Under the pieces are notes generated by a model. The model worked only from the letters and a program-made list of their open reading frames with translations, searched no databases and was not told where the DNA came from. From the NCBI GenBank assembly GCA_018241225.1, contig JAFEEG010000019.1, positions 310,001 to 374,000 of the forward strand: DNA of 64,000 nt. The letters are read 5' to 3'. This document shows positions 1 through 64,000 of the stretch, one piece after another (position 1 is the first letter of the stretch; every line of letters starts with the position of its first letter). Source of the stretch: Pseudomonadota bacterium. GTDB lineage: Bacteria > Pseudomonadota > Gammaproteobacteria > Burkholderiales > Burkholderiaceae_C. The position numbers and the translations under genes were made by a program.

Positions 1-122
1 TGCTGGGAGGCCAGAAGATCCAGCGCGAGATTTCGGTTCTGGGCCCCGGCACGTCGACCAAGAACGTGTTCGAGTGGCCGCAAGGCACCGACACCTCGAA
101 AACCGCCAGTACGAGTTCCTGA
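1..122 (+). CDS. 3' end of an unidentified protein (partial)
   Basis: An open frame runs in from the left edge (first full codon at base 3) and stops at TGA 120-122, giving the last 39 residues of a protein. The tail reads LGGQKIQREISVLGPG... and ends in a Ser/Thr/Ala-rich stretch. I do not recognise the family. It is kept as a gene end because the frame is open to the window edge and codon use (GC-rich third positions) fits its neighbours. The 107 bases that follow before the next gene show no obvious terminator. Confidence 0.5.
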   Translation, partial: LGGQKIQREISVLGPGTSTKNVFEWPQGTDTSKTASTSS

Positions 123-229
123 GACTGCGTGCATCGCCAATCCGGCATTCGAGACGAATGACAGCTTGCGATGCACGTTGTCGCGTGCGCTTCAAGCAAA
201 TATTGATGCACTGCAGCATACTTGTCTGA

Positions 230-1399
230 ATGGCGCTTCTTCCGATCACCACCATCGTTGCACTGCTGCATGCGCTGCTCGCGGTGCGCTTGCTGCCGGC
301 GCTTGCCGAGCGCACGGCCGCATGGCCGGTGCTGGCCGTCGCGCTGGTGATTTCTGCGCTGAGCATGCCCTTGCCCTTCCTGGCTCGCAGGCGCTTGCCG
401 ATACCGGGCTGGCTCAAGTGGACAGGCCTGGTCAGCATGGGGTGGTTCTCCTCGCTGTTCGTGCTGAGCGTGCTGCGTGACCTGCTCCTGCTGGGCCACT
501 GGCTGTTTGCCCAGGCAGACGTGGCCGGCGGCAATGCGTGGCGCACGACAAGCGCGCTGGTGGTGCCTGTGGCGGCGACCTTCATCACGCTGGTGGGCTA
601 TTTCAACGCGCGGCGCACCGCACGGGTGCGACGGGTGGACATTCCGATTTCGCGCCTGCCAAGCCAGCTCGAAGGTTTCACCATTGCGCAGCTGAGCGAC
701 ATCCACGTCGGGCCGACCATCCGGGTGCGCTACATCGAGCGGATCGTCAATGCTGTCAACCGCCTGGGGGCGGACATGGTGGCCATCACCGGTGACCTGG
801 TAGACGGCACGGTGGCCGAGCTGCGCACGCACGTGGCGCCGCTGGGCAGACTCAAGGCGCGGCACGGCACCTACGTGGTCACCGGCAACCACGAGTACTA
901 CGCTGGCGCCCACGCGTGGGTCGACGAGTTGCGCCGCCTGGGCTTGAACGTGCTGATGAACGAGCACGTCGTGCTGCAGACGCAGAACGTGAGCGGTGCC
1001 CAGACGGACGAAGAAGTACACGAGAGCGCTCTGGTGGTGGCCGGCGTCACCGACTACACCGCCGGCCACTTCGACCAAACCCATGCGAGTGACCCCGAAG
1101 GAGCCGTGCGTGATGCCCCGCCGCAGGTGCACACGCGCGTCTTGCTGGCGCACCAGCCGCGCAGTGCCATTGCTGCGGCGCAGGCAGGCTACCAGCTGCA
1201 GTTGTCGGGCCACACGCACGGCGGCCAGTTCTTTCCCTGGAACCTGTTCGTTCCTTTGCAGCAGCCGTTCACGGCAGGGCTGCACCGCCTGCACGACATG
1301 TGGGTGTACGTCAGCCGCGGAACAGGCTACTGGGGCCCTCCAAAGCGTTTTGGGGCCCCGTCGGAGATCACCCTGCTTCGCCTGGTGCAGGCGGCCTGA
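230..1399 (+). CDS. Membrane-anchored calcineurin-like metallophosphoesterase (YkuE/YaeI-type)
   Basis: 389 residues. Residues 1-130 are hydrophobic with about four predicted membrane spans; the rest is a calcineurin-like phosphoesterase domain facing the periplasm. The metal-binding motifs are visible in order: SDIHVG (D157, H159), GDLVDG (188-193), GNHE (219-222), a histidine in LLAHQP and SGHTHGG near residue 330. These ligate a binuclear metal centre. Relatives such as E. coli YaeI and Bacillus YkuE act at the membrane; YaeI has phosphodiesterase activity, but the natural substrate here cannot be told. The 3' end overlaps the 3' end of the convergent ybhN-like gene by 32 bases, so no terminator separates them. 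A start at 230 is favoured because the first membrane span follows immediately; no strong ribosome binding site is seen. Confidence 0.85.
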   Translation: MALLPITTIVALLHALLAVRLLPALAERTAAWPVLAVALVISALSMPLPFLARRRLPIPGWLKWTGLVSMGWFSSLFVLSVLRDLLLLGHWLFAQADVAGGNAWRTTSALVVPVAATFITLVGYFNARRTARVRRVDIPISRLPSQLEGFTIAQLSDIHVGPTIRVRYIERIVNAVNRLGADMVAITGDLVDGTVAELRTHVAPLGRLKARHGTYVVTGNHEYYAGAHAWVDELRRLGLNVLMNEHVVLQTQNVSGAQTDEEVHESALVVAGVTDYTAGHFDQTHASDPEGAVRDAPPQVHTRVLLAHQPRSAIAAAQAGYQLQLSGHTHGGQFFPWNLFVPLQQPFTAGLHRLHDMWVYVSRGTGYWGPPKRFGAPSEITLLRLVQAA

Positions 1400-2411
1400 C
1401 AGGCCTGCGAGCGCCTCCTGGCGATGACCGGATGCGCAAGCTCCGGGCGCGCATCTCGGTCAGCGCGTAGGCCAGGCTGGCCAGCATGAGCGGCAGCAGG
1501 TAGTAGATGCCGCGATAGGCCAGCAGCGCCGCCAGCAACTGGTCTGGCGCAACCCGGTAGGACAGGAGGGCCACGAAAACCGTCTCCAGAACGCCCAGGC
1601 CGCCTGGGATGCGGACGATCAGCGTCGCCATGGCGGAGGTCAGCAGCACGGCCAGCACGTGCGGATACGCCACCCGGCCCTGCAGCAGCACCCAGACCAC
1701 GCAGGCGACCAGCGACCAGTTCAGGCCAGCCACGAGCAGTTGCAGCGCCGCCATTCGCACCCCCGGCGGCTCGATGGCGTGGCCGCGCACGTTCCAGCGG
1801 CGTTCATGGGCCCAGGCACAGAAAAGCACGTAGCCAGCCGCAATGGCAAGGGCCAGGCAGCCGACGATGCGCAAGCCGCCGCTGTCGAGCTTCCAGTCCG
1901 GCGGCAGGTCCGGAGGCCAGAACAGGAAGGCCACCCCCGTCACCATGAGGTAGCCGGTCCAGTTGGTCAGCAGGCTGACGCCCACGATGCGCGTGATGTC
2001 CGAGGCCTTCAGACCCAGACGCGAGTACAGGCGGAAGCGAAAGCCGATGCCGCCGACCGTCGAGCCCAGGTTGAGATTGAAGGCATAGCTGATGAGGGCA
2101 ACGCCCATCACCGTGCCGGTGGCCAGCGTATGACGGGTCAGGTGGCGGCCCAGCAGGTCGTAGGTGCTGTAGAGCAGGTGGCTGCACGCTGCCACCACCA
2201 TGGCGGCCACAACGACGCGAAGCGGCAGCTCGCGGATGGCGTCGATGACCTGCGACCAGTCGATGGTGCGCGCCTGGCGAAAAAGAAGGGCGGCCACGGC
2301 CAGCACGAAGACCAACGCCGCGCCCCGTCTGGCCCAGGGCCACCATGCGCGCTGCGCGAGTTTCAGGGGAGGCGGTGCGCTCTCATGGCGCCTGCGTTCG
2401 CGTGGGTCCAT
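1368..2411 (-). CDS. ybhN: YbhN/UPF0104 integral membrane protein (lysylphosphatidylglycerol synthase TM-region family)
   Basis: About 347 residues with roughly eight hydrophobic segments, the layout of the UPF0104 / LPG_synthase_TM family. The region reading NLGSTVGGIGFRFRLYSRLG and the later RIPGGLGVLE are typical conserved patches of this family. It is the last gene of a minus-strand operon ybhP-clsB-ybhN, the same three-gene order as E. coli ybhPON; the YbhN family has been linked to envelope lipid metabolism, but no reaction is established for it. The ATG at 2411 was chosen; it overlaps the end of clsB by 29 bases, while an in-frame upstream ATG at 2450 would overlap by 68. An Arg-rich C-terminal tail follows the last membrane span. 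Confidence 0.8.
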   Translation of the reverse strand: MDPRERRRHESAPPPLKLAQRAWWPWARRGAALVFVLAVAALLFRQARTIDWSQVIDAIRELPLRVVVAAMVVAACSHLLYSTYDLLGRHLTRHTLATGTVMGVALISYAFNLNLGSTVGGIGFRFRLYSRLGLKASDITRIVGVSLLTNWTGYLMVTGVAFLFWPPDLPPDWKLDSGGLRIVGCLALAIAAGYVLFCAWAHERRWNVRGHAIEPPGVRMAALQLLVAGLNWSLVACVVWVLLQGRVAYPHVLAVLLTSAMATLIVRIPGGLGVLETVFVALLSYRVAPDQLLAALLAYRGIYYLLPLMLASLAYALTEMRARSLRIRSSPGGARRPVRPPAPGEAG

Positions 2412-3618
2412 TGCGAAGCAGCGCCTCGGCCGGCTGCAGCCGGGGGGCATGCCGAGGCAGCCAGGCGGCCCAGCGCGGATACCAGCGCAGGAAGTGGAAG
2501 ATGAAGAAACTGCGCACCAGGCGCCAGGCGCTCCACTCGGTCAGATCGGCGGGATCGATCTTGCGGCACGACTCACGCATCAATTGGTCCAGCCGATCGG
2601 CCAGGGTCCGGTTGAAGTTCTCGTCGCGCACGATCACGTTGGCCTCGAGGTTCAGCGACAGGCTCAGGGGGTCGAGATTGCTCGAACCCACCGTGCTCCA
2701 CGCGTCATCCACCAGCGCCACCTTGCCGTGCAGCGGACGCTCGCAGTATTCGTAGATCTGCACACCGGCGTGCAGCAGGTGGTGATAGAGCATGCTGGCC
2801 GCGGTTTTCACGATGGGCATGTCGGGTTCGCCCTGGAGCACCAGGCGCACGTCCACGCCGCGCTGCGCGGCGCGCCGCATTTCCTTGATGAGGCGATAGC
2901 CAGGGAAGAAGTAGGCATTGGCAATCACGATGCGCCTGCGGGCGCTGCGTATGGCCGCGCGATAGTGCCGCTCGATGTCCTGCGGATGGCGGCGGTTGTC
3001 GCGCGAGACGAAGATGACATCTGCACTGCCCTTGGCTTGGCCAGGAACACCGGCTTGCTCGTGCTCTTGCACGCGCCTGCGGAACCAGCCGGGCTCCTGT
3101 TTGCCAAGGGCGATTTCTCGCAGAACGAAGCGGTGGATCTGCGCAACCACCGGGCCGACCAACTCGGCCGCATAGTCCTGCTTTCCCTTGGGCCCGTAGC
3201 TGCGCAGGTGGTCGTGCGAGAAGTTGATGCCGCCAACAAAGGCCAGCTCGCCGTCGATCACGATGACCTTGCGATGCATGCGTCGGATCATGTTCAGCCG
3301 TTGGCCGAGGAGGCGAAAGCGAATACCCGGATCGAACACGCGAAGCTTCACGCCTGCACGGGTCAGGGAGAGCACGTAGTCGTCCGAGAGGTCCGGCGAG
3401 CCGAATCCGTCGACCATGAGGTCCACGCGCACGCCGCGTCGCGCGGCATCGATCAGGGCTGCCTGCAAGGCCAGCCCCACTTCGTCCTCGAAAAGAATGA
3501 AGGTTTCGATGATGACTTCCCGCCTGGCGTTGGCGATGCACTCGAACACGCGTGGAAAGAACTCCTCGCCGTTCTCGATGAGCCGGACGTCGTTGCCCGG
3601 CACCCAGCGTTCGGTCAT
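2383..3618 (-). CDS. clsB: Cardiolipin synthase B (phospholipase D superfamily)
   Basis: 411 residues, the length of E. coli ClsB (413). Two PLD-type HKD motifs are visible: the first as MHRKVIVIDGELAFVGGINF and the second as LHGKVALVDDAWSTVGSSN, each supplying the His and Lys of a phosphatidyl-transfer site. ClsB makes cardiolipin by transferring a phosphatidyl group between phosphatidylglycerol molecules, and can act on other alcohols. The protein starts MTERWVPGNDVRLIENG at ATG 3618; a longer frame upstream is Cys/Arg-rich and overlaps ybhP, so it is rejected. It begins 22 bases after the ybhP stop and runs into ybhN, in one transcription unit. There is no N-terminal membrane span, as expected for ClsB. 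Confidence 0.92.
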   Translation of the reverse strand: MTERWVPGNDVRLIENGEEFFPRVFECIANARREVIIETFILFEDEVGLALQAALIDAARRGVRVDLMVDGFGSPDLSDDYVLSLTRAGVKLRVFDPGIRFRLLGQRLNMIRRMHRKVIVIDGELAFVGGINFSHDHLRSYGPKGKQDYAAELVGPVVAQIHRFVLREIALGKQEPGWFRRRVQEHEQAGVPGQAKGSADVIFVSRDNRRHPQDIERHYRAAIRSARRRIVIANAYFFPGYRLIKEMRRAAQRGVDVRLVLQGEPDMPIVKTAASMLYHHLLHAGVQIYEYCERPLHGKVALVDDAWSTVGSSNLDPLSLSLNLEANVIVRDENFNRTLADRLDQLMRESCRKIDPADLTEWSAWRLVRSFFIFHFLRWYPRWAAWLPRHAPRLQPAEALLRNGPTRTQAP

Positions 3619-3640
3619 GCGCAAACCTCCGTGCGCCAGC

Positions 3641-4480
3641 TCATAGCGTGATCTCCGCCACCAGGGGCGCGTGGTCCGACAGGTGCGACCACGGCCTGCG
3701 CGCAAGCACGATGGGTGCATGCACGCCCGCATTGCGCACATAGATGCGGTCCAGCGGCAGCACCGGAAAGCGTGCCGGAAAAGTGCGTGCTGCATACCCG
3801 TGCGCGTGAACGAACACCTCGTGCAGCGCAGCGCCTTCCTTGAGCACCCTGTGCGCGCGGCCGCGCCAGTCGTTGAAGTCGCCCGCCACGATCAGCGGTG
3901 CATCGGGTGGCACTTCGTCGCGCACGATGAGGCACAGCAGTTCGAGCTGCTGCCCGCGCTGTTCTTCGGAAAGACCCAGGTGCACGCAGATGGTGTGCAC
4001 CTGCAGCGAACGCCCGGGAAGACTCAGCGTGCAATGCAGGAGGCCACGCTTTTCCACGCCATTGAGGGACACGTCGTGGTTGCGGTACTCAACGATCGGA
4101 AACTTGGAAAGCAGGGCATTGCCATGGTGGCCGCGCGGATAGACCGCGTTTCGCCCATAGGCGAACTGCGGCCACATGGTGTCGGCGAGAAATTCGTAGT
4201 GCGGCGCCTGCGGCCAGTTCTGGATGGTTTGCGAATGGCGCGAGTGCGTGCCCAGCACTTCCTGCAGGAACACCACGTCGGCACCAACCGTTCGCACCGC
4301 TTCGCGCAACTCCGGAAGGATGAAGCGGCGGTTGAGAGCGGCGAAGCCCTTGTGCGTGTTGACCGTCATCACCTTGAGCGAAAGAGGTGATTCCTGCACG
4401 GCTGCTGCGGGGGATACGCGGGTGTCTTGCACCCTTCGTGTTTTAGTGCTCCCGCGCCGCCTTGCCTGTAGGACGTGCAC
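3641..4480 (-). CDS. ybhP: Endonuclease/exonuclease/phosphatase-family protein YbhP
   Basis: Up to 279 residues; the core from [14 protein letters not shown] onward closely follows E. coli YbhP, including LQEV (metal-binding Glu), [27 protein letters not shown] (catalytic Asp/Asn) and the terminal LSDHAPL (catalytic His). The fold is that of DNase I/sphingomyelinase-type metal-dependent hydrolases; the substrate of YbhP is unknown. It is the first gene of the ybhP-clsB-ybhN operon, which suggests an envelope lipid role. The start is uncertain: the frame opens with GTG at 4480, and the Arg-rich first 30 residues may not be translated; an internal ATG at 4369 is too late to keep the first strand intact. 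Confidence 0.85.
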
Positions 4481-4614
4481 CGAGTTTTACAGGCACCGCC
4501 TTCGCACAAGCCTGGAAGCTTCCTACACCTGTGGCCGCGATGGCACTACGTGGCTGCCGTGCAGGGCTACCTAGCATGGACTCGTGCGCCAGTTGAAGGC
4601 GCAAGGAGACCAAC

Positions 4615-4983
4615 ATGAACGCAAACATCTGCATGAAGAGTGCGCTGCTTGCCTTGCTGCTGTCGGCAGGCGCTGGCGTGGCACTGGCCCAGAAGCCCGA
4701 CAGGCCGCCCAACACCGGCCAGGCGCCGGTTTCACGCGAAGCGGTCAAGCAAGAGGCGCGGCAGGCCTCGCGCAACACGGCCAACACGAACGTGCCGGCC
4801 GTCGGTGGCGAGGCCAGCACCATGACCAATCACCAGCCGAACATGCAACCGGTGCCGATCAGCGGCAAGACGCGCGCCGAGGTGCGGCAGGAGACATATC
4901 ACCAGAAGCCGCACTTTGGCCAGCCGGGCGAGAAGACCGGCATTCCGACCAATCCGCCGGGCAAGATGGGCACGCCTGAGTAG
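4615..4983 (+). CDS. Small secreted protein with DUF4148-like motifs
   Basis: 122 residues. A signal peptide is clear (MNANICMKSALLALLLSAGA... cut near VALA-QK). The mature part is Pro/Asn/Thr-rich and probably disordered. Two short motifs of the DUF4148 type (S/T-R-x-x-V-x-x-E) occur: SREAVKQE at residues 40-47 and TRAEVRQE at 86-93. Such small periplasmic proteins are abundant in Burkholderiales and have no known function. The start is supported by AAGGAG seven bases upstream of ATG 4615. A strong hairpin terminator follows directly. Flanking genes are in the opposite direction, so it is a single-gene unit. Confidence 0.75.
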   Translation: MNANICMKSALLALLLSAGAGVALAQKPDRPPNTGQAPVSREAVKQEARQASRNTANTNVPAVGGEASTMTNHQPNMQPVPISGKTRAEVRQETYHQKPHFGQPGEKTGIPTNPPGKMGTPE

Positions 4984-4986
4984 CAG

Positions 4987-5013
4987 AAAGCCCGCCAGGA
5001 GGCGGGCTTTTTC
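4987..5013 (+). terminator. Rho-independent terminator
   Basis: A perfect 10-bp stem, AAAGCCCGCC (4987-4996) and GGCGGGCTTT (5001-5010), with the loop AGGA, followed by TTTTTC. It begins three bases after the stop codon of the small secreted protein. Because the stem also ends in AAA/TTT on the other side, it can terminate the convergent Spy-like gene from the right as well. Confidence 0.9.
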
Positions 5014-5033
5014 TGGGGCCTGGGTGCCGCGGC

Positions 5034-5576
5034 TCAGCTCTTGGCGGGCGTCTGCGAGTGGCCGTGGCCGCCACGCGGACCATGGTGGCGTTCGCCGCCC
5101 GGGCCGAAGTGCACGGTTTCCGTATCGAAGGTCTTCTGCTGCTCGGGCTTGAGCGCGGCATAGAAGCTGCGAGTGGCATCGGCGCGCTTGGCAAAGGCGG
5201 CACTGCGTTCAGCCTGGTGCTTTTGCATCATGTCCAGGCGCTCGGGCGTGGTCATCTTGGCGATGTCCTCGCGGCTGGGGCGCTGGGCGGGTGGTGCCGG
5301 TGGTTGCTGGGCGGCTGCAAAGCTGCTCCAGGCCGACTCCTGCGAGGCGTCGAGCTTGAGCTTGTCCTTGAGCTCGGCCAGGCGCTTGTCGCGGCGCTGC
5401 TGCATCTGCTCGAAGCGCTTGGCCGGATCGCCGCGTTCCATGCGGGGAGCGCCGGGCGCGGCGGCGGTTGCGGCCGGTGCCGCGGGAGCCGGCGGCGGGG
5501 TTTGTGCAGAGGCTGCGAAGGCCACGCTGGCCAGCAGGCCGATCCACAGGATTTGACGAGTCTTGTTGGCGATCAT
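5034..5576 (-). CDS. Spy/CpxP-like periplasmic LTxxQ-family protein
   Basis: 180 residues. Signal peptide MIANKTRQILWIGLLASVAF... ending at ASAQ, then a Pro/Ala linker, then a helical region with Arg/Glu/Gln heptads (RFEQMQQRRDKRLAELKDKL, LDMMQKHQAERSAAFAKRAD) that ends in FYAALKPEQQKTFD, the LTPEQ-like motif of the Spy/CpxP fold. The C-terminus is rich in His and Gly (FGPGGERHHGPRGGHGH), which could bind metal. Family members are periplasmic chaperones or stress sensors. The start at ATG 5576 is preceded by GAAGGAAGGAATC; an in-frame TTG at 5597 lies inside that ribosome binding site and is rejected. Monocistronic, minus strand. Confidence 0.8.
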   Translation of the reverse strand: MIANKTRQILWIGLLASVAFAASAQTPPPAPAAPAATAAAPGAPRMERGDPAKRFEQMQQRRDKRLAELKDKLKLDASQESAWSSFAAAQQPPAPPAQRPSREDIAKMTTPERLDMMQKHQAERSAAFAKRADATRSFYAALKPEQQKTFDTETVHFGPGGERHHGPRGGHGHSQTPAKS

Positions 5577-5699
5577 GAACAGGATTCCTTCCTTCAAAAA
5601 CCGCTGCCAACGAGCAGCAGGTGAAGCGAAGTTTGAGCCCGTCAGGTGTACGGTCTGTGAGCGGCCGATGAGCCTGCGTAAAGATGCGTGAAGGCGCGG

Positions 5700-6770
5700 C
5701 TATTTGGGACGGGGCGCGTGCAGCCCCTTGGCCGGCTGGGGCAGGCGCCCTTCGCGCAGCAGCTTCACGCCGCGTGCCACGGCGAGCGCCACGTTGCGCG
5801 TTTCCTGCTGTACGTCCACGTCGCGGTCGAGGGCCTCGTGGCTGCTGGCATAGGGCTCGTAGTAGCCGATGTAGCGGTCGAGCCGGGCCTGGCTGCCGGC
5901 GTCGAGCAGGCCCATCCAGTCCAGCCAGTCGCACAGGTTGCGGCGCAGGCTTTCCACACCGGCCACGTCGCCCTGCACCACCACGCCGTAGACCCGGCCT
6001 GCCAGGTGCTTGGGGTAGGCCCAGCCCTTTTCTTCCAGTGCCTTGGCCTCGGCGGGTCGCTTGCCATGGGTGGTGGTGGGGTCGGGGTTGCCGCCGTCCG
6101 CGCAGACCAGCCGATCGATCATGAGCTTGAGGGCGCTGCTGGCCTGGTACCAGTGGGTGGGCGTGAAGACGATCACGCCGTGGGCGGCCACCCAGCGTTC
6201 ATAGATCTCGGCCATCCAGTCGCCGGTCTGCCCCAGCGCGTGGTTGGGGTAGCAACTGCACGGCCAGTGGCACAGCGGCATGGCGGTGGAGACGCAGCCC
6301 TTGCACGGATGAATGCGCAGCGCGTAGCTGGAGGTCAGCAGGCTCAGGTCCAGCACGTCGGCGCGCAGGCCCTCGGCTTCGATCTGCTCGCGTGCCAGTT
6401 GCAGCAGCCGGTGGGTCTTGGAGATCTCGCCGGGGCAGGTGCCGTCGTTGCGGGGCGAGCCGTTGATGAGAAGGACTCGCGATGGGGTGGCCGGATCGCT
6501 CCATGCCGACTGGGCCTTCAGCAGCCGGTCGCGGGTTTGCGTCCACTCGATCGAAAGCTCATAGCCCGGGTCGGCAAAGCCGGCACCGGCGGGCCGGGTT
6601 TGCGGGGCCTTGCGGCCCTCGTCATAGGCCTCCCAGGCGATGACCTCGATGCGCGACAGGGCATCGGCTTCCTTCGCGAAAGCCGGGTCCTGGAAGGACT
6701 GCTGGAAGCGTGTGTGGAACTCGGCGCGCGAAAGCGGGGCCGGCGCCTGGCCCTTGCGAACGGAAGCCAT
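5700..6770 (-). CDS. Flavodoxin-family NADPH-dependent FMN reductase
   Basis: 356 residues, with about 95 N-terminal residues in front of the flavodoxin-like fold. The fold opens with RVLLINGSPRNDGTCPGEIS, the FMN phosphate-binding loop of NADPH-dependent FMN reductases, followed by a Cys-rich patch HPCKGCVSTAMPLCHWPCSC that resembles the CxGC motif of iron-sulphur or metal-binding flavodoxin relatives, then GVIVFTPTHWYQASSALKLMIDR (FMN isoalloxazine loop). It is likely a cytoplasmic flavin-dependent oxidoreductase; substrate unknown. Monocistronic, 94 bases downstream of the pirin gene's stop. Confidence 0.75.
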   Translation of the reverse strand: MASVRKGQAPAPLSRAEFHTRFQQSFQDPAFAKEADALSRIEVIAWEAYDEGRKAPQTRPAGAGFADPGYELSIEWTQTRDRLLKAQSAWSDPATPSRVLLINGSPRNDGTCPGEISKTHRLLQLAREQIEAEGLRADVLDLSLLTSSYALRIHPCKGCVSTAMPLCHWPCSCYPNHALGQTGDWMAEIYERWVAAHGVIVFTPTHWYQASSALKLMIDRLVCADGGNPDPTTTHGKRPAEAKALEEKGWAYPKHLAGRVYGVVVQGDVAGVESLRRNLCDWLDWMGLLDAGSQARLDRYIGYYEPYASSHEALDRDVDVQQETRNVALAVARGVKLLREGRLPQPAKGLHAPRPK

Positions 6771-6864
6771 GTGGCCATCTTGGCCGGCCCGGCCCGGGGA
6801 CGCGATGGGCCGGCTTGCCGATCCGCCGTAGGCCGGCGCCGCAACTGTCCGGATTCTTCTGCTT

Positions 6865-7761
6865 CTAGCGCAGCTTGCCGTTCTGGAAGTCGTGAACCGC
6901 CTGCACCACCTGTTCGCGCGTGTTCATCACGAAGGGGCCGTATTGCGCGATGGGCTCGTGCAGGGGCTTGCCCGCGATCAGCAGCACCCGTGCCGGGCTG
7001 TGGTTGGTGCGTGGTGCGCGCAGCATGACGCCGTCGCTGTCCGGCGTGTTGGCCAGGATGGCCATGCGCTTGGTCGGCACTTCGCTGCTGCCGATGAACA
7101 CCGATTCGCGAAACACGTAGATCAGCGCGTTGTGCTCCGGGGGCATGGCCTGCGAAAACGCGGTGCCGGGCGGCAGGGTGATGTCCAGGTACAGCGGCTG
7201 CGTGTGTTCGCGCTGCATGGCGCCCTCGACGCCGTTGCTGATTCCGGCGATCACCCGCACCTGCACGCCGCCCTGGGCGCCGTATTCGGGAATCTCGGTG
7301 CTCTGGATGTCGCGATACCAGGGCTCGCGCATCTTGTCCTTGGCCGGCAGGTTGAGCCAGAGCTGGAAGCCTTCCATGCGGCCCTCTTCCTGCTCGGGCA
7401 GTTCGCTGTGCACCAGGCCCCGCCCCGCAGTCATCCATTGCACGCCGCCGTTTTGCAGCAGGCCTTCGTGGCCCGCGCTGTCGCGATGGCGCATGCGCCC
7501 GGCGATCATGTAGGTCACCGTCTCGAAGCCGCGGTGCGGATGGTTGGGAAAGCCGCCGATGTAGTCGCCCGGGTTGTCGCTGCCGAAGGCGTCCAGCATC
7601 AGGAACGGGTCCAGGCGCTGTTGCAGTGGCTGCTGGAGAACGCGCGTGAGCTTGACGCCGTCCCCATCGCTGGTGGAAACGCCAGCCACGATGTGGTCGA
7701 TGCCGCGCGGCTGGGTCAGCATGGGCAGCGGAACATGGTTGGGGTGGTGCGCGCTGTTCAT
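6865..7761 (-). CDS. Pirin-family cupin protein
   Basis: 298 residues from ATG 7761 (an in-frame ATG six codons upstream is possible). The pirin N-terminal cupin is recognisable: DPFLMLDAFGSD, PNHPHRGFETVTYMIAGRMRHRDSAG with the metal-binding His pair, and GGVQWMTAGRGLVHSELP supplying further ligands; the C-terminal pirin domain follows. Pirins bind one Fe(II) or other metal; bacterial members include quercetin 2,3-dioxygenases and proteins of unknown role. It is alone on the minus strand, between the permease genes and the FMN reductase; no functional link is shown. Confidence 0.88.
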   Translation of the reverse strand: MNSAHHPNHVPLPMLTQPRGIDHIVAGVSTSDGDGVKLTRVLQQPLQQRLDPFLMLDAFGSDNPGDYIGGFPNHPHRGFETVTYMIAGRMRHRDSAGHEGLLQNGGVQWMTAGRGLVHSELPEQEEGRMEGFQLWLNLPAKDKMREPWYRDIQSTEIPEYGAQGGVQVRVIAGISNGVEGAMQREHTQPLYLDITLPPGTAFSQAMPPEHNALIYVFRESVFIGSSEVPTKRMAILANTPDSDGVMLRAPRTNHSPARVLLIAGKPLHEPIAQYGPFVMNTREQVVQAVHDFQNGKLR

Positions 7762-7850
7762 GGGTTGTGATGGTGGCACTGTTCGGCCGACCGCGCGCCC
7801 GGCGTGGGTTCCCTCCAGCGAGGGGCACCCATTTCCGCGTCAAGGTTTTC

Positions 7851-8759
7851 TCAGTGCGCCTGGCGTGAGCGCGACCGGCTCCCCAGCAGCGCCGCGGCGC
7901 CCACCGCCAGGGCCATGACCAGCAGGGAGACCACCGTGGTGACGGTGCCCAGGGCGTAGATGGCCGGCGTGGTCACGGTGGAAGTCAGGCCCTGCAACTC
8001 CAGCGGCAGGGTGTTCACGTCGCCGATGGCCTGCGAGGTGCGCGCAATCTCGTCCCAGCTGAGCGTGAAGCCGAACATGCCGATGCCCACGATGGAGGGC
8101 CCGATGAGCGGCAACACCACGTGCGCGAAACCCTGCCAGGGCGTGGCACCCAGGTCGCGCGCGGCTTCCTCGTAGGCGGGGTTGAAGCGGTTGAACACCG
8201 CGAACATGATCAGCAGGCCGAAGGGCAGCGTCCAGGTCAGGTGCGCGCCCAGTGCCGAGGTGAGCAGGCCCAGCGCCGTGCCATAGCCTTCGAGCAGGTT
8301 GTCCGCGCCCACGGCGGCGAACACCGCCTTGAGCCCCGTGTCGACCAGGCGGAACTGCAGCCCGATGCCCAGCGACACGATGATGGACGGCATGATCAGG
8401 CTGGCCACCGTGACGTAGAACAGCGCGTTGCCGCCGCGCAGCCGCTTGCGAAAGGCCAGGCCCGCCAGCACCGACAGCAGCACCGTCAGGCCCATCACCA
8501 CCGTGCCCAGCATCAGCGAGCGCCGGAAGGCCGCGCCGATGTCCACCGTGCCCAGGCCCTCGGCCAGCTTGTGGAACCAGTGCAGCGACATGCCGCGCAG
8601 CGGGAAGGTGAGGCCACCTTCGGGCCCCTGGAAGCTCAGCACGAAGATGGTGATCATCGGGCCGTAGAGAAAGAGCAGGAACAGCCCGAACACCGCGGCC
8701 AATGGCCAGAAGCCGGCGGGCCGTGGGTCGCGCAGATGGTGTGGCTTGAGCAGGTTCAT
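7851..8759 (-). CDS. potC: ABC transporter permease, spermidine/putrescine PotC-type
   Basis: 302 residues with six predicted membrane spans. The cytoplasmic coupling loop EEAARDLGATPWQGFAHVVLP matches the EAA motif of binding-protein-dependent permeases and is typical of PotC/PotI. It pairs with the upstream permease, whose stop overlaps its ATG by four bases (ATGA at 8756-8759), so the two are translationally coupled. It is the last of four genes: ATPase, binding protein, PotB-type and PotC-type permease. The substrate could be a polyamine or a related small cation; the sequence alone does not decide. Confidence 0.85.
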   Translation of the reverse strand: MNLLKPHHLRDPRPAGFWPLAAVFGLFLLFLYGPMITIFVLSFQGPEGGLTFPLRGMSLHWFHKLAEGLGTVDIGAAFRRSLMLGTVVMGLTVLLSVLAGLAFRKRLRGGNALFYVTVASLIMPSIIVSLGIGLQFRLVDTGLKAVFAAVGADNLLEGYGTALGLLTSALGAHLTWTLPFGLLIMFAVFNRFNPAYEEAARDLGATPWQGFAHVVLPLIGPSIVGIGMFGFTLSWDEIARTSQAIGDVNTLPLELQGLTSTVTTPAIYALGTVTTVVSLLVMALAVGAAALLGSRSRSRQAH

Positions 8760-9664
8760 AGTTCCTTGCGGATATCGACCAGGCGCGTGAGTCCCCAGAT
8801 GATCATCAGCACCACCGCCAGCAGGATGACCGCGTTGGCCGCCGCCAGCGGGAACTGCAGGTACGAGGTCTGCACCTGGATGATCTTGCCCACAGAGGCG
8901 ATCTGCTGGCCGCCCATCACGCCGATGGTGACGAAGTCGCCCATGACGATGGTGATGACGAAGATGGAGCCGATCACGATGCCCGACTTGCAAAGCGGCA
9001 CGATCACGTTCCACAGCGTCTGCCAGCCGTTGGCACCGGCGTCGCTGGCCGCCTCGAGCAACGAGCGGTCGATGCGCATCATGCTGTTGAAGATCGGCAC
9101 GATCATGAACATGGTGTAGAGGTGCACGAAGGCCAGCACCACCGAGAAGTCGGAAAACAGCAGCCACTCCACCGGCTGGTCGACCAGGCCGATGCCCATC
9201 AGGCCCTGGTTCACCAGCCCGTTGCGCCCCAGCAGCGGCACCCACGAGATCAAGCGGATCACGTTGGAGGTCCAGAAGGGCACGGTGCACAGAACGAACA
9301 GCACCGTCTGCACGGTGGTCGAGCGCACATGAAAGGCCAGGAAGTACGCCACCGCGAAGCCCAGCACCAGCGTGATGGCCCACACCAGCAGGCAGAACTT
9401 GAGCGTGCTCAGGTAGGTCGACAGCGTCACGCACAAGTCGCCGTTGTCGGTGAGGTGCGAGCAGCCTTCGAAGATGCTCAGGTAGTTGCGCAGCGTGAGC
9501 GCCGGGATGAGTTCGTACTCGTTGAAGTTCCAGAGGCTGACCATGCCGATCAGCCCCAGCGGAACCAGGAAGAACAGGAAGAACACCAGCGCAAAGGGTG
9601 CGGCCTGCCACCAGGCCGCGACGCCAACATGCGCGTGCGTCGTCGATGCCGCGCGCAGGTTCAT
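8756..9664 (-). CDS. potB: ABC transporter permease, spermidine/putrescine PotB-type
   Basis: 302 residues, six predicted spans and an EAA loop (LLEAASDAGANGWQTLWNVIVP). The family signature matches PotB/PotH. A long periplasmic insert after the first span contains two cysteines (FEGCSHL, DLCV), which could form a disulphide. The start was set at ATG 9664, whose first base is the last base of the preceding TGA stop; a GTG immediately upstream is also possible. Part of the ATPase-binding-protein-permease-permease operon. Confidence 0.85.
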   Translation of the reverse strand: MNLRAASTTHAHVGVAAWWQAAPFALVFFLFFLVPLGLIGMVSLWNFNEYELIPALTLRNYLSIFEGCSHLTDNGDLCVTLSTYLSTLKFCLLVWAITLVLGFAVAYFLAFHVRSTTVQTVLFVLCTVPFWTSNVIRLISWVPLLGRNGLVNQGLMGIGLVDQPVEWLLFSDFSVVLAFVHLYTMFMIVPIFNSMMRIDRSLLEAASDAGANGWQTLWNVIVPLCKSGIVIGSIFVITIVMGDFVTIGVMGGQQIASVGKIIQVQTSYLQFPLAAANAVILLAVVLMIIWGLTRLVDIRKEL

Positions 9665-10932
9665 CACGCGGCTACGAACTCATTCCATTTCCTGACCATG
9701 TACTCGTTCTCGTCCATGACCGCGTTCCAGCAGGCGATGCCGCCCATGCGCTGCTCGTAGCTGCCGCCGTCGCGCAGCGCACCGGCCTTGGCGATGACGT
9801 CGCCCTGCGGACTCTTGATGTCCTGCGCGGCGGGCTTGCCTTCCATCCAGTAGGCCCACTCGTAGGCCTCCATCTTGGCCTTGGCGGTTTCGAGCACGGC
9901 GCTGTAGTAGCCCTGGCGATTGAGGTAGGCGCCGGCCCAACCGTCGAGGAACCAGTTGATGAACTCGTAGGCGCCATCGAGCTTCCTGCCCGACAGCGTG
10001 GCCGGCAGGCCGAAGCCCGAGGCCCAGGCGCGATAGCCTTCCTTGAGTGGCTGGAACACGCAGTCGATGCCCTTGCCGCGCACGGCCGTCACGGCCGGGC
10101 TCCACATCGACTGGATCACCACTTCGCCCGAGGCCATGAGGTTCACGCTCTCGTTGAAGTCCTTCCACAGCGCGCGGAACTGGCCGGCCTTCTTGGCCTC
10201 GATCAGGGTCTTGATCGTCAGGTCGATCTCGGCCTTGGTCATGTTGCCCTTGTCGGCGTACTTGTGCAGGCCCTTGGCCTCCACCACCATGGCAGCGTCC
10301 ATGATGCCGATGGAGGGAATGTTCAGGATGGCGGACTTGCCCTTGAACTCCGGGTTGAGCAGCTCGGCCCACGAGCCGATGGGCCGCTTGATCAGGTCGG
10401 GGCGGATGCCCAGCGTGTCGGCGTTGTAGGTGGTGGGGATGAGCGTCATCCACTGCGTGGGTGCCTTGGCGAAGGCCTTGCTCTTCTCGCCTTCGAGAAA
10501 GATCACCTTCTTGGGCGCGGTGCCCTGGTCGCCGACAGCCTTGCCGGCCACCTCGCCCTTGGTGAACAGCGTGGTGATCTTGTCGGCGTTCTTCACGCGC
10601 TTGGCGTCGATGCCCTTGAGGTTGCCGGTGGGCACGATCTTCTTGAGCGAGAAGAACTCGGTGTCCAGCAGGTCGAAGCTGTTGGGCGCAGTGACGGCGC
10701 GCTTGGTCACGTCGTCGGTGGTAACGGCCACGTACTGGATCTCGATGCCGGTGTCGGCCTTGAACTTCTCGGCAATGGCCTTGTCCTGGTTCACCGCCGT
10801 GCCCAGGTAGCGCAGCACGATCTTTTCCTGCGCATGCACGAAGGGGGCGATGCCCGTGGCCAGGATGCCGGCCGTGCCCTGCAGCAGGCGGCGGCGCTGG
10901 ATGCCGGAGTTGTCTTGGTTTTGGTCGGACAT
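9664..10932 (-). CDS. potD: ABC transporter extracellular solute-binding protein (PotD-like)
   Basis: 422 residues. The N-terminus carries a twin-arginine-type signal (QRRRLLQGTAGILATG, cut near VHAQ), so export may be by Tat. The mature part opens EKIVLRYLGTAVNQDKAIAEKFKADTGIEI, typical of the PotD/family 1 polyamine-binding fold. Start at ATG 10932 has GGAGG 14 bases upstream; a longer frame reaching into the ATPase gene is out of register with any signal peptide. It lies 46 bases after the ATPase gene and is followed by the two permeases. Confidence 0.85.
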   Translation of the reverse strand: MSDQNQDNSGIQRRRLLQGTAGILATGIAPFVHAQEKIVLRYLGTAVNQDKAIAEKFKADTGIEIQYVAVTTDDVTKRAVTAPNSFDLLDTEFFSLKKIVPTGNLKGIDAKRVKNADKITTLFTKGEVAGKAVGDQGTAPKKVIFLEGEKSKAFAKAPTQWMTLIPTTYNADTLGIRPDLIKRPIGSWAELLNPEFKGKSAILNIPSIGIMDAAMVVEAKGLHKYADKGNMTKAEIDLTIKTLIEAKKAGQFRALWKDFNESVNLMASGEVVIQSMWSPAVTAVRGKGIDCVFQPLKEGYRAWASGFGLPATLSGRKLDGAYEFINWFLDGWAGAYLNRQGYYSAVLETAKAKMEAYEWAYWMEGKPAAQDIKSPQGDVIAKAGALRDGGSYEQRMGGIACWNAVMDENEYMVRKWNEFVAA

Positions 10933-10978
10933 GGAAGGAAGCCTCCTCGGGTTGATGATTCGGGTGGTGTTGGGGGAC

Positions 10979-12112
10979 TCAGCCGGCCATCGCGGCCGGT
11001 TGGTCGCGCCGGGTCTTGCTGGGCTGCGACTCGGGTCGTGCCTGGTGGGGCGTTGGACGTTGGGCGCCAGGGCGCAGCACGCGGGCATGCGCCTCGTCCC
11101 AGGACAGGCGCACCGGTTCGCCCAGCTCGAAGGGGCGGGCCAGGTAGTCGCTCTCGTGCAGCAGCACGGCCACCTGCTTCATGCCCGAGGCCGTGTCGGC
11201 CCCATCGTCCAGGCGCAGGCCCAGCAGCACGTAGGTGCCCTGGTACTCGACGTCGGTGATGGTGGCGGCGAGCCCCGTGGCGCCGGGCTCCTGCGCCGGG
11301 GTGATGCGCATGTGGTCGTTGCGCACCGCCACCAGGCCGGCGCCGGACTGCAGCACGTTGTGGCCGCCCATGAAACGGGCCACGAACTCGTTGGCCGGGA
11401 AGTTGTAGACTTGGTGCGGCGAGCCGACCTGCTCGATCAGCCCCTGGTTCATCACCACCATGGTGTCGGCCAGGGCCATGGCTTCTTCCTGCGAATGCGT
11501 GACGTGGATGAAGGTCAGCCCCAGCTCCTTCTGCCAGCGGCGCAGCTCGGCGCGCATCTGCACCCGAAGAAAGGGGTCGAGCGCCGACAGGGGTTCGTCC
11601 AGCAGCAGCACCTTGGGTTCGGTGATGAGCGCGCGGGCCAGCGCCACGCGCTGCTGCTGGCCACCCGACAGCTCGCCCGGCTTGCGCTGCGCCAGGCGCC
11701 CCATGGCCACGCGCTCGAGAAGCCCGCCCGCGCGCCGGTGCCGCTCGGCCTTGGCCACGCCCTTCATCTTCATGCTGAAGGCGACGTTGTCCAGCGCCGA
11801 GAGATGCGGAAACAGGGCGAAACTCTGGAACATCATGGCCGTGCCGCGCGCGGCGGCTGGCAGCCGGGTGATGTTGCGGTTGTGCAGGAGGATGTCGCCG
11901 TGCGTCACGGACTCGTGGCCGGCAATCATGCGCAGCGTGGTGCTCTTGCCGCAGCCCGAGGGGCCGAGCAGGCAGCAGTAGCTTCCGCTGGCAATGCGCA
12001 GGTCGATCTGGTCGACGGCGGGCGCCATGCCCAGCGCGTACTGCTTGGTCAGGGCAACGATCTCAACCGCGATCTGGGGGGCTGCATCCATGGGCAGCAC
12101 ACCGCAAGACAT
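10979..12112 (-). CDS. potA: ABC transporter ATP-binding protein (PotA-like)
   Basis: 377 residues. Walker A GPSGCGKST, Q-loop region, signature LSGGQQQRVALARAL, Walker B VLLLDEPLSALD and the H-loop THSQEEAM are all present, then a C-terminal TOBE domain as in PotA/FbpC. It energises import through the PotB/PotC pair. The C-terminal 40 residues are Arg/Pro/Gln-rich and extend past the TOBE domain. Start is either ATG 12112 or ATG 12091; neither has a clear ribosome binding site. First gene of the transporter operon; 40 bases separate it from the GNAT gene upstream. Confidence 0.85.
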   Translation of the reverse strand: MSCGVLPMDAAPQIAVEIVALTKQYALGMAPAVDQIDLRIASGSYCCLLGPSGCGKSTTLRMIAGHESVTHGDILLHNRNITRLPAAARGTAMMFQSFALFPHLSALDNVAFSMKMKGVAKAERHRRAGGLLERVAMGRLAQRKPGELSGGQQQRVALARALITEPKVLLLDEPLSALDPFLRVQMRAELRRWQKELGLTFIHVTHSQEEAMALADTMVVMNQGLIEQVGSPHQVYNFPANEFVARFMGGHNVLQSGAGLVAVRNDHMRITPAQEPGATGLAATITDVEYQGTYVLLGLRLDDGADTASGMKQVAVLLHESDYLARPFELGEPVRLSWDEAHARVLRPGAQRPTPHQARPESQPSKTRRDQPAAMAG

Positions 12113-12152
12113 GTGCCACCGACATTGCACCGCGCTGGTGCGGCGGCGGGCC

Positions 12153-12935
12153 TCAGTTTGGCGCGGGGCGCTGCCAGTAGCGGTAGGTCCAGGCGGTCGT
12201 GAAGCCGGCGCGACGGTACAGCGCCAGGGCGGGCGCGTTGCCGGCCTCCACCTGGAGGAAGACGCGCTCGAAGCCGCGGTAGAGGGCAGCCTGGGCCAGG
12301 CCCGCGAGCACCCGGCCGGCCAGGCCGCGCCCGCGTGCCGACTGCACGGTGCGCATGCCGTGCACGCTGGCCCAGCCGTGGCTGAAGGAGATGGCACCCG
12401 CGGCCAGCGTCGAGCCGCTTTCGCGCACGCTGGCAAACAGGTTGCCACCCGCGCGGCTCAACGCCTGGACGCGGCTGGCGCCATCCACCGGGTCGAAGCC
12501 GGGGCCGAGGAAGACCTGGGCCCAGGCCGCGTCCGGGGCGGCATCGACCTCGGCCGGCGCGCCCGCACCGAGCACCAGCATGGCGCGGCTTGTGCCAGTC
12601 TGGGTCAGCGTGGGCTTGCCGGACTCGTAGCCGCGGGCCGCCAGGGCGTCGGCAAGCGCGTCGAAGCAGGGAGTGTGCGCAACGCGCAGCTGGGTGGGCA
12701 GGCCGCGCGCGGCGTAGCGTGCTTCCATGCGTTCCAACAGGTGGCCTGGCGCCGTGCGGGGCGCCTCGTGGCGCAGTGGCACGGCGCTGCGGGCGCGGCC
12801 GATGGTGCCGTGGTCCATGGGCAGAAGCCAGGCTTCGTCATCCAGGGCCTCCACCCATTGGGGTGCCACGGCGTCGAGAGTTGCGCGCTCGATGGCTTCG
12901 ATGTCCAGGCCGGTCGGCAGCGGCGCAGTTGTCAT
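12153..12935 (-). CDS. GNAT-family N-acetyltransferase
   Basis: 260 residues. The C-terminal half is a GNAT domain: MRTVQSARGRGLAGRVLAGL carries the acetyl-CoA pyrophosphate-binding motif (R/Q-x-x-G-x-G/A), followed by FLQVEAGNAPALALYRRAGF, the common terminal motif. The N-terminal half is a degenerate second GNAT-like region, giving the two-lobed layout of many GNATs of unknown substrate. ATG 12935 overlaps the stop of the upstream transglycosylase-like gene by four bases, so they are coupled; this links an acetyltransferase to a cell-wall-related protein, without telling the substrate. Confidence 0.8.
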   Translation of the reverse strand: MTTAPLPTGLDIEAIERATLDAVAPQWVEALDDEAWLLPMDHGTIGRARSAVPLRHEAPRTAPGHLLERMEARYAARGLPTQLRVAHTPCFDALADALAARGYESGKPTLTQTGTSRAMLVLGAGAPAEVDAAPDAAWAQVFLGPGFDPVDGASRVQALSRAGGNLFASVRESGSTLAAGAISFSHGWASVHGMRTVQSARGRGLAGRVLAGLAQAALYRGFERVFLQVEAGNAPALALYRRAGFTTAWTYRYWQRPAPN

Positions 12936-14254
12936 GGCGCTGGGGGCGCGACGAAGCGGGCGGTGGCCGCGCCGCGGAACAGCGCGGCACGTTGGCCGGC
13001 GGTGATCTCGTGCACCTGCTCGGCCACCTTGCGCGCGACGGCCCTGTCGATCTGGCCGTCGTCGCGCCACTTCTGGAGCATGGCGTCGGGGTTGCGCAGC
13101 AGCGTGGCCATCCAGAGGGCTTGCGTGGGCTCCAGCGAGCGAGCGCTGCGCTTGAAGTAACGGCGCGCGGCAGCCTCGGCGCCGCAGATCTGTTCGCCCC
13201 AGGGTGCCATGTCGAGATAGGCCTGCAGCAGGCGCTGCTTGCCGGGTGCGCGCTCGAATTCCACCGCGTAGAGCATGTCGCGAAGCTGCTGCGCCGCGGG
13301 GTACGGCAGGGGCGGGAGCAGGCGCCGCGCCACCTGCACGTTCAGCGTGGGCGGTGGCGGCGTGGGCGCCACGATGCCGGTGCTGCTCACGCGCCTGGGC
13401 TTGGCATTGGCCGTGGCCACGGGGGCGAGGGTGGGCATGCTGCTGGCACGGCCACGTGCCAGGCTGGCCGATTCATAGCCCGGATGCTGGAAGAAGTCGG
13501 CGTCCAGCGCGGCCACCACGCCACGGCTGAGCCAGGCCTCGTTGGCGAGCTTGGCCGGTGCGCCGCAGCTGCCGGCGCGTGATTCGAGCAGGCCTTCGGC
13601 GCCCAGGCCATCCACCGTGAAGAGCACCAGACGCGGCCGCAGGCTGAAGGCGCCTTCGGGCAGCGCGGCCTGCAGCTGCAGCGAGGCTGTGCCACCGATG
13701 CGCGCACGCCGCAGCTCGGGCAGCTCGGGCACCAGCAGCTGGTACCACTGGCCAATGGGAGCGTCGTCCACTTCGGCCGACAGCTGCAGGTCTTTTTGCG
13801 TGAGGCGACCGCTCCAGCGGCCGCGCAGTTCGTTCCCGGCGGGAACGTCGTCCTGCACCGCGCGCAGGGTGCCGAAGAGGGAGTCCACGTCGCGGCGGGC
13901 GGTGAATGTCAGGCGACGTACTTGCACCGGCTGGTCGCCCAGATCGGGCACCAACACGCTGCACTTCTCGCAATTGACCTCCAGCCCGGCGGCCTCGTTC
14001 CAGTCGAAGCGCAGGCTGCCAAAGCGGGTATCGACCTTGTGGCCGGCCAGCTGGGGAGCGAACCAGGAGGCCGTGGCCAGGCGCAGCACCGTGGGCACGC
14101 CCACGTCGAAGCCGATGGGGCCGTAGCTCACGCGCTCAGCCCATTCGTCCTTGGCCGGCGCCAGCACCAGCTTGACGATCAGGATGATCGCGATGGCGGC
14201 TGTCACGAACAGTGCCAGCAGCACATACAACAGGTAACGCAAGGCGGTTTTCAA
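12932..14254 (-). CDS. GT51 transglycosylase homologue lacking the catalytic glutamates (probable pseudoenzyme)
   Basis: 440 residues: N-terminal membrane span (8-30), about 200 residues of unrecognised periplasmic domain with a CEKC pair (95-98), then a GT51-like domain. The C-terminal half matches monofunctional transglycosylases (LLQAYLDMAPWGEQICGAEAAARRYFKRSARSL). However, the first catalytic motif E-D-x-x-F-x-x-H reads L250-D-A-D-F-F-Q-H, the STITQQ motif reads TLNVQVAR (303-310) with a Pro-rich stretch before it, and the R-K-x-x-E motif reads Q-Q-L-R-D326. Both catalytic Glu are therefore replaced. The PBP1A at 28170 keeps all of these. It may bind lipid II or a glycan strand rather than polymerise. 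Coupled by a 4-base overlap to the GNAT gene. Confidence 0.8.
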   Translation of the reverse strand: MKTALRYLLYVLLALFVTAAIAIILIVKLVLAPAKDEWAERVSYGPIGFDVGVPTVLRLATASWFAPQLAGHKVDTRFGSLRFDWNEAAGLEVNCEKCSVLVPDLGDQPVQVRRLTFTARRDVDSLFGTLRAVQDDVPAGNELRGRWSGRLTQKDLQLSAEVDDAPIGQWYQLLVPELPELRRARIGGTASLQLQAALPEGAFSLRPRLVLFTVDGLGAEGLLESRAGSCGAPAKLANEAWLSRGVVAALDADFFQHPGYESASLARGRASSMPTLAPVATANAKPRRVSSTGIVAPTPPPPTLNVQVARRLLPPLPYPAAQQLRDMLYAVEFERAPGKQRLLQAYLDMAPWGEQICGAEAAARRYFKRSARSLEPTQALWMATLLRNPDAMLQKWRDDGQIDRAVARKVAEQVHEITAGQRAALFRGAATARFVAPPAP

Positions 14255-14333
14255 GATCTCTCCCCTCGTGGCTTTTAGTGATGCCCCGAGTGTGCGCGAT
14301 TGCGTTCGGCCCTGCGTTGTTCGCGCGCAGCAA

Positions 14334-14354
14334 CCGGCGCCAATTTGGCGCCGG
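14334..14354. repeat. Hairpin between aldehyde dehydrogenase and transglycosylase-like gene
   Basis: Perfect 8-bp inverted repeat CCGGCGCC / GGCGCCGG with the loop AATTT, 16 bases past the aldehyde dehydrogenase stop in its direction of transcription. On the minus strand it is followed by only two T residues, so it is a weak intrinsic terminator at best; it could also be an operator for the downstream gene. Confidence 0.45.
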
Positions 14355-14370
14355 CGGATTCACGAATTAG

Positions 14371-15822
14371 TCAAAAAGGGTAATGGCGCTCGGTGGTCTG
14401 CACGGTGATCCAGCGCAGCTCGGTAAAGGCCTCGATGCCGGCGCGGCCGCCAAAGCGCCCCCAGCCCGAACCCTTGACGCCGCCAAAGGGCATCTGCGCC
14501 TCGTCGTGCACGGTGGGGCCGTTGACATGGCAGATGCCCGACTCGATGCGGCGCGCCACGTTCAGGGCGCGTGCCGTGTCGCGGCCGAAGACGGCGGCCG
14601 AGAGGCCGAACTCGTTGTCGTTGGCCACGCGCACCGCTTCGTCCTCGCCGTCGACCCGGACGATGGCCTTCACCGGCGCGAAGGTTTCCTCGTGGTAGAT
14701 CTTCATCTCTGGCGTGACGTGGTCCACCAGCGTGGCGGGCATCAGGGTGCTGTCGGCCCGCCCGCCGATGACCAGCTTCGCGCCCTTGGCCAGCGCATCG
14801 TCGATCAGGGCGTTGCAGCGCTCCACCGTGGCCATGTCCACCACCGAGCCCAGCACCACCGGGCCCTGGCGCGGGTCGCCCAGCGGCAGCGAGGCCGCCT
14901 TGTCCGCGAGCCTGGCCACGAAGGCATCGGCCACCTTGCGGTCGACCACGATGCGCTCGGTGGACATGCAGATCTGGCCCGAGTTGGCAAAGGCGCCGAA
15001 GGCCGCGCCGTTGACGGCCGAGTCGATGTCCGCGTCGTCCAGCACGATCAGCGGGGCCTTGCCGCCCAGCTCCAGCACCACCTGCTTGAGGTGGGCGGCG
15101 CAGGTCTGCGCAATGAGCTTGCCCACGCGGGTGGAGCCGGTGAAGTTGACGCGCCGCACCGCCGGGTGGGCGATCATGGCCTCGACCACTGCCGCCGCAT
15201 CCTTGGGTGCGTTGGTGACGAAATTCACCACGCCCGGCGGCAGGCCGGCTTCCTGCAGCGCCTCGATGATCAGGCCGTGCGTGGCCGGGCTGATCTCCGA
15301 GCCCTTGAGCACCACCGTGTTGCCGCAGGCCAGCGGCGTGGCCACCGCGCGCACGCCCAGAATGACCGGTGCGTTCCACGGGGCAATGCCCAGCACCACG
15401 CCGGCCGGCTGCCGCACGGCCATCGACAGGCTGCCGGGCACGTCAGATGGAATGACCTGGCCGTCGATCTGCGTGGTCAGCGATGCTGCCTCGGTCAGCA
15501 TGCCGGCGGCCAGGTGCACGTTGAAGCCGGCCCACAAGCCCGAGGCACCGGTCTCGCGCGCCATGGCGGCGGCAAAGGCTTCGGCCTTGGCTTCGAGTGC
15601 GTGTGCGGCCTTGAGCAGCAGTGCGCGACGCGCGCCCGGGCCCATGGCCGACCAGGACGGAAAGGCCTTGGCAGCTGCATCCACTGCCGCACGCGCGTCG
15701 TCCGGCGTGGCGGCAGGCGCGGTGGTGGCCACGCTGGCGTCGAGCGGGTTGCGGCGCTCGAATACGGCACCGTCGCTGGCGGCCACGGCGCGGCCGTCGA
15801 TGAGCATCGAAATGGCGGACAT
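14371..15822 (-). CDS. NAD(P)-dependent aromatic aldehyde dehydrogenase (vanillin/salicylaldehyde dehydrogenase-like)
   Basis: 483 residues, full length for the ALDH superfamily. Visible are the catalytic Asn in GIAPWNAPVILG, the Glu in LELGGKAP, the nucleophile Cys in NSGQICMSTERI, and EETFAPV. The C-terminal stretch HVNGPTVHDEAQMPFGGVKGSGWGRFGG and ELRWITVQT is the pattern of vanillin, salicylaldehyde and benzaldehyde dehydrogenases, so an aromatic aldehyde to acid reaction is the best inference. ATG 15822 has AGGAG ten bases upstream. It lies 26 bases downstream of livF on the same strand, so it probably belongs to the liv transporter unit, suggesting import of an aromatic compound. Confidence 0.85.
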   Translation of the reverse strand: MSAISMLIDGRAVAASDGAVFERRNPLDASVATTAPAATPDDARAAVDAAAKAFPSWSAMGPGARRALLLKAAHALEAKAEAFAAAMARETGASGLWAGFNVHLAAGMLTEAASLTTQIDGQVIPSDVPGSLSMAVRQPAGVVLGIAPWNAPVILGVRAVATPLACGNTVVLKGSEISPATHGLIIEALQEAGLPPGVVNFVTNAPKDAAAVVEAMIAHPAVRRVNFTGSTRVGKLIAQTCAAHLKQVVLELGGKAPLIVLDDADIDSAVNGAAFGAFANSGQICMSTERIVVDRKVADAFVARLADKAASLPLGDPRQGPVVLGSVVDMATVERCNALIDDALAKGAKLVIGGRADSTLMPATLVDHVTPEMKIYHEETFAPVKAIVRVDGEDEAVRVANDNEFGLSAAVFGRDTARALNVARRIESGICHVNGPTVHDEAQMPFGGVKGSGWGRFGGRAGIEAFTELRWITVQTTERHYPF

Positions 15823-15848
15823 GTCTTTTCTCCTGGAGGGGGTTGGAT

Positions 15849-16565
15849 TCAGGCCGCGCCCAGGTAGGCGCGGCGGATGGTGTCGGATGCGAGGAGCTGG
15901 GCGGCGCCGTCCGCGGCCACGATGCGGCCGCGCTCGAGCACGTAGCCGCGGTCGGCCACCGAGAGGGCCTTGCGCACGTTCTGCTCGACCATGAGCACGG
16001 TCACGCCCTGCTGGCGCGCGATGCGCTGCACGATGGCCAGCAGCTCGTCGACCATGCGCGGCGCCAGGCCCAGCGAGGGCTCGTCGAGCATCAGCAGGCG
16101 CGGGCCGCACATCATGGCGCGGGCCACCGCCACCATCTGCTGCTCGCCGCCGCTCATGGTGCCGGCCAGTTGGCTGGCGCGTTCCTTCAGGCGGGGGAAG
16201 TCCTCGAAGGCCTGCGCCAGGCGGTGCTTGCGTTCGCTGGCGGGCGTGAGCCAGCCACCGAGTTCCAGGTTTTCCGTGACGCTCATCTGGGGAAACAGCT
16301 GCCGCCCCTCGGCCACCAGCGCGAGGCCTCGGCGCACGCAGGCGGTGGCGTCCTGCGGGGACAGGGGCGCGCCGTCGAGCAGCACCTCGCCCTGGCGCGC
16401 AATCAGTCCGGCCAGCGCGCGCAGCAAGGTCGTCTTGCCCGCGCCGTTGGGGCCGAGGATGACGGTGATGCCCGGTTGCGTCTCGATGTGGATGTCGCGC
16501 AGCACGGCAAAGCCGCTGTAGCCTGCGCTCAGGCCCTTGACCTGCAGGTGTGCGGGCGTGCTCAT
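15849..16565 (-). CDS. livF: Branched-chain amino acid-type ABC transporter ATPase LivF
   Basis: 238 residues. Walker A GPNGAGKTT, signature MSGGEQQMVAVARAM, Walker B LLMLDEPSLGLAP and the H-loop VEQNV are all in place. The LAP after Walker B and the short length are typical of LivF. ATG 16565 overlaps the livG stop by four bases. Such HAAT transporters import branched-chain amino acids but also urea and many aromatic acids; here the neighbouring aromatic aldehyde dehydrogenase points to an aromatic substrate (inference). Confidence 0.9.
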   Translation of the reverse strand: MSTPAHLQVKGLSAGYSGFAVLRDIHIETQPGITVILGPNGAGKTTLLRALAGLIARQGEVLLDGAPLSPQDATACVRRGLALVAEGRQLFPQMSVTENLELGGWLTPASERKHRLAQAFEDFPRLKERASQLAGTMSGGEQQMVAVARAMMCGPRLLMLDEPSLGLAPRMVDELLAIVQRIARQQGVTVLMVEQNVRKALSVADRGYVLERGRIVAADGAAQLLASDTIRRAYLGAA

Positions 16566-17317
16566 GCCGGGGCCTCCTGGAGTTCGTCGCCCAGGTAGGC
16601 CTCGATGACCTGCGCGTCGCGCACCACCTCGGCCGGCGTGCCGTCGGCGATCTTGCGGCCCTGGTGCAGCACCATCACGCGCTCCACGTATTTCAAGAGC
16701 GTGGCCACCGCGTGCTCGATCCACACCACCGACAGCTGCCACTCGTCGCGCAGGCGCCGGATGCGGCGTGCCATGGCGTCGACCTCGGCTTCGGTTAGGC
16801 CCGCCGCCACTTCGTCGAGCAGCAGCACGCGCGGCCGGGTGCCCAGGGCCATGCCGATTTCCAGCAGGCGTTGCTGCGAAGGCGTGATGTCGCCCGCCCG
16901 CTGCTGCGCCAGGGCTTCCAGGCCGAGCATCGAAAGGATCTCCTTCACCGAACGCCGGCCCTGCGGCCCTTCGCGGTGGCGCCCCGCGAACTGCATGCCG
17001 AAGCGCACGTTGTCACCCACGCTCATGTCGGCAAACACGCGCGGCGTCTGGAAGGTGCGCGCAATGCCATGCGCGGCAAAGTGATGCGGCGCGCGGCCGG
17101 TGAGGTCGTCGCCCGTGACCAGCAGGCGGCCCGAGGTGGGCGCGATCACGCCGGAGATGGCGTTGAAGAAGGTGGTCTTGCCCGCGCCGTTGGGTCCGAT
17201 GATTCCGACCAGCTCGCCGGCGTCGAGCGTGGCGCTCACCGCATCGACGGCGGTGAGGCCGCCAAAGCGCACGCTGACCTGCTGGATGTCCAGCAGGCGT
17301 TGCCCCATCGTCGTCAT
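16562..17317 (-). CDS. livG: Branched-chain amino acid-type ABC transporter ATPase LivG
   Basis: 251 residues. Walker A GPNGAGKTT, the LivG-type loop GIARTFQTPRVFADMSVGDNV, Walker B VLLLDEVAAGLTEAE and the H-loop IEHAV. The signature is altered: the position of LSGG-Q reads ITPSQQRLLEIG, so the canonical LSGGQ is degenerate (TPSQQ), as seen in a minority of LivG proteins. Both ends overlap neighbours by four bases (livM upstream, livF downstream), indicating tight translational coupling. Confidence 0.88.
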   Translation of the reverse strand: MTTMGQRLLDIQQVSVRFGGLTAVDAVSATLDAGELVGIIGPNGAGKTTFFNAISGVIAPTSGRLLVTGDDLTGRAPHHFAAHGIARTFQTPRVFADMSVGDNVRFGMQFAGRHREGPQGRRSVKEILSMLGLEALAQQRAGDITPSQQRLLEIGMALGTRPRVLLLDEVAAGLTEAEVDAMARRIRRLRDEWQLSVVWIEHAVATLLKYVERVMVLHQGRKIADGTPAEVVRDAQVIEAYLGDELQEAPA

Positions 17318-18225
17318 GCCTTGCCTCCCGATGTCTTGCGCTGCCACAGCGAGGCCAGGCCATTGGGCAGGTACATCACGCACAGCACCAGCAGCAGGCC
17401 CAGCACCAGCATGTAGCCATAGGGCAGCTGCAGGCGCAGCGTCTCGGCCAGCAGGCTGAACACGATGGCCGCGGCAATCGGCCCGCCGATGCTGGCGGCC
17501 CCGCCGATGAGCGCGATGAGCACCGTCTGGAACCCGATGAAGGGGTTGAACACGGCGGAGGGTTCGATGTAGGTCCAGCGCACCGCCATGGCCGCGCCCA
17601 CCGCACCGGCGAACAGGGCCGACAGGGCAAAGCCGGCGATCTTCATGCGGCGCGTGTCCACGCCCAGGGTCTGGGCGCGCTGCTCGTCGGCACCGATGCC
17701 CGACAGCGCCAGGCCGAAGCGGCTGCTTTTCACCCACACCGCCACCGCGATCGCAAGCGCTGCGATGAGCAGCAGCGTGAGGTACACCGTGTCGCCCTCG
17801 GGCACCACCGTGAGCACGCGCCCCACGGTGCCCGACACCTGCTTCTCGACATAGGTGATGGCGTGGCGGATGAGCTCGGTCATGCCGAAGGTGAGCACCG
17901 CGAAATACGTGCCGCGCAGGTGCAGCACTGCCGCGCCCATCACCACGGCGATGACGGCGGCCACCAGGGCCCCACAGGCCACCACCAGCGGCCAGGGCAG
18001 CACGCCCAGCAGCACCGCGCTGGTATAGGCGCCCACGCCGAAGAAGGCCGAGGTGGCCAGCGAGAGATAGCGGGTGGCGCCGCAGAACATCGACCAGCTG
18101 GTGGCCAGCGCGATGTACATGAGGCAGGCCAGGGCCAGCGACTGGAGGAACTCGGAGGCAACCCAGGGCAGGCTGCCCGCAGCGAGCAGCACGACCGCCG
18201 CTGCAATGACGATTCGGGAATTCAT
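17314..18225 (-). CDS. livM: Branched-chain amino acid-type ABC transporter permease LivM
   Basis: 303 residues, about nine hydrophobic segments. The conserved LivM patches LATSAFFGVGAYTSAVL and SRFGLALSGIGADEQRAQTLGVDTRRMKIAGFALSA (split here by the coupling helix) are clear. It forms the membrane channel with LivH. ATG 18225 lies ten bases after the livH stop; its own stop overlaps the livG ATG. Confidence 0.9.
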   Translation of the reverse strand: MNSRIVIAAAVVLLAAGSLPWVASEFLQSLALACLMYIALATSWSMFCGATRYLSLATSAFFGVGAYTSAVLLGVLPWPLVVACGALVAAVIAVVMGAAVLHLRGTYFAVLTFGMTELIRHAITYVEKQVSGTVGRVLTVVPEGDTVYLTLLLIAALAIAVAVWVKSSRFGLALSGIGADEQRAQTLGVDTRRMKIAGFALSALFAGAVGAAMAVRWTYIEPSAVFNPFIGFQTVLIALIGGAASIGGPIAAAIVFSLLAETLRLQLPYGYMLVLGLLLVLCVMYLPNGLASLWQRKTSGGKA

Positions 18226-18235
18226 CGACGAGTAA

Positions 18236-19114
18236 CTACTTGCGGGAGAAAAGACCGTTGGGCCGCCACAGCAGCACGGCGATGAACACGCCATACGACA
18301 GCAGCATCTTCAGTGACGGGCTGGAGAAATGCATGCCCAGCGCCTCCACCACGCCCAGCAGCAGGCCGCCGGCCAGGCTGCCCGCGATGGAGCCGAAGCC
18401 GCCCAGCGTGATGACGATGAGCGCGGTGACCGTGTAGGGCTCGCCCATCGAAGGCGTGATCTCGTAGGTCATCGACAGCAGTGCGCCGGCCACGCCAGAC
18501 AGGCCCAGGCCCACGCCGAACATCAGCGGGTGCAGGCGCTTGGTATTGATGCCCACCAGTTGCGCGCCGGTGGGCGACTGCATGAGCGCGCGCACCGCCT
18601 TGCCCAGCAGCGTGAACCTGAGCAGCGCCACGAATCCCAGGCTGAGCGCCAGTGCCACGCCGAAGATCACCAGCTTGTTCTCGGTGAAGCGCATGCCCGC
18701 CACTTCCACCGGTTGCGCCAGGTACTCGTAGCCGCGCAGGTCGCCGCCCCAGGCGATGAGGGCCGCGTTCTGCACCGCGAACATGAGGCCGAAGCCCACC
18801 ATGAGGCTGCGCGCCTCGAACACATCCACGCTCGGGGCGCGTGCCGCCAGTTGCCGAAAGCACAGCACGTGGATGAGCATGCCCAGCGCGCACAGCAGCA
18901 CGAAGGCCAGCGGCATCAGCACGAATGGCGAGATGCCGAAGGCGGTATGCGCCCACCAGGTGAGGAAGGCACCCAGCATCAGGAACTCGCCGTGCGAGAT
19001 GTTCATGATGCGCATGAGGCCGTACTGCAGGTTCAGGCCGATGGCCACCAGCGCGTAGATGCCGCCGGTGATGAGTCCGCCTGCAATCAGCTCGACCCAG
19101 GATACGAGAGACAC
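18236..19114 (-). CDS. livH: Branched-chain amino acid-type ABC transporter permease LivH
   Basis: 292 residues, about eight spans; opens with GLITGGIYALVAIGLNLQYG and MNISHGEFLMLGAF, the classic LivH signature, and has the coupling motif of the family. It starts with GTG at 19114 with only a weak ribosome binding site, 27 bases after the binding-protein stop, so expression may depend partly on translation of that gene. Confidence 0.9.
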   Translation of the reverse strand: MSLVSWVELIAGGLITGGIYALVAIGLNLQYGLMRIMNISHGEFLMLGAFLTWWAHTAFGISPFVLMPLAFVLLCALGMLIHVLCFRQLAARAPSVDVFEARSLMVGFGLMFAVQNAALIAWGGDLRGYEYLAQPVEVAGMRFTENKLVIFGVALALSLGFVALLRFTLLGKAVRALMQSPTGAQLVGINTKRLHPLMFGVGLGLSGVAGALLSMTYEITPSMGEPYTVTALIVITLGGFGSIAGSLAGGLLLGVVEALGMHFSSPSLKMLLSYGVFIAVLLWRPNGLFSRK

Positions 19115-19141
19115 GGGAGCTACGCCTTCCTCAGAACAGGT

Positions 19142-20335
19142 TCATTTCCAGGCGGGCTTGGGCGCCACCAGCTTGGCGGTGGCGCGGTCCAGCGGCCACA
19201 CCACCTCGAAGTCGGCGCCTTGCCACTGGCTCACCGTGCCGGGAATGGAAGCGTTCTCGCCATGCTCGAAGCGGATCGGCCCGAGGATGGTCTTGAACTC
19301 GTTCCTGGCAATGACATCGCGCAGCGCCTTGCGGTCCAGGCCCGCACGGGCCACCGCCTGCTGCATGATTTCCAGGCCCGCCCACGCATGGCCGCTGGCC
19401 CAGCGGTCGGGTTCCTTGTTGAACTTCTTCACGTGCGCGTCGAAGTAGGCCCTGGCGCCGGGGCTGGTCTTCACGTTCCACGAGCCCATGCCGATCACGC
19501 CCTCGGTGTTGGCGGCCATCACGTTCTTGTAGAGCTGGAAGGCGGTGCCCACCGAGGCGTAGAAGTACTTGGGGTTGAAGCCGATCTCGCGCGACTGGCG
19601 GCTGACCAGCAGCGTGTCCGGCGGATAGGTGATGCCGATGAACGCGTCGGGGTTCTGGTCCTTGATGCCGCGCAGCACGGGTGCCAGGTCTTTCACGCCC
19701 AGCGGGTAGCTCTTGCGCTCGACCACCTGGATGCTGGTCTTCTTCAGTGCGTTGTTCAGTGCCGCGAAGTTCTCCAGGCCGAACAGGTCGTCCATGTAGA
19801 CGATGGCGATGGTCTTGACCTGCTGTGCCACCAGCATGTCCACCAGCGCGCCCATCATCTTGTCGGGCTGCTGCAGCAGCGAGAAGAAGTAGGGCAGGTT
19901 CATGTCGATGAGCTTTCTCGACAGGGCCGTGGGCGCGAGCATGGGGTAGCCGAAGCGGTTGGCCAGCGGTGCAATGGCGAAGTTGGCGCCCGAGCCCCAC
20001 GGGGGCAGGATGAGGTCGACCTTGTCGCTGCCCATGAGCTTCTCGTAGGTGCGCACGCAGGTCTCGGTCTCGCTGCGGTCGTCGTAGCCGATGAGTTCCA
20101 CCGGGCGCTTGGCGCCCTTCACGTCCAGGCCGCCGGCGGCGTTCACCTGTTCGGCCCACAGGAGGTAGTTGGGCTCCTGGCTCACTTGCGCGCCCGCGGC
20201 CCAGGGGCCGGTGCGGGCAATGGCGTAGCCGATCTTCACCGGGCCGCTTTGTGCAAACAGCTGCGGCGCGACGGCCGCGGCGCCAAGGGTGGTGGCGGCG
20301 CCCTGGATCCAGCGGCGGCGGGAGGGGTGGGTCAT
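19142..20335 (-). CDS. Branched-chain amino acid-type ABC transporter substrate-binding protein (LivK-type)
   Basis: 397 residues. Signal peptide with twin arginines (SRRRWIQGAATTLG... cut near LFAQ). The mature domain is a type I periplasmic binding fold (PVKIGYAIARTGPWAAGAQVSQEP). It is the first gene of the liv operon and has GAGGAG upstream of ATG 20335. The ligand cannot be read from sequence; with the aldehyde dehydrogenase at the end of the operon, an aromatic acid or aldehyde is a reasonable guess. Transcribed divergently from the AraC regulator. Confidence 0.88.
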   Translation of the reverse strand: MTHPSRRRWIQGAATTLGAAAVAPQLFAQSGPVKIGYAIARTGPWAAGAQVSQEPNYLLWAEQVNAAGGLDVKGAKRPVELIGYDDRSETETCVRTYEKLMGSDKVDLILPPWGSGANFAIAPLANRFGYPMLAPTALSRKLIDMNLPYFFSLLQQPDKMMGALVDMLVAQQVKTIAIVYMDDLFGLENFAALNNALKKTSIQVVERKSYPLGVKDLAPVLRGIKDQNPDAFIGITYPPDTLLVSRQSREIGFNPKYFYASVGTAFQLYKNVMAANTEGVIGMGSWNVKTSPGARAYFDAHVKKFNKEPDRWASGHAWAGLEIMQQAVARAGLDRKALRDVIARNEFKTILGPIRFEHGENASIPGTVSQWQGADFEVVWPLDRATAKLVAPKPAWK

Positions 20336-20416
20336 GGCGTGTCTCCTCGTATGGCGGGCTCAATCGGCCGCGTGAAGCGATCGTAGGAAGCGTGCGCCTT
20401 GCCTGCTGTGCCGCCG

Positions 20417-20445
20417 GTGCACAAAGCGTTTGTCCCAGCGTGCAC
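20417..20445. promoter_or_regulatory. Candidate AraC-family binding sites between liv operon and araC-type gene
   Basis: The hexamer GTGCAC occurs twice, at 20417-20422 and 20440-20445, 23 bases apart (about two helical turns), in the 199-base divergent region. AraC-family regulators often bind paired half-sites with this spacing. This is pattern-based only; GTGCAC is short and self-complementary. Confidence 0.3.
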
Positions 20446-20534
20446 GGCGCTCGGGGTTAACCCTTGCGAAAGAGTGCCGCGGCGCGGCAACACAATTCGA
20501 TACCTGAAACCAAGAGGAGCTGGAGAGCGAGCGC

Positions 20535-21488
20535 ATGGCGGCATCCACCATGTTGAGCACCGATGTCGTACCGCCACGCGAGCGCGCGCCGCAGTGGCGC
20601 GAGTGGGTGTGGCAGCACTTCGGCGGGCTGGAGTCCGACCTGTACGGCGACACCGAGTTCGACGGCCACATGGCAGCCTCGCGCGCGGGCGAAGTCATCC
20701 TCACGCGGCTGGAGGCCAACCGCCATCGCGTGCTGCGGTCCGAGCAGATGGCGCGTGCCAGCGAAGGCGGCTATTTGAAGATCGTGGCGCCCTGGCAGGG
20801 CAGCGCGGCAGTGGAGCAGAAGGGCCGCGAGGCCGCGGTGCGCAGCGGCGCCTGGACCATCTACGACACCACCGGTGCCTACACGGTGGCCAACCCCGAG
20901 CGCACCGACCACCTGATCGTGATGGTGCCCAAGGCGCAGCTGGCCACGCCGGGCCTGCCGCTGGAGCGGCTGATGGCGCGCAAGGTGGGTGGTGCCGGCG
21001 GCATTTCCCGCGTGGCGCTGGAGGCCATGCGCAATACCTATCAGGAACTGCCGCACATGAGCGAGGCGGCTGCGCGCGGTGCGGGCGAGCTCATCGTGCA
21101 GTTGGTGCGCCTGTCGCTGATGGAGCTGGCGGGGCAAGAGACTGCGCTGACGCAGCGCGAGGCACTGAAGGACCGCATTCGCACCCATGTGGCCACGCAC
21201 CTGCGCGACCCGGCATTGAGCATCGACAGCATTGCGGTGGCCCTGCATTGCAGCAAGCGCCACCTGCACAACGCCTTTGCCGACGAGGACGACACGCTGC
21301 ACGCGTACATCCTGCGCCAGCGCCTGGCGGCCTGCATGCGCGCCTTGCAGGACCCGGCCAATGCGCGGCAGGGCATCACCGACATTGCCATCGCCTCGGG
21401 CTTTGGCAACCTCTCCTATTTCAGCCGCGTGTTCAAGCAGCAGACCGGCGGCAGCCCGAGCGAGTTCAGGCGCCGCGTCGGTCTTTGA
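20535..21488 (+). CDS. AraC-family transcriptional regulator
   Basis: 317 residues. Residues 1-200 form an AraC-binding-domain-like sensor of the FeaR/NimR type (DLYGDTEFDGHMAASRAGEVILTRLEANRHRVLRS, split across the text), and residues 205-317 the two helix-turn-helix motifs (SIDSIAVALHCSKRHLHNAF and ITDIAIASGFGNLSYFSRVFKQ). Regulators of this subgroup commonly control catabolism of aromatic aldehydes or amines. Its divergent position to the liv-aldehyde dehydrogenase operon makes it the likely activator. ATG 20535 follows GGAGAG. It converges on the M14 peptidase gene, nine bases between stops. Confidence 0.88.
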   Translation: MAASTMLSTDVVPPRERAPQWREWVWQHFGGLESDLYGDTEFDGHMAASRAGEVILTRLEANRHRVLRSEQMARASEGGYLKIVAPWQGSAAVEQKGREAAVRSGAWTIYDTTGAYTVANPERTDHLIVMVPKAQLATPGLPLERLMARKVGGAGGISRVALEAMRNTYQELPHMSEAAARGAGELIVQLVRLSLMELAGQETALTQREALKDRIRTHVATHLRDPALSIDSIAVALHCSKRHLHNAFADEDDTLHAYILRQRLAACMRALQDPANARQGITDIAIASGFGNLSYFSRVFKQQTGGSPSEFRRRVGL

Positions 21489-21497
21489 GGCGGTGCG

Positions 21498-22760
21498 CTA
21501 GCCGCCCAGGTGGTCGGGGTCGTCCTCGGCCTCGGCGCCTGCATTGCCGGTGTTTGGCGGTACGCCGTTGGCGGGCACCACCAGCACGTCGGCCAGGTTG
21601 GGGTCGAAGGCGCTCAAGGTCGGGTCCTTCGCCAGTTCTTCCAGGATTGCCGAGGAGGCGTGATAGCCGATCTTCTGGATGTAGCCGCCCGACTTGGTGC
21701 CGATGCCGCCGCGCAGTTCCAGCAGCACCGAGCCGGAGCCCAGCAGGCCGTAGGCGTTGCGCGAGATGCCCGGCTCGGTGCCGCCGGGGTAGCGGCTGAG
21801 GTTGGCGTAGGGGTACTGCGCGAGCTTCTGGGCAATGATCACCACCACGCGCTTGGCCATGGTCTGGCCGGCGTTGAAGCGCGCCAGCGCGTTCGGGTCC
21901 ACCGCCTGCAGCCACTGCGCCGTCTGCAGCGCGGTGGGGTAGAGCGTGGAGGCCGTGACCATCTCGCCGTTGTGCACGCGGGTGCCCTGGTGGTGCATGT
22001 CCAGCGCCACCACCGGCTTGTACTTGTCGTTGATCCAGCGGATGTTCTTGGCCTCGGGTACCGGGTTGCCCTTGGTGAGGTCGTAGGCGGGTGCGGTGCT
22101 GTCGATGTCTTGCGTCTCGCAGCTGGCCACGCCCGCGGCCGTGGTGATGTTGGGGTAATTGGGATTGTCCAGCGGGCACTCGGGCCGGAAGCCGTGGTAG
22201 CGGTTGATGTCGTAGCCGCGGCCACGCTGGTAGAAGGCCGGCAGCGGGTTGACGGTGAAGCGCGGGTCGTAGTTCTGGCGCCAGGGCACGGTGTTGCCGC
22301 TGGCGTCGGTGATCGGCGTGCCATCGGCCTTCTGGCCGTCGAAGCCGTCGACGTTCACGCGCGGCACCACGACCACGGTGAGCGAGTTGCGGATGACCTG
22401 CGATTGCTGGGAGTTGTTGGCCAGCGTGCGCACCAGGTTGGCGGCCGAGTCGCTGGTCTCCATCTCGTCGCCGTGCTGCTGGGCGATGATCATCGCCGCG
22501 GTGGGACCGTTGCCGATCACCACGTAGGGCACCTGCCGCCCGGTGTTGCTTTTCCAGGGTGCGTAGTGCAGCGTGGCTGCGCCCTTGGAGGTGTGGACCG
22601 CGCTTTCCAGTGCCTTGATCAACTGGTCGTAGCTGCGTAGCGAGGCAAGACTCTGGTTCTCGCCGTTCGGTCCGTTGGGAATGCTGGAAGGCTGGGCGCT
22701 GGCGAGGCTGGTAACGAAAGCAGCAGCAGCGCCGATGGCCGCGATACGGAAACGGGGCAT
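21498..22760 (-). CDS. Secreted M14-family zinc carboxypeptidase
   Basis: 420 residues. Signal peptide MPRFRIAAIGAAAAFVTSL, cut after ASAQ. The M14 zinc site is visible: HGDE in AAMIIAQQHGDEMETSD gives His and Glu, and the third ligand is in VVALDMHHQGTRVHNGE. The region VPRVNVDGFDG supplies the substrate-carboxylate Arg and Asn. Likely exported to periplasm or outside; peptide or amidase specificity unknown. The start at ATG 22760 has AAGGAG twelve bases upstream; a further ATG at 22778 precedes the ribosome binding site. Confidence 0.85.
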   Translation of the reverse strand: MPRFRIAAIGAAAAFVTSLASAQPSSIPNGPNGENQSLASLRSYDQLIKALESAVHTSKGAATLHYAPWKSNTGRQVPYVVIGNGPTAAMIIAQQHGDEMETSDSAANLVRTLANNSQQSQVIRNSLTVVVVPRVNVDGFDGQKADGTPITDASGNTVPWRQNYDPRFTVNPLPAFYQRGRGYDINRYHGFRPECPLDNPNYPNITTAAGVASCETQDIDSTAPAYDLTKGNPVPEAKNIRWINDKYKPVVALDMHHQGTRVHNGEMVTASTLYPTALQTAQWLQAVDPNALARFNAGQTMAKRVVVIIAQKLAQYPYANLSRYPGGTEPGISRNAYGLLGSGSVLLELRGGIGTKSGGYIQKIGYHASSAILEELAKDPTLSAFDPNLADVLVVPANGVPPNTGNAGAEAEDDPDHLGG

Positions 22761-22948
22761 CGTTCTCTTCTCCTTCATTCTTTTAACCCGGCGTCATTAC
22801 CGGGCAGGCGCATGCTAGGGCGCTTGCCACGAGCGGCAAGCAAAGGCCCGGACCAAAAAATGGTCGAATCTCACATTTGGACGACGGGCCTCGACGTGGT
22901 ACAGGCGCGCACGCGATGTGCGCGCAATTGCCACGTCGATCACTCATC

Positions 22949-24334
<1,386 letters not shown>

Positions 24335-24343
24335 CTGCGCTTT

Positions 24344-24928
24344 CTAGAGCAGCGGTTGTGCCACCGTCACGGCCTGCCATGGGCCGCTGGAGTGGCCGAC
24401 GAGCGCGGCCCAGTACCAGGCCGAACTGTCGGTGAAGGCGTCGCCCTTTGCGTCGACGATGCGCTCGCACACCTTGAGCTGCGCCTCGTTGCCGCCGCGT
24501 CCGGCCACGAAGCAGCGCCACATCCGCTGTTGCTCGTCGCGCACCAGCCGTGCCTGCTCGATGCGATAGCCCAGTGCGCGGTAGCAGTCGGCAGCCGGGT
24601 GCAGCATGCGCGTGGGCGTATCGACGCGGCGCAGCACCAGGGTCTGGTGGCCGTCGGTCAGGCGCGCGATGGTGCCGGGAAATTGCCGGGCAAAGCGCTG
24701 CTCCACCGGGCTGAGCGCCAGCGGGCGCAGCGGCGAGCCGTCCCATTGCGCGGGTGATTCCTCGAAGCTCGTGAGCCGTTCGCGGCCTGCGTCAGGCGAT
24801 GCGAGAAATGCCGAAGCCGACGACCAGACGATGCACGCGAGCATGACGATGCCGAAGGCTGTCTTGTGGCCGATGCGGTTGATGAAGCGGTTGCCGAAGA
24901 ACCGATGGAATGCGTTGGAGAGATTCAT
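24344..24928 (-). CDS. Exosortase-associated protein, one membrane span
   Basis: 194 residues. One hydrophobic segment (about 25-44) near the N-terminus, followed by a periplasmic domain. The periplasmic part contains HPAADCYRALGY and WRCFVAGRGGNEAQLKVCERI, with a conserved-looking Cys pattern reminiscent of EpsI-type exosortase partner proteins (HSPEVCYxxxGW in that family). It starts 19 bases after the exosortase stop and is the last gene of the three-gene operon. A role in exosortase function is inferred from position and the CY motif. Confidence 0.65.
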   Translation of the reverse strand: MNLSNAFHRFFGNRFINRIGHKTAFGIVMLACIVWSSASAFLASPDAGRERLTSFEESPAQWDGSPLRPLALSPVEQRFARQFPGTIARLTDGHQTLVLRRVDTPTRMLHPAADCYRALGYRIEQARLVRDEQQRMWRCFVAGRGGNEAQLKVCERIVDAKGDAFTDSSAWYWAALVGHSSGPWQAVTVAQPLL

Positions 24929-24947
24929 GTCGTACGCCCCTTGTTGT

Positions 24948-25847
24948 TCAAGCCGCCGCCGCTGTGCGCGTTGCAGGAGAAGCCGTCGCGCGCCGGCGCC
25001 GCAGCGGCGCCATGAGCCACGCGATTTCCGCGCAGGCTGCGGCCAGCACGGCCAGGCCCACCGCCTGGTGCCAGGCATCGCCCGGGGGAAGGCCTGCACC
25101 CTCGAAAGCCACCAGCACGCTGTTTCGCAGCACGTTGGCGCCCAGCACCACCAGGCCCACCCAGGGCAGCCGCGTCAGAAAGCCCCGGTTGCCGCGTCCG
25201 GCCCACAGCGCCACCACGCAGGCGACGAAGTAGCCGCACCAGGCCATCTGGACGCCGGAGCAGGGCGCGTCGACGATCACCAGCCGGCCATCGACGATGA
25301 GGCTGGCCGCTTCGCGTTGCACCTCGAAGAAGGGCGCGAGCAGCCAGCGGCTGGCTTCGGCGGTGACGACGCGCAAGGGAAAGCCGGCATAGAACTGCAG
25401 CGACGAGAGAATCGGCAAGGCCAGCACCGCCAGGCCTAGTACCGGTGCGGCGGCCACGCGCCGCGGCATCACGGCCATGACGCCGGCGGCCAGCGCCAGC
25501 AGGGCAACGAGCGCCGCAAACAACGGCGGCAGTGCGGTCAGCGGCCCGATGCCGGTGCGCATGACGGTGGCCGCCAGGGTGCCGACGCTGGCACAGGCGA
25601 GCCAGCCCAGGCGCGGTGCGCAGCGCAGCTCGGCGCGCATGCACCACACCAGCACGACCAGCGCGCCCAGTGCGAGCACGCCCAGCGGATCGTCCGAGCC
25701 GTCGACCATGCGGCGCGCCATCCACCACCAGGTCGACATCAAGGCGGCGGCTTGCAGGGCGAGCCAGCCGATGGCGGGTGCGCGGTCGATGCGGATGAGT
25801 TCGTCGAACAGGCGGGGGTGGCGCTGGGCCAGTGCAGTCAGTGTCAT
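24948..25847 (-). CDS. Exosortase (single-target type)
   Basis: 299 residues, about eight membrane spans. The exosortase/archaeosortase catalytic triad is visible: Cys196 in DAPCSGVQM, Arg241 in ANVLRNS, and His260 in DAWHQAVG. These enzymes cleave PEP-CTERM-type C-terminal signals at the outer face of the inner membrane. The gene lies 25 bases downstream of a VIT/VWA protein that carries such a signal, and no other PEP-CTERM protein is seen in the window, so that protein is the probable dedicated substrate. A weak GAAGAAG precedes ATG 25847. Confidence 0.85.
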   Translation of the reverse strand: MTLTALAQRHPRLFDELIRIDRAPAIGWLALQAAALMSTWWWMARRMVDGSDDPLGVLALGALVVLVWCMRAELRCAPRLGWLACASVGTLAATVMRTGIGPLTALPPLFAALVALLALAAGVMAVMPRRVAAAPVLGLAVLALPILSSLQFYAGFPLRVVTAEASRWLLAPFFEVQREAASLIVDGRLVIVDAPCSGVQMAWCGYFVACVVALWAGRGNRGFLTRLPWVGLVVLGANVLRNSVLVAFEGAGLPPGDAWHQAVGLAVLAAACAEIAWLMAPLRRRRATASPATRTAAAA

Positions 25848-25872
25848 GGCGTTCTTCTTCTTTGCTTGCGGT

Positions 25873-27951
25873 TCAGCTGGTGAGGCGGCGCGGGTCGTTG
25901 CGGCGTGCGCGGCGGCGCAGCATGGCCAGCATCGACAGCACCACGGTGATGGCGCCCAGCGTTTCGGGCTCGGGCGTGCCGGGCACTTCGGCGCCGCTGC
26001 CTGCTGGGCCCTGGCCCAGCGCGAGTTCGCTCACGCCCTTGGGCAGGGGCAACGGCTGGTCGACGCGCGTGCTGCCATCGGGTGCGGTGTTGCGCACCAC
26101 CTGGTCCACCGCGATGAAGCTGGTGTATTGGGTGAGCAGGCCGTAGCGCAGGCCCAGCGCGGTGATCTGCTCGCGCAGCTCGCCGCCGCCTTGCAGCGAC
26201 TCCTGGTCCTGCAGCGCGGCGATGCGATGGCGTGCCCACAGGCTTCGCAGCGCAACTGCGTCGGGCTGCAGCGTCGACGCATTCACCGCGAACTCCTGGC
26301 GCCACGGGCCTTCTGCACTTTGGCCTTCCAGCACCAGGCGGCCCTTGGGTTGTCCGCGCCACTTGCCGAACAGGATGACGGGGCGCTCGCCCAGCACGTC
26401 GGGCAGGGCCTGCGGCTCGATGTCGTACGCGTCCAGGCCCTCGAAGCGGGCGCGCAGGTGGGTGAGCACGGGCGATTCGATCATGCGGCGAAAGCGCGCG
26501 GCTTCGCGCGGTGCCTGCATCGGGTCGGTGATGACAAAAGGCTCGCCCATGCCCGCGCGCGCCAGGCCTTCGATGAGGTGGCGGTTCACCGCGCTGCCGA
26601 TGCCGAAGGCGAACAGGTTGGCCTTGCCCAGGTTCTTGCGCACCAGCTCGAAGGCCTCGCGCTCCACCGTCACGTAGCCGTCGGTGACCACCACCACGGT
26701 GCGCGACACCTTGTCGGCCTTGGGCTCGTCGTACACGCGCTTGAGGGCGGGAATGAGTTCGGTGCTGCCGCCGCCCGCGTAGCTGCGGATGGTTTCCAGC
26801 GCCTGCTCGATGTTCGCGCGGCTGGCCGGCACGGGATGCGGCGAGAGCATCTTGTTGCTGCCCGAGAAGAGCAGCACGTTGAAGGTGTCGCTGGGACGAA
26901 GGCCGCCCAGCAGGCGCTCGAGCATGGCTTTGGCCGTGTCCAGCGGAAAGCCGTGCATGGAGCCGGAGATGTCGACCACGAAGATGTAGTCGCGCGGCGA
27001 GATGGATTCGGCCGGCACCGAGCGCGGCGGCTGCACCATGGCCAGGAAGAAGCTCTCGGCGCCCGGGCCCTGGCCGGGATAGAGCATCAGGCCCGACTGG
27101 ATCTGCTCGCCCGAGAGGCGATAGTCGAGCACGAAGTCGCGGTTGTCGGCGCTCTCGCTGGCGGCGCGGAGCACCACGTTGGCGCGCCGGTCCTCGTCGC
27201 TTCGTTGTACGTCGATGGCGTGCGTGAGCGAGCGGAGTTCACCGATGGCCACGGGCGAATCGATGGCCAGCTTCATCTCGAAGGCGCTGCCCGAGGCCAC
27301 ACCGGCGCGCAGCGTGGGCTGCGCCACCCACTCGGAGTGCGCAAGTTCGGAGCGCGGGCTGTTGTAGCGCGGCCCCACCACCATGGGGAACACGAACTGG
27401 TAGCTGCCTGCTTGCGGCACCAGCAGCTCGTTGTAGCGCAGCTCCACCTGCACGTCGTCGCCGGGCAGGATGTTGGCCACCTTCATCTGGAACACGTTGG
27501 GCAGGTGCTGCTCCAGCAGGGCGGCGGTCTTGCCCTGCTGCTTCGCGCTTTCGTACTCCTGGCGCGCCTGCTGCTTCTCGCGGATCTGCGCCTCGATCAC
27601 GCGCTCGGCCAGGCGCACCGTCAGGCCGTTCACCGCCGCGCGGGTGGAGCCGGGGAACACATAGCTCGCCTCGATGGGGCGCGTGCCTTCGTTGCGGTAG
27701 GTCTGGGTGACGCGCACCTGCGCAATCACGCCGGCGATCTTCACGTCCACGGCCGTGCCCTTGAGCGGCAGGCGGTCTACCGACGGGTCGTCGCTCTTGA
27801 CGAAGAAGTAGGGGCTCTCGGTCTTCTGGCGGGGCTGGCCTTGCTCCTGTGCGTGCGCCGGCGGCGGGCTGGCCAGCATCAGCAGGAAGCACAGGGCGGC
27901 CAGCACCAGGGTGCCCAGCCAGAGCCGGCGTGCGTGGCGTGGATGTTCCAT
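25873..27951 (-). CDS. VIT/VWA-domain surface protein with PEP-CTERM-type sorting signal
   Basis: 692 residues from ATG 27951. Signal peptide to about residue 34 (SPPPAHAQ). A vault-inter-alpha-trypsin (VIT) domain spans about 55-180, and a von Willebrand A domain begins at 320 with a complete MIDAS start (DISGS, D327-S331). The C-terminus (658-692) reads TPEPETLG, a hydrophobic helix, then RRRARR: a PEP-CTERM tripartite signal (PEP at 660-662). This is the architecture of the 'marine proteobacterial sortase target protein' family, but here paired with an exosortase rather than a class sortase. First gene of the exosortase operon; the upstream region holds a CreB-type tag. Confidence 0.85.
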   Translation of the reverse strand: MEHPRHARRLWLGTLVLAALCFLLMLASPPPAHAQEQGQPRQKTESPYFFVKSDDPSVDRLPLKGTAVDVKIAGVIAQVRVTQTYRNEGTRPIEASYVFPGSTRAAVNGLTVRLAERVIEAQIREKQQARQEYESAKQQGKTAALLEQHLPNVFQMKVANILPGDDVQVELRYNELLVPQAGSYQFVFPMVVGPRYNSPRSELAHSEWVAQPTLRAGVASGSAFEMKLAIDSPVAIGELRSLTHAIDVQRSDEDRRANVVLRAASESADNRDFVLDYRLSGEQIQSGLMLYPGQGPGAESFFLAMVQPPRSVPAESISPRDYIFVVDISGSMHGFPLDTAKAMLERLLGGLRPSDTFNVLLFSGSNKMLSPHPVPASRANIEQALETIRSYAGGGSTELIPALKRVYDEPKADKVSRTVVVVTDGYVTVEREAFELVRKNLGKANLFAFGIGSAVNRHLIEGLARAGMGEPFVITDPMQAPREAARFRRMIESPVLTHLRARFEGLDAYDIEPQALPDVLGERPVILFGKWRGQPKGRLVLEGQSAEGPWRQEFAVNASTLQPDAVALRSLWARHRIAALQDQESLQGGGELREQITALGLRYGLLTQYTSFIAVDQVVRNTAPDGSTRVDQPLPLPKGVSELALGQGPAGSGAEVPGTPEPETLGAITVVLSMLAMLRRRARRNDPRRLTS

Positions 27952-28067
27952 GTCGTTCGTCCTCTTGTTCTCGTGGAGATGGAAGCCGCACGGCTTGTGC
28001 GGCAACGCCACTGTGGGACGCGGATTCGAAGCCTGTGGGAAGGCTTCTTGAAACGACTTATCCTTGT

Positions 28068-28083
28068 GTGAAGTCTGTGTGAA
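28068..28083 (-). promoter_or_regulatory. CreB-type binding site (cre-tag)
   Basis: On the minus strand the sequence reads TTCAC-ACAGAC-TTCAC, an exact match to the cre-tag TTCAC-N6-TTCAC bound by CreB (E. coli) and BlrA (Aeromonas). It is oriented toward the VIT/VWA-exosortase operon (117 bases upstream of its ATG) and lies 87 bases upstream of the PBP1A start on the other strand. creBC is encoded in the same window. Confidence 0.6.
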
Positions 28084-28120
28084 GTCCGCCCGAACTGGAC
28101 TTCACATCCCCTTCGGGCGG
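28079..28120 (+). repeat. Two overlapping, mutually exclusive inverted repeats upstream of PBP1A
   Basis: Arm A GTGAAGTCC (28079-28087) pairs with GGACTTCAC (28097-28105); arm B CCGCCCGAA (28086-28094) pairs with TTCGGGCGG (28112-28120). Both are perfect 9-bp stems, in the order A-B-A'-B', so they compete or form a pseudoknot. They lie 50-91 bases before the PBP1A start codon. Confidence 0.6.
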
Positions 28121-28169
28121 CGCAGCGAGCATCGACGCATACATATCGTCATCGGCGAGGAGCCAGGCT

Positions 28170-30623
28170 GTGCCCGGACAAAAACCGAAACCCAAAGAAT
28201 CCGTGAACCTCAAAGACAACAAGAAAGCCCTGCTGAAATGGGCTGCCATCGGCCTGGGCGGCCTGGTGCTGGCCGGCGTGCTGCTGGTGGGCGTGGTGGT
28301 GGCCCTGCTGCTGCCGGGCCTGCCCGATGTGAAGCAGCTGGCCGACTACCAGCCCAAGCTGCCGCTGCGCGTGCTCACCACCGACGGGGTGGTGATCGGC
28401 GAGTTCGGCGAAGAGCGGCGGCAGATGGTGCCGCTGGCGCAGATTCCCAAGGCGATGAAGGATGCGGTGATTGCGGTGGAAGACGCGCGCTTCTACGAGC
28501 ATGGCGGCATCGACACCCTGGGCATCCTGCGCGCGGCATTGTCGAACATGGTGCATGGCATGCGCCAGGGCGCATCCACCATCACGCAGCAGGTGGCGCG
28601 CAACGTGTATCTCTCGTCCGAGCGCACCATGAGCCGCAAGCTCAAGGAGGCGCTGATCGCGCTGCGCCTGGAAGACGAGCTTTCCAAGGACCAGATCCTG
28701 GAGATCTACCTCAACCAGATCTACCTGGGCCAGCGGGCCTACGGCTTCGCTGCTGCGTCAGAAGCGTACTTCGGCAAGCCGCTCAAGGACATTACGCTGG
28801 CCGAGGCGGCGATGCTGGCCGGACTGCCCAAAGCGCCGGGTGCGAACAACCCGGTGGCCAATCCGCGCCGCGCGCGGGCGCGCCAGCTCTACGTGCTGGA
28901 CCGCATGCAGTCGCAGGGTTTCGCTACCGCCGAGCAGGTGGCCAAGGCCAAGAACGAGGAGCTGCAGCTGCGCGGCGTGTACAACCCCGAGCGCCTGCAT
29001 GCCGAGTACGTGGCCGAGATGGTTCGCCAGCAGATGGTGGCGCAGTACGGCGACAGCGCCTACGTGCGCGGCCTCACGGTGACCACCACCTTGCTTTCCA
29101 ACGACCAGGCGGCGGCCTACCAGTCGCTGCGCCGCGGCATCCTGGACTACGAACGCCGCCAGCCCTGGCGCGGCCCCGAGGCCAACGTGAAGCTGCCGCA
29201 GGAAGGCGACGCGCTGGACGATGCCATCGACGACGCGCTGGCCGCACACCCCGACGACGGCGAAGTGCTCGCGGCCGTGGTGCTGGAAGCAACGCCCAAG
29301 CAGTTGGTGGCGGTGGGCCGCGACGGTGAGGAGATGAAGATCACCGGCGATGGCCTGCGCCTGGTGCAGGTGGGCCTGTCGACGCGCACCGATGCCCGCC
29401 AGCGCGTGGCGCGCGGCTCGGTGCTGCGCGTCACCAAGAATGCCAAGGGTTCGTGGGAAGTGGTGCAGCTGCCCGAAGTGGAAGGAGCCTTTGTCGGCAT
29501 GGACCCGCGCGACGGCTCCATCCGCGCCCTGGTGGGTGGCTTCGACTTCGGCCAGAACCAGTTCAACCACGTCACGCAGGCATGGCGTCAGCCGGGCTCG
29601 AGCTTCAAGCCATTCATCTATTCTGCGGCTCTCGAAAAGGGCTTCGCGCCCGCCACGCTGGTGAACGACGGTCCGCTGTTCTTCGACCGCGGCACCACTG
29701 GTGGCCAGCCCTGGGAGCCGAAGAATTCCGACGGCAACTTCGACGGCCCCATGACCGTGCGCACGGCGCTGCAGAAGTCCAAGAACATGGTGACCATTCG
29801 CGTGCTGCAGTCCATCGGCACGACGTATGCACAGGAATGGTCGGGTCACTTCGGTCTCGATCCCGACAAGCAGCCGCCCTACCTGCCGATGGCGCTGGGC
29901 GCGGGTTCGGTCACGCCGCTGCAGATGGCAGTGGGCTACGGCGTGTTTGCCAACGGCGGCTACCTGGTCAAGCCCAACCTGGTGAGCAAGGTGGTCGAGC
30001 GCGGCGACAAGGTGCTGTTCGAAGCGCCGCCGCCGGTGCTGGACGAAAGCACGCGCGCCATTCCCGAGCGCAATGCCTTCATCATGCGCACGCTGCTGCA
30101 AAGCGTGATCAAGAACGGCACCGGCGCGCGCGCCTACCAGGCCCTTCGGCGCGAGGACATCTACGGCAAGACCGGCACCACCAACGATTCGTTCGACACC
30201 TGGTTCGCGGGCTTCCAGCCCACGCGCGTGGGCATTGTCTGGATCGGCTACGACACGCCGCGCCAGCTGGGCGTGCGCGGCGAAACCGGCGGCAGCCTGA
30301 GCTTGCCGGTGTGGACCAGTTATATGCAGCGCGTGCTCAAGGGCGTGCCGGTGGAAAAGTCCACCGTGCCGGCGGGCGTGGTGCTGGCCGATGGCGACTG
30401 GTACTACGACGACTACCCACCGGGCCGTGCGGTGCCCAGCCTGGACGTGGATACCGGCCCGAGCCTGGGTGTGCCTGGCGGCGGCGTGCCCGCCGGCACC
30501 GTGCCGGGCTTTGGCAGCAGCCCGCCGGCCGAGGCCATGGGCGGCGCGGCGCCTGCGCCCCAGCAGCAACAACAGGGGCAGACGCAGGACCGGAACTGGA
30601 TCTTGGATCTGTTCAGGCGGTAG
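28170..30623 (+). CDS. mrcA: Penicillin-binding protein 1A (bifunctional transglycosylase/transpeptidase)
   Basis: 817 residues. Membrane anchor at 22-48; GT51 domain with the catalytic Glu104 in AVEDARFYEHGG, GASTITQQ (134-141) and RKLKE with Glu160; an OB-like inserted domain; then the transpeptidase with S477-S-F-K480, S537-K-N539 and K667-T-G. It polymerises lipid II into glycan strands and cross-links them at the inner membrane. The C-terminus is Pro/Gly-rich with a QQQQQ-like tract. Start is GTG 28170, preceded by GAGGAG at 28157-28162. Transcribed divergently from the exosortase operon, with a long 5' region carrying the cre-tag and competing hairpins. Confidence 0.95.
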   Translation: MPGQKPKPKESVNLKDNKKALLKWAAIGLGGLVLAGVLLVGVVVALLLPGLPDVKQLADYQPKLPLRVLTTDGVVIGEFGEERRQMVPLAQIPKAMKDAVIAVEDARFYEHGGIDTLGILRAALSNMVHGMRQGASTITQQVARNVYLSSERTMSRKLKEALIALRLEDELSKDQILEIYLNQIYLGQRAYGFAAASEAYFGKPLKDITLAEAAMLAGLPKAPGANNPVANPRRARARQLYVLDRMQSQGFATAEQVAKAKNEELQLRGVYNPERLHAEYVAEMVRQQMVAQYGDSAYVRGLTVTTTLLSNDQAAAYQSLRRGILDYERRQPWRGPEANVKLPQEGDALDDAIDDALAAHPDDGEVLAAVVLEATPKQLVAVGRDGEEMKITGDGLRLVQVGLSTRTDARQRVARGSVLRVTKNAKGSWEVVQLPEVEGAFVGMDPRDGSIRALVGGFDFGQNQFNHVTQAWRQPGSSFKPFIYSAALEKGFAPATLVNDGPLFFDRGTTGGQPWEPKNSDGNFDGPMTVRTALQKSKNMVTIRVLQSIGTTYAQEWSGHFGLDPDKQPPYLPMALGAGSVTPLQMAVGYGVFANGGYLVKPNLVSKVVERGDKVLFEAPPPVLDESTRAIPERNAFIMRTLLQSVIKNGTGARAYQALRREDIYGKTGTTNDSFDTWFAGFQPTRVGIVWIGYDTPRQLGVRGETGGSLSLPVWTSYMQRVLKGVPVEKSTVPAGVVLADGDWYYDDYPPGRAVPSLDVDTGPSLGVPGGGVPAGTVPGFGSSPPAEAMGGAAPAPQQQQQGQTQDRNWILDLFRR

Positions 30624-30659
30624 GGTCCGAGGATTCGAGTTGGACAAAACGAAGAATCC

Positions 30660-31039
30660 ATGTAGACCATCAATATCCACGAGGCGAAGACGCACCTGTC
30701 GCGCATTGTCGAGCGCGTGGCACTGGGTGAGTCCTTCGTCATTGCCAAGGCGGGCAAGCCGAGGTAGTTCCGCTCGATGCACCTGTTGTCATCGAGCGGG
30801 GGCTGGATCGGCCGGATTTTCAAGTGGACGGAAACTTGCTGCGGCGGGGCCTGCTCGACAACGGATATGCCGAACTGCTGATCACCGGGGCGCATGTGTT
30901 GGCGATGAAAAGGCTGCCACCCATTCACAAGGATCCGTTCGATCGGCTGCTGGTTGCCCAGGCGATGACCGAAGGCATGACGCTGTTGACCGCGGACTCG
31001 AATGTGGCGCTCTACCCTGGCCCCATCCGGAAGGTGTGA
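30660..31039 (+). pseudogene. Decayed Phd/VapC toxin-antitoxin module
   Basis: ATG 30660 is followed at once by TAG (codon 2, CAG in intact relatives), then an in-frame Phd/YefM-like antitoxin N-terminus TINIHEAKTHLSRIVERVALG... AKAGKP until TAG 30765. In another frame VVPLDAP, the next stretch expected of Phd, continues directly into the middle of a PIN-domain toxin (VIERGLDRPDFQVDGNLL) and its C-terminus with HKDPFDRLLVAQA and LLTADS, ending at TGA 31037. So a deletion removed the antitoxin's C-terminus and the toxin's first half, including the first catalytic Asp of the PIN site, and point changes and a frameshift broke the rest. Non-functional; a relic of an acquired module between PBP1A and the surface-adhesin-like gene. 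Confidence 0.8.
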
Positions 31040-31198
31040 CGCGTAGCCTCGGAGCTTCGTTGTGATCCGCTGACGCGCACCGGCACCCCCATTCGCGTTC
31101 TTGGAACCTTCGTTTTCAGCCATTCTCGGGCTGAGCGTATTCCTTGCCTTCCACCGCACGCACACGGCGATACTCCCCCAATGAAAGGAAGAGGACCG

Positions 31199-31603
31199 AT
31201 GAGGAAGAAGTCGCTGATCCCGCTGCTCGCGCTGGCCGCATCCCTGGCCGCGCATGCAGGCTGGAATGTGGTGGCGCCGCTGGAGGCCAACGATGGCAAG
31301 TGGGCGCTGTACATGGACGATGCCGACGTGAAGAGGGAAGGGCAGCGCGTTCGCGTCTCGACGCTGTACGACCTGCCGCCGACGGCGCGCCTGAACGTCA
31401 GGGACAAGGAGGTGCATTCCATCCGCGACCGCATCGAGCTGGACTGCGGCAAGTCCACCTACACCTCGGTGGGCTCCACCTACATCGACGGGCCCATGGG
31501 CAAGGGCGAGGTGGTGCTCGCGCTCGGGCCTACCCCCGAGGAAGACGTCGACACCAACGGGGCACTGGCGGCCATTGCCAAGAAAGCTTGCGCCGCGCGC
31601 TGA
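31199..31603 (+). CDS. Surface-adhesin protein E-like secreted protein
   Basis: 134 residues. Signal peptide MRKKSLIPLLALAASLA, cut at AHA-GW. The mature part is about 115 residues, with WALYMDDADVKREGQRVRVSTLYDL early on and a pair of Cys (ELDCGKSTY and KKACAAR) that could bond. The pattern WN-V...-D...-Y-D resembles the surface-adhesin protein E (PF16747) family, small beta-rich periplasmic proteins of unknown role in Burkholderiales. The start at 31199 is preceded by GGAAGAGG; an upstream ATG at 31181 lies before it. Converges on creC. Confidence 0.7.
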   Translation: MRKKSLIPLLALAASLAAHAGWNVVAPLEANDGKWALYMDDADVKREGQRVRVSTLYDLPPTARLNVRDKEVHSIRDRIELDCGKSTYTSVGSTYIDGPMGKGEVVLALGPTPEEDVDTNGALAAIAKKACAAR

Positions 31604-31626
31604 GCGCGCGCCGGCTTGCCTTCCAT

Positions 31627-33123
31627 CTAGTACGACGCGAGCGGCAGGCTCAGGGTTGCAATAGCGCCGCCGCGCGGCGCGTTTTCCAGCGTGATGCGCC
31701 CACGGTGCAGCCCGGCAATCTCCTTGACGAAAGCCAGGCCCAGGCCCGTGCTCTTTTTCTGGCTGTGTGGCCGCGCCAGCGAATAGAACTTCTCGAAGAC
31801 CTGCTCGCGTGCGTAGTCCGGAATGCCCTGGCCGTGGTCGCGCACGGTGATGCGCGCCTCGCGCGAGCCCACGTGCAGGGCCAGTGCCACCTCGGAGTCC
31901 GGCGGCGAAAAATCGATGGCGTTGTCCAGCAGGTTGCTCACGGCGCGGCGCAGCAGGAAAGGGTCGCCCTCGACCTTGGCGTTGCTGTCGATGGCCACGT
32001 GCAGGCGGATCTGCCGCGCCGCGGCGGCGTTCTCGGCGCTGGCGGCCACCTCGTGCAGCAGGGGCGCGAGCGACACGGTTTCGCTGCGCTCCAGCGCGCG
32101 CTGGGTTTCCAGCGCGGTCAGTTCCATCATGCGATCGACGATCTCCTGGATGCGCTGGGTCTCGCCGGCGATGTTGGCCAGGAAGTGATTGCGCTCGGCC
32201 TGCGGCATCGAGGGCTCCTGCAGCAGCTCGGCAGCGCCGCGGATGGCAGACAGCGGGCTCTTGATCTCGTGGGTGAAGGTCTGCACGTAGTCGGCCACGT
32301 AGCTGCGGCCGGTGAGCGCGTCGCGCATCTCGCGCAAGCCGCCGCGCAGGGTGTCGACGGCGCGGCGCAGCATGCGAGTGAGGCTCAGGCTGCGCTGCTG
32401 GCGCAGCCAGCGCAGGTAGTCCGAGATCAGGCCGAAGGGCCGCACCAGCCAGATCGAGACGATCACGGTGAGCAGCAGCAGGGCCAGCGCCGAGCCCACA
32501 CCCACCCACAACGTGCGCGCCCGTGCATCCTGCACGAACTGGCCGAAGCTCTGCACCGGCTTGCCCACGCTGACCACGCCGACGATCTCGCTGCCCCAGC
32601 GGATGGGCGCGGCGGCATACATCACCGAGGTGAGCGGATCGCCGGGCAGGTCGCGCGTGGTGCGCGCGCCGTACTGGCCGGCCAGGGCGCGGCTCACGTC
32701 GCTCCAGCGCGAGTAGTCGGCGTTGAGGTCGCGGCCGGTGGAGTCGAAGATAACGCGGCCGTGCTCGTCGGTGACGACCATGCGCAGCTCCACCCGCGTC
32801 TTGTGCAGGTTGTAGATCTGCGCCGAGAACTCGCGGGCGTACACCGAGCGAAACAGCGGCTCCAGCCGCTGCGTGTTGATGGCGCCGGCAATCACGTCCT
32901 GCTCCACCATGCTGGCCATGAGCTGCGAGATTTCCACCAGCGACTCTTCGGCCGACTCGCGGTAGCGGGGGTCGATGTCGGCCACCACGCGATAGAGCAG
33001 GAAAGCGATGCCGGCAAAATAGATCAGCAGCACGCCGATGAAGATGCGCGTGCGCCGCGAGATGGCGCCTTGGCTCGCGGCTTGCTGGCGCTGGCGCCGC
33101 GTGGCGGCGGGCGATGGCTTCAT
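31627..33123 (-). CDS. creC: Two-component sensor histidine kinase CreC
   Basis: 498 residues. Membrane spans at about 26-46 and 204-226 flank a periplasmic sensor of about 155 residues whose motifs (VIFDST, DYSRWSDV, GQYGAR, SVMYAAAPI, VGVVSVGKP) follow E. coli CreC closely. The cytoplasmic part has the HisKA box with H285 in THEIKSPLSAIRGAAE and the ATPase boxes NLLDNAIDF, DHGQGIPD, and STGLGLAFVKEI. It phosphorylates CreB. In other bacteria CreC responds to fermentation/minimal medium and, in Pseudomonas and Aeromonas homologues, to beta-lactam or PBP inhibition. creD, the usual third member, is absent here. Ten bases after creB. Confidence 0.9.
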   Translation of the reverse strand: MKPSPAATRRQRQQAASQGAISRRTRIFIGVLLIYFAGIAFLLYRVVADIDPRYRESAEESLVEISQLMASMVEQDVIAGAINTQRLEPLFRSVYAREFSAQIYNLHKTRVELRMVVTDEHGRVIFDSTGRDLNADYSRWSDVSRALAGQYGARTTRDLPGDPLTSVMYAAAPIRWGSEIVGVVSVGKPVQSFGQFVQDARARTLWVGVGSALALLLLTVIVSIWLVRPFGLISDYLRWLRQQRSLSLTRMLRRAVDTLRGGLREMRDALTGRSYVADYVQTFTHEIKSPLSAIRGAAELLQEPSMPQAERNHFLANIAGETQRIQEIVDRMMELTALETQRALERSETVSLAPLLHEVAASAENAAAARQIRLHVAIDSNAKVEGDPFLLRRAVSNLLDNAIDFSPPDSEVALALHVGSREARITVRDHGQGIPDYAREQVFEKFYSLARPHSQKKSTGLGLAFVKEIAGLHRGRITLENAPRGGAIATLSLPLASY

Positions 33124-33133
33124 CGTGCGGGCT

Positions 33134-33910
33134 TCACCGCGCCTGGGGCGGCAGGTCTTCGTTCAGGGCGTAGCCGGTGCCGCGCAAGGTGCGGATGGGC
33201 TCGACCTGCGGCGCCACTTCGCGCAGCTTGGCGCGCAGTGTCTTGATGTGCGCGTCCACCGTGCGATCGAAGCTGTCGCTGGCGTCGTCCCATACCAGCT
33301 CCAGCAGTTCCTCGCGGGTGAAGACGCGGCCGGGCCGCTGGATCATCAGGCGCAGCAGGCCGTATTCGTAGCGCGAGAGCTCCAGCAGGCGGCCGTAGTA
33401 GCGGATCTGCATTCGTTCGTTGTCGAGGGCGAAGGGCTGGGCGCCGGTTGCAGGGACCGGGGCCACCGGCGCTGCAGCGGGACCGGTGTGTGCGGCACTG
33501 CCGGCCAGCGCGCCACTGCGGCGAAGGATCGTGCGTACGCGCGCCACCAGCTCGCGTGGCGAGAAGGGCTTGGCGATGTAGTCGTCCGCGCCCAGCTCGA
33601 GGCCCACCACGCGGTCGATCTCGTCGTTGCGCGCGGTGAGAAACAGCATGGGCACGTCAGGCCCGCCGCCGGCGCGGCTCATGGCCTGCAGGCGCTTGAA
33701 CAGCTCGAAGCCGTTCATGTCGGGCAGGCCGATATCCAGGATGACGATGGCCGGCGGCTGCGCCTCGAACTCGGCCAGCGCCGCCTGCGCGGTGGCGCAC
33801 CACACGGGCACGAAGCCGTCGCTCTTGAGAACGTATTGCAGGGTGTCCGCAATGCCGGATTCGTCTTCGGCGATCAGGACGCGTTGCTGCGAGAAAGACA
33901 TGGGCGCCAT
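33134..33910 (-). CDS. creB: Two-component response regulator CreB
   Basis: 258 residues. Receiver domain with acidic pair E15/D16, phospho-acceptor D59 in VILDIGLPDMNG, and the Lys in ADDYIAKPFSP; then a Pro/Ala-rich linker of about 27 residues; then an OmpR-type winged helix (ELSRYEYGLLRLMIQRPGRVFTREELL and RTVDAHIKTLRAKL). The long linker is unusual for CreB. Start could be ATG 33910 or 33901. It is followed by creC on the same strand. A perfect cre-tag lies between the exosortase operon and PBP1A in this window, giving it a probable local regulon. Confidence 0.88.
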   Translation of the reverse strand: MAPMSFSQQRVLIAEDESGIADTLQYVLKSDGFVPVWCATAQAALAEFEAQPPAIVILDIGLPDMNGFELFKRLQAMSRAGGGPDVPMLFLTARNDEIDRVVGLELGADDYIAKPFSPRELVARVRTILRRSGALAGSAAHTGPAAAPVAPVPATGAQPFALDNERMQIRYYGRLLELSRYEYGLLRLMIQRPGRVFTREELLELVWDDASDSFDRTVDAHIKTLRAKLREVAPQVEPIRTLRGTGYALNEDLPPQAR

Positions 33911-33942
33911 GGTAGCGGGCGCCTCGCGGATGTGTCGGTCGC

Positions 33943-34407
33943 TCAAGCAACCCGCGCCAGGTCGTCCAGGATCGGGCAGTCCGGCCGCTGGTCGCCCTGG
34001 CAGCAGTGCACCAGGTGGGCCAGCGTGCGCTGCATGCCCTGCATGGCGGCGATGCGCCGCTCCAGTTCTTCCAGGTGGCTTTGCGCAATGCGCTTGACGC
34101 TGGCGCTGGTGCGGCGGCGGTTGTGCCAGAGGTCGACCAGCTCGGCCACCTGCTCCATCGAGAAGCCCATCTCGCGCGAGCGCTTGATGAAGCGCAGCGT
34201 GTGCACATCGGCCGGGGTGTACTGGCGGTAGCCGCTGTCGGTGCGATGGACTTCGCCCAGGAGGCCCAGCCCCTCGTAGTGGCGCACCATGCGCGCAGAT
34301 ATGCCCGACAGTCGTGCCGCTTCGCCGATGTTCACCGGCATGGCGTTGTCGTCCAGCGCGCCGTGCGCGGGCAGCGCATGGGCGGCGGATGCGTGTGCGG
34401 CGCTCAT
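33943..34407 (-). CDS. cueR: MerR-family copper-responsive regulator (CueR-like)
   Basis: 154 residues. MerR helix-turn-helix (NIGEAARLSGISARMVRHYEGLGLL), Tyr-rich wing (DSGYRQYTPADV), dimerisation helix, and a C-terminal metal loop with HCCQGD...DCP; the two-Cys loop C-x-n-C is that of CueR, specific for Cu(I)/Ag(I). It is coupled to copZ by a four-base overlap (34404-34407). It is expected to bend the two divergent promoters in the 34602-34730 region to activate copA and copZ-cueR. Twenty-odd residues at the N-terminus before the HTH are extra. Confidence 0.85.
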   Translation of the reverse strand: MSAAHASAAHALPAHGALDDNAMPVNIGEAARLSGISARMVRHYEGLGLLGEVHRTDSGYRQYTPADVHTLRFIKRSREMGFSMEQVAELVDLWHNRRRTSASVKRIAQSHLEELERRIAAMQGMQRTLAHLVHCCQGDQRPDCPILDDLARVA

Positions 34408-34601
34408 TGCACGGTGTAGCCGGCGTCGGCAATGGCGGCGGCCACGGCCTCGCGCGGCTGCGTGCTTTCCACCTGCACCTGGCCCTGCGCCAGCTCCACC
34501 TTGACCTGGGCGGCCGGGTCCACGCCTTGCACCGCTTCTTCGACGGCACGCACGCAGTGGCCGCAGCTCATGCCGGTGACCTGGAATTGATATTGGCTCA
34601 T
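34404..34601 (-). CDS. copZ: Copper chaperone CopZ (heavy-metal-associated domain)
   Basis: 65 residues: a single HMA domain with GMSCGHCVRAV (Cys-x-x-Cys), a beta-alpha-beta-beta-alpha-beta length and no signal peptide. It carries Cu(I) in the cytoplasm to CopA. ATG 34601 has AAGGAG ten bases upstream; a longer frame in front lacks one. Coupled to the MerR gene and divergent from copA. Confidence 0.88.
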   Translation of the reverse strand: MSQYQFQVTGMSCGHCVRAVEEAVQGVDPAAQVKVELAQGQVQVESTQPREAVAAAIADAGYTVQ

Positions 34602-34637
34602 GTGAACTGCTCCTTGGCTTGATTGACTCTGATGCCA

Positions 34638-34668
34638 AGTTTCATCCATGACATCATGTCAAGGTCAA
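34638..34668 (-). promoter_or_regulatory. MerR-type promoter for copZ-cueR
   Basis: Minus strand: -35 TTGACC (34668-34663), a 19-base spacer holding a dyad around GACATGATGTC, and -10 GAAACT (34643-34638, a weak match). The dyad centre (34655) is eight bases from the -35 box, the same as in the copA promoter. A long (19-base) spacer with a central dyad is the hallmark of MerR-family activated promoters. Confidence 0.6.
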
Positions 34669-34691
34669 GCATCTTCTGGAAAAAATAGATG

Positions 34692-34722
34692 TTGACTCTT
34701 ACATGATGTGAAGGTCTAGCCT
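34692..34722 (+). promoter_or_regulatory. MerR-type (CueR) promoter for copA
   Basis: -35 TTGACT (34692-34697), a 19-base spacer CTTACATGATGTGAAGGTC carrying an imperfect dyad, and -10 TAGCCT (34717-34722), nine bases before the copA ATG. The GAAGGT...AGCCTT arrangement closely resembles the E. coli CueR-activated copA promoter. It shares the core ACATGATGT with the opposite promoter. Confidence 0.65.
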
Positions 34723-34730
34723 TCATACCC

Positions 34731-36965
34731 ATGAACACAACGACGCAATCTTCCCTGCAAAGTACCAACCTGCTAGTGGGCGGGATGACCTGTGCCTCTT
34801 GCGTGAACCGCGTGGAGCGCGCACTGATGCGAGTGCCCGGCGTGCAGGAAGCCTCGGTCAACCTGGCCACCGAATCGGCCCGCGTGGTGGCCGCGCCTTC
34901 GCCGGACTTGCAGGCGCGCCTGCGCCGCGCGGTGCGCCAGGCCGGCTACGAGCCGCGCGAGGCTTCGGCCGGCGACGAGGCGGCTGCTGCTTCGCCCTGG
35001 GCAGGCTTCATGCCGGTCGCGGTGGGCCTGCTGTTGTCGGCGCCGCTTCTGGCGCCCATGCTGCTGGAGACCTTGGGGGTGCACTGGATGCTGGAGCCCT
35101 GGGCGCAGTTCCTTCTGGCCGCGCCGGTGCAGTTCTGGTTGGGTGCCCGTTTCTATCGGGCGGGCTGGCATGCTGCGCGCGCCGGCACCGGCAACATGGA
35201 CCTGCTGGTGGCGCTGGGCACGAGCGCGGCCTTCGGTCTGTCGCTGTGGCTTTGGTGGCGCGCGCCGGCCGGCGACATGCCGCACCTCTACTTCGAGGCG
35301 GCGGCGGTGGTCATCACGCTCATTCTTCTTGGCAAGTGGCTGGAGTCGCGCGCCAAGCGCCAGGCCACCTCGGCCATCCGGGCGCTGCAGGCGCTGCGGC
35401 CTGAATTTGCGCACGTTCTGGATGCGAAGACCGGCAAGGAATCGGACGTGCCGGTGGCCGAGCTGCTGGCCGGCGACCGCTTGTCGGTGCGTGCCGGTGA
35501 GCGCGTTCCCGCCGATGGCGTGGTGATCGAGGGCCGCTCGTCGGTGGACGAATCCATGCTCACCGGCGAGCCGCTGCCCGTGGCCAAGGCGCCGGGCGAA
35601 GAGCTGACGGGCGGCTCGGTCAACGGTGAAGGCCGCCTGGTGATGGAGGTGCGCACCGTGGGCGCCGAGAGCGTGCTCTCGCGCATCATCCGCCTGGTCG
35701 AGGACGCGCAGGCGGCCAAGGCGCCGATCCAGCAGCTGGTCGACAAGGTGGCGGCCGTGTTCGTGCCGGTGGTGCTGGTGATTGCGCTGGTCACGATGCT
35801 GGGCTGGCTGGCGGCGGGCGCAGGCATCGAGCAGGCGCTCATCCATGCCGTGGCGGTGCTGGTGATTGCCTGCCCGTGTGCGCTGGGCCTGGCAACGCCG
35901 GTGGCCGTGATGGCGGGTACGGGTGTGGCGGCGCGTCGCGGCATCCTGATCAAGGACGCGCGCGCGCTCGAGTTGGCACACCGGGTCGACACGGTGGCCT
36001 TCGACAAGACCGGCACGCTGACCATCGGCAAGCCGACCCTGACGCGACTGCTGCCCGTGCCTGGTGCGGCCATGGACGAGCGCAGCCTGCTGGCGGCCGC
36101 GGCCGCACTGCAAAGCGGCAGTACGCACCCACTGGCGCGCGCGGTGCTCGATTCGGCAGCCGCGCAGGGCGTGGCATTCGATGGCGCCGTGCGCGATCTG
36201 CGCGCCGTGGATGGCCGCGGCATGCAAGGGCGCCTGGTGGCGGGCGCAGGCGATGGCGATGAATGGGCGCTGGCCAGCCTGCGCTGGTGCGAGGAACTGG
36301 GCGTGGCCGTGCAGCCCGAACTGCTGGCGCAATTGCAGGCGCAAGGCGCAACCACCTCGGCCTTGCTGCGCTTCGATGCGCAAGGCCAGGCACAGGCCAT
36401 GGCGCTGCTGGCGTTTGCCGACGAGCCCAAGCCCGAAGCGACACAAGCGGTGGCAAGGCTGCGCGCGCGCGGCCTGCGCGTGGTGATGATCTCGGGCGAC
36501 AACCGCCGCGCGGCGCAGGCCATGGCCGAGCGCGTGGGCATTGCCGCCGACGATGTGCGCGCCGAAGTGCTCCCGGGCGACAAGGCCGCCGTGGTTCAGG
36601 CGCTGCGCACGAATGGCCATGTGGTGGCCATGGTGGGCGACGGCGCCAACGATGCGCCGGCCTTGGCGGCGGCCGATGTGGGCCTGGCCATGGCCCACGG
36701 CACCGACGTGGCCATGGAGGCGGCCGGCATCACCCTCATGCGTGGCAACGTGTCGCTGGTGGCGGATGCCTTCGACCTGTCGGCGCGCACCGTGGCCAAG
36801 ATCCGGCAGAACCTGTTCTGGGCCTTTGCCTACAACGTGGCCGGCATTCCGCTGGCGGCCATCGGCCTGCTCAGCCCGGTGGTGGCGGGCGCGGCCATGG
36901 CGCTGTCGAGCGTGAGCGTGATGGCCAATGCGCTGCTGCTGCGGCGCTGGCGACCACGCGCCTGA
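34731..36965 (+). CDS. copA: Cu(I)-exporting P1B-type ATPase CopA
   Basis: 744 residues. One N-terminal metal-binding domain with GGMTCASC (C21, C24), then eight membrane spans, the actuator motif LTGEP, the transmembrane metal site C381-P-C383, the phosphorylation site D425-KTGTLT, the HP motif in GSTHPLA, and GDGAND. CPC with these features marks P1B-1 Cu(I)/Ag(I) exporters. It pumps copper from the cytosol to the periplasm. The ATG at 34731 follows the CueR-type promoter by nine bases, so the leader is very short and translation starts almost at the mRNA end. Confidence 0.95.
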
Positions 36966-37001
36966 TCGGGCGCGCGTCGCCGGCCTGGGGCGCCTGCCTG
37001 C

Positions 37002-38168
37002 TCAGTTGGCGGCGCCGGGCTGGGCCTTCTGGTCGAGCAGCGAGAGGGCCGCGTCGCTCAGGATCTTGTGGCCGCGCGGCGTGGGATGAAACGCGTCCGA
37101 CCAGAAATAGGTCTGCGCGGCATCCGGCGCCACCAGCGTCGAAGCCGTGCAGTAGCTGGCGCTGCTGGTGGGCGTGGTGTTGTTGCAGGCGGGCACCTGG
37201 GTGTTCACCAGGCCGTACTTCTGCGGATTGGCCAGTACATCGGCAAAGGCGTTGCCGGTGTCCAGGTACACCACGCCAGCCAGGCCGGCCACGCCGTCAT
37301 GCAGGATCTCGTTGAAGCGCGTGGTCCATTCGGTGATCTGCGCGGCGGTAACCGGGGCGTAGCACCCGGTGGCCTGGTAGGCCGCACTCAGGTAGTACTG
37401 GCCGAAGGGGTTGCTGCTCCAGTCGGACGCCGAGGCCACCAGCACCAGTGGTGCGCCGTGGCCCACCAGCCGTGCGACGTTGGCAACCTGGGCGCGTGCC
37501 GCATTCTCGATCTGCGCAGTGGCGATGGCGAGCGTGGTCTTGCCGCTGCCCAACTGGTTGTCGTCGGTGCCCCAGCAGACCGCGCTGAACTGCGCATAAG
37601 TGTCGTTGCCGCCGCCGTCGATGACCACCAGCTCCTTGGCGCCGACCTTGTCGTGCACATCGAAATAGTGGTCGATCTGCGTGGCCACCGGAGCCACCAG
37701 CTGGTTGTTGCCCACGCCGCTTTCGCTGGGCAGCGCCGCCACGCGGGCACCGCCTTCTGCGTAGCCGTTGCCGCCGAGAATGCTGGCCGTGCCCACCGCG
37801 GTGGTGGCGCCATAGCTGGCGTCCTTGTCCATGGTGAGCGATCGGTTGGGCGTGAGTGCCAGGCCGTAGTGGGCCGCGAGGTTCTCCACCCAGATCGCGC
37901 CGGGGTTGACGGTGAACTTGCCGTGGTTGGCTGGGTCGCCCGTTGTTACGGCGTAGGTGCCGACATCGCTCAGGCTGTCGCCGAAGATGGTGATGGTGTC
38001 GATTTTCAGCCGGGTGTCGGTCGGGGCCGAGGGCGTTGCCGGGGCCTGCGCAGTCGCGGCAGCAGCGGGGCTGTCGCTGCCGCCGCCGCCGCCGCAGGCG
38101 GCAAGGGATGCAAGGGTGATGGCGGCGAGCAGGGGTGCGCCGCTGCGCGTGGTGCGCGAGAACTTCAT
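37002..38168 (-). CDS. SGNH/GDSL-family esterase/lipase lipoprotein
   Basis: 388 residues. Lipoprotein signal: hydrophobic segment then LAACGGGG (lipobox LAAC), followed by an Ala/Pro/Thr linker. The GDSL block reads TIFGDSLSDVGTY (nucleophile Ser), the GxND block reads DGGGNDTYAQF, and the C-terminal catalytic pair is in SDAFHPTPRGH (Asp and His). It is an outer-membrane or periplasmic esterase of the type seen in PHB-degrading and lipolytic Burkholderiales. Start at ATG 38168; a longer upstream frame is Cys/Arg-rich and not a signal peptide. It converges with copA. Confidence 0.85.
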   Translation of the reverse strand: MKFSRTTRSGAPLLAAITLASLAACGGGGGSDSPAAAATAQAPATPSAPTDTRLKIDTITIFGDSLSDVGTYAVTTGDPANHGKFTVNPGAIWVENLAAHYGLALTPNRSLTMDKDASYGATTAVGTASILGGNGYAEGGARVAALPSESGVGNNQLVAPVATQIDHYFDVHDKVGAKELVVIDGGGNDTYAQFSAVCWGTDDNQLGSGKTTLAIATAQIENAARAQVANVARLVGHGAPLVLVASASDWSSNPFGQYYLSAAYQATGCYAPVTAAQITEWTTRFNEILHDGVAGLAGVVYLDTGNAFADVLANPQKYGLVNTQVPACNNTTPTSSASYCTASTLVAPDAAQTYFWSDAFHPTPRGHKILSDAALSLLDQKAQPGAAN

Positions 38169-38248
38169 GTGCGGTCTCCGAGTTGTTTTTGAATGTCGTC
38201 GTTCGCATGCAGTTGGTGCAAACGACGAATCAATGCTCGGAGTGCAAA

Positions 38249-38287
38249 CGGCCCGCCCGCGTCGCATGCACGACACGAGGCGGGCCG
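38249..38287 (-). terminator. GC-rich hairpin after the Old Yellow Enzyme gene
   Basis: Perfect 9-bp inverted repeat CGGCCCGCC (38249-38257) and GGCGGGCCG (38279-38287) with a 21-base loop, between the OYE stop and the esterase start. On the minus strand only TTT follows. It may be a weak terminator for the OYE transcript. Confidence 0.35.
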
Positions 38288-38349
38288 CTGTGGAGCACGC
38301 GCAACGCGCGTGCCGGCCGCTTAAGCGCTAAGGCTGAAGCAGTGTCTTC

Positions 38350-39453
38350 TCAGGCCAGCGCCGGATAGTCGATGTAGCCCTTGGCGCCGCCACCGTAGAA
38401 GGTGGTCTTGTCCCAGGCATTGAGCGGCGCGTCTTCACGCAGGCGACGCACCAGGTCCGGGTTGGAGATGAAGGCTTTGCCGAATGCCACCAGGTCGGCG
38501 CCCTCGGAGAGCGCCTTCTCGGCCAGCACCTTGTCGTAGCCGTTGTTCACCATCCAGGCGGCCTGGCCGCCGGCATTGCGGTACGCAGCTTTGAGGGCAG
38601 GGTAGTCAAAGGGACGGTCGGGCAGTTCGCGCGGGCCACCGGTTGCGCCTTCGATCACGTGCACATAGGCCAGGCCAAGGGGAGCCAGCTCGCGCAGGAC
38701 GTATTCGAACAGCGGCTGCGGATCGGCGTCCACCACGTCGTTGGCCGGCGTGACCGGCGACAGGCGAATGCCGGTGCGGCCACCACCCACGGCCTGCACC
38801 ACGGCGCGGGCCACTTCGATGAGCAGGCGTGCGCGGTTCTCGATGCTGCCGCCGTAGGCGTCTTCGCGCTGGTTGCTGCCGGTCTTGAGGAACTGGTCGA
38901 GCAGGTAGCCGTTGGCTGCGTGGATCTCGACGCCGTCGAAGCCGGCGCTTTGCACTGCGTAGCGAGCGGCACGCTCGTAGTCGTGCACGATGCCGGGCAG
39001 CTCGGACAGCTGCAGCGCACGCGGCTCGGACGTGTCGACGAAGGTGGGCACGCCGTCCTTGATCAGCACCGTCTTGGTCTTGGCGGCGATGGCCGAGGGG
39101 GCCACGGGTTGGCCGCCTGCAGGCTGCAAGTCGTTGTGCGAGACGCGGCCCACGTGCCAGAGTTGCGTGACGATCTTGCCGCCGTTGGCATGCACGGCGT
39201 CGGTGACGCGCTTCCAGGCCAGCAGCTGCTCAGGCGCATAAAGGCCCGGCACGTCTGCATAGCCCTGGCCTTGCTGGCTGATGGCGGTGGCTTCGCTGAT
39301 CAGCAGGCCTGCAGAGGCCCGCTGGGAGTAGTAGGTGGCGGTGATGTCCTGCGGAACCGCATTGGGAGAGCGGTTGCGCGTCAGGGGCGCCATGACGATG
39401 CGGTTGGCGAGTTGGAGGTCACCCGCCTGGACTGGGTCGAACAGAGTTTTCAT
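38350..39453 (-). CDS. Old Yellow Enzyme family alkene reductase (NemA-like)
   Basis: 367 residues, a TIM barrel binding FMN. Motifs: MAPLTRNRS, GLLISEATAIS, QLWHVGRVSH, the substrate-binding pair in DGVEIHAANGYLLDQFL (H-x-x-N), and the YGGSIENRARL block. It reduces activated C=C bonds or nitro compounds with NADPH, like E. coli NemA and Pseudomonas xenobiotic reductases. It is followed by no cotranscribed gene; GST lies upstream in the same direction with about 90 bases between. The leader contains a MerR-type dyad and a cre-tag-like sequence. Confidence 0.9.
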   Translation of the reverse strand: MKTLFDPVQAGDLQLANRIVMAPLTRNRSPNAVPQDITATYYSQRASAGLLISEATAISQQGQGYADVPGLYAPEQLLAWKRVTDAVHANGGKIVTQLWHVGRVSHNDLQPAGGQPVAPSAIAAKTKTVLIKDGVPTFVDTSEPRALQLSELPGIVHDYERAARYAVQSAGFDGVEIHAANGYLLDQFLKTGSNQREDAYGGSIENRARLLIEVARAVVQAVGGGRTGIRLSPVTPANDVVDADPQPLFEYVLRELAPLGLAYVHVIEGATGGPRELPDRPFDYPALKAAYRNAGGQAAWMVNNGYDKVLAEKALSEGADLVAFGKAFISNPDLVRRLREDAPLNAWDKTTFYGGGAKGYIDYPALA

Positions 39454-39486
39454 GTGAAAGTGAGGTGAACCAAGAGTTTGGGTATT

Positions 39487-39517
39487 GGCATGACCCTAGG
39501 GTAAACCCTTGGTTCAC
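39487..39517 (-). promoter_or_regulatory. MerR-type operator/promoter upstream of the Old Yellow Enzyme gene
   Basis: The dyad CCTAGGGT-AA-ACCCTTGG (39495-39512; 7 of 8 positions symmetrical) sits in a 19-base spacer between GTGAAC (39517-39512) and CATGCC (39492-39487), read on the minus strand, 34 bases before the ATG. The layout is that of MerR-regulated promoters that control detoxifying reductases. The -35 and -10 boxes are poor, as usual for this class. No MerR gene of the right kind is adjacent. Confidence 0.5.
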
Positions 39518-39546
39518 ATCGTGCTGTCACCTACCGGTCACAGCCT

Positions 39547-40155
39547 TTACTTCAAAAGGCCTTCTGCCTTCATGGCCGTCTGCACGGCGGGGCGGGCCGA
39601 CACGCGCTCGCGGTAGGCCGCGAGGTTGGCCAGGCTGCTGACATCCACATTGGTGGGCTTGGTCCAGTTGGTGACGGTGAACAGGTAGCCGTCGGCAACG
39701 CTGAAGTGCTCGCCCATGAGGTACTGCTTGCCCGCGAGCTGGCCGTCCACCCAGGTCAGGCGGGACACCAGCTTGTCGCGGCAGATGGTCTTGTATTCCT
39801 CCGGGGTGTCCGGACGGAACAGCGGGCTGAAGGTCTTGTGCACTTCGGTGCCGATGAAGGTCAGCCATTCCTGCAGGCGGTAGCGCTGCAGCGTGCCGTT
39901 GGCGGGTGCCAGGTTTTTGGTGGGGGCCTGGTCGGCGATGTATTGCACGATGGCCGGGCCTTCGCGCAGCAGGGTGCCGTCGTCCAGCTCGAGCAGCGGC
40001 ACGTAGCCCAGGGGGTTGATGCCGTAGTAGTCGGTGCCGTCCTGAAGCTTGTGGGACTTGGTGCTGGCCAGCACGGGTTCGAAGGCCAGGCCTGCTTCGT
40101 GCAGTGCGATGTGCGGCGACAGCGAACAGGCGCCCGGCGAGTAGTACAGCTTCAT
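39547..40155 (-). CDS. Glutathione S-transferase (GstA/beta-like)
   Basis: 202 residues. The thioredoxin-like domain opens MKLYYSPGACSLSPHIALHEAG, with the Cys10 that marks beta-class bacterial GSTs, then GYVPLLELDDGTLLREGPAIVQYI (glutathione-binding cis-Pro and Glu/Gly-Pro-Ala motif). The all-helical C-terminal domain contains GEHFSVADGYLF. It conjugates or reduces electrophiles with glutathione in the cytosol. Same strand as the Old Yellow Enzyme gene, so the two detoxifying enzymes may respond together, although a MerR-type promoter separates them. Confidence 0.9.
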   Translation of the reverse strand: MKLYYSPGACSLSPHIALHEAGLAFEPVLASTKSHKLQDGTDYYGINPLGYVPLLELDDGTLLREGPAIVQYIADQAPTKNLAPANGTLQRYRLQEWLTFIGTEVHKTFSPLFRPDTPEEYKTICRDKLVSRLTWVDGQLAGKQYLMGEHFSVADGYLFTVTNWTKPTNVDVSSLANLAAYRERVSARPAVQTAMKAEGLLK

Positions 40156-40346
40156 GCGGAATCTCCTTCTTGGTGGTTTGAAGTCATGAGAAAAAAAGCT
40201 GTGCGAATCCTAGCGGGTTCGGCCCGGGGGCTTGTCCTACGGGGCATTGCGGGGCAGGCCGATGCGGTGCGCTGCCGTGGGTGCCTACGCTGTGCGCAGG
40301 TGGAATCTGGCGAACGCGTGTTCCACCGGTCAGGAGGCAAGTCCAC

Positions 40347-40535
40347 ATGTTGAAGTACGCCATCATCTTTGCGCTGATCGCTGTCGTGGCCGGAGCGCTG
40401 GGTTTCACCGGCCTGGCGGCTGCGTCAGCCGGCCTCGCCAAACTGCTGTTCGGCCTGTTCCTCGTGCTGGCCGTGATATTCCTCGTGCTGGCAGCGCTGG
40501 GGGTGGGGGCGGCAAAGAAGATTCTCGACGAGTGA
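40347..40535 (+). CDS. DUF1328 small membrane protein (YtjA-like)
   Basis: 62 residues: two hydrophobic helices with [24 protein letters not shown]... as in the DUF1328/YtjA family of stress-associated small inner-membrane proteins. Start at ATG 40347 has AGGAGG eleven bases upstream, which decides against longer frames. It is monocistronic, divergent from GST. Confidence 0.85.
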
Positions 40536-40904
40536 CCATGCCACCGCTCTTTCGCGCCTTGCACCTGCACGGCGGACGCCCTGTCGAGTCGCCTGCGCAG
40601 TCCTTGTCCCTGTCAGCCCCGCGGCTCAGCCCCGCGCAGCGTGTGGTTCGCGTATTGCAGGTCACCATGGCCAACTGGCCCGTTCTGCCTGGCGGGCATC
40701 GCAAACGGCGCAACCCTTCGGGCGGCGGTCGGCACGGCTGAAGGATGTCGTCGCTATAAAAAAGATAGCGCCATGCCAAGGCCTGACGGGCCTGAATGGC
40801 CATGGGGTTGATGGGGCAGGGGGGTGCGCGATTGTCGTGCACCGACTAAAATTACGGGTTCTCCCCGATCCGCAGCGCAAGCGACATTTGCGCCCCCTTT
40901 CCAC
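40536..40904. other. Intergenic region before mnmG
   Basis: 369 bases. It contains one short open frame (40538-40741, 67 codons, Arg/Pro-rich, no family recognised, probably not a gene), the GCTAT/ATAGC hairpin at 40753-40769, and a possible -10 element TAAAAT at 40847-40852 for the mnmG transcript without a clear -35. Confidence 0.5.
40753..40769. repeat. Short hairpin repeat of the GCTAT-N7-ATAGC type
   Basis: GCTAT (40753-40757), AAAAAAG, ATAGC (40765-40769). A related hairpin occurs at 45121-45139. AT-rich elements of this form in otherwise GC-rich intergenic DNA are, to my recollection, scattered through Comamonadaceae genomes; this could not be checked here. Confidence 0.4.
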
Positions 40905-42863
40905 ATGCTCTATCCAGAAGAATTCGACGTCATCGTCGTTGGCGGCGGCCATGCCGGCACCGAAGCCGCCTTGGCCGCGGCCCGCATGGGCGCGCGCACG
41001 CTGCTCCTTTCCCACAACATTGAGACCCTGGGGCAGATGAGCTGCAACCCCTCGATCGGCGGTATCGGCAAGGGGCATCTGGTCAAGGAGGTGGACGCAC
41101 TGGGCGGCGCCATGGGCTTGGCCACGGACGAGGCAGGCATCCAGTTCCGCATCCTCAATTCCAGCAAGGGGCCGGCGGTGCGCGCGACTCGGGCGCAGGC
41201 CGACCGCATTCTGTACAAGGCCGCCATCCGACGTCGGCTGGAGAACCAGCCCAATCTGCAACTCTTCCAGCAGGCGGTAGACGACCTGATGGTGGAGGGC
41301 GACCGGGTGGTGGGCGCCGTGACGCAGGTTGGAATTGCCTTCCGGGCGCGCACCGTGGTTCTGACCGCGGGCACCTTCCTGGATGGTCGCATTCATGTGG
41401 GCCTGGACAATTACCAGGCCGGCCGCGCGGGCGATCCGCCGGCGGTCAGCCTCTCGGCGCGCCTGAAGGAGCTGAAGCTGCCGCAAGGCCGGCTGAAGAC
41501 CGGGACGCCGCCGCGCCTGGACGGCCGGACCATCGACTTCTCGAAGTGCACCGAGCAGCCCGGCGACGGCATGCCGGGCGGGGCTACGCCGAACATGCCG
41601 GTGTTCAGCTTCATGGGCACGGCCGAGATGCATCCGCAGCAAATGCCCTGCTGGATTACGCATACCAACGAGCGCACGCACGACATCATCCGCTCCGGCT
41701 TCGATCGCAGCCCGATGTTCACCGGCAAGATCGAAGGGGTAGGGCCGCGCTACTGCCCGAGCGTGGAAGACAAGATCAACCGCTTTGCCGACAAGGACAG
41801 CCACCAGATCTTTCTCGAGCCCGAAGGCCTGACGACCAACGAGTACTACCCGAACGGCATCTCGACCAGCCTGCCTTTCGATATTCAGTACGCCCTGGTG
41901 CGCTCGCTGCCGGGGCTGGAGGACGCCCACATCCTGCGGCCCGGATACGCCATCGAGTACGACTACTTCGATCCGCGCGGCCTGCTCAGCAGTTTCGAGA
42001 CGCGATCCATCAAGGGCCTGTTCTTTGCCGGCCAGATCAATGGGACTACCGGCTATGAAGAGGCAGCGGCCCAGGGGCTGTTTGCCGGTATCAACGCGGC
42101 GCTGCAGTGTCGCGGGGAAGCGGCATGGGTGCCGCGCCGGGACGAGGCCTACCTGGGCGTGCTGGTGGACGACCTGATCACCAAGGGTGTGACCGAGCCT
42201 TACCGTATGTTCACCAGTCGGGCTGAATTCCGGTTGCAACTGCGCGAGGACAACGCCGACATGCGGCTGACCGATATGGGCCGCAAGCTCGGCCTGGTCG
42301 ACGACGAGCGCTGGGACGCTTTCTCGCGCAAGCGGGATGCTGTTTCACGTGAAACAGAGCGTCTGAAATCCATCTGGGTCAATCCCCGCAACCTGCCGGC
42401 CAGCGAGTCCGAGCGAGTGCTGGGCAAGGCGATCGAACGGGAATACAATCTTGCGGACCTGCTGCGCCGGCCGCAGGTCAGCTACGCCGACCTCATGTCG
42501 CTAGACGGCGGCAAGTACGCGGCCGGGGAGGGTGGCGAGCTGAACGCCATCGAGGTCGAGCAACTGGAAATCAGCGCCAAGTACTCGGGCTACATCAACC
42601 GGCAACACGATGAGGTGGAGCGCTCCGCTCACTTCGAGACCATGAAGCTGCCGGCCGACCTGGACTATTCGCAGGTATCGGCGCTCAGTATCGAAGTGCG
42701 CCAGAAGCTCACCAAGCACCGACCCGAAACCCTGGGCCAGGCCTCGCGCATCTCCGGCGTGACCCCTGCGGCCATTTCGCTCCTGCTGATTCATTTGCGC
42801 AAGGGCGGCTACCGCGCCTTTGCCGCGCCGACTGATGTGACGTCGGAAGCGACGGCCGAATGA
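40905..42863 (+). CDS. mnmG: tRNA uridine-5-carboxymethylaminomethyl modification enzyme MnmG (GidA)
   Basis: 652 residues. Dinucleotide-binding motif [10 protein letters not shown] (13-22), the conserved [17 protein letters not shown] block, [15 protein letters not shown] motif ([10 protein letters not shown]), the two catalytic Cys in the insertion (FSKCTEQP and MPCWITHT), and [14 protein letters not shown]. With MnmE it places a carboxymethylaminomethyl group on U34 of certain tRNAs using FAD and folate. ATG 40905 gives the normal N-terminus ([13 protein letters not shown]). Its stop overlaps rsmG by four bases, the standard gidA-gidB pair. A perfect parS site lies within the coding sequence. 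Confidence 0.97.
42341..42356. promoter_or_regulatory. parS: parS centromere site 1 (inside mnmG)
   Basis: TGTTTCACGTGAAACA, an exact 16-bp match to the palindromic parS consensus bound by chromosomal ParB proteins. It sits in the mnmG reading frame, about 3.4 kb upstream of parB. Confidence 0.93.
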
Positions 42864-43507
42864 GCGCCGATCGCGAATCGGTCCTGCACCAAGGGGTGCA
42901 GGCCATGGGTCTGAGCCTGACCGACGCCCAGTCCACCAAGCTGCTGGCCTATGGCGACCTCATCCTTAAGTGGAACAAGGTCTACAACCTCACGGCCTTG
43001 CGAGACCCCGCCCAGGTCCTGACGCACCATCTGCTGGACAGTCTGTCCATCATCGCTCCGCTCCAAAGGCAATGTCCGCAGGCAACCCGCCTGCTCGATG
43101 TCGGGTCTGGTGCAGGCCTTCCGGGCGCAGTCATTGCCATCATGCGACCTGAACTGTCGGTAAGTTGCGTGGATGCGGTGGCGAAGAAGGCGGCTTTCAT
43201 CCGCCAGGTGTCGGCTGAGCTCGGGTTGCCCAACCTCAACGGCATGCACACCCGGGTTGAATCCATGGGTGGCAGCTATGACGTCATCAGCTCCCGGGCC
43301 TTTGCGTCGCTGGCGGATTTCTTCGCCGGTTCGCACCAGTTGCTGGCTGACCAGGGCGTGTGGATGGCCATGAAGGGCAAGCTGCCGTCCGAAGAAATTG
43401 CCCAGCTTCCCGCAGGCGCCGCAGAGGTGTTTCACGTGGAACATCTCACCGTTCCGGGGCTGGATGCCGAGCGTTGCGTCGTTTGGGCGCGAAAAAGCGC
43501 TGGCTGA
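42860..43507 (+). CDS. rsmG: 16S rRNA (guanine527-N7)-methyltransferase RsmG (GidB)
   Basis: 215 residues. The Rossmann methyltransferase signature [17 protein letters not shown] is clear, and [14 protein letters not shown] with HHLLDSLS precedes it, as in all RsmG proteins. It methylates G527 of 16S rRNA with SAM; loss gives low-level streptomycin resistance. Coupled to mnmG by ATGA overlap. A near-consensus parS lies in its 3' part. Confidence 0.96.
43428..43443. promoter_or_regulatory. parS: parS centromere site 2 (inside rsmG)
   Basis: TGTTTCACGTGGAACA, one mismatch from the parS consensus (G for A at position 12), 1.09 kb from site 1. Such single-substitution sites are usually still bound by ParB. 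Confidence 0.8.
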
Positions 43508-43595
43508 AGCGCCTTCAAGGGCTCAAGGGCCACCAGCAAGCGAGTGCCTCGCGTAGACTCGAAGCACTCCCCCACAATCTTTTCTCGGACTCATC

Positions 43596-44210
43596 ATGTT
43601 CGGCATTGCTGACTATGGCGCCTTCGTCGCCGCCATCATTGTTTTTCTCCTCATTCCGGGGCCGGGCAATCTGGCGTTGATCACGTCGACGGGGAAGGGC
43701 GGAATCAAGGGTGGGTTGGGTGCAACCATGGGCCTGATCCTGGGTGACCAGTGCCTGCTGTGGGCAGCGGTGGCGGGCGTGGCGGCTCTGCTGGCGGCAT
43801 ATCCAACGGCCTTTCATGCCGTGCAGTGGCTGGGTGCGGCCTACCTGGCCTGGCTGGGCTTCAAGATGATCCGCACCAAGCCGGGCGCCGGACCCATCCT
43901 CAATATCCGCCCGCAGCAATACCTGCGGCAGGCCTTCTTCATCACCTTGCTCAATCCCAAGGCCATCGTTTTCTACATGGCCTTCTTCCCGCTGTTCATC
44001 AACCCGGCGCAGCACCAAGGGCTGACGACCTTCAGCGTGATGGCCCTGACCATTGCAACGCTGACCTTCATCTACGGCCTGACCATGGTGCTGCTGACCC
44101 ACTTCCTGGCTGAGCGCATTCGCGCCAACCCCAAGATCTCTGGCGCGCTCGAAAAGCTGGCGGGCGTTTTCCTGGTCGGCTTCGGCGTCAAGCTGGCCAT
44201 TTCGAACTGA
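43596..44210 (+). CDS. LysE/RhtB-family amino-acid exporter
   Basis: 204 residues with six hydrophobic segments. The N-terminal PGPGNLALITSTGKGG and GLGATMGLILGDQCLLW blocks define the LysE/RhtB family; LNPKAIVFYMAFFPLFI is the central motif. It exports an amino acid or a related small solute. It sits between rsmG and parA on the same strand, an arrangement kept in many Comamonadaceae; no link to chromosome partitioning is known. Confidence 0.88.
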   Translation: MFGIADYGAFVAAIIVFLLIPGPGNLALITSTGKGGIKGGLGATMGLILGDQCLLWAAVAGVAALLAAYPTAFHAVQWLGAAYLAWLGFKMIRTKPGAGPILNIRPQQYLRQAFFITLLNPKAIVFYMAFFPLFINPAQHQGLTTFSVMALTIATLTFIYGLTMVLLTHFLAERIRANPKISGALEKLAGVFLVGFGVKLAISN

Positions 44211-44219
44211 CGGCGGGCC

Positions 44220-45092
44220 ATGGCAAGAATTTTCTGCATCGCCAACCAGAAGGGCGGCGTCGGCAAGACCACCACCACCGTCAACCTCGCAGCCGGCCTG
44301 GCTCGGCTGGGACAGCGGGTACTGATGATCGACCTCGATCCTCAGGGCAATGCCACCATGGGCTCGGGCGTGGACAAGCGCCAGCTCGAGATGACGGTGT
44401 ACGACGTGTTGCTGGAATCTGCTTCGGTGGCCGAGGCGCGCGTCAAGCCCGAACGCCTGGTGGAAGGCGGTTGCGCCTATGACGTGCTGGGTGCCAACCG
44501 CGAGCTGGCGGGCGCCGAGGTCGAAATGGTCTCGCTCGACCGTCGGGAAAAGCGCCTGCGCACCGCGCTGGCCGCCGTGGGCGCCGAGTACGACTTCGTC
44601 CTGATCGACTGCCCACCCAGCCTGAGCCTGCTGACCCTCAATGGCCTGTGCGCTGCGCATGGCGTCATCGTTCCCATGCAGTGCGAGTACTTCGCGCTCG
44701 AAGGCCTGACCGACCTGGTCAACACCATCAAGCAGGTGCACGCCAACCTCAACAAGAACCTGCAGATCATCGGACTGCTGCGGGTGATGTTCGATCCGCG
44801 CATTACGCTCCAGCAGCAGGTGAGCGATCAACTCAAGGCGCACTTTGGCGAAAAGGTCTTCGACACGGTCATTCCCCGCAACGTCCGCCTGGCCGAGGCG
44901 CCCAGCTATGGCCTACCCGGCGTGGTCTTCGATGCGTCTGCCAAGGGCAGCCAGGCCTTCATCAGCTTTGCCGAGGAAATGATCCAGAAGATGCCGCCTG
45001 CACAGCCCGCCTCCGCGGTGGCGCCCGAGCCCCCCGAGGCTCCGGCCGTCCTGCCGGTCACCGCAGCGCCTGTCGAAGTCGAGCAAAAATAA
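44220..45092 (+). CDS. parA: Chromosome-partitioning ATPase ParA (Soj)
   Basis: 290 residues. Deviant Walker A KGGVGKTTT (11-19), MIDLDPQGNAT, and DCPPSLSLLTLNGL mark the chromosomal ParA/Soj class (no N-terminal DNA-binding domain). It binds DNA non-specifically in the ATP form and is stimulated by ParB at parS. A tail of about 35 residues (Pro/Ala/Glu/Val-rich) after the core extends it beyond the usual 255-260. Nine bases after the LysE-type gene. Confidence 0.95.
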   Translation: MARIFCIANQKGGVGKTTTTVNLAAGLARLGQRVLMIDLDPQGNATMGSGVDKRQLEMTVYDVLLESASVAEARVKPERLVEGGCAYDVLGANRELAGAEVEMVSLDRREKRLRTALAAVGAEYDFVLIDCPPSLSLLTLNGLCAAHGVIVPMQCEYFALEGLTDLVNTIKQVHANLNKNLQIIGLLRVMFDPRITLQQQVSDQLKAHFGEKVFDTVIPRNVRLAEAPSYGLPGVVFDASAKGSQAFISFAEEMIQKMPPAQPASAVAPEPPEAPAVLPVTAAPVEVEQK

Positions 45093-45120
45093 GCTAAGGC
45101 ATTGATCCACAAGACTTTGA

Positions 45121-45139
45121 TGCTATCAATTTAGTAGCA
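45121..45139. repeat. Short AT-rich hairpin just before the RBBP9-type hydrolase
   Basis: TGCTA (45121-45125), TCAATTTAG, TAGCA (45135-45139), ending one base before the ATG at 45141. It resembles the GCTAT hairpin at 40753. It occupies the place of the ribosome binding site, so it may affect translation of the hydrolase. Confidence 0.4.
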
Positions 45140-45140
45140 A

Positions 45141-45695
45141 ATGCGCAATTCCCAAGTCCTGCTCCTGCCCGGTTGGCAAAACAGCAGCCCCGAACACTGG
45201 CAAAGCCGCTGGGAAGCCCGGCATGGCGACAAGCGCGTCGAGCAGCACGACTGGATGCGTCCGCTGCGTGGCGACTGGCAGATTCAACTGGAAGAAGCCG
45301 TGCTGGCTGCCACCGAGCCGGTGGTGTTGGCGGCCCACAGCCTCGGCTGCATCCTGGTGGCCTGGTGGGCCCAGCACTCGAAGAACACGCACAAGGTACG
45401 CGGCGCATTGCTGGTGGCCCCCGGTGACGTGGAACGGGATGACCTGCGCCAACTGATTCCCGGCTGGGCACCCATCGCGCGTCAGCGGCTGCCTTTTGCC
45501 GCACACCTGATCACGGCCGACAACGACCCCTACTGCGAGGCTGCCCGCTCGCGCCAGATGGCCAAGGATTGGGGCGCCGCTTTCACCGAGGTCGGCCCGC
45601 TGGGCCACATCAATGCGGAATCCGGCCTTGGCGATTGGCCCGAAGGCCGCCGTTGGCTGCAGGATCTGCAGCAATCGAATCAGAAGAAAGACTGA
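45141..45695 (+). CDS. RBBP9/YdeN-family alpha/beta hydrolase
   Basis: 184 residues. Opens with VLLLPGWQNSSPEHWQSRWE, typical of the RBBP9/YdeN family; nucleophile Ser in LAAHSLGC, the Asp in TADNDPYC and the His in GPLGHINAESG complete the triad. Cytosolic serine hydrolase of unknown substrate. It is inserted between parA and parB, a position it keeps in related genomes. There is no usable ribosome binding site; the upstream hairpin ends at the start codon. Confidence 0.85.
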   Translation: MRNSQVLLLPGWQNSSPEHWQSRWEARHGDKRVEQHDWMRPLRGDWQIQLEEAVLAATEPVVLAAHSLGCILVAWWAQHSKNTHKVRGALLVAPGDVERDDLRQLIPGWAPIARQRLPFAAHLITADNDPYCEAARSRQMAKDWGAAFTEVGPLGHINAESGLGDWPEGRRWLQDLQQSNQKKD

Positions 45696-45706
45696 AGAAG
45701 AAAACG

Positions 45707-46660
45707 ATGGTCACCAAGAAACCCAAGGGACTGGGCCGCGGCCTGGAGGCATTGCTCGGGCCGGCCACCGGCGCCACCGACATCGACACGCCGGAAGAGG
45801 GAGCCGCCGCCAGCAAGGCGCCAGCCAACCCCAGCACCTTGGCGCTCGACCGCATGGTGGCCGGCGTCTACCAGCCGCGCACGCGCATGGACGAAGGCGC
45901 GCTGTACGAATTGGCTGAGAGCATCAAGGCGCAGGGCATCATGCAGCCCATTCTCGTGCGCCGGCTCGATGACGAATCGGCGCGCGCCAAGAACGCCGAG
46001 TTCGAAATCATCGCAGGCGAACGCCGCTTCCGTGCGGCCAGGCTGGCCGGCCTGGCCGAAGTGCCGGTGCTGGTGCGCGACGTGCCCAACGAGGCCGCCG
46101 CGGCGATGTCGCTCATCGAGAACATCCAGCGCGAAGACCTCAATCCGCTGGAAGAAGCACAGGGCCTGCAACGCCTGACCAGCGAATTCGGCCTGACGCA
46201 CGAGCAGGCCGCGCAGGCCGTGGGCCGCTCGCGCAGCGCCGCCAGCAACCTGCTGCGCCTGCTCAACCTGGCCGCGCCGGCGCAGGAGATGCTCATGGCG
46301 GGCGACATCGACATGGGCCATGCCCGCGCGCTGCTTTCGCTGGACAAGGCCACGCAGATCACTGCCGCCAACCAGATCGCCGCCAAGAAGATGTCGGTGC
46401 GCGAGGCCGAGGCGCTGGTCAAGCGCCTGTCTGCCGAATTCAGCCTCAAGGCCTCGCCGCGTGCCGTTGCCGAAAAGTCGCGCGACGTGCTGCGCCTGGA
46501 AGAAGAACTGGCCGACCTGCTGACCGCCGAGGTCGAGGTGCGCGTGAAAAAGCGCAGCCGTCGCAATGGCAAGGTGGAGGAGAGCGGTGAACTTGCCATC
46601 CATTTCGGCTCCATCGAGGCTCTCAACGGCCTGATCGACCAGATCCGTCGAACGGCATAA
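45707..46660 (+). CDS. parB: Chromosome-partitioning protein ParB (Spo0J)
   Basis: 317 residues. N-terminal motif KPKGLGRGLEALLG (ParA-interacting), ParB/Srx CTPase domain with GIMQPILVRR, IIAGERRFRAARLAG and SLIENIQREDLNPLEEAQ, the helix-turn-helix (THEQAAQAVGRSRSAASNLLRLL) and a C-terminal dimerisation region. It loads on parS and spreads as a CTP-dependent clamp. ATG 45707 lies 11 bases after the hydrolase stop; a longer frame within the hydrolase gene is rejected. Confidence 0.96.
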   Translation: MVTKKPKGLGRGLEALLGPATGATDIDTPEEGAAASKAPANPSTLALDRMVAGVYQPRTRMDEGALYELAESIKAQGIMQPILVRRLDDESARAKNAEFEIIAGERRFRAARLAGLAEVPVLVRDVPNEAAAAMSLIENIQREDLNPLEEAQGLQRLTSEFGLTHEQAAQAVGRSRSAASNLLRLLNLAAPAQEMLMAGDIDMGHARALLSLDKATQITAANQIAAKKMSVREAEALVKRLSAEFSLKASPRAVAEKSRDVLRLEEELADLLTAEVEVRVKKRSRRNGKVEESGELAIHFGSIEALNGLIDQIRRTA

Positions 46661-46806
46661 ATGTCACGTCGGTGCGGCGCACCGATGGCCTAGGTATAGC
46701 GCCTGCGACCGGCGCTAGCCTGGACGCATGGGAAATAGGCACCCCTAAAGCCTATCTGTAGCCTCTTGAAGCATCAACAACATGATGTTTCGTTGGAGGA
46801 GTTCTC

Positions 46807-47706
46807 ATGCGTACGCTCACCAAATTGCCGCTTGTCATCGGCATCGGCGCGCTTCTTTCGCTGCTTGCGGGCTGCGAAACCACCGACATGCAAATGGGCA
46901 GCGCCGCGGCCAAGACCACGGCCACCGGCAGCGCCGCGGGCGCGGCGACCGACAACGCCAGCACGCAGCTCGAACGCTGCGCATCGCCCATGGGCACCGT
47001 GTCGCTCATCGAGAACCAGCAGGCGGGCTGGTACACCATCCTGCGCAATGAATACCGGCTGCCACCCACGTCCAACTTGCTGCGCCTGCTGATCCAGCAG
47101 TCCAACTGCTTCGTCGTCGTGGAACGCGGCGCCGCCGGCATGAACGCGATGAGCCGCGAGCGCCAGTTGGCGGCCTCGGGCGAGATGCGCCAGGGCAGCA
47201 ACTTCGGCACGGGGCAGATGGTGGCGTCCGACTACGGCATGTCTCCCGAGATCGTGTTCAGCAACAGCAATGCGGGTGGTGCCGGCGCCGCACTGGGTGG
47301 CCTCGTGGGCGGTCGATACAGTGGTGTCGCCTCGGCGCTGGGCGGCAGCGTTCAGACTAAGGAAGCGGCTGCGATGCTCACGCTCATCGACAACCGCTCG
47401 GGGGTGCAGGTGGCCGCGTCTGAGGGCAGTGCGTCCAAGACCGATTTCGGCGCCTTCGGTGCGGCCTTTGGCAGCAGCGCGGCCGGCGGCATTGGCGGCT
47501 ACACCAACACAGCCCAGGGCAAGGTGATTGCCGCGGCCTTCATGGACGCCTACAACCAGATGGTGCGCTCGCTGCGCCAGTACAGGGCGCAGACGGTGCA
47601 GGGGCAGGGGCTCGGTGGCGGCGGGCGCCTGAGCGTGGATGGCGCTGCGGCGCCTTCGCAGACCTCGGCACCCGGCGCGGCGAAGAAGACAAACACCAAG
47701 AAATAG
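46807..47706 (+). CDS. CsgG/HfaB-family lipoprotein
   Basis: 299 residues. Signal peptide with lipobox LAGC (Cys23). The CsgG-like core is visible in CASPMGTVSLIENQ, YTILRNEYRLPPTSNLLRLLIQQSNCFVVVERG and the later GVQVAASEGSASKTDFG with AFMDAYNQMVRSLR. CsgG forms the outer-membrane pore for curli, but most homologues outside curli operons have other or unknown envelope roles; no csgA/csgB is nearby. The C-terminal tail is Gly/Ala/Ser-rich with KK at the end. GGAGGAG lies upstream of ATG 46807. Confidence 0.8.
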   Translation: MRTLTKLPLVIGIGALLSLLAGCETTDMQMGSAAAKTTATGSAAGAATDNASTQLERCASPMGTVSLIENQQAGWYTILRNEYRLPPTSNLLRLLIQQSNCFVVVERGAAGMNAMSRERQLAASGEMRQGSNFGTGQMVASDYGMSPEIVFSNSNAGGAGAALGGLVGGRYSGVASALGGSVQTKEAAAMLTLIDNRSGVQVAASEGSASKTDFGAFGAAFGSSAAGGIGGYTNTAQGKVIAAAFMDAYNQMVRSLRQYRAQTVQGQGLGGGGRLSVDGAAAPSQTSAPGAAKKTNTKK

Positions 47707-47718
47707 CGGGCGCGCAGG

Positions 47719-48405
47719 CTAGCGTCCGGCTGCTTCGGCGTCGGCTTCGCGCAGGTTGCGGATGGTCGTTGACAGGTGGCCGATCATGGCATTGCGGGCA
47801 GCTTGGCCGTCGCGGGCCACGAGCGCATCGACCACCTTGCCGTGTTCGCCCACAGCGGCCTCTCGCCGCTGCTGCTTTCTGGACGACCGGTACCTGGCCA
47901 GGTAGAGCTGGTCATCGATGGACTTGTGCAAGAGCGCCAGCTTGGGGTTGCGGCTGGCCGCCACGATTGCGCGATGGAAGGCGATGTTGGTGTCGAAGTA
48001 CTTGAAGTCGCTCTCGTCCCCGACCATCGTGCCCATCTTCTCGTGGAACTGCGCAGTCTGGCGCAGTTCGGCATCCGTTGCATTCTCGGCGGCCAGCTCT
48101 GCCGCCAGTCCCTCGAGGGCGCCAAGCACCTGCACCAAGTTCACAACCGTCTCGATGTTGGGGTTGGCAATGGAATGGCGCCCGGTGTCACTCGAGTCGA
48201 TCAGGCCTTCATTGATCAAGGTACGGATCGCCTCGCGTGCCGGGGTACGCGAGATGCCCAGCAGGGCGCAGATTTCGCGCTCGGTGACGACGCTGCCCGG
48301 CGCCAGGGTGGTGCGCAGAATAAGCTTGCGAAGCGCCGCCGCGCCCTGTTCTGCAAGAGACAACTTGCTCAGCTGAATAGGGCGAGGCATCCGGTTCGTC
48401 GTCAT
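47719..48405 (-). CDS. GntR-family regulator, FadR/FCD subfamily
   Basis: 228 residues. N-terminal winged helix (ICALLGISRTPAREAIRTLINEGLI) and a C-terminal FCD domain with metal-binding His (FHEKMG, NIAFHRAIVAASRN, GHLS). It probably represses a catabolic or uptake gene and senses an organic acid. A palindrome GGTATACC at 48900-48907 upstream of the neighbouring gene fragment is a possible operator. It lies next to a truncated sugar-binding-protein fragment, suggesting its former target was lost. Confidence 0.85.
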   Translation of the reverse strand: MTTNRMPRPIQLSKLSLAEQGAAALRKLILRTTLAPGSVVTEREICALLGISRTPAREAIRTLINEGLIDSSDTGRHSIANPNIETVVNLVQVLGALEGLAAELAAENATDAELRQTAQFHEKMGTMVGDESDFKYFDTNIAFHRAIVAASRNPKLALLHKSIDDQLYLARYRSSRKQQRREAAVGEHGKVVDALVARDGQAARNAMIGHLSTTIRNLREADAEAAGR

Positions 48406-48494
48406 TCGAATGGCGTTGGCACGGGGAGGGTGAGGTTCGGGGCGAGTCTAGCTCGCCAGGCACCTCGGCCAGCGCTGCACGGGGGGCGTCTCGA

Positions 48495-48845
48495 TCACAT
48501 CTTGCCAACGCCCCAGATCGCCCGGTAGGCATCGCGGTAGCCGTCGTCGGGGTCGAAGCGATTCCTGGCGCCGCCGTCCTGCTGGATGTTCGACGCGGTC
48601 ACCACATGCAGCGGCGAGTTGTAGCCTGACCAGGGCTGCCCGGCAAAAGCGCGGTTCATTTCGTCGACCATCTGCCAGCCGTGCAGGTTGAGCGGCTCCG
48701 CCACCGTCACGGCCTGGAACTGGGCGGTGCGGATGCGCTGATAGGCCGCCTCCGACCCGTCGCCCGCGGCCACGCTCTTGGGCGCTCCATTGCCCGCAAT
48801 GCCTGCCGCCGCCAGCGAAGGGCCCATGAAGTCGAAGTGCTCGGA
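48495..48845 (-). pseudogene. 5'-truncated periplasmic sugar-binding protein (ABC transporter) fragment
   Basis: Open frame of 116 codons after an in-frame TGA at 48846-48848. The text EHFDFMGPSLAAAGIAGNGAP, VAEPLNLHGWQMVDEMNRA, and SPLHVVTASNI is the last third of a Peripla_BP_4-type sugar-binding protein (RbsB-like), whose usual length is about 320-350 residues. Two-thirds of the gene, its signal peptide and the start are missing. Translation could restart at an internal ATG (48827, 110 residues), but it would lack half the ligand site. It is a remnant of a sugar ABC system once linked to the GntR regulator. Confidence 0.7.
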
Positions 48846-48899
48846 TCATCGCGTTCTACTCCCTGAAAGGCCGCTTTGCGGCTCTGCAGGAAAGAATAC

Positions 48900-48907
48900 G
48901 GTATACC
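48900..48907. promoter_or_regulatory. Candidate GntR operator palindrome
   Basis: GGTATACC, a perfect 8-bp palindrome in TACGGTATACCAAAT. GntR/FCD regulators typically bind palindromes of the TNGTNNNACNA or ATNGTATACNAT form. Position between the sugar-binding fragment and the dehydrogenase terminator. Confidence 0.3.
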
Positions 48908-48963
48908 AAATCAGCCGATATTAGGGAGACTACCTAACACCGGCTCGGTGCGCTTGTGTGAGC

Positions 48964-48992
48964 AAAAAAAACGCGCCGCATGGAGCGGCGCG
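48964..48992 (-). terminator. Rho-independent terminator of the FAD-linked dehydrogenase
   Basis: Stem CGCGCCGC (48972-48979) and GCGGCGCG (48985-48992), loop ATGGA, preceded on the plus strand by eight A residues, which on the minus strand is hairpin then TTTTTTT. It lies 25 bases past the dehydrogenase stop. Confidence 0.92.
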
Positions 48993-49016
48993 CTGTCAGG
49001 CCAGAGGCAGCCCGAT

Positions 49017-50441
49017 CTAGATGCTGAAGATCTTCCCGGGATTCATGATGTTCTTCGGGTCCAGCGCACGCTTGATGGTGCGCATCATGTCCACGGCGCC
49101 AACGCCGGCCTCGTCTACCAGGAAGCCCATCTTGTGCAGGCCCACGCCGTGCTCGCCGGTGCAGGTGCCTTCCAGCGCGAGCGCGCGGGCGACCAGCGCG
49201 TGGTTGAGCTCCTCGGCCTTCACGCGTTCTTGCGGCGCATTGGGGTCCAGCAGATAGCCGAAGTGGAAATTGCCGTCACCCACGTGGCCCACCAGGAAGT
49301 AGGGGATGCCGCTTGCGTCCGCTTCCTTCACCGAGTCGAGCAGGCAATCCGCAAGACGCGAGATCGGCACGCAGGTGTCGGTGGATATCACGCGGCAGCC
49401 CGGGCGCGATTGCACCGCCGCAAAGTAGGCGTTGTGCCGCGCCGTCCACAGGCGCGTGCGCTCCTCGGGCGTGCTGGCCCACTCGAAGGCCTTGCCGCCG
49501 TGTTCGCTGGCAAGTTCCTGCACCGTCTCGGCCTGTTCCTTCACGCCGGCGGGCGAACCGTGGAACTCCATCAGCAGCATCGGCTCTTCGCGCAGGCCCA
49601 GCTTGGAGTGGGCGTTGACCATGCGCACCGTGTGCTGGTCGATCAGCTCCACACGCGCAATCGGCACGCCCAGCTGGATGATCTGGATGGTGGTGCGAAC
49701 TGCATCCTCGATGCTCGGGAACGAGCAGATCGCGGCAGACACGGCCTCGGGCAGCGGGTAGATTCGCAGCGTGACCTCGGTGATCACGCCCAGCGTGCCT
49801 TCGCTTCCCACCAGCAGGCGCGTGAGGTCGTAGCCGGCCGAGCTTTTCTTTGCACGCGTGCCGGTGCGAATCACCTCGCCGCTGGCCGTCACCACTTCCA
49901 GCGCCAGCACGTTCTCGCGCATGGTGCCGTAGCGCACCGCGTTCGTGCCGCTGGCGCGCGTGGCCGTCATGCCGCCGATGGAGGCGTCCGCGCCCGGGTC
50001 GATGGGGAAGAACAGGCCCGTGCTCTTGATCTCGTCGTTGAGCTGCTTGCGCGTGACGCCCGGCTGCACCGTCACCGTGAGGTCGTCCGCGTTGATCGAC
50101 ACCACGCGGTTCATGCGCGAGACGTCGATGCTGATGCCGCCCTGCACGGCCAGCAGGTGGCCTTCGAGCGATGAACCCACGCCAAAGGGAATGACCGGCA
50201 CTGCGAACTGGCTGGCCAGCTTTACAGCATCGGCCACGTCCTGCGTGCTTTGCGCAAACACCACGGCGGCCGGCGGCGGAATGTCGAAGGAAGATTCGTC
50301 GCGGCCATGCTGGGTGCGCACGGCCATCGCGGTCGACAGTTGCTGGCCGAAGCGCGTCTTCAGTGCTTCGAGCAGCGCATCGGGCACTTCGCGCTGGTGG
50401 ATTTCGGGCACCAGGTGGTTGACGGCGGTGGGGGCGTTCAT
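49017..50441 (-). CDS. FAD-linked oxidase, D-lactate dehydrogenase (cytochrome)/GlcD type
   Basis: 474 residues. FAD-binding type 4 (PCMH) domain with PFGVGSSLEGHLL and PGADASIGGMTATRASGTNAVRYG; C-terminal FAD oxidase domain with GHVGDGNFHFGYL and CTGEHGVGLHKMGF (flavin/substrate His). These match D-lactate or 2-hydroxyacid dehydrogenases that pass electrons to cytochrome c or the quinone pool. No signal peptide is seen. Monocistronic with a strong terminator; transcribed divergently from the aromatic-CoA operon. Confidence 0.9.
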   Translation of the reverse strand: MNAPTAVNHLVPEIHQREVPDALLEALKTRFGQQLSTAMAVRTQHGRDESSFDIPPPAAVVFAQSTQDVADAVKLASQFAVPVIPFGVGSSLEGHLLAVQGGISIDVSRMNRVVSINADDLTVTVQPGVTRKQLNDEIKSTGLFFPIDPGADASIGGMTATRASGTNAVRYGTMRENVLALEVVTASGEVIRTGTRAKKSSAGYDLTRLLVGSEGTLGVITEVTLRIYPLPEAVSAAICSFPSIEDAVRTTIQIIQLGVPIARVELIDQHTVRMVNAHSKLGLREEPMLLMEFHGSPAGVKEQAETVQELASEHGGKAFEWASTPEERTRLWTARHNAYFAAVQSRPGCRVISTDTCVPISRLADCLLDSVKEADASGIPYFLVGHVGDGNFHFGYLLDPNAPQERVKAEELNHALVARALALEGTCTGEHGVGLHKMGFLVDEAGVGAVDMMRTIKRALDPKNIMNPGKIFSI

Positions 50442-50573
50442 GGGGCGTGTCTCCGTGGGGCGGGCGCCATGAATCGGCGCCGGTCTTTCATTCTACGAAT
50501 GCAAACGCGATGTGGCAGACCGTCAAACCCTGTCACAGGTTGGGGCTGGCGTCCAAAAAGGAAAGTCGATAGA

Positions 50574-50590
50574 ATAGTTTAGAACTGAAT
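50574..50590 (+). promoter_or_regulatory. Candidate MarR operator before the aromatic-CoA operon
   Basis: ATAGTT-TAG-AACTGAAT, an imperfect palindrome around AGTT-TAG-AACT, 70 bases upstream of the monooxygenase ATG. MarR regulators of aryl-CoA pathways often bind ATAGTT/AACTAT-type dyads. The flanking TAGAAT (50570-50575) could be a -10 element that it would cover. Confidence 0.35.
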
Positions 50591-50659
50591 GATTTAACCC
50601 TAACCATCCGTGCGGCGACTCTGCGCAGGCGCCCGCGGCTTCGAGCAACTGGAGAAGCG

Positions 50660-53017
50660 ATGAACATCGTCTGCATTGGCGGCGGTCCGGCCGGCCTGTA
50701 TTTCGCCCTGTTGATGAAGCAGCAGGACCCCTCGCACGAAATCACCGTAGTGGAGCGAAACCGCCCCTACGACACCTTCGGCTGGGGCGTGGTCTTCTCC
50801 GACCAGACGCTGGGCAACCTGAAGCAGGCCGACCCGGTCAGCGCGCACCAGATCCTGGACGCCTTCAACCACTGGGACGACATCGAGGTCAACATCCGCG
50901 GCCACAAGACCCTGTCGGGCGGCCACGGCTTCTGCGGCATCGGGCGCAAGCGCCTGCTCAACATCCTGCAAAAGCGCTGCGAAGAGGTGGGTGTCAAGCT
51001 GGTGTTCGAAACGGACGTGCAGGACGACACCCAGTACCCCGAGGCCGACCTGATCATTGCCAGCGACGGCCTGAACAGCCGGGTGCGCACCAAGTACGCC
51101 GCCCAGTACGAACCGGACATCGACCTGCGCGACTGCCGCTTCGTGTGGCTGGGCACCACCAAGCTCTTCGATGCCTTCACCTTCGCCTTTGAAGAAACCG
51201 AGCACGGCTGGTTCCAGGCGCACGCCTATCGCTTCGACGACACGCACTCCACCTTCATCGTGGAAACGCCGCAGGCCGTGTGGGAGCGCGCCGGCCTGGA
51301 CAAGATGGAGAAGGAAGAGGCCATTGCCTTTTGCGAGAAGCTCTTCGCCAAGTACCTGGACGGCAACCCGCTCATCTCCAACGCGACGCACCTGCGCGGC
51401 TCTGCGCAGTGGATCCGCTTCCCGCGCGTGGTGTGCAAGCGCTGGGTGCATCACAACGGCAACGCCCCGGTGGTGCTGATGGGCGACGCAGCCCACACCG
51501 CGCACTTTTCCATCGGCTCGGGTACCAAGCTGGCGCTGGAAGACGCCATCGAGCTGGCGCGCTGCATCGGCAAGACGCCCGACGACCTGCAGGCGGCCCT
51601 GCAGCACTACGAGGAAGTGCGCAGCGTCGAGGTGCTGCGCATTCAGAACGCCGCGCGCAATTCCACCGAGTGGTTCGAGCATGTCGACCGCTACGTGAAC
51701 CTGCCGCCCGAGCAGTTTGCCTATTCGCTGCTCACCCGCAGCCAGCGCATCAGCCACGAGAACCTGCGCCTGCGCGACAAGCACTACGTGGAAGATTTCG
51801 AGGACTGGCTGGCCAATAAGGCCGGCACCCACCGAGGCAGCACGCAGCAGGCGGTGCCGCCCATGTTCACCCCGTTCAAGGTGCGCGGCGTCACGCTGAA
51901 GAACCGCGTGGTGGTCTCACCCATGGCGCAGTACTCGTGCGATGACGGCATGCCCGCCGACTACCACCTGGTGCACCTGGGCGCGCGCGCCATGGGCGGC
52001 GCCGGCCTGGTGATGGCCGAGATGACCTGCACCTCGCCCGACGCCCGCATCACCCCCGGGTGCCCCGGCCTGTGGAACGAGGCGCAGCGCGATGGCTGGA
52101 AGCGCATCGTCGCTTTCGTGCATTCGCAAAGCGACGCCAAGATGGGCATGCAGATCGGCCATGCGGGCGCCAAGGGCTCCACGCGCCTGGCCTGGGAAGG
52201 CATCGACCAGCCGCTGGAATCTGGCAACTGGCCGCTCGTCTCGGCCTCGCCCCAGCAATACCTGGACGGCGTGAGCGACTGGTCACGCGCCATGACCCGT
52301 GAAGACATGGACCGCGTGAAGGAAGACTTCGTGCGCTCCGCCCGCTTTGCGGCGCAGGCCGGCTTCGACTGGCTGGAGCTGCACTGCGCGCACGGCTATC
52401 TGCTGTCGTCCTTCATCTCGCCGCTGACCAACCACCGCACCGACGAATACGGCGGCTCGCTGGCCAACCGCCTGCGCTACCCGCTGGAGGTGTTCGATGC
52501 CGTGCGCGAAGTGTGGCCGCAGAACCTGCCGATGTCGGTGCGCATCTCAGCGCACGACTGGGTGGAAGGCGGCATCACGCCCGACGACGCGGTGCAGATC
52601 GCGCAGGCCTTCAAGCAAGCCGGCGCCGACCTCATCGACTGCTCTTCGGGCCAGGTGAGCAAGAAGGAACAGCCCGTGTTCGGCCGCATGTTCCAGACGC
52701 CCTTTGCCGACCGCGTGCGCAACGAGGCAGGCATTGCCACCATCGCGGTGGGCGCCATCTCGGAAGCCGACCACGTCAACAGCATCATTGCCGCCGGCCG
52801 TGCCGACCTGTGCGCCGTGGCGCGGCCGCACCTGGCCAATCCGGCCTGGACACTCATGGAATCGGCCAAGATCGGTTATCCGGACATCGCCTGGCCCAAG
52901 CAATACCGCGCGGCCAAGATGCAGCTGGAGCGCAACCTCGAGCGCGAGCGCGCGGCGGCCGCACAGGCGGCCGGTGCCTCGCCGCTGGAGCAGGCCAACC
53001 GCGCGCTCGGCGTGTGA
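50660..53017 (+). CDS. Fused FAD monooxygenase/Old Yellow Enzyme-type reductase acting on an aromatic acyl-CoA
   Basis: 785 residues. Residues 1-395 are an aromatic FAD hydroxylase ([36 protein letters not shown]), residues 400-785 an OYE-type FMN reductase ([36 protein letters not shown], split by function). This fusion is known as 2-aminobenzoyl-CoA monooxygenase/reductase of Azoarcus evansii, and is also annotated as bifunctional salicylyl-CoA 5-hydroxylase/oxidoreductase; it hydroxylates and then reduces the ring of the CoA thioester. It heads an operon with MarR, crotonase, acyl-CoA dehydrogenase and RidA. No CoA ligase is present in the window, so the exact substrate stays open. Gene ends 27 bases before marR. 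Confidence 0.88.
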
Positions 53018-53044
53018 GCGCAACAGGAGCAAGAGGGGAAGAAC

Positions 53045-53581
53045 ATGAAACAGAACGATCCGTCGCATGAACTGCTGAGCGAGGCCCACCAGCTGGGCCA
53101 CGAAGCGCGCGCCCACAGCGGCGACCACGCGGCGCTCAAGCTGTGGCTGCGCATGCTGGCCACCACCACACAGATCGAGGCCGAGATCCGCAAGCGCCTG
53201 CGCGAGCAGTTCGACATCTCGCTGGCCCGCTTCGACTACATGGCGCAGCTGTACCGCCAGAAGGACGGCATGAAGATGCGTGCGCTGTCCAAGTTCCTGA
53301 TGGTGACCGGCGGCAACGTCACGGGCCTGACCGACGAGCTGCAGCGCGAAGGACTGGTGGCCCGCGAGGCCAGCCCCACCGACCGCCGCGCCTGGATCGT
53401 GCGCCTCACGCCAAAGGGCCGGCGCCTGTTCGAGACCATGGCGCAGGAGCACGAGCAGTGGATTCTCGAGCTCTTCACCGGCATGGACGAAGGCGCGATG
53501 CACCAGGTGCACGCCCACCTCGGCGAACTGCGCGTTCGCCTGCTTCAGAACAACGACCCAGCTTCGCAGGAGAAGGAATGA
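53045..53581 (+). CDS. MarR-family transcriptional regulator
   Basis: 178 residues. Winged helix with [44 protein letters not shown], the MarR DNA-binding helix and wing with the D-x-R motif. It lies inside the operon, between monooxygenase and crotonase genes, and probably represses it until an aryl-CoA ligand binds. GAGGGG precedes ATG 53045; its stop overlaps the crotonase ATG by four bases (53578-53581). Confidence 0.9.
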
Positions 53582-54453
53582 GCAACACCGATACCGCCAT
53601 CACGCCGCGCGTGGACCCGGCCCTGGCCGCAGGCAACTTCAAGACCGCGGCCGGCTACGAGCCCCAGCACTTCGCCCTGCATGTCGAAGGCGGCGTGGCC
53701 ACCATCACGCTCAACCGCCCCGAGCGCAAGAACCCGCTCACCTTCGATTCGTACGCCGAACTGCGCGACTTCTTCGGCCAGCACCTGAAATACGCGACCG
53801 ACGTGAAGGCCGTGGTGGTTACCGGTGCCGGCGGCAACTTCTGCTCGGGCGGCGACGTGCACGAGATCATCGGCCCGCTGGTGCGCCTGAAGGCGCCCGA
53901 GCTGCTGGCCTTTACCCGCATGACGGGCGACCTGGTCAAAGCCATGCGTGCCTGCCCGCAGCCGATCATCGCGGCGGTGGATGGCGTGTGCGCCGGTGCC
54001 GGCGCCATCGTGGCCATGTCCTCGGACCTGCGCGTGGGCACTGCGCGCAGCAAGACGGCGTTCCTGTTCAACCGCGTGGGCCTGGCGGGCTGCGACATGG
54101 GCGCCTGCGCCATCCTGCCGCGAATCATCGGCCAGGGCCGCGCGAGCGAGCTGCTCTATACCGGTCGCGCCATGGGTGGCGAAGAGGGCGAGCGCTGGGG
54201 CTTCTACAACCGCCTGGTGGCCCCCGAAGACCTGCTGGCCAATGCGCAGGACTGGGCGGCCGAGCTGGCGGCCGGCCCGACCTTTGCCAACGGCATCACT
54301 AAGACCATGCTGCACCAGGAATGGGCCATGACCATCGAGCAGGCCATCGAATCGGAGGCGCAAGCCCAGGCCATCTGCATGCTCACCGAAGACTTCTCGC
54401 GGGCCTATCACGCCTTCGTGGCCAAGCAAAAGCCCAAGTTCGAAGGGAACTGA
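53578..54453 (+). CDS. Enoyl-CoA hydratase/isomerase family protein (crotonase)
   Basis: 291 residues. Crotonase core with [18 protein letters not shown], the oxyanion-hole [11 protein letters not shown] and [22 protein letters not shown], then [24 protein letters not shown]. The usual second catalytic Glu position (G-x-P/C-D-x-G) reads AGCDMGA, with Asp-Met rather than Glu, so hydratase activity is not certain; it may be a ring-opening hydrolase or dehydratase. About 40 extra N-terminal residues precede the core. In the aminobenzoyl-CoA type pathway a crotonase acts after ring reduction. Confidence 0.87.
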
Positions 54454-54457
54454 TGCC

Positions 54458-55609
54458 ATGAGCGACACCAAGTACCTCGAATGGCCCTTCTTCGAAGAGC
54501 GCCACCGCACACTGGCCCGAGAGCTCGACGCCTGGGCCACGCAGAACGTGCCGCATGCGCACGGGCCCGACGTGGATGCCGAATGCAAGTCGCTGGTGCG
54601 CAAGCTGGGGCAGGGCGGCTGGCTGCGCCATGCGGTGGGTGACAGCATCGACACGCGCGCCATCTGCATCATTCGCGAAACGCTGGCGCGCCATTCGGGC
54701 CTGGCCGATTTCGCCTTTGCCATGCAGGGCCTGGGCTCGGGCGCCATCAGCCTGGCCGGCACGCCCGATCAGCGCGAGCGCTACCTCAAGCGCGTGGAGC
54801 GCGGCGAGGCGATCAGCGCCTTTGCCCTGTCCGAGCCCGAAGCGGGTTCTGACGTCGCGGCCATGCAGTGCAGCGCCAAGGTCGAAGGCGACCATGTGGT
54901 CATCAACGGCGAGAAGACCTGGATTTCCAACGGCGGCATCGCCGACTTCTACGTGCTGTTCGCACGCACCGGCGAGGCGCCGGGTGCGCGCGGCATCTCG
55001 GCCTTCATCGTCGAGGCAGGCACGCCAGGCTTCGAGATTGCCGAGCGCATCAACGTGATTGCGCCGCATCCGCTGGCGCGCCTGCGCTTTACCAACTGCC
55101 GCATTCCGCTCACGCAGCGTGTGGGTGCGGCGGGCGAGGGCTTCAAAGTGGCCATGCGCACGCTGGATGTGTTCCGCACTTCCGTCGCTGCAGCGTCGCT
55201 CGGCTTCGCACGCTGCGCGCTCGATGCCGCCATGGAGCGTGCCACCACGCGCAAGATGTTCAACCAGACGCTGGCCGACTTCCAGATCACGCAGAGCAAG
55301 CTGGCGCAGATGGCGCTGACCATCGACTCGTCGGCATTGCTCATCTACCGCGCCGCCTGGCAGCGGGACCAGGGCCAGAACGTCACGCGTGAAGCGGCCA
55401 TGGCCAAGCTGGCCGCCACCGAGGGCGCGCAGCAGGTCATCGACGCGGCCGTGCAGATGTTCGGCGGCCTGGGCGTGGTAAGCGAGCAGACGGTGGAGCG
55501 GCTGTACCGCGAGATCCGCTCGCTGCGCATCTACGAAGGCGCCTCCGAAGTGCAGCAGCTCATCATCGCGCGCGAAATGCTCAAGGCGCACGTGCCTTCT
55601 GCGCACTGA
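54458..55609 (+). CDS. Acyl-CoA dehydrogenase family protein
   Basis: 383 residues. FAD and substrate motifs: [61 protein letters not shown] and [17 protein letters not shown]; the catalytic base Glu is in the YEGASEVQ segment, as in short-chain acyl-CoA dehydrogenases. It oxidises a CoA thioester to its enoyl form. It starts four bases after the crotonase stop in the aromatic-CoA operon. Confidence 0.9.
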
Positions 55610-55639
55610 CAACAACACCCGACAGAACAGGAGACCCCT

Positions 55640-56032
55640 ATGCAAGTGATTCTTCCGGAAGGCTGGCCGCGTCCCAAGGGCTACGCCAACGGCGTCAAGG
55701 TGCGCGGCACGCAGGTCTTCATCGCCGGCATGATCGGCTGGGACGCGCACGGCGTGTTCCACACCGACGACTTCGCCGGCCAGGTGCGCCAGGCGTTGCA
55801 GAACATCGTCGACGTGCTGCACGAGGCGGGGGGCAAGCCCGAGCACATCATGCGCATGACCTGGTATGTGACCGACAAGCGCGAATACCTCGCCGCCGGC
55901 CGCGAAGTGGGCAAGGCGTACCGCGAAATCATCGGCAGCTACAACGCGGCCATGACGGCGGTGGAGGTCAAGGCGCTCATCGAGGACCGTGCCAAGGTGG
56001 AGATCGAAGTCACGGCCGTGCTGCCGGACTGA
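55640..56032 (+). CDS. RidA (YjgF/Rid) family protein lacking the catalytic arginine
   Basis: 130 residues, full length for the chorismate-mutase-like Rid fold (FIAGMIGWDAHG, RQALQNIVDVLHEAGG, MTWYVTD). Canonical RidA has Arg105 in the motif P-A-R-S/T-x-V-E-V; here the aligned stretch is YNAAMTAVEV with Met at 105. Rid subgroups without this Arg are not imine deaminases. It sits at the end of the monooxygenase-crotonase-dehydrogenase operon, where an enamine intermediate could arise, so its role is probably binding or protection rather than classical deamination (inference). Confidence 0.85.
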   Translation: MQVILPEGWPRPKGYANGVKVRGTQVFIAGMIGWDAHGVFHTDDFAGQVRQALQNIVDVLHEAGGKPEHIMRMTWYVTDKREYLAAGREVGKAYREIIGSYNAAMTAVEVKALIEDRAKVEIEVTAVLPD

Positions 56033-56085
56033 TTGCCGCTGGGACGTGGCGCGCACAATGCGGCCCTGAAAAAGGAGCATACGCA

Positions 56086-56661
56086 ATGGGCAACCGCCTC
56101 ACACAAATCGCCACCCGCACCGGCGACGACGGCACCACCGGCCTCGGTGACAACACCCGCGTCCCCAAGAGCCACCAGCGCGTGGCCGCCATGGGCGACG
56201 TGGACGAACTCAACTCGCACATCGGCCTCTTGCTGTGCGAGACCATGCCGGCGCCCGTGCGCGAACTGCTGGTGGATGTGCAGCATCAGCTGTTCAACCT
56301 GGGCGGCGAGCTGTCGATGCCGGGCTATACGCTGCTCAAGCCAGAGGCGCTGCTGCAACTGGACAACGCATTGGCCGAGCACAACGCCGCGTTGCCCCGC
56401 CTGGCCGAATTCATCCTGCCGGCCGGCACGCGCGCCGCTTCGCAGGCGCACGTGTGCCGCACAGTGGCCCGACGCGCCGAACGCCTGGTGGTGGCGCTCG
56501 GTGCCGTCGATGCCGCGAACGACACGCCGCGGCGCTATCTCAATCGCCTGAGCGACCTGATGTTCGTGCTTGCCCGCGTGCTCAACCGCCTGGACGGCGG
56601 CGACGACGTCTACTGGAAGAGCGAGCGGCTGGCCCGCCAGCAAGAGCAACAGGACGAGTGA
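56086..56661 (+). CDS. Cob(I)alamin adenosyltransferase, PduO type
   Basis: 191 residues. The signature TRTGDDGTTGLGDNTRVPKSH at the N-terminus is the ATP-binding loop of PduO-type adenosyltransferases, and RRAERLVVALG with RYLNRLSDLMFVLAR supplies the conserved Arg/Asn/Asp residues. It makes adenosylcobalamin from cob(I)alamin and ATP. It is 53 bases past RidA on the same strand; it serves methylmalonyl-CoA mutase or other B12 enzymes encoded elsewhere, so a role in the aromatic pathway is not implied. Confidence 0.93.
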   Translation: MGNRLTQIATRTGDDGTTGLGDNTRVPKSHQRVAAMGDVDELNSHIGLLLCETMPAPVRELLVDVQHQLFNLGGELSMPGYTLLKPEALLQLDNALAEHNAALPRLAEFILPAGTRAASQAHVCRTVARRAERLVVALGAVDAANDTPRRYLNRLSDLMFVLARVLNRLDGGDDVYWKSERLARQQEQQDE

Positions 56662-56770
56662 TTTGCCGGCGCCGGCCTACGCCCGAGGGCGCGGGCCGCG
56701 GCTACCATGGCAAGGGCGAGGCATGCGCTCGACATGCTCGCCTCCTGAATCCAACAGCACACCCACGATC

Positions 56771-57115
56771 ATGAAGACACGCTCTCCACGCATTTGCATC
56801 GCGCTGGCCGTACTGCTGATGGCGGGCGCCGCCGCAGCGCAGGCTCCCAACCCCGAGAAGCCGGCCCCGAGCCAACCGGCGCACACCATCAAGCCGGCCC
56901 CCAGGAACAAGGTGGGCGACAGCATCCAGCACGGCACCGACACGGCCGGCCGCAGCATCGCGCACGCAGACAGCGCAACGCGCAACGGCATCAACCGCGG
57001 CTCCGAAGCCGCCAGCCGCCCGGTGCGCAACCTGGGCGACTCCCTGGGCCGCAAACTCGGCCTGGGTCCCGCGCGCTCGGCGCCGGCCGTGGGCCCGCAG
57101 GGCCAGCAGCCCTGA
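56771..57115 (+). CDS. Small secreted protein of unknown function
   Basis: 114 residues. Signal peptide MKTRSPRICIALAVLLMAGA cut at AAAQ. The mature chain is Pro-rich then contains a repeated polar pattern (GTDTAGRSIAHADSATRNG, RGSEAASRPVRNLGDSLGRK) suggesting an amphipathic helix that begins near DSIQHG. No family recognised. Start at ATG 56771 has no strong ribosome binding site; it ends 12 bases from the convergent HxlR gene. Confidence 0.6.
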   Translation: MKTRSPRICIALAVLLMAGAAAAQAPNPEKPAPSQPAHTIKPAPRNKVGDSIQHGTDTAGRSIAHADSATRNGINRGSEAASRPVRNLGDSLGRKLGLGPARSAPAVGPQGQQP

Positions 57116-57127
57116 TCCGCTGACGCG

Positions 57128-57505
57128 CTAGCCGCCAGCCTGGTCGAAGGCCTGCTGCGCCGAGACCAGCTTGCCGATGTTCGCCTCGGCCCACTGATCG
57201 ACCACCACCAACGCCCGGCTGAGCGAGCGGCCCAGCGCGGTGAGCTGGTATTCGACGTGCGGCGGCACGGTCTGGTAGTCGATGCGCTCGACCAGGCCGT
57301 TGCGTTCCAGCTCGCGCAGCGTCTGGGTCAGCATCTTTTGCGAGATGCCTTCGATCCTGCGCATGAACTCGCCATTGCGCACCGGGCCCTCGTCCAACAG
57401 CGGGACGATCAGCAGGGCCCACTTGCTCCCGATCAGTTCCAGTGCCACGCGCGAGGGGCAGCCGGCGTTGTAGACGTCGCCGCGTGATGCGCGCTTTCCT
57501 GCCAT
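57128..57505 (-). CDS. HxlR-family transcriptional regulator
   Basis: 125 residues. HxlR winged helix: CPSRVALELIGSKWALLIVPLLDEGPVRNGEFMRRI, with SQKMLTQTLRELERNGLVER as the recognition helix and PPHVEYQLTALGRSL as wing and dimer helix; the N-terminal Cys (C near residue 16) is the redox-sensing cysteine of HypR/QorR/YodB-like members. It probably represses the divergent SMR-azoreductase genes. ATG 57505 has GGAAGG upstream. Confidence 0.9.
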   Translation of the reverse strand: MAGKRASRGDVYNAGCPSRVALELIGSKWALLIVPLLDEGPVRNGEFMRRIEGISQKMLTQTLRELERNGLVERIDYQTVPPHVEYQLTALGRSLSRALVVVDQWAEANIGKLVSAQQAFDQAGG

Positions 57506-57524
57506 GTCTTGCCTTCCGTGATAG

Positions 57525-57538
57525 GCACCAAAAGGTGC
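57525..57538. promoter_or_regulatory. Candidate HxlR operator
   Basis: GCACC-AAAA-GGTGC, a perfect 5-bp inverted repeat 20 bases upstream of the HxlR start and 70 bases before the SMR start, in the 102-base divergent region. Confidence 0.35.
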
Positions 57539-57607
57539 GTACTTGTCCAACGGGAAGTGTAGACACAGACTCCGTCCATCTCAATCGATGTTGAAAAGGA
57601 GTTCTTC

Positions 57608-57928
57608 ATGGCATGGTTGATCCTGCTGGTTGCGGGCGCGGTCGAAATCGTGATGGCGGCTGCGTTGAAGGCCGCCGACGGATGGAGCCGGCCCGTGCCG
57701 GCCGTCATCGGCATCCTGGCTGCACTGGCCTCCATCTTCCTGCTCACTCACGCCATGAAGTCGCTGCCTGCCGGCACCGCCTACGCGGTGTGGACGGGCA
57801 TCGGTGCCGTGGGCGTCACGCTGGTGGGCATGGTGGTGCACGGCGACAGCGCGTCGCCCTTGCGGCTGCTGTGCGTGGGGCTGGTGGTGGCCGGCGTGAT
57901 CGGTCTTCGCCTGGTCGAGGAGGCTTGA
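57608..57928 (+). CDS. Small multidrug resistance (SMR) family exporter, SugE/Gdx-like
   Basis: 106 residues, four spans. Essential Glu13 in AGAVEIVMAA, then AMKSLPAGTAYAVWTGIGAVG, the SMR signature shared with SugE/Gdx guanidinium exporters. The pore Trp that follows the Glu in Gdx (EVVW) is Met here, so substrate range may differ. AGGAG before ATG 57608. It lies in one unit with the azoreductase-like gene, three bases apart, under probable HxlR control. Confidence 0.9.
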   Translation: MAWLILLVAGAVEIVMAAALKAADGWSRPVPAVIGILAALASIFLLTHAMKSLPAGTAYAVWTGIGAVGVTLVGMVVHGDSASPLRLLCVGLVVAGVIGLRLVEEA

Positions 57929-57930
57929 CG

Positions 57931-58575
57931 ATGTGCGAATCCACGACGCTGCTTCACGTGATCGCGTCGCCCGGCGGCGAGGCTTCGCACTCGACCGCGG
58001 CCACCAGCGAACTGCTCGCTGCCTATCGCGAGCGTCATCCGGATCATCGCGTGCACACCGTGAACGTCTGGGACCTGGAGATGCCCGAGTTCGACGCCAG
58101 CATGATCGCCGCCAAGTTCGCGGTGCTGCGCTCGCAGCACGCCACCGACGCACAGAAGGCCCAGTGGGCGCGTGCGGTGGCAATCTCCCGCGCCTTCAAC
58201 GACGCGGACCGCTTCGTCTTCAGCCTGCCGATGTGGAACTACGGCGTGCCCTACCGCCTGAAGCACTACATCGACATCGTGACCCTGCCGGGGCAGAACT
58301 GGTCGTGGTCGCGCGCCGAGGGCTACCAGCCGCTGCTGCGCGACAAGCGGGCCGTGCTGGTGTGTTCCAGCGCGGGCGATTTTTCCGAGTCGACAGTGGC
58401 ACCCGGCGCGTACGAGGACTTCCAGAAGCCCTTCATGCGCCAGTGGCTGCGCTTCATCGGTATCGACGTGGCGGCCGAGGTCCACGTGGCGCCGACCCTG
58501 ACCGATCCGCAGCGCCTGGCACAGGTCAAGCAGGCCGCCGCCGAAGAAGCGCGCCGCGCAGCAGCACGGCTTTGA
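57931..58575 (+). CDS. FMN-dependent NADH-azoreductase/quinone reductase
   Basis: 214 residues, flavodoxin-like fold. FMN-binding loop IASPGGEASHSTAATSELL, then FSLPMWNYGVPYRLKHYIDIV, the isoalloxazine-binding AzoR motif. It reduces azo compounds or quinones by two electrons in the cytosol. ATG 57931 is three bases after the SMR stop, so the two genes are cotranscribed and likely answer the same electrophilic stress signal via HxlR. Confidence 0.88.
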   Translation: MCESTTLLHVIASPGGEASHSTAATSELLAAYRERHPDHRVHTVNVWDLEMPEFDASMIAAKFAVLRSQHATDAQKAQWARAVAISRAFNDADRFVFSLPMWNYGVPYRLKHYIDIVTLPGQNWSWSRAEGYQPLLRDKRAVLVCSSAGDFSESTVAPGAYEDFQKPFMRQWLRFIGIDVAAEVHVAPTLTDPQRLAQVKQAAAEEARRAAARL

Positions 58576-58617
58576 ACAAGCAAGGGCGCGGGTGCGGCGG
58601 CCGGGGGTCGGCGTTTG

Positions 58618-60996
58618 ATGCCACACTCGCGCCCCATGCGCCGTCTGCCTTTGCTCCTCGCCTTCCTGTTCCTCAGTGCCTGTGCCACCCTGGCCAGCCT
58701 GGGCAAGTTCGACGAACTCTTCGGTCCGTCACAGCCCACGCGTTTCGACCAGCCCAGGCCGCCTGCGCCCAACGACATCTCGTACACACAGACCATCCAG
58801 CCGATCCTGGACAAGCGATGCGTGGTCTGCCATGCCTGCTACGACGCACCCTGCCAGCTCAAGACCACCAGCTGGGAAGGCATTGCGCGCGGCGCCAGCA
58901 AGACCCGGGTGTACGACACCACGCGCCTGCTGGCGGCCGAGCCGTCGCGGCTCTATGAAGACGCGAACAAGGCTTCGCAGTGGCGCGACAAGGGCTTCTT
59001 TCCGGTGCTGAACGAACACGCCGACCAGTCGCTCGAGGCCAACCGCACGGCCGGCCTGATGCATCGGCTGCTCATGCTCAAGCAGCAGCACCCCATGCCT
59101 GCAAGCGGCACCGCATCGGCCGATCTCGATTTCTCCATCGACCGCCCGCAGACCTGCGCGGCCGGTGCGGAAATCGAGACCTTCGAGCAACGCAACCCGC
59201 AGGCAGGCATGCCCTTCGGCCTGCCGGGCCTCACCCGCACCGAACACGACACGCTCGCCCGCTGGCTGGAGCAGGGCGCGCCGGCCGAGCCCTCCGGTCC
59301 GCCCTCGGCGCTGGCGGTGCAGCGCGTGGGGCAGTGGGAGCGCTTCCTCAACGGCGACAGCCTCAAGGAGCAGCTGTTTGCGCGCTATGCCTTCGAGCAT
59401 CTCTTCCTGGCGCATCTGTACTTCGACGACGACAAGTCGCGCCAGTACTTCAAGCTGGTGCGTTCCAGCACGCCGCCCGGCCAGCCGGTGCGCCAGATCG
59501 TCACCCGCCGCCCGGTGGACGATCCCGGCGCCGGGCGCGTGTTCTATCGCATGGAGCCGGTGCGCGAGAGCATCGTGGCCAAGACCCACATGCCCTACCG
59601 GCTCGACGCCGCGCGCATGGCGCGCTGGCGCTCTCTGTTCCTGCAGCCCGACTACGCCGTGGACAGCCTGCCGGGCTACGACGCGCAGGATGCGGCCAAC
59701 CCCTTCAAGACCTTCGAGGCGCTGCCGGTGGCCGCGCGCTACAGCTTCATGCTGGACGAGGCCGAGTTCACCATCATGGGCTTCATCAAAGGCCCGGTGT
59801 GCCGCGGCCAGATGGCGCTGGACGTCATCGACGACCGCTTCTGGGTCTTCTTCCAGGCGCCGTCGAAGGCCTACGACGAATCCATGGCGCACCAGCTGGC
59901 GACCGAGGCGGACCTGCTTCGCCTGCCCACCGGCAACAGCAACACCGGCCTGCTCGCGCCCTGGCGGCGCTACGCCAATCTCGAGAAGGGCTACCTCGAA
60001 GCCAAGTCGAAGGCACTGGCCCAGCGTGCGGCCGCCGGCACCCGCGTCGACCTGGGCCTGGTGTGGGACGGCGGGCGCGAACGCAACTCCAACGCCGCGC
60101 TCACGGTGCTACGCCACTTCGACAGCGCCAGCGTCGTCAAGGGCCTGGTGGGCGAGCAGATGCCCAAGACGGCGTGGGTCATCGGCTACCCCCTGCTCGA
60201 GCGCATCCATTACCTACTGGTAGCGCTGTACGACGTGTACGGCAACGTCGGGCACCAGCTCAACTCGCGGCTGTACATGGACTTCCTGCGCATGGAAGGC
60301 GAGTTCAATTTCCTGATCCTGCTGCCCAAGGACCAGCGCGAAGCCGTGCGCGACACCTGGTATCGCGGCGACAGCCTCTCGACGCGCGAGCAGGTGTACG
60401 GCGGCCCGGCGCACCTGGATGCCGACAGCAGCATCCGCTACCGCACGAAAGACGCCAAGACCGAGCTGCTGGGCATGCTGGAGCGCCGCGTGGCGCCCCT
60501 GGCCGCGGCGCAGTTCCCAGACCTGCGGCGCGAACCCGATGCGGCGTTGCGCACCCAGCTGCTGCGCCTGGCCGACGTGCGCGGCGCATCGCTGTCGTGG
60601 GCCAACGAGACCAGCGTGCTGGCCGTGGAAGCGCCCGGCCGCCCCACGCGCTGGTTCAGCCTGCTGCGCGACACCGGCCACAACTCCGTCTCGTACTTCC
60701 TGCGCGAGAAGGCGCAGCTGCGGCCCGACGAGAACACGCTAACCGTGGTGCCCGGTGTGCTGGGCAGTTACCCCAACGCCTTCTACCGCGTGCAGCAGCG
60801 CGACCTGCCGGCCTTCACCGAAGCGCTGGGCAAGCTCGCATCCGAGGCCGACTACGCGGCCTTCTCGGAGCGCTTTGCCGTGCGGCGTACGGCGCCGGAC
60901 TTCTGGGCGTTCAGCGATGCGCTCAACGACGACTTTGCCAAGGCGCAACCGCTGGCCGCAGGCATCCTGGACTACAACCGGCTGGAGAACCGCTAG
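58618..60996 (+). CDS. cti: Fatty acid cis/trans isomerase (c-type haem, periplasmic)
   Basis: Up to 792 residues. A signal segment (MRRLPLLLAFLFLSAC, also a lipobox-like LSAC) precedes the haem c motif CVVCH (C-x-x-C-H) in DKRCVVCHACYDAPC, the mark of Cti. Cti isomerises cis-unsaturated acyl chains of membrane phospholipids to trans in place, giving fast solvent tolerance. The rest (periplasmic, Trp/Tyr rich) matches the family in length. Start could be ATG 58618 (after GGGGGT) or 58636; with the latter the lipoprotein signal is ideal. Followed after four bases by a glycosyltransferase. Confidence 0.9.
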   Translation: MPHSRPMRRLPLLLAFLFLSACATLASLGKFDELFGPSQPTRFDQPRPPAPNDISYTQTIQPILDKRCVVCHACYDAPCQLKTTSWEGIARGASKTRVYDTTRLLAAEPSRLYEDANKASQWRDKGFFPVLNEHADQSLEANRTAGLMHRLLMLKQQHPMPASGTASADLDFSIDRPQTCAAGAEIETFEQRNPQAGMPFGLPGLTRTEHDTLARWLEQGAPAEPSGPPSALAVQRVGQWERFLNGDSLKEQLFARYAFEHLFLAHLYFDDDKSRQYFKLVRSSTPPGQPVRQIVTRRPVDDPGAGRVFYRMEPVRESIVAKTHMPYRLDAARMARWRSLFLQPDYAVDSLPGYDAQDAANPFKTFEALPVAARYSFMLDEAEFTIMGFIKGPVCRGQMALDVIDDRFWVFFQAPSKAYDESMAHQLATEADLLRLPTGNSNTGLLAPWRRYANLEKGYLEAKSKALAQRAAAGTRVDLGLVWDGGRERNSNAALTVLRHFDSASVVKGLVGEQMPKTAWVIGYPLLERIHYLLVALYDVYGNVGHQLNSRLYMDFLRMEGEFNFLILLPKDQREAVRDTWYRGDSLSTREQVYGGPAHLDADSSIRYRTKDAKTELLGMLERRVAPLAAAQFPDLRREPDAALRTQLLRLADVRGASLSWANETSVLAVEAPGRPTRWFSLLRDTGHNSVSYFLREKAQLRPDENTLTVVPGVLGSYPNAFYRVQQRDLPAFTEALGKLASEADYAAFSERFAVRRTAPDFWAFSDALNDDFAKAQPLAAGILDYNRLENR

Positions 60997-61000
60997 TCCG

Positions 61001-62068
61001 ATGATCTGCCTGAACATGATCGTGAAGAACGAGGCGCCCGTCATCGAACGGTGCCTGGCCTCGGTGCGGCCGTGGGTCGATCACTGGGTCATCGTGGACA
61101 CCGGCTCCACCGACGGAACGCAGGAACGCATCCGCGACGTCATGAAGGACGTGCCAGGCGCCTTGCACGAGCGGCCATGGCGCGACTTCGCCTTCAACCG
61201 CAACCAGGCGCTGGAGCTGGCGCGCGGGCAGGGCGATCACATCTTCTTCATCGACGCCGACGAAACGCTGGATGTGCCCGACGGCTTTTCGTGGCCGCAA
61301 CTGGGAGTGCAGGGTCATCGACTGCAATGCGAAAGCGCGGGCTGGACCTACTTTCGCAACGCACTCGTGTCGAGTGCGCTGCCGTGGCGATGGGAAGGCG
61401 TGCTGCACGAATACCTCACATGCAGCGAGCCGCATGCATGGGCCAACCTCTCGGGCCCGGTCATTCGGGTGTCGCACGACGGGGCGAGGGCGCGCAGTGC
61501 AGACACCTACCTGCGCGACATCGACGTGCTCGAACGTGCCCTGCAAGACGAGCCCGGCAATACGCGCTATCGCTTCTACTTGGCCCAGAGCTGCCGCGAC
61601 GCGGGGCAGCTGGAGAAAAGCCGTGCGCACTACCTGGCGCGCGCCGGCATGGGCGGATGGGACGAAGAGTGCTGGTTCTCGCTGTTCCAGGTGGCGGCGC
61701 TGGACGAACGCCTGGGCGCTGCGCCGTCTGCGGTTCGCGATGGCTACCTGGCGGCCTATCAGGCGCGCCCCACGCGCGCCGAGCCGCTGTGCGCGCTGGC
61801 CCGCTACCACCGGCTGCGCCAGGAGTTCGCGTTGGCGCATCTGTACGCCCACCAGGCAGCGGCCCTTCCCGTTCCGGCCGATACGCTGTTCGTCGATGCC
61901 TCCGTGTACGCATGGCGCGCGCTCGACGAACTGGCGGTGAGCGCCTTCTACGTGGCGCATGCGCGCGAGCAAGGGCGCCAGGCAACAAAACGCCTGCTCG
62001 AAGAGCGGAAGTTTCCGCTTTCGGAGCAGGCGCGCATTGAAGGCAACAAGGCCTTCTACGGGCTGTAG
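61001..62068 (+). CDS. Family 2 glycosyltransferase with C-terminal helical repeats
   Basis: 355 residues. GT2 motifs: CLNMIVKNEAPVIERCLASV, VDTGSTDGTQ and FFIDADE (the D-x-D metal site), then residues about 180-340 of helical TPR-like repeats (ALQDEPGNTRYRFYLAQSCRDAGQ...). This matches the SunS/RfaG-type GT2-TPR proteins that glycosylate a peptide or polysaccharide. Function beyond sugar transfer is unknown. Four bases from cti; no glycan cluster neighbours. Confidence 0.8.
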   Translation: MICLNMIVKNEAPVIERCLASVRPWVDHWVIVDTGSTDGTQERIRDVMKDVPGALHERPWRDFAFNRNQALELARGQGDHIFFIDADETLDVPDGFSWPQLGVQGHRLQCESAGWTYFRNALVSSALPWRWEGVLHEYLTCSEPHAWANLSGPVIRVSHDGARARSADTYLRDIDVLERALQDEPGNTRYRFYLAQSCRDAGQLEKSRAHYLARAGMGGWDEECWFSLFQVAALDERLGAAPSAVRDGYLAAYQARPTRAEPLCALARYHRLRQEFALAHLYAHQAAALPVPADTLFVDASVYAWRALDELAVSAFYVAHAREQGRQATKRLLEERKFPLSEQARIEGNKAFYGL

Positions 62069-62075
62069 GGCGGGG

Positions 62076-63998
<1,923 letters not shown>

Positions 63999-64000
63999 AA

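What the first reader, a model, noticed from the sequence alone, without database searches (positions are those of the whole stretch)
28068..28083. A perfect CreB tag between an exosortase operon and PBP1A, with creBC nearby
TTCAC-ACAGAC-TTCAC matches the cre-tag exactly. By chance one such 10-base pattern is expected about 0.12 times in 64 kb on both strands. It lies in the divergent region of a surface-protein/exosortase operon and PBP1A, and the cognate creBC genes are 3.5 kb away without creD. Since CreBC/BlrAB homologues respond to PBP inhibition, this suggests a CreB-controlled cell-wall/surface response in this lineage.
Basis: partly seen in the sequence, partly recalled or inferred. 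Interest (0 to 1): 0.72.

Follow-up and report, generated by a model that had tools for sequence, protein, structure and literature searches.

The report
CreB-controlled exosortase surface-protein operon
A short DNA tag known to attract the stress regulator CreB sits, almost unchanged in the sampled species of a bacterial genus and in modified form in distant bacteria, in front of genes for a surface protein and the membrane enzyme thought to sort it, suggesting that an envelope signal controls this surface system.

Summary
The tag is real (28068-28083, minus strand) and conserved: exact in 67 of 68 Variovorax loci, one mismatch in the 68th, while flanks have diverged. It points at a VIT/vWA protein with a PEP-CTERM-like tail and exosortase Q. 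An imperfect opposite-strand tag (28101-28116) faces PBP1A. In 48 of the 68 genomes the divergent gene is creD, the classical CreB target; here creD is not found and PBP1A stands in its place. Elsewhere the tag follows CreB. In a Verrucomicrobiota sample, all 15 Xrt-linked VIT genes have forward tags (13 arrays of three or more half-sites, two imperfect pairs), the 2 unlinked none; CreB occurs in 14 of those 15 genomes against 30 of 221 others. In Pseudomonas nitroreducens creD and VIT-Xrt share one drifted tag. Related VIT-sortase operons that carry creB have a similar repeat in 9 of 11; two sortase systems with another regulator do not. Best reading: CreB directly controls a VIT surface protein and its sorting enzyme, with a weaker divergent site for creD or PBP1A. 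Binding, expression, sign and signal are untested.

The parts
28068..28083 (-). forward cre tag TTCACACAGACTTCAC, 116 bp before the likely ATG of the VIT gene
   Evidence: exact in 67 of 68 Variovorax loci
28101..28116 (+). reverse, imperfect tag TTCACATCCCCTTCGG facing PBP1A (facing creD in most relatives)
   Evidence: at most 2 mismatches at one of two fixed offsets in 54 of 68 loci, Markov rate 0.0015 per locus; offsets chosen after seeing the data
25873..27951 (-). VIT/vWA surface protein with signal-peptide-like start (ORF opens at 28011; likely ATG 27951)
   Evidence: PF08487, PF13768; TIGR03788 420 bits, below its cut-off
25876..25977 (-). PEP-CTERM-like sorting tail: TPEPET, hydrophobic stretch, RRRARR
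   Evidence: read from the translation
24948..25847 (-). exosortase Q (XrtQ)
   Evidence: NF012182 373.5 bits, cut-off 270
28170..30623 (+). PBP1A-family penicillin-binding protein
   Evidence: TIGR02074 602.6 bits, cut-off 508.75
31627..33123 (-). CreC sensor kinase
   Evidence: NF008312 582.6 bits, cut-off 356
33134..33847 (-). CreB response regulator
   Evidence: NF008296 308.8 bits, cut-off 273 (scored on the longer ORF)

Best explanation
The tag is a working CreB site whose main job is to control the VIT-xrtQ operon. An envelope signal makes CreC phosphorylate CreB (inferred from known CreBC systems). CreB binds the perfect 11-bp direct repeat upstream of VIT (inferred from conservation and co-occurrence) and activates a secreted VIT/vWA protein together with exosortase Q, which probably processes its PEP-CTERM-like tail (inferred). 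A second, weaker tag facing the other way serves creD in most Variovorax. In the window's lineage creD is missing and PBP1A lies at about the distance that creD had, so PBP1A may have inherited weak CreB control (inferred). In other bacteria the same regulator-target pair occurs with a sortase instead of the exosortase.
For: Forward tag exact in 67 of 68 Variovorax loci; half-sites 1.99 bits against 0.60 in flanks. Exact in 19 of 20 creD-less genomes, so creD is not what keeps it. Two near-complete genus genomes without VIT and xrtQ orthologues have no CreB orthologue either. G431, of another family, has creB-creC-exact tag-VIT-xrtQ in a row. Verrucomicrobiota: forward tags at 15 of 15 Xrt-linked VIT genes, 0 of 2 others; CreB in 14 of 15 such genomes against 30 of 221 others, p 1.2e-10; the 15th also has CreB when searched alone. 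Of 30 CreB loci there, five have an array just upstream of creB. In P. nitroreducens creD (PF06123 526 bits) and VIT-Xrt carry the same variant, TCCAC-N6-TCCAC. Pseudomonadaceae VIT-sortase operons carry creB in 11 of 11 and a drifted repeat in 9 of 11 (Markov 1.6); the Xrt type has it in 19 of 19 (Markov 2.2). VIT genes of two sortase systems with the regulator TIGR03787 lack a nearby repeat. The E. coli creD tag is on the strand of its gene, as here for VIT.
Against: No binding or expression data. No exact tag in any of the 30 Pseudomonadaceae loci examined; the variant there was defined after seeing the sequences. No exact tag upstream of creB in the Variovorax stretches fetched. Of seven other Burkholderiales creB loci fetched, three show no exact tag near creC. 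G421 and G279 have an XrtQ-like gene (VIT confirmed in G421) and a CreB-like regulator (241 bits in G421, cut-off 273), but no tag within 1 mismatch. One Verrucomicrobial VIT gene with a PEP tail but no Xrt neighbour (L230) has no tag although its genome has CreB. Thirty of 221 Verrucomicrobiota genomes have CreB without this VIT, and Variovorax genomes hold 0 to 14 exact tags each, so CreB must have other targets. Sign and signal are assumed.
Confidence: 0.85

Rival explanations
1. The perfect tag mainly serves the divergent gene (creD, here PBP1A), and VIT-xrtQ is a bystander.
For: creD is the classical CreB target and the divergent gene in 48 of 68 loci. creD and PBP1A are co-directional; the gap is at most 160 bp in 25 of 48.
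Against: The perfect tag is on the VIT strand. It is exact in 19 of 20 creD-less genomes. G047, where creC instead of creD or PBP1A precedes VIT, keeps the forward tag with one mismatch and has no reverse tag at the usual place (6 mismatches; a 2-mismatch match lies further off). In G431 and two Verrucomicrobial loci (G582, G636) creC lies directly before VIT with the tag between.
Confidence: 0.06
2. The repeat binds another OmpR/PhoB-family regulator, not CreB.
For: Many such regulators bind direct repeats (recalled), and the genomes searched encode many of them.
Against: The core equals the published cre/blr tag (PMC3660660, PMC4689548, passages). creB is linked to it in Variovorax, co-occurs with it in Verrucomicrobiota and is part of the Pseudomonadaceae sortase operons. 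It changes in step with the creD tag in P. nitroreducens. The likely recognition helix of CreB is similar in the lineages aligned (10 rows, one misframed).
Confidence: 0.05
3. CreB binds but acts as a repressor, or the signal is carbon or fermentation rather than cell-wall damage.
For: E. coli CreBC answers to carbon source and oxygen and represses malE (PMC3962086, passages).
Against: creD is activated. In P. aeruginosa creD rises through CreBC on PBP4 loss and is inducible by cefoxitin (PMC2654508, passages). PBP1A, and in the one intervening gene tested a NagZ-like hydrolase, lie in the same cluster.
Confidence: 0.25
4. The reverse tag is a remnant without function in this lineage, and PBP1A is constitutive.
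For: It has two mismatches to the tag; 14 of 68 loci miss the 2-mismatch limit; G023, G024 and G027 show a changed second half-site.
Against: It is within 2 mismatches in 18 of 20 creD-less genomes and lies 53 bp before the PBP1A start in the window, as it lies 48-50 bp before the first plausible creD start in 26 of 48 others.
Confidence: 0.4

Closest known systems
CreBC/BlrAB and the cre/blr tag TTCACN6TTCAC (E. coli, Aeromonas, P. aeruginosa, S. maltophilia)
   Same: CreB and CreC above curated cut-offs, exact tag, tag on the strand of its target, creD next to it in most relatives.
   Different: Main target here is a VIT-exosortase operon; creD is missing in this lineage. Verrucomicrobiota have arrays of up to five half-sites, Pseudomonadaceae drifted half-sites such as TCCAC and ACCAC.
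Proteobacterial dedicated sortase system (TIGR03784, TIGR03785, TIGR03787, TIGR03788)
   Same: One sorting enzyme, one VIT/vWA target and a two-component system beside them (L164). In Pseudomonadaceae a class GN sortase version has CreB as its regulator and a drifted tag.
   Different: The window has an exosortase, not a sortase, and CreBC, not the TIGR03785/03787 pair; its target is below the TIGR03788 cut-off (420 against 551.65).
Exosortase/PEP-CTERM systems, XrtQ (NF012182)
   Same: XrtQ above cut-off, next to a protein with a PEP-CTERM-like tail.
   Different: I saw no paper on CreB control of such a system in the searches made (open-licence library only).

Membership tests
CreB regulon member (cre/blr tag) | exact TTCACN6TTCAC upstream of the target | tested here: met
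   exact in 67 of 68 loci
CreB regulon member (cre/blr tag) | cognate CreB and CreC encoded | tested here: met
   both above curated cut-offs
CreB regulon member (cre/blr tag) | same orientation relative to target as at E. coli creD | tested here: met
   E. coli tag on the creD strand; window tag on the VIT strand
CreB regulon member (cre/blr tag) | CreB binds and changes expression | not testable with these tools
   needs footprint and creB mutant
classical creBCD locus | creD present | tested here: not met
   no PF06123 match in the window's genome; found in 49 of 73 genus genomes
proteobacterial dedicated sortase system | target above TIGR03788 cut-off | tested here: not met
   420.4 against 551.65
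proteobacterial dedicated sortase system | TIGR03787 regulator and TIGR03785 kinase | tested here: not met
   128 against 335.7 and 105 against 612.2
proteobacterial dedicated sortase system | class GN sortase TIGR03784 next to the target | tested here: not met
   the neighbour is exosortase Q; the rest of the genome was not searched for a sortase
exosortase Q | NF012182 above cut-off | tested here: met
   373.5 against 270
exosortase Q | partner with PEP-CTERM-like tail | tested here: met
   read from the sequence
exosortase Q | cleavage or anchoring of the target | not testable with these tools
   needs protein chemistry

The most novel reading that the evidence does not exclude
Control of a VIT/vWA surface protein and its sorting enzyme, alongside CreD, is an old job of CreBC shared by Pseudomonadota and Verrucomicrobiota. 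The regulator follows the VIT target, whether that target is sorted by an exosortase or by a sortase. 
Probability: 0.5. Interest if true: 0.82.

Novelty: new variant of a known kind. Interest (0 to 1): 0.7.

Why it matters
What CreBC and most exosortases are for is unclear. This ties the two together by a conserved site in two phyla and gives a simple test: activate CreBC and look for one surface protein. It also explains, by absence of creD, how a penicillin-binding protein came to sit next to a CreB tag, and it offers VIT-xrtQ as a readout of CreBC in genomes without creD.

Tried and rejected
Second exact tag of the window (39454): rejected as chance, absent from 4 of 4 relatives looked at. 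The other three exact tags of the genome (L201-L203) were only placed against ORFs and not resolved. Other tags in Variovorax: a FAD-oxidoreductase gene (L204, L205, L207, L209) and an alpha-2-macroglobulin-like gene (L206, L208); chosen by me from a truncated list, not pursued. That the perfect tag belongs to PBP1A: rejected, because in 48 of 68 loci creD stands between. That every VIT gene has a tag: rejected; of 16 VIT homologues without a PEP-CTERM tail or Xrt neighbour seen (several contigs end too early to tell) none has a forward tag within 1 mismatch (2 of 16 have one on the other strand) and none the looser repeat. My own first conclusion, that sortase-type VIT genes lack the tag, was wrong for Pseudomonadaceae: it rested on the TTCAC spelling and fell when the drifted spelling was used. 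One array of three or more half-sites lies inside the L229 locus, outside the upstream region. A repeat downstream of the tag that resembles the E. coli creD leader was noticed, not tested. One ORF (L138:5091-6383) was the wrong stretch; the right one is. The G088 row was misframed and ignored. One search dropped 3 of 68 rows (G028, G050, G069).

Full report
What is there. The window is part of a 6.4 Mb genome whose nearest named relatives are Variovorax. On the minus strand lie a VIT/vWA protein (ORF 25873-28011) and exosortase Q (24948-25847). On the plus strand, divergent, lies PBP1A (28170-30623). creC and creB follow on the minus strand (31627-33847). The VIT protein starts with a signal-peptide-like stretch and ends in TPEPET, a hydrophobic stretch and RRRARR. 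XrtQ, CreB and CreC are above their curated cut-offs. The roles of exosortases, PEP-CTERM tails and VIT/vWA domains are recalled family knowledge.

Is the tag more than chance? It is an exact TTCACN6TTCAC on the VIT strand. Shuffles give 0.03 per window; two are found. The other, at 39454, is absent from 4 of 4 relatives. The genome has five. One genome cannot decide, so I used relatives.

Conservation in the genus. Of 73 genomes of the genus in the sample, 68 including the window's have an orthologous VIT gene. I took the DNA around all of them. The forward tag is exact in 67 of 68; G047 has one mismatch. Half-site columns hold 1.99 bits on average, the spacer 1.57, the flanks 0.60, the flanks including the reverse tag. 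A CreB match of about 70% identity or more is present in all 68 (split in G040, partial in G069), mostly within 10 kb of VIT. Five genomes lack a VIT orthologue. G003 and G065 are near-complete and have no XrtQ, CreB orthologue or creD. G012 and G037 are incomplete; neither has CreB or creD, and G037 has an XrtQ fragment. G022, a fragmented assembly, has creB, creC, creD, an exact tag, a 43% identical XrtQ, and a short reading frame where VIT would be.

Which gene owns the tag? In 48 of the 68 the divergent neighbour is creD. PBP1A lies behind it in the same direction: within 160 bp in 25 of 48, after a gap of 1.35-1.46 kb in 22, and 485 bp in one. The one gap gene tested (L138) is a NagZ-like GH3 protein, 157 bits, below its cut-off of 207. 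In 20 genomes, the window included, creD is not found; in 18 of them a PBP1A match is the next divergent gene found (none seen in G047 and G050; the G050 contig is short). On a tree of CreB, CreC and XrtQ (65 of 68 rows) creD presence changes at least 4 times, 3 forced by well-supported branches. The tree cannot tell gain from loss; loss is my inference. The forward tag is exact in 48 of 48 creD-bearing and 19 of 20 creD-less genomes. It points toward VIT, as the E. coli tag points toward creD.

A second tag. On the opposite strand, 17 or 18 bp away, lies a repeat close to TTCAY-N6-TTCGG. It is within 2 mismatches of the tag at one of two fixed offsets in 54 of 68 loci (36 of 48 with creD, 18 of 20 without); Markov sequences reach this in 0.0015 of draws. 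The offsets were chosen after seeing the data. G006 and G054, with creD, have none at these offsets. The repeat lies 48-50 bp before the first plausible creD start in 26 of 48 and 53 bp before PBP1A in the window. G047, where creC precedes VIT, lacks it there. This is the weaker half of the argument.

Beyond the genus. G431, of another family, has creB, creC, an exact tag, VIT and XrtQ in a row. G104 has an exact tag before a different VIT protein and an XrtQ-like gene. Of seven further creB loci fetched from Burkholderiales, four have an exact tag just after creC, three of them before creD; three do not. In a Verrucomicrobiota class sample, 17 VIT genes occur in 16 of 236 genomes. Fifteen are next to an Xrt gene (L214 only by a short match at a contig end). 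Of these, 13 have forward arrays of three to five half-sites at 11-bp spacing and two (L224, L226) a pair with one mismatch. The two without Xrt have none. No shuffle of 5100 gave an array of three or more. CreB (E at most 1e-68) is found in 14 of the 15 genomes against 30 of 221 others (p 1.2e-10, not corrected for relatedness); the 15th, G532, has CreB over the cut-off when searched alone. In G582 and G636 creB and creC stand directly before VIT. Of 30 CreB loci examined there, five have an array of at least three half-sites just upstream of creB (L189, L234, L247, L252, L254) and three one near the end of creC (L236, L242, L245).

Pseudomonadaceae, and a correction. VIT genes occur in 34 of 298 genomes; 30 loci were examined. 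The 19 closer ones are followed by Xrt, the 11 more distant ones by a sortase. L279, the one tested, passes TIGR03788 and TIGR03784. None of the 30 has an exact tag. With the looser repeat N[TC]CA[CT]-N6-N[TC]CA[CT], chosen after seeing the sequences, 19 of 19 Xrt-type loci match (Markov 2.2) and 9 of 11 sortase-type loci (Markov 1.6), the latter mostly as ACCACACACAAACCAC about 53 bp before the aligned start. In all 11 sortase-type loci a CreB gene follows the sortase (L279's scores 337 bits, cut-off 273). In P. nitroreducens a 14-kb creBC stretch holds one T[TC]CA[CT] repeat, TCCACACAGTCTCCAC, 71 bp before creD (PF06123 526 bits); its VIT gene has TCCACACAATCTCCAC. By contrast, VIT genes of two sortase systems with the regulator TIGR03787 (L164, L165) show no nearby repeat (one match at -301 in L165), and 16 VIT homologues elsewhere show none (0.7 expected). 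So the tag follows CreB, not the kind of sorting enzyme.

How it most likely works. An envelope signal activates CreC and CreB, as known for PBP4 loss in P. aeruginosa (PMC2654508, passages). CreB binds the forward tag and turns on VIT-xrtQ; the weaker tag serves creD or PBP1A. Shown here: gene content, tag conservation, orientation, co-occurrence. Inferred: binding, activation, signal, and XrtQ processing of the VIT tail.

Known and new. The cre/blr tag and its place before creD are known (PMC3660660, PMC4689548, passages). A dedicated sortase system with its own two-component pair is curated by NCBI. The full-text searches found no paper with both CreBC and exosortase, and XrtQ only in a paper on quadrotors (also 12, 13, 31, 32, 33, 76, 77; open-licence papers only). 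So this is a new variant: a VIT surface protein with its sorting enzyme placed under CreBC.

Noticed in passing
window 39454-39469: Second exact cre tag abutting the ATG of an FMN oxidoreductase gene; absent from 4 relatives, so probably chance.
   Followed up: yes
L279-L289: Pseudomonadaceae class GN sortase operons (VIT, sortase, CreB) carry creB and a drifted repeat before VIT; the curated dedicated-sortase regulator TIGR03787 is replaced by CreB in the one tested.
   Followed up: partly
L138:7041-8333: NagZ-like GH3 gene between creD and PBP1A; a gap of gene size is seen in 22 of 48 creD-bearing Variovorax loci.
   Followed up: partly
L204, L205, L207, L209: Tags upstream of a FAD-dependent oxidoreductase gene in four Variovorax genomes, possible further CreB target.
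   Followed up: partly
L206, L208: Tag just before an alpha-2-macroglobulin-like gene (bMG3, MG2 domains) in two Variovorax genomes.
   Followed up: partly
L026:11824-13221, L019:4311-5678: XrtQ relatives in Pseudomonas and Opitutia are about 160 aa longer than the 299-aa XrtQ of the window.
   Followed up: no
L195, L196: XrtQ-like gene next to a CreB-like regulator (VIT gene confirmed in L195), without a cre tag: perhaps a further regulatory version.
   Followed up: partly
L166:3000-3600: In G022 a short secreted-looking frame stands between tag and XrtQ where VIT would be, with creD divergent.
   Followed up: partly
window 28026-28052: Three TTC words at 11-bp spacing downstream of the tag resemble the leader of E. 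coli creD.
   Followed up: no
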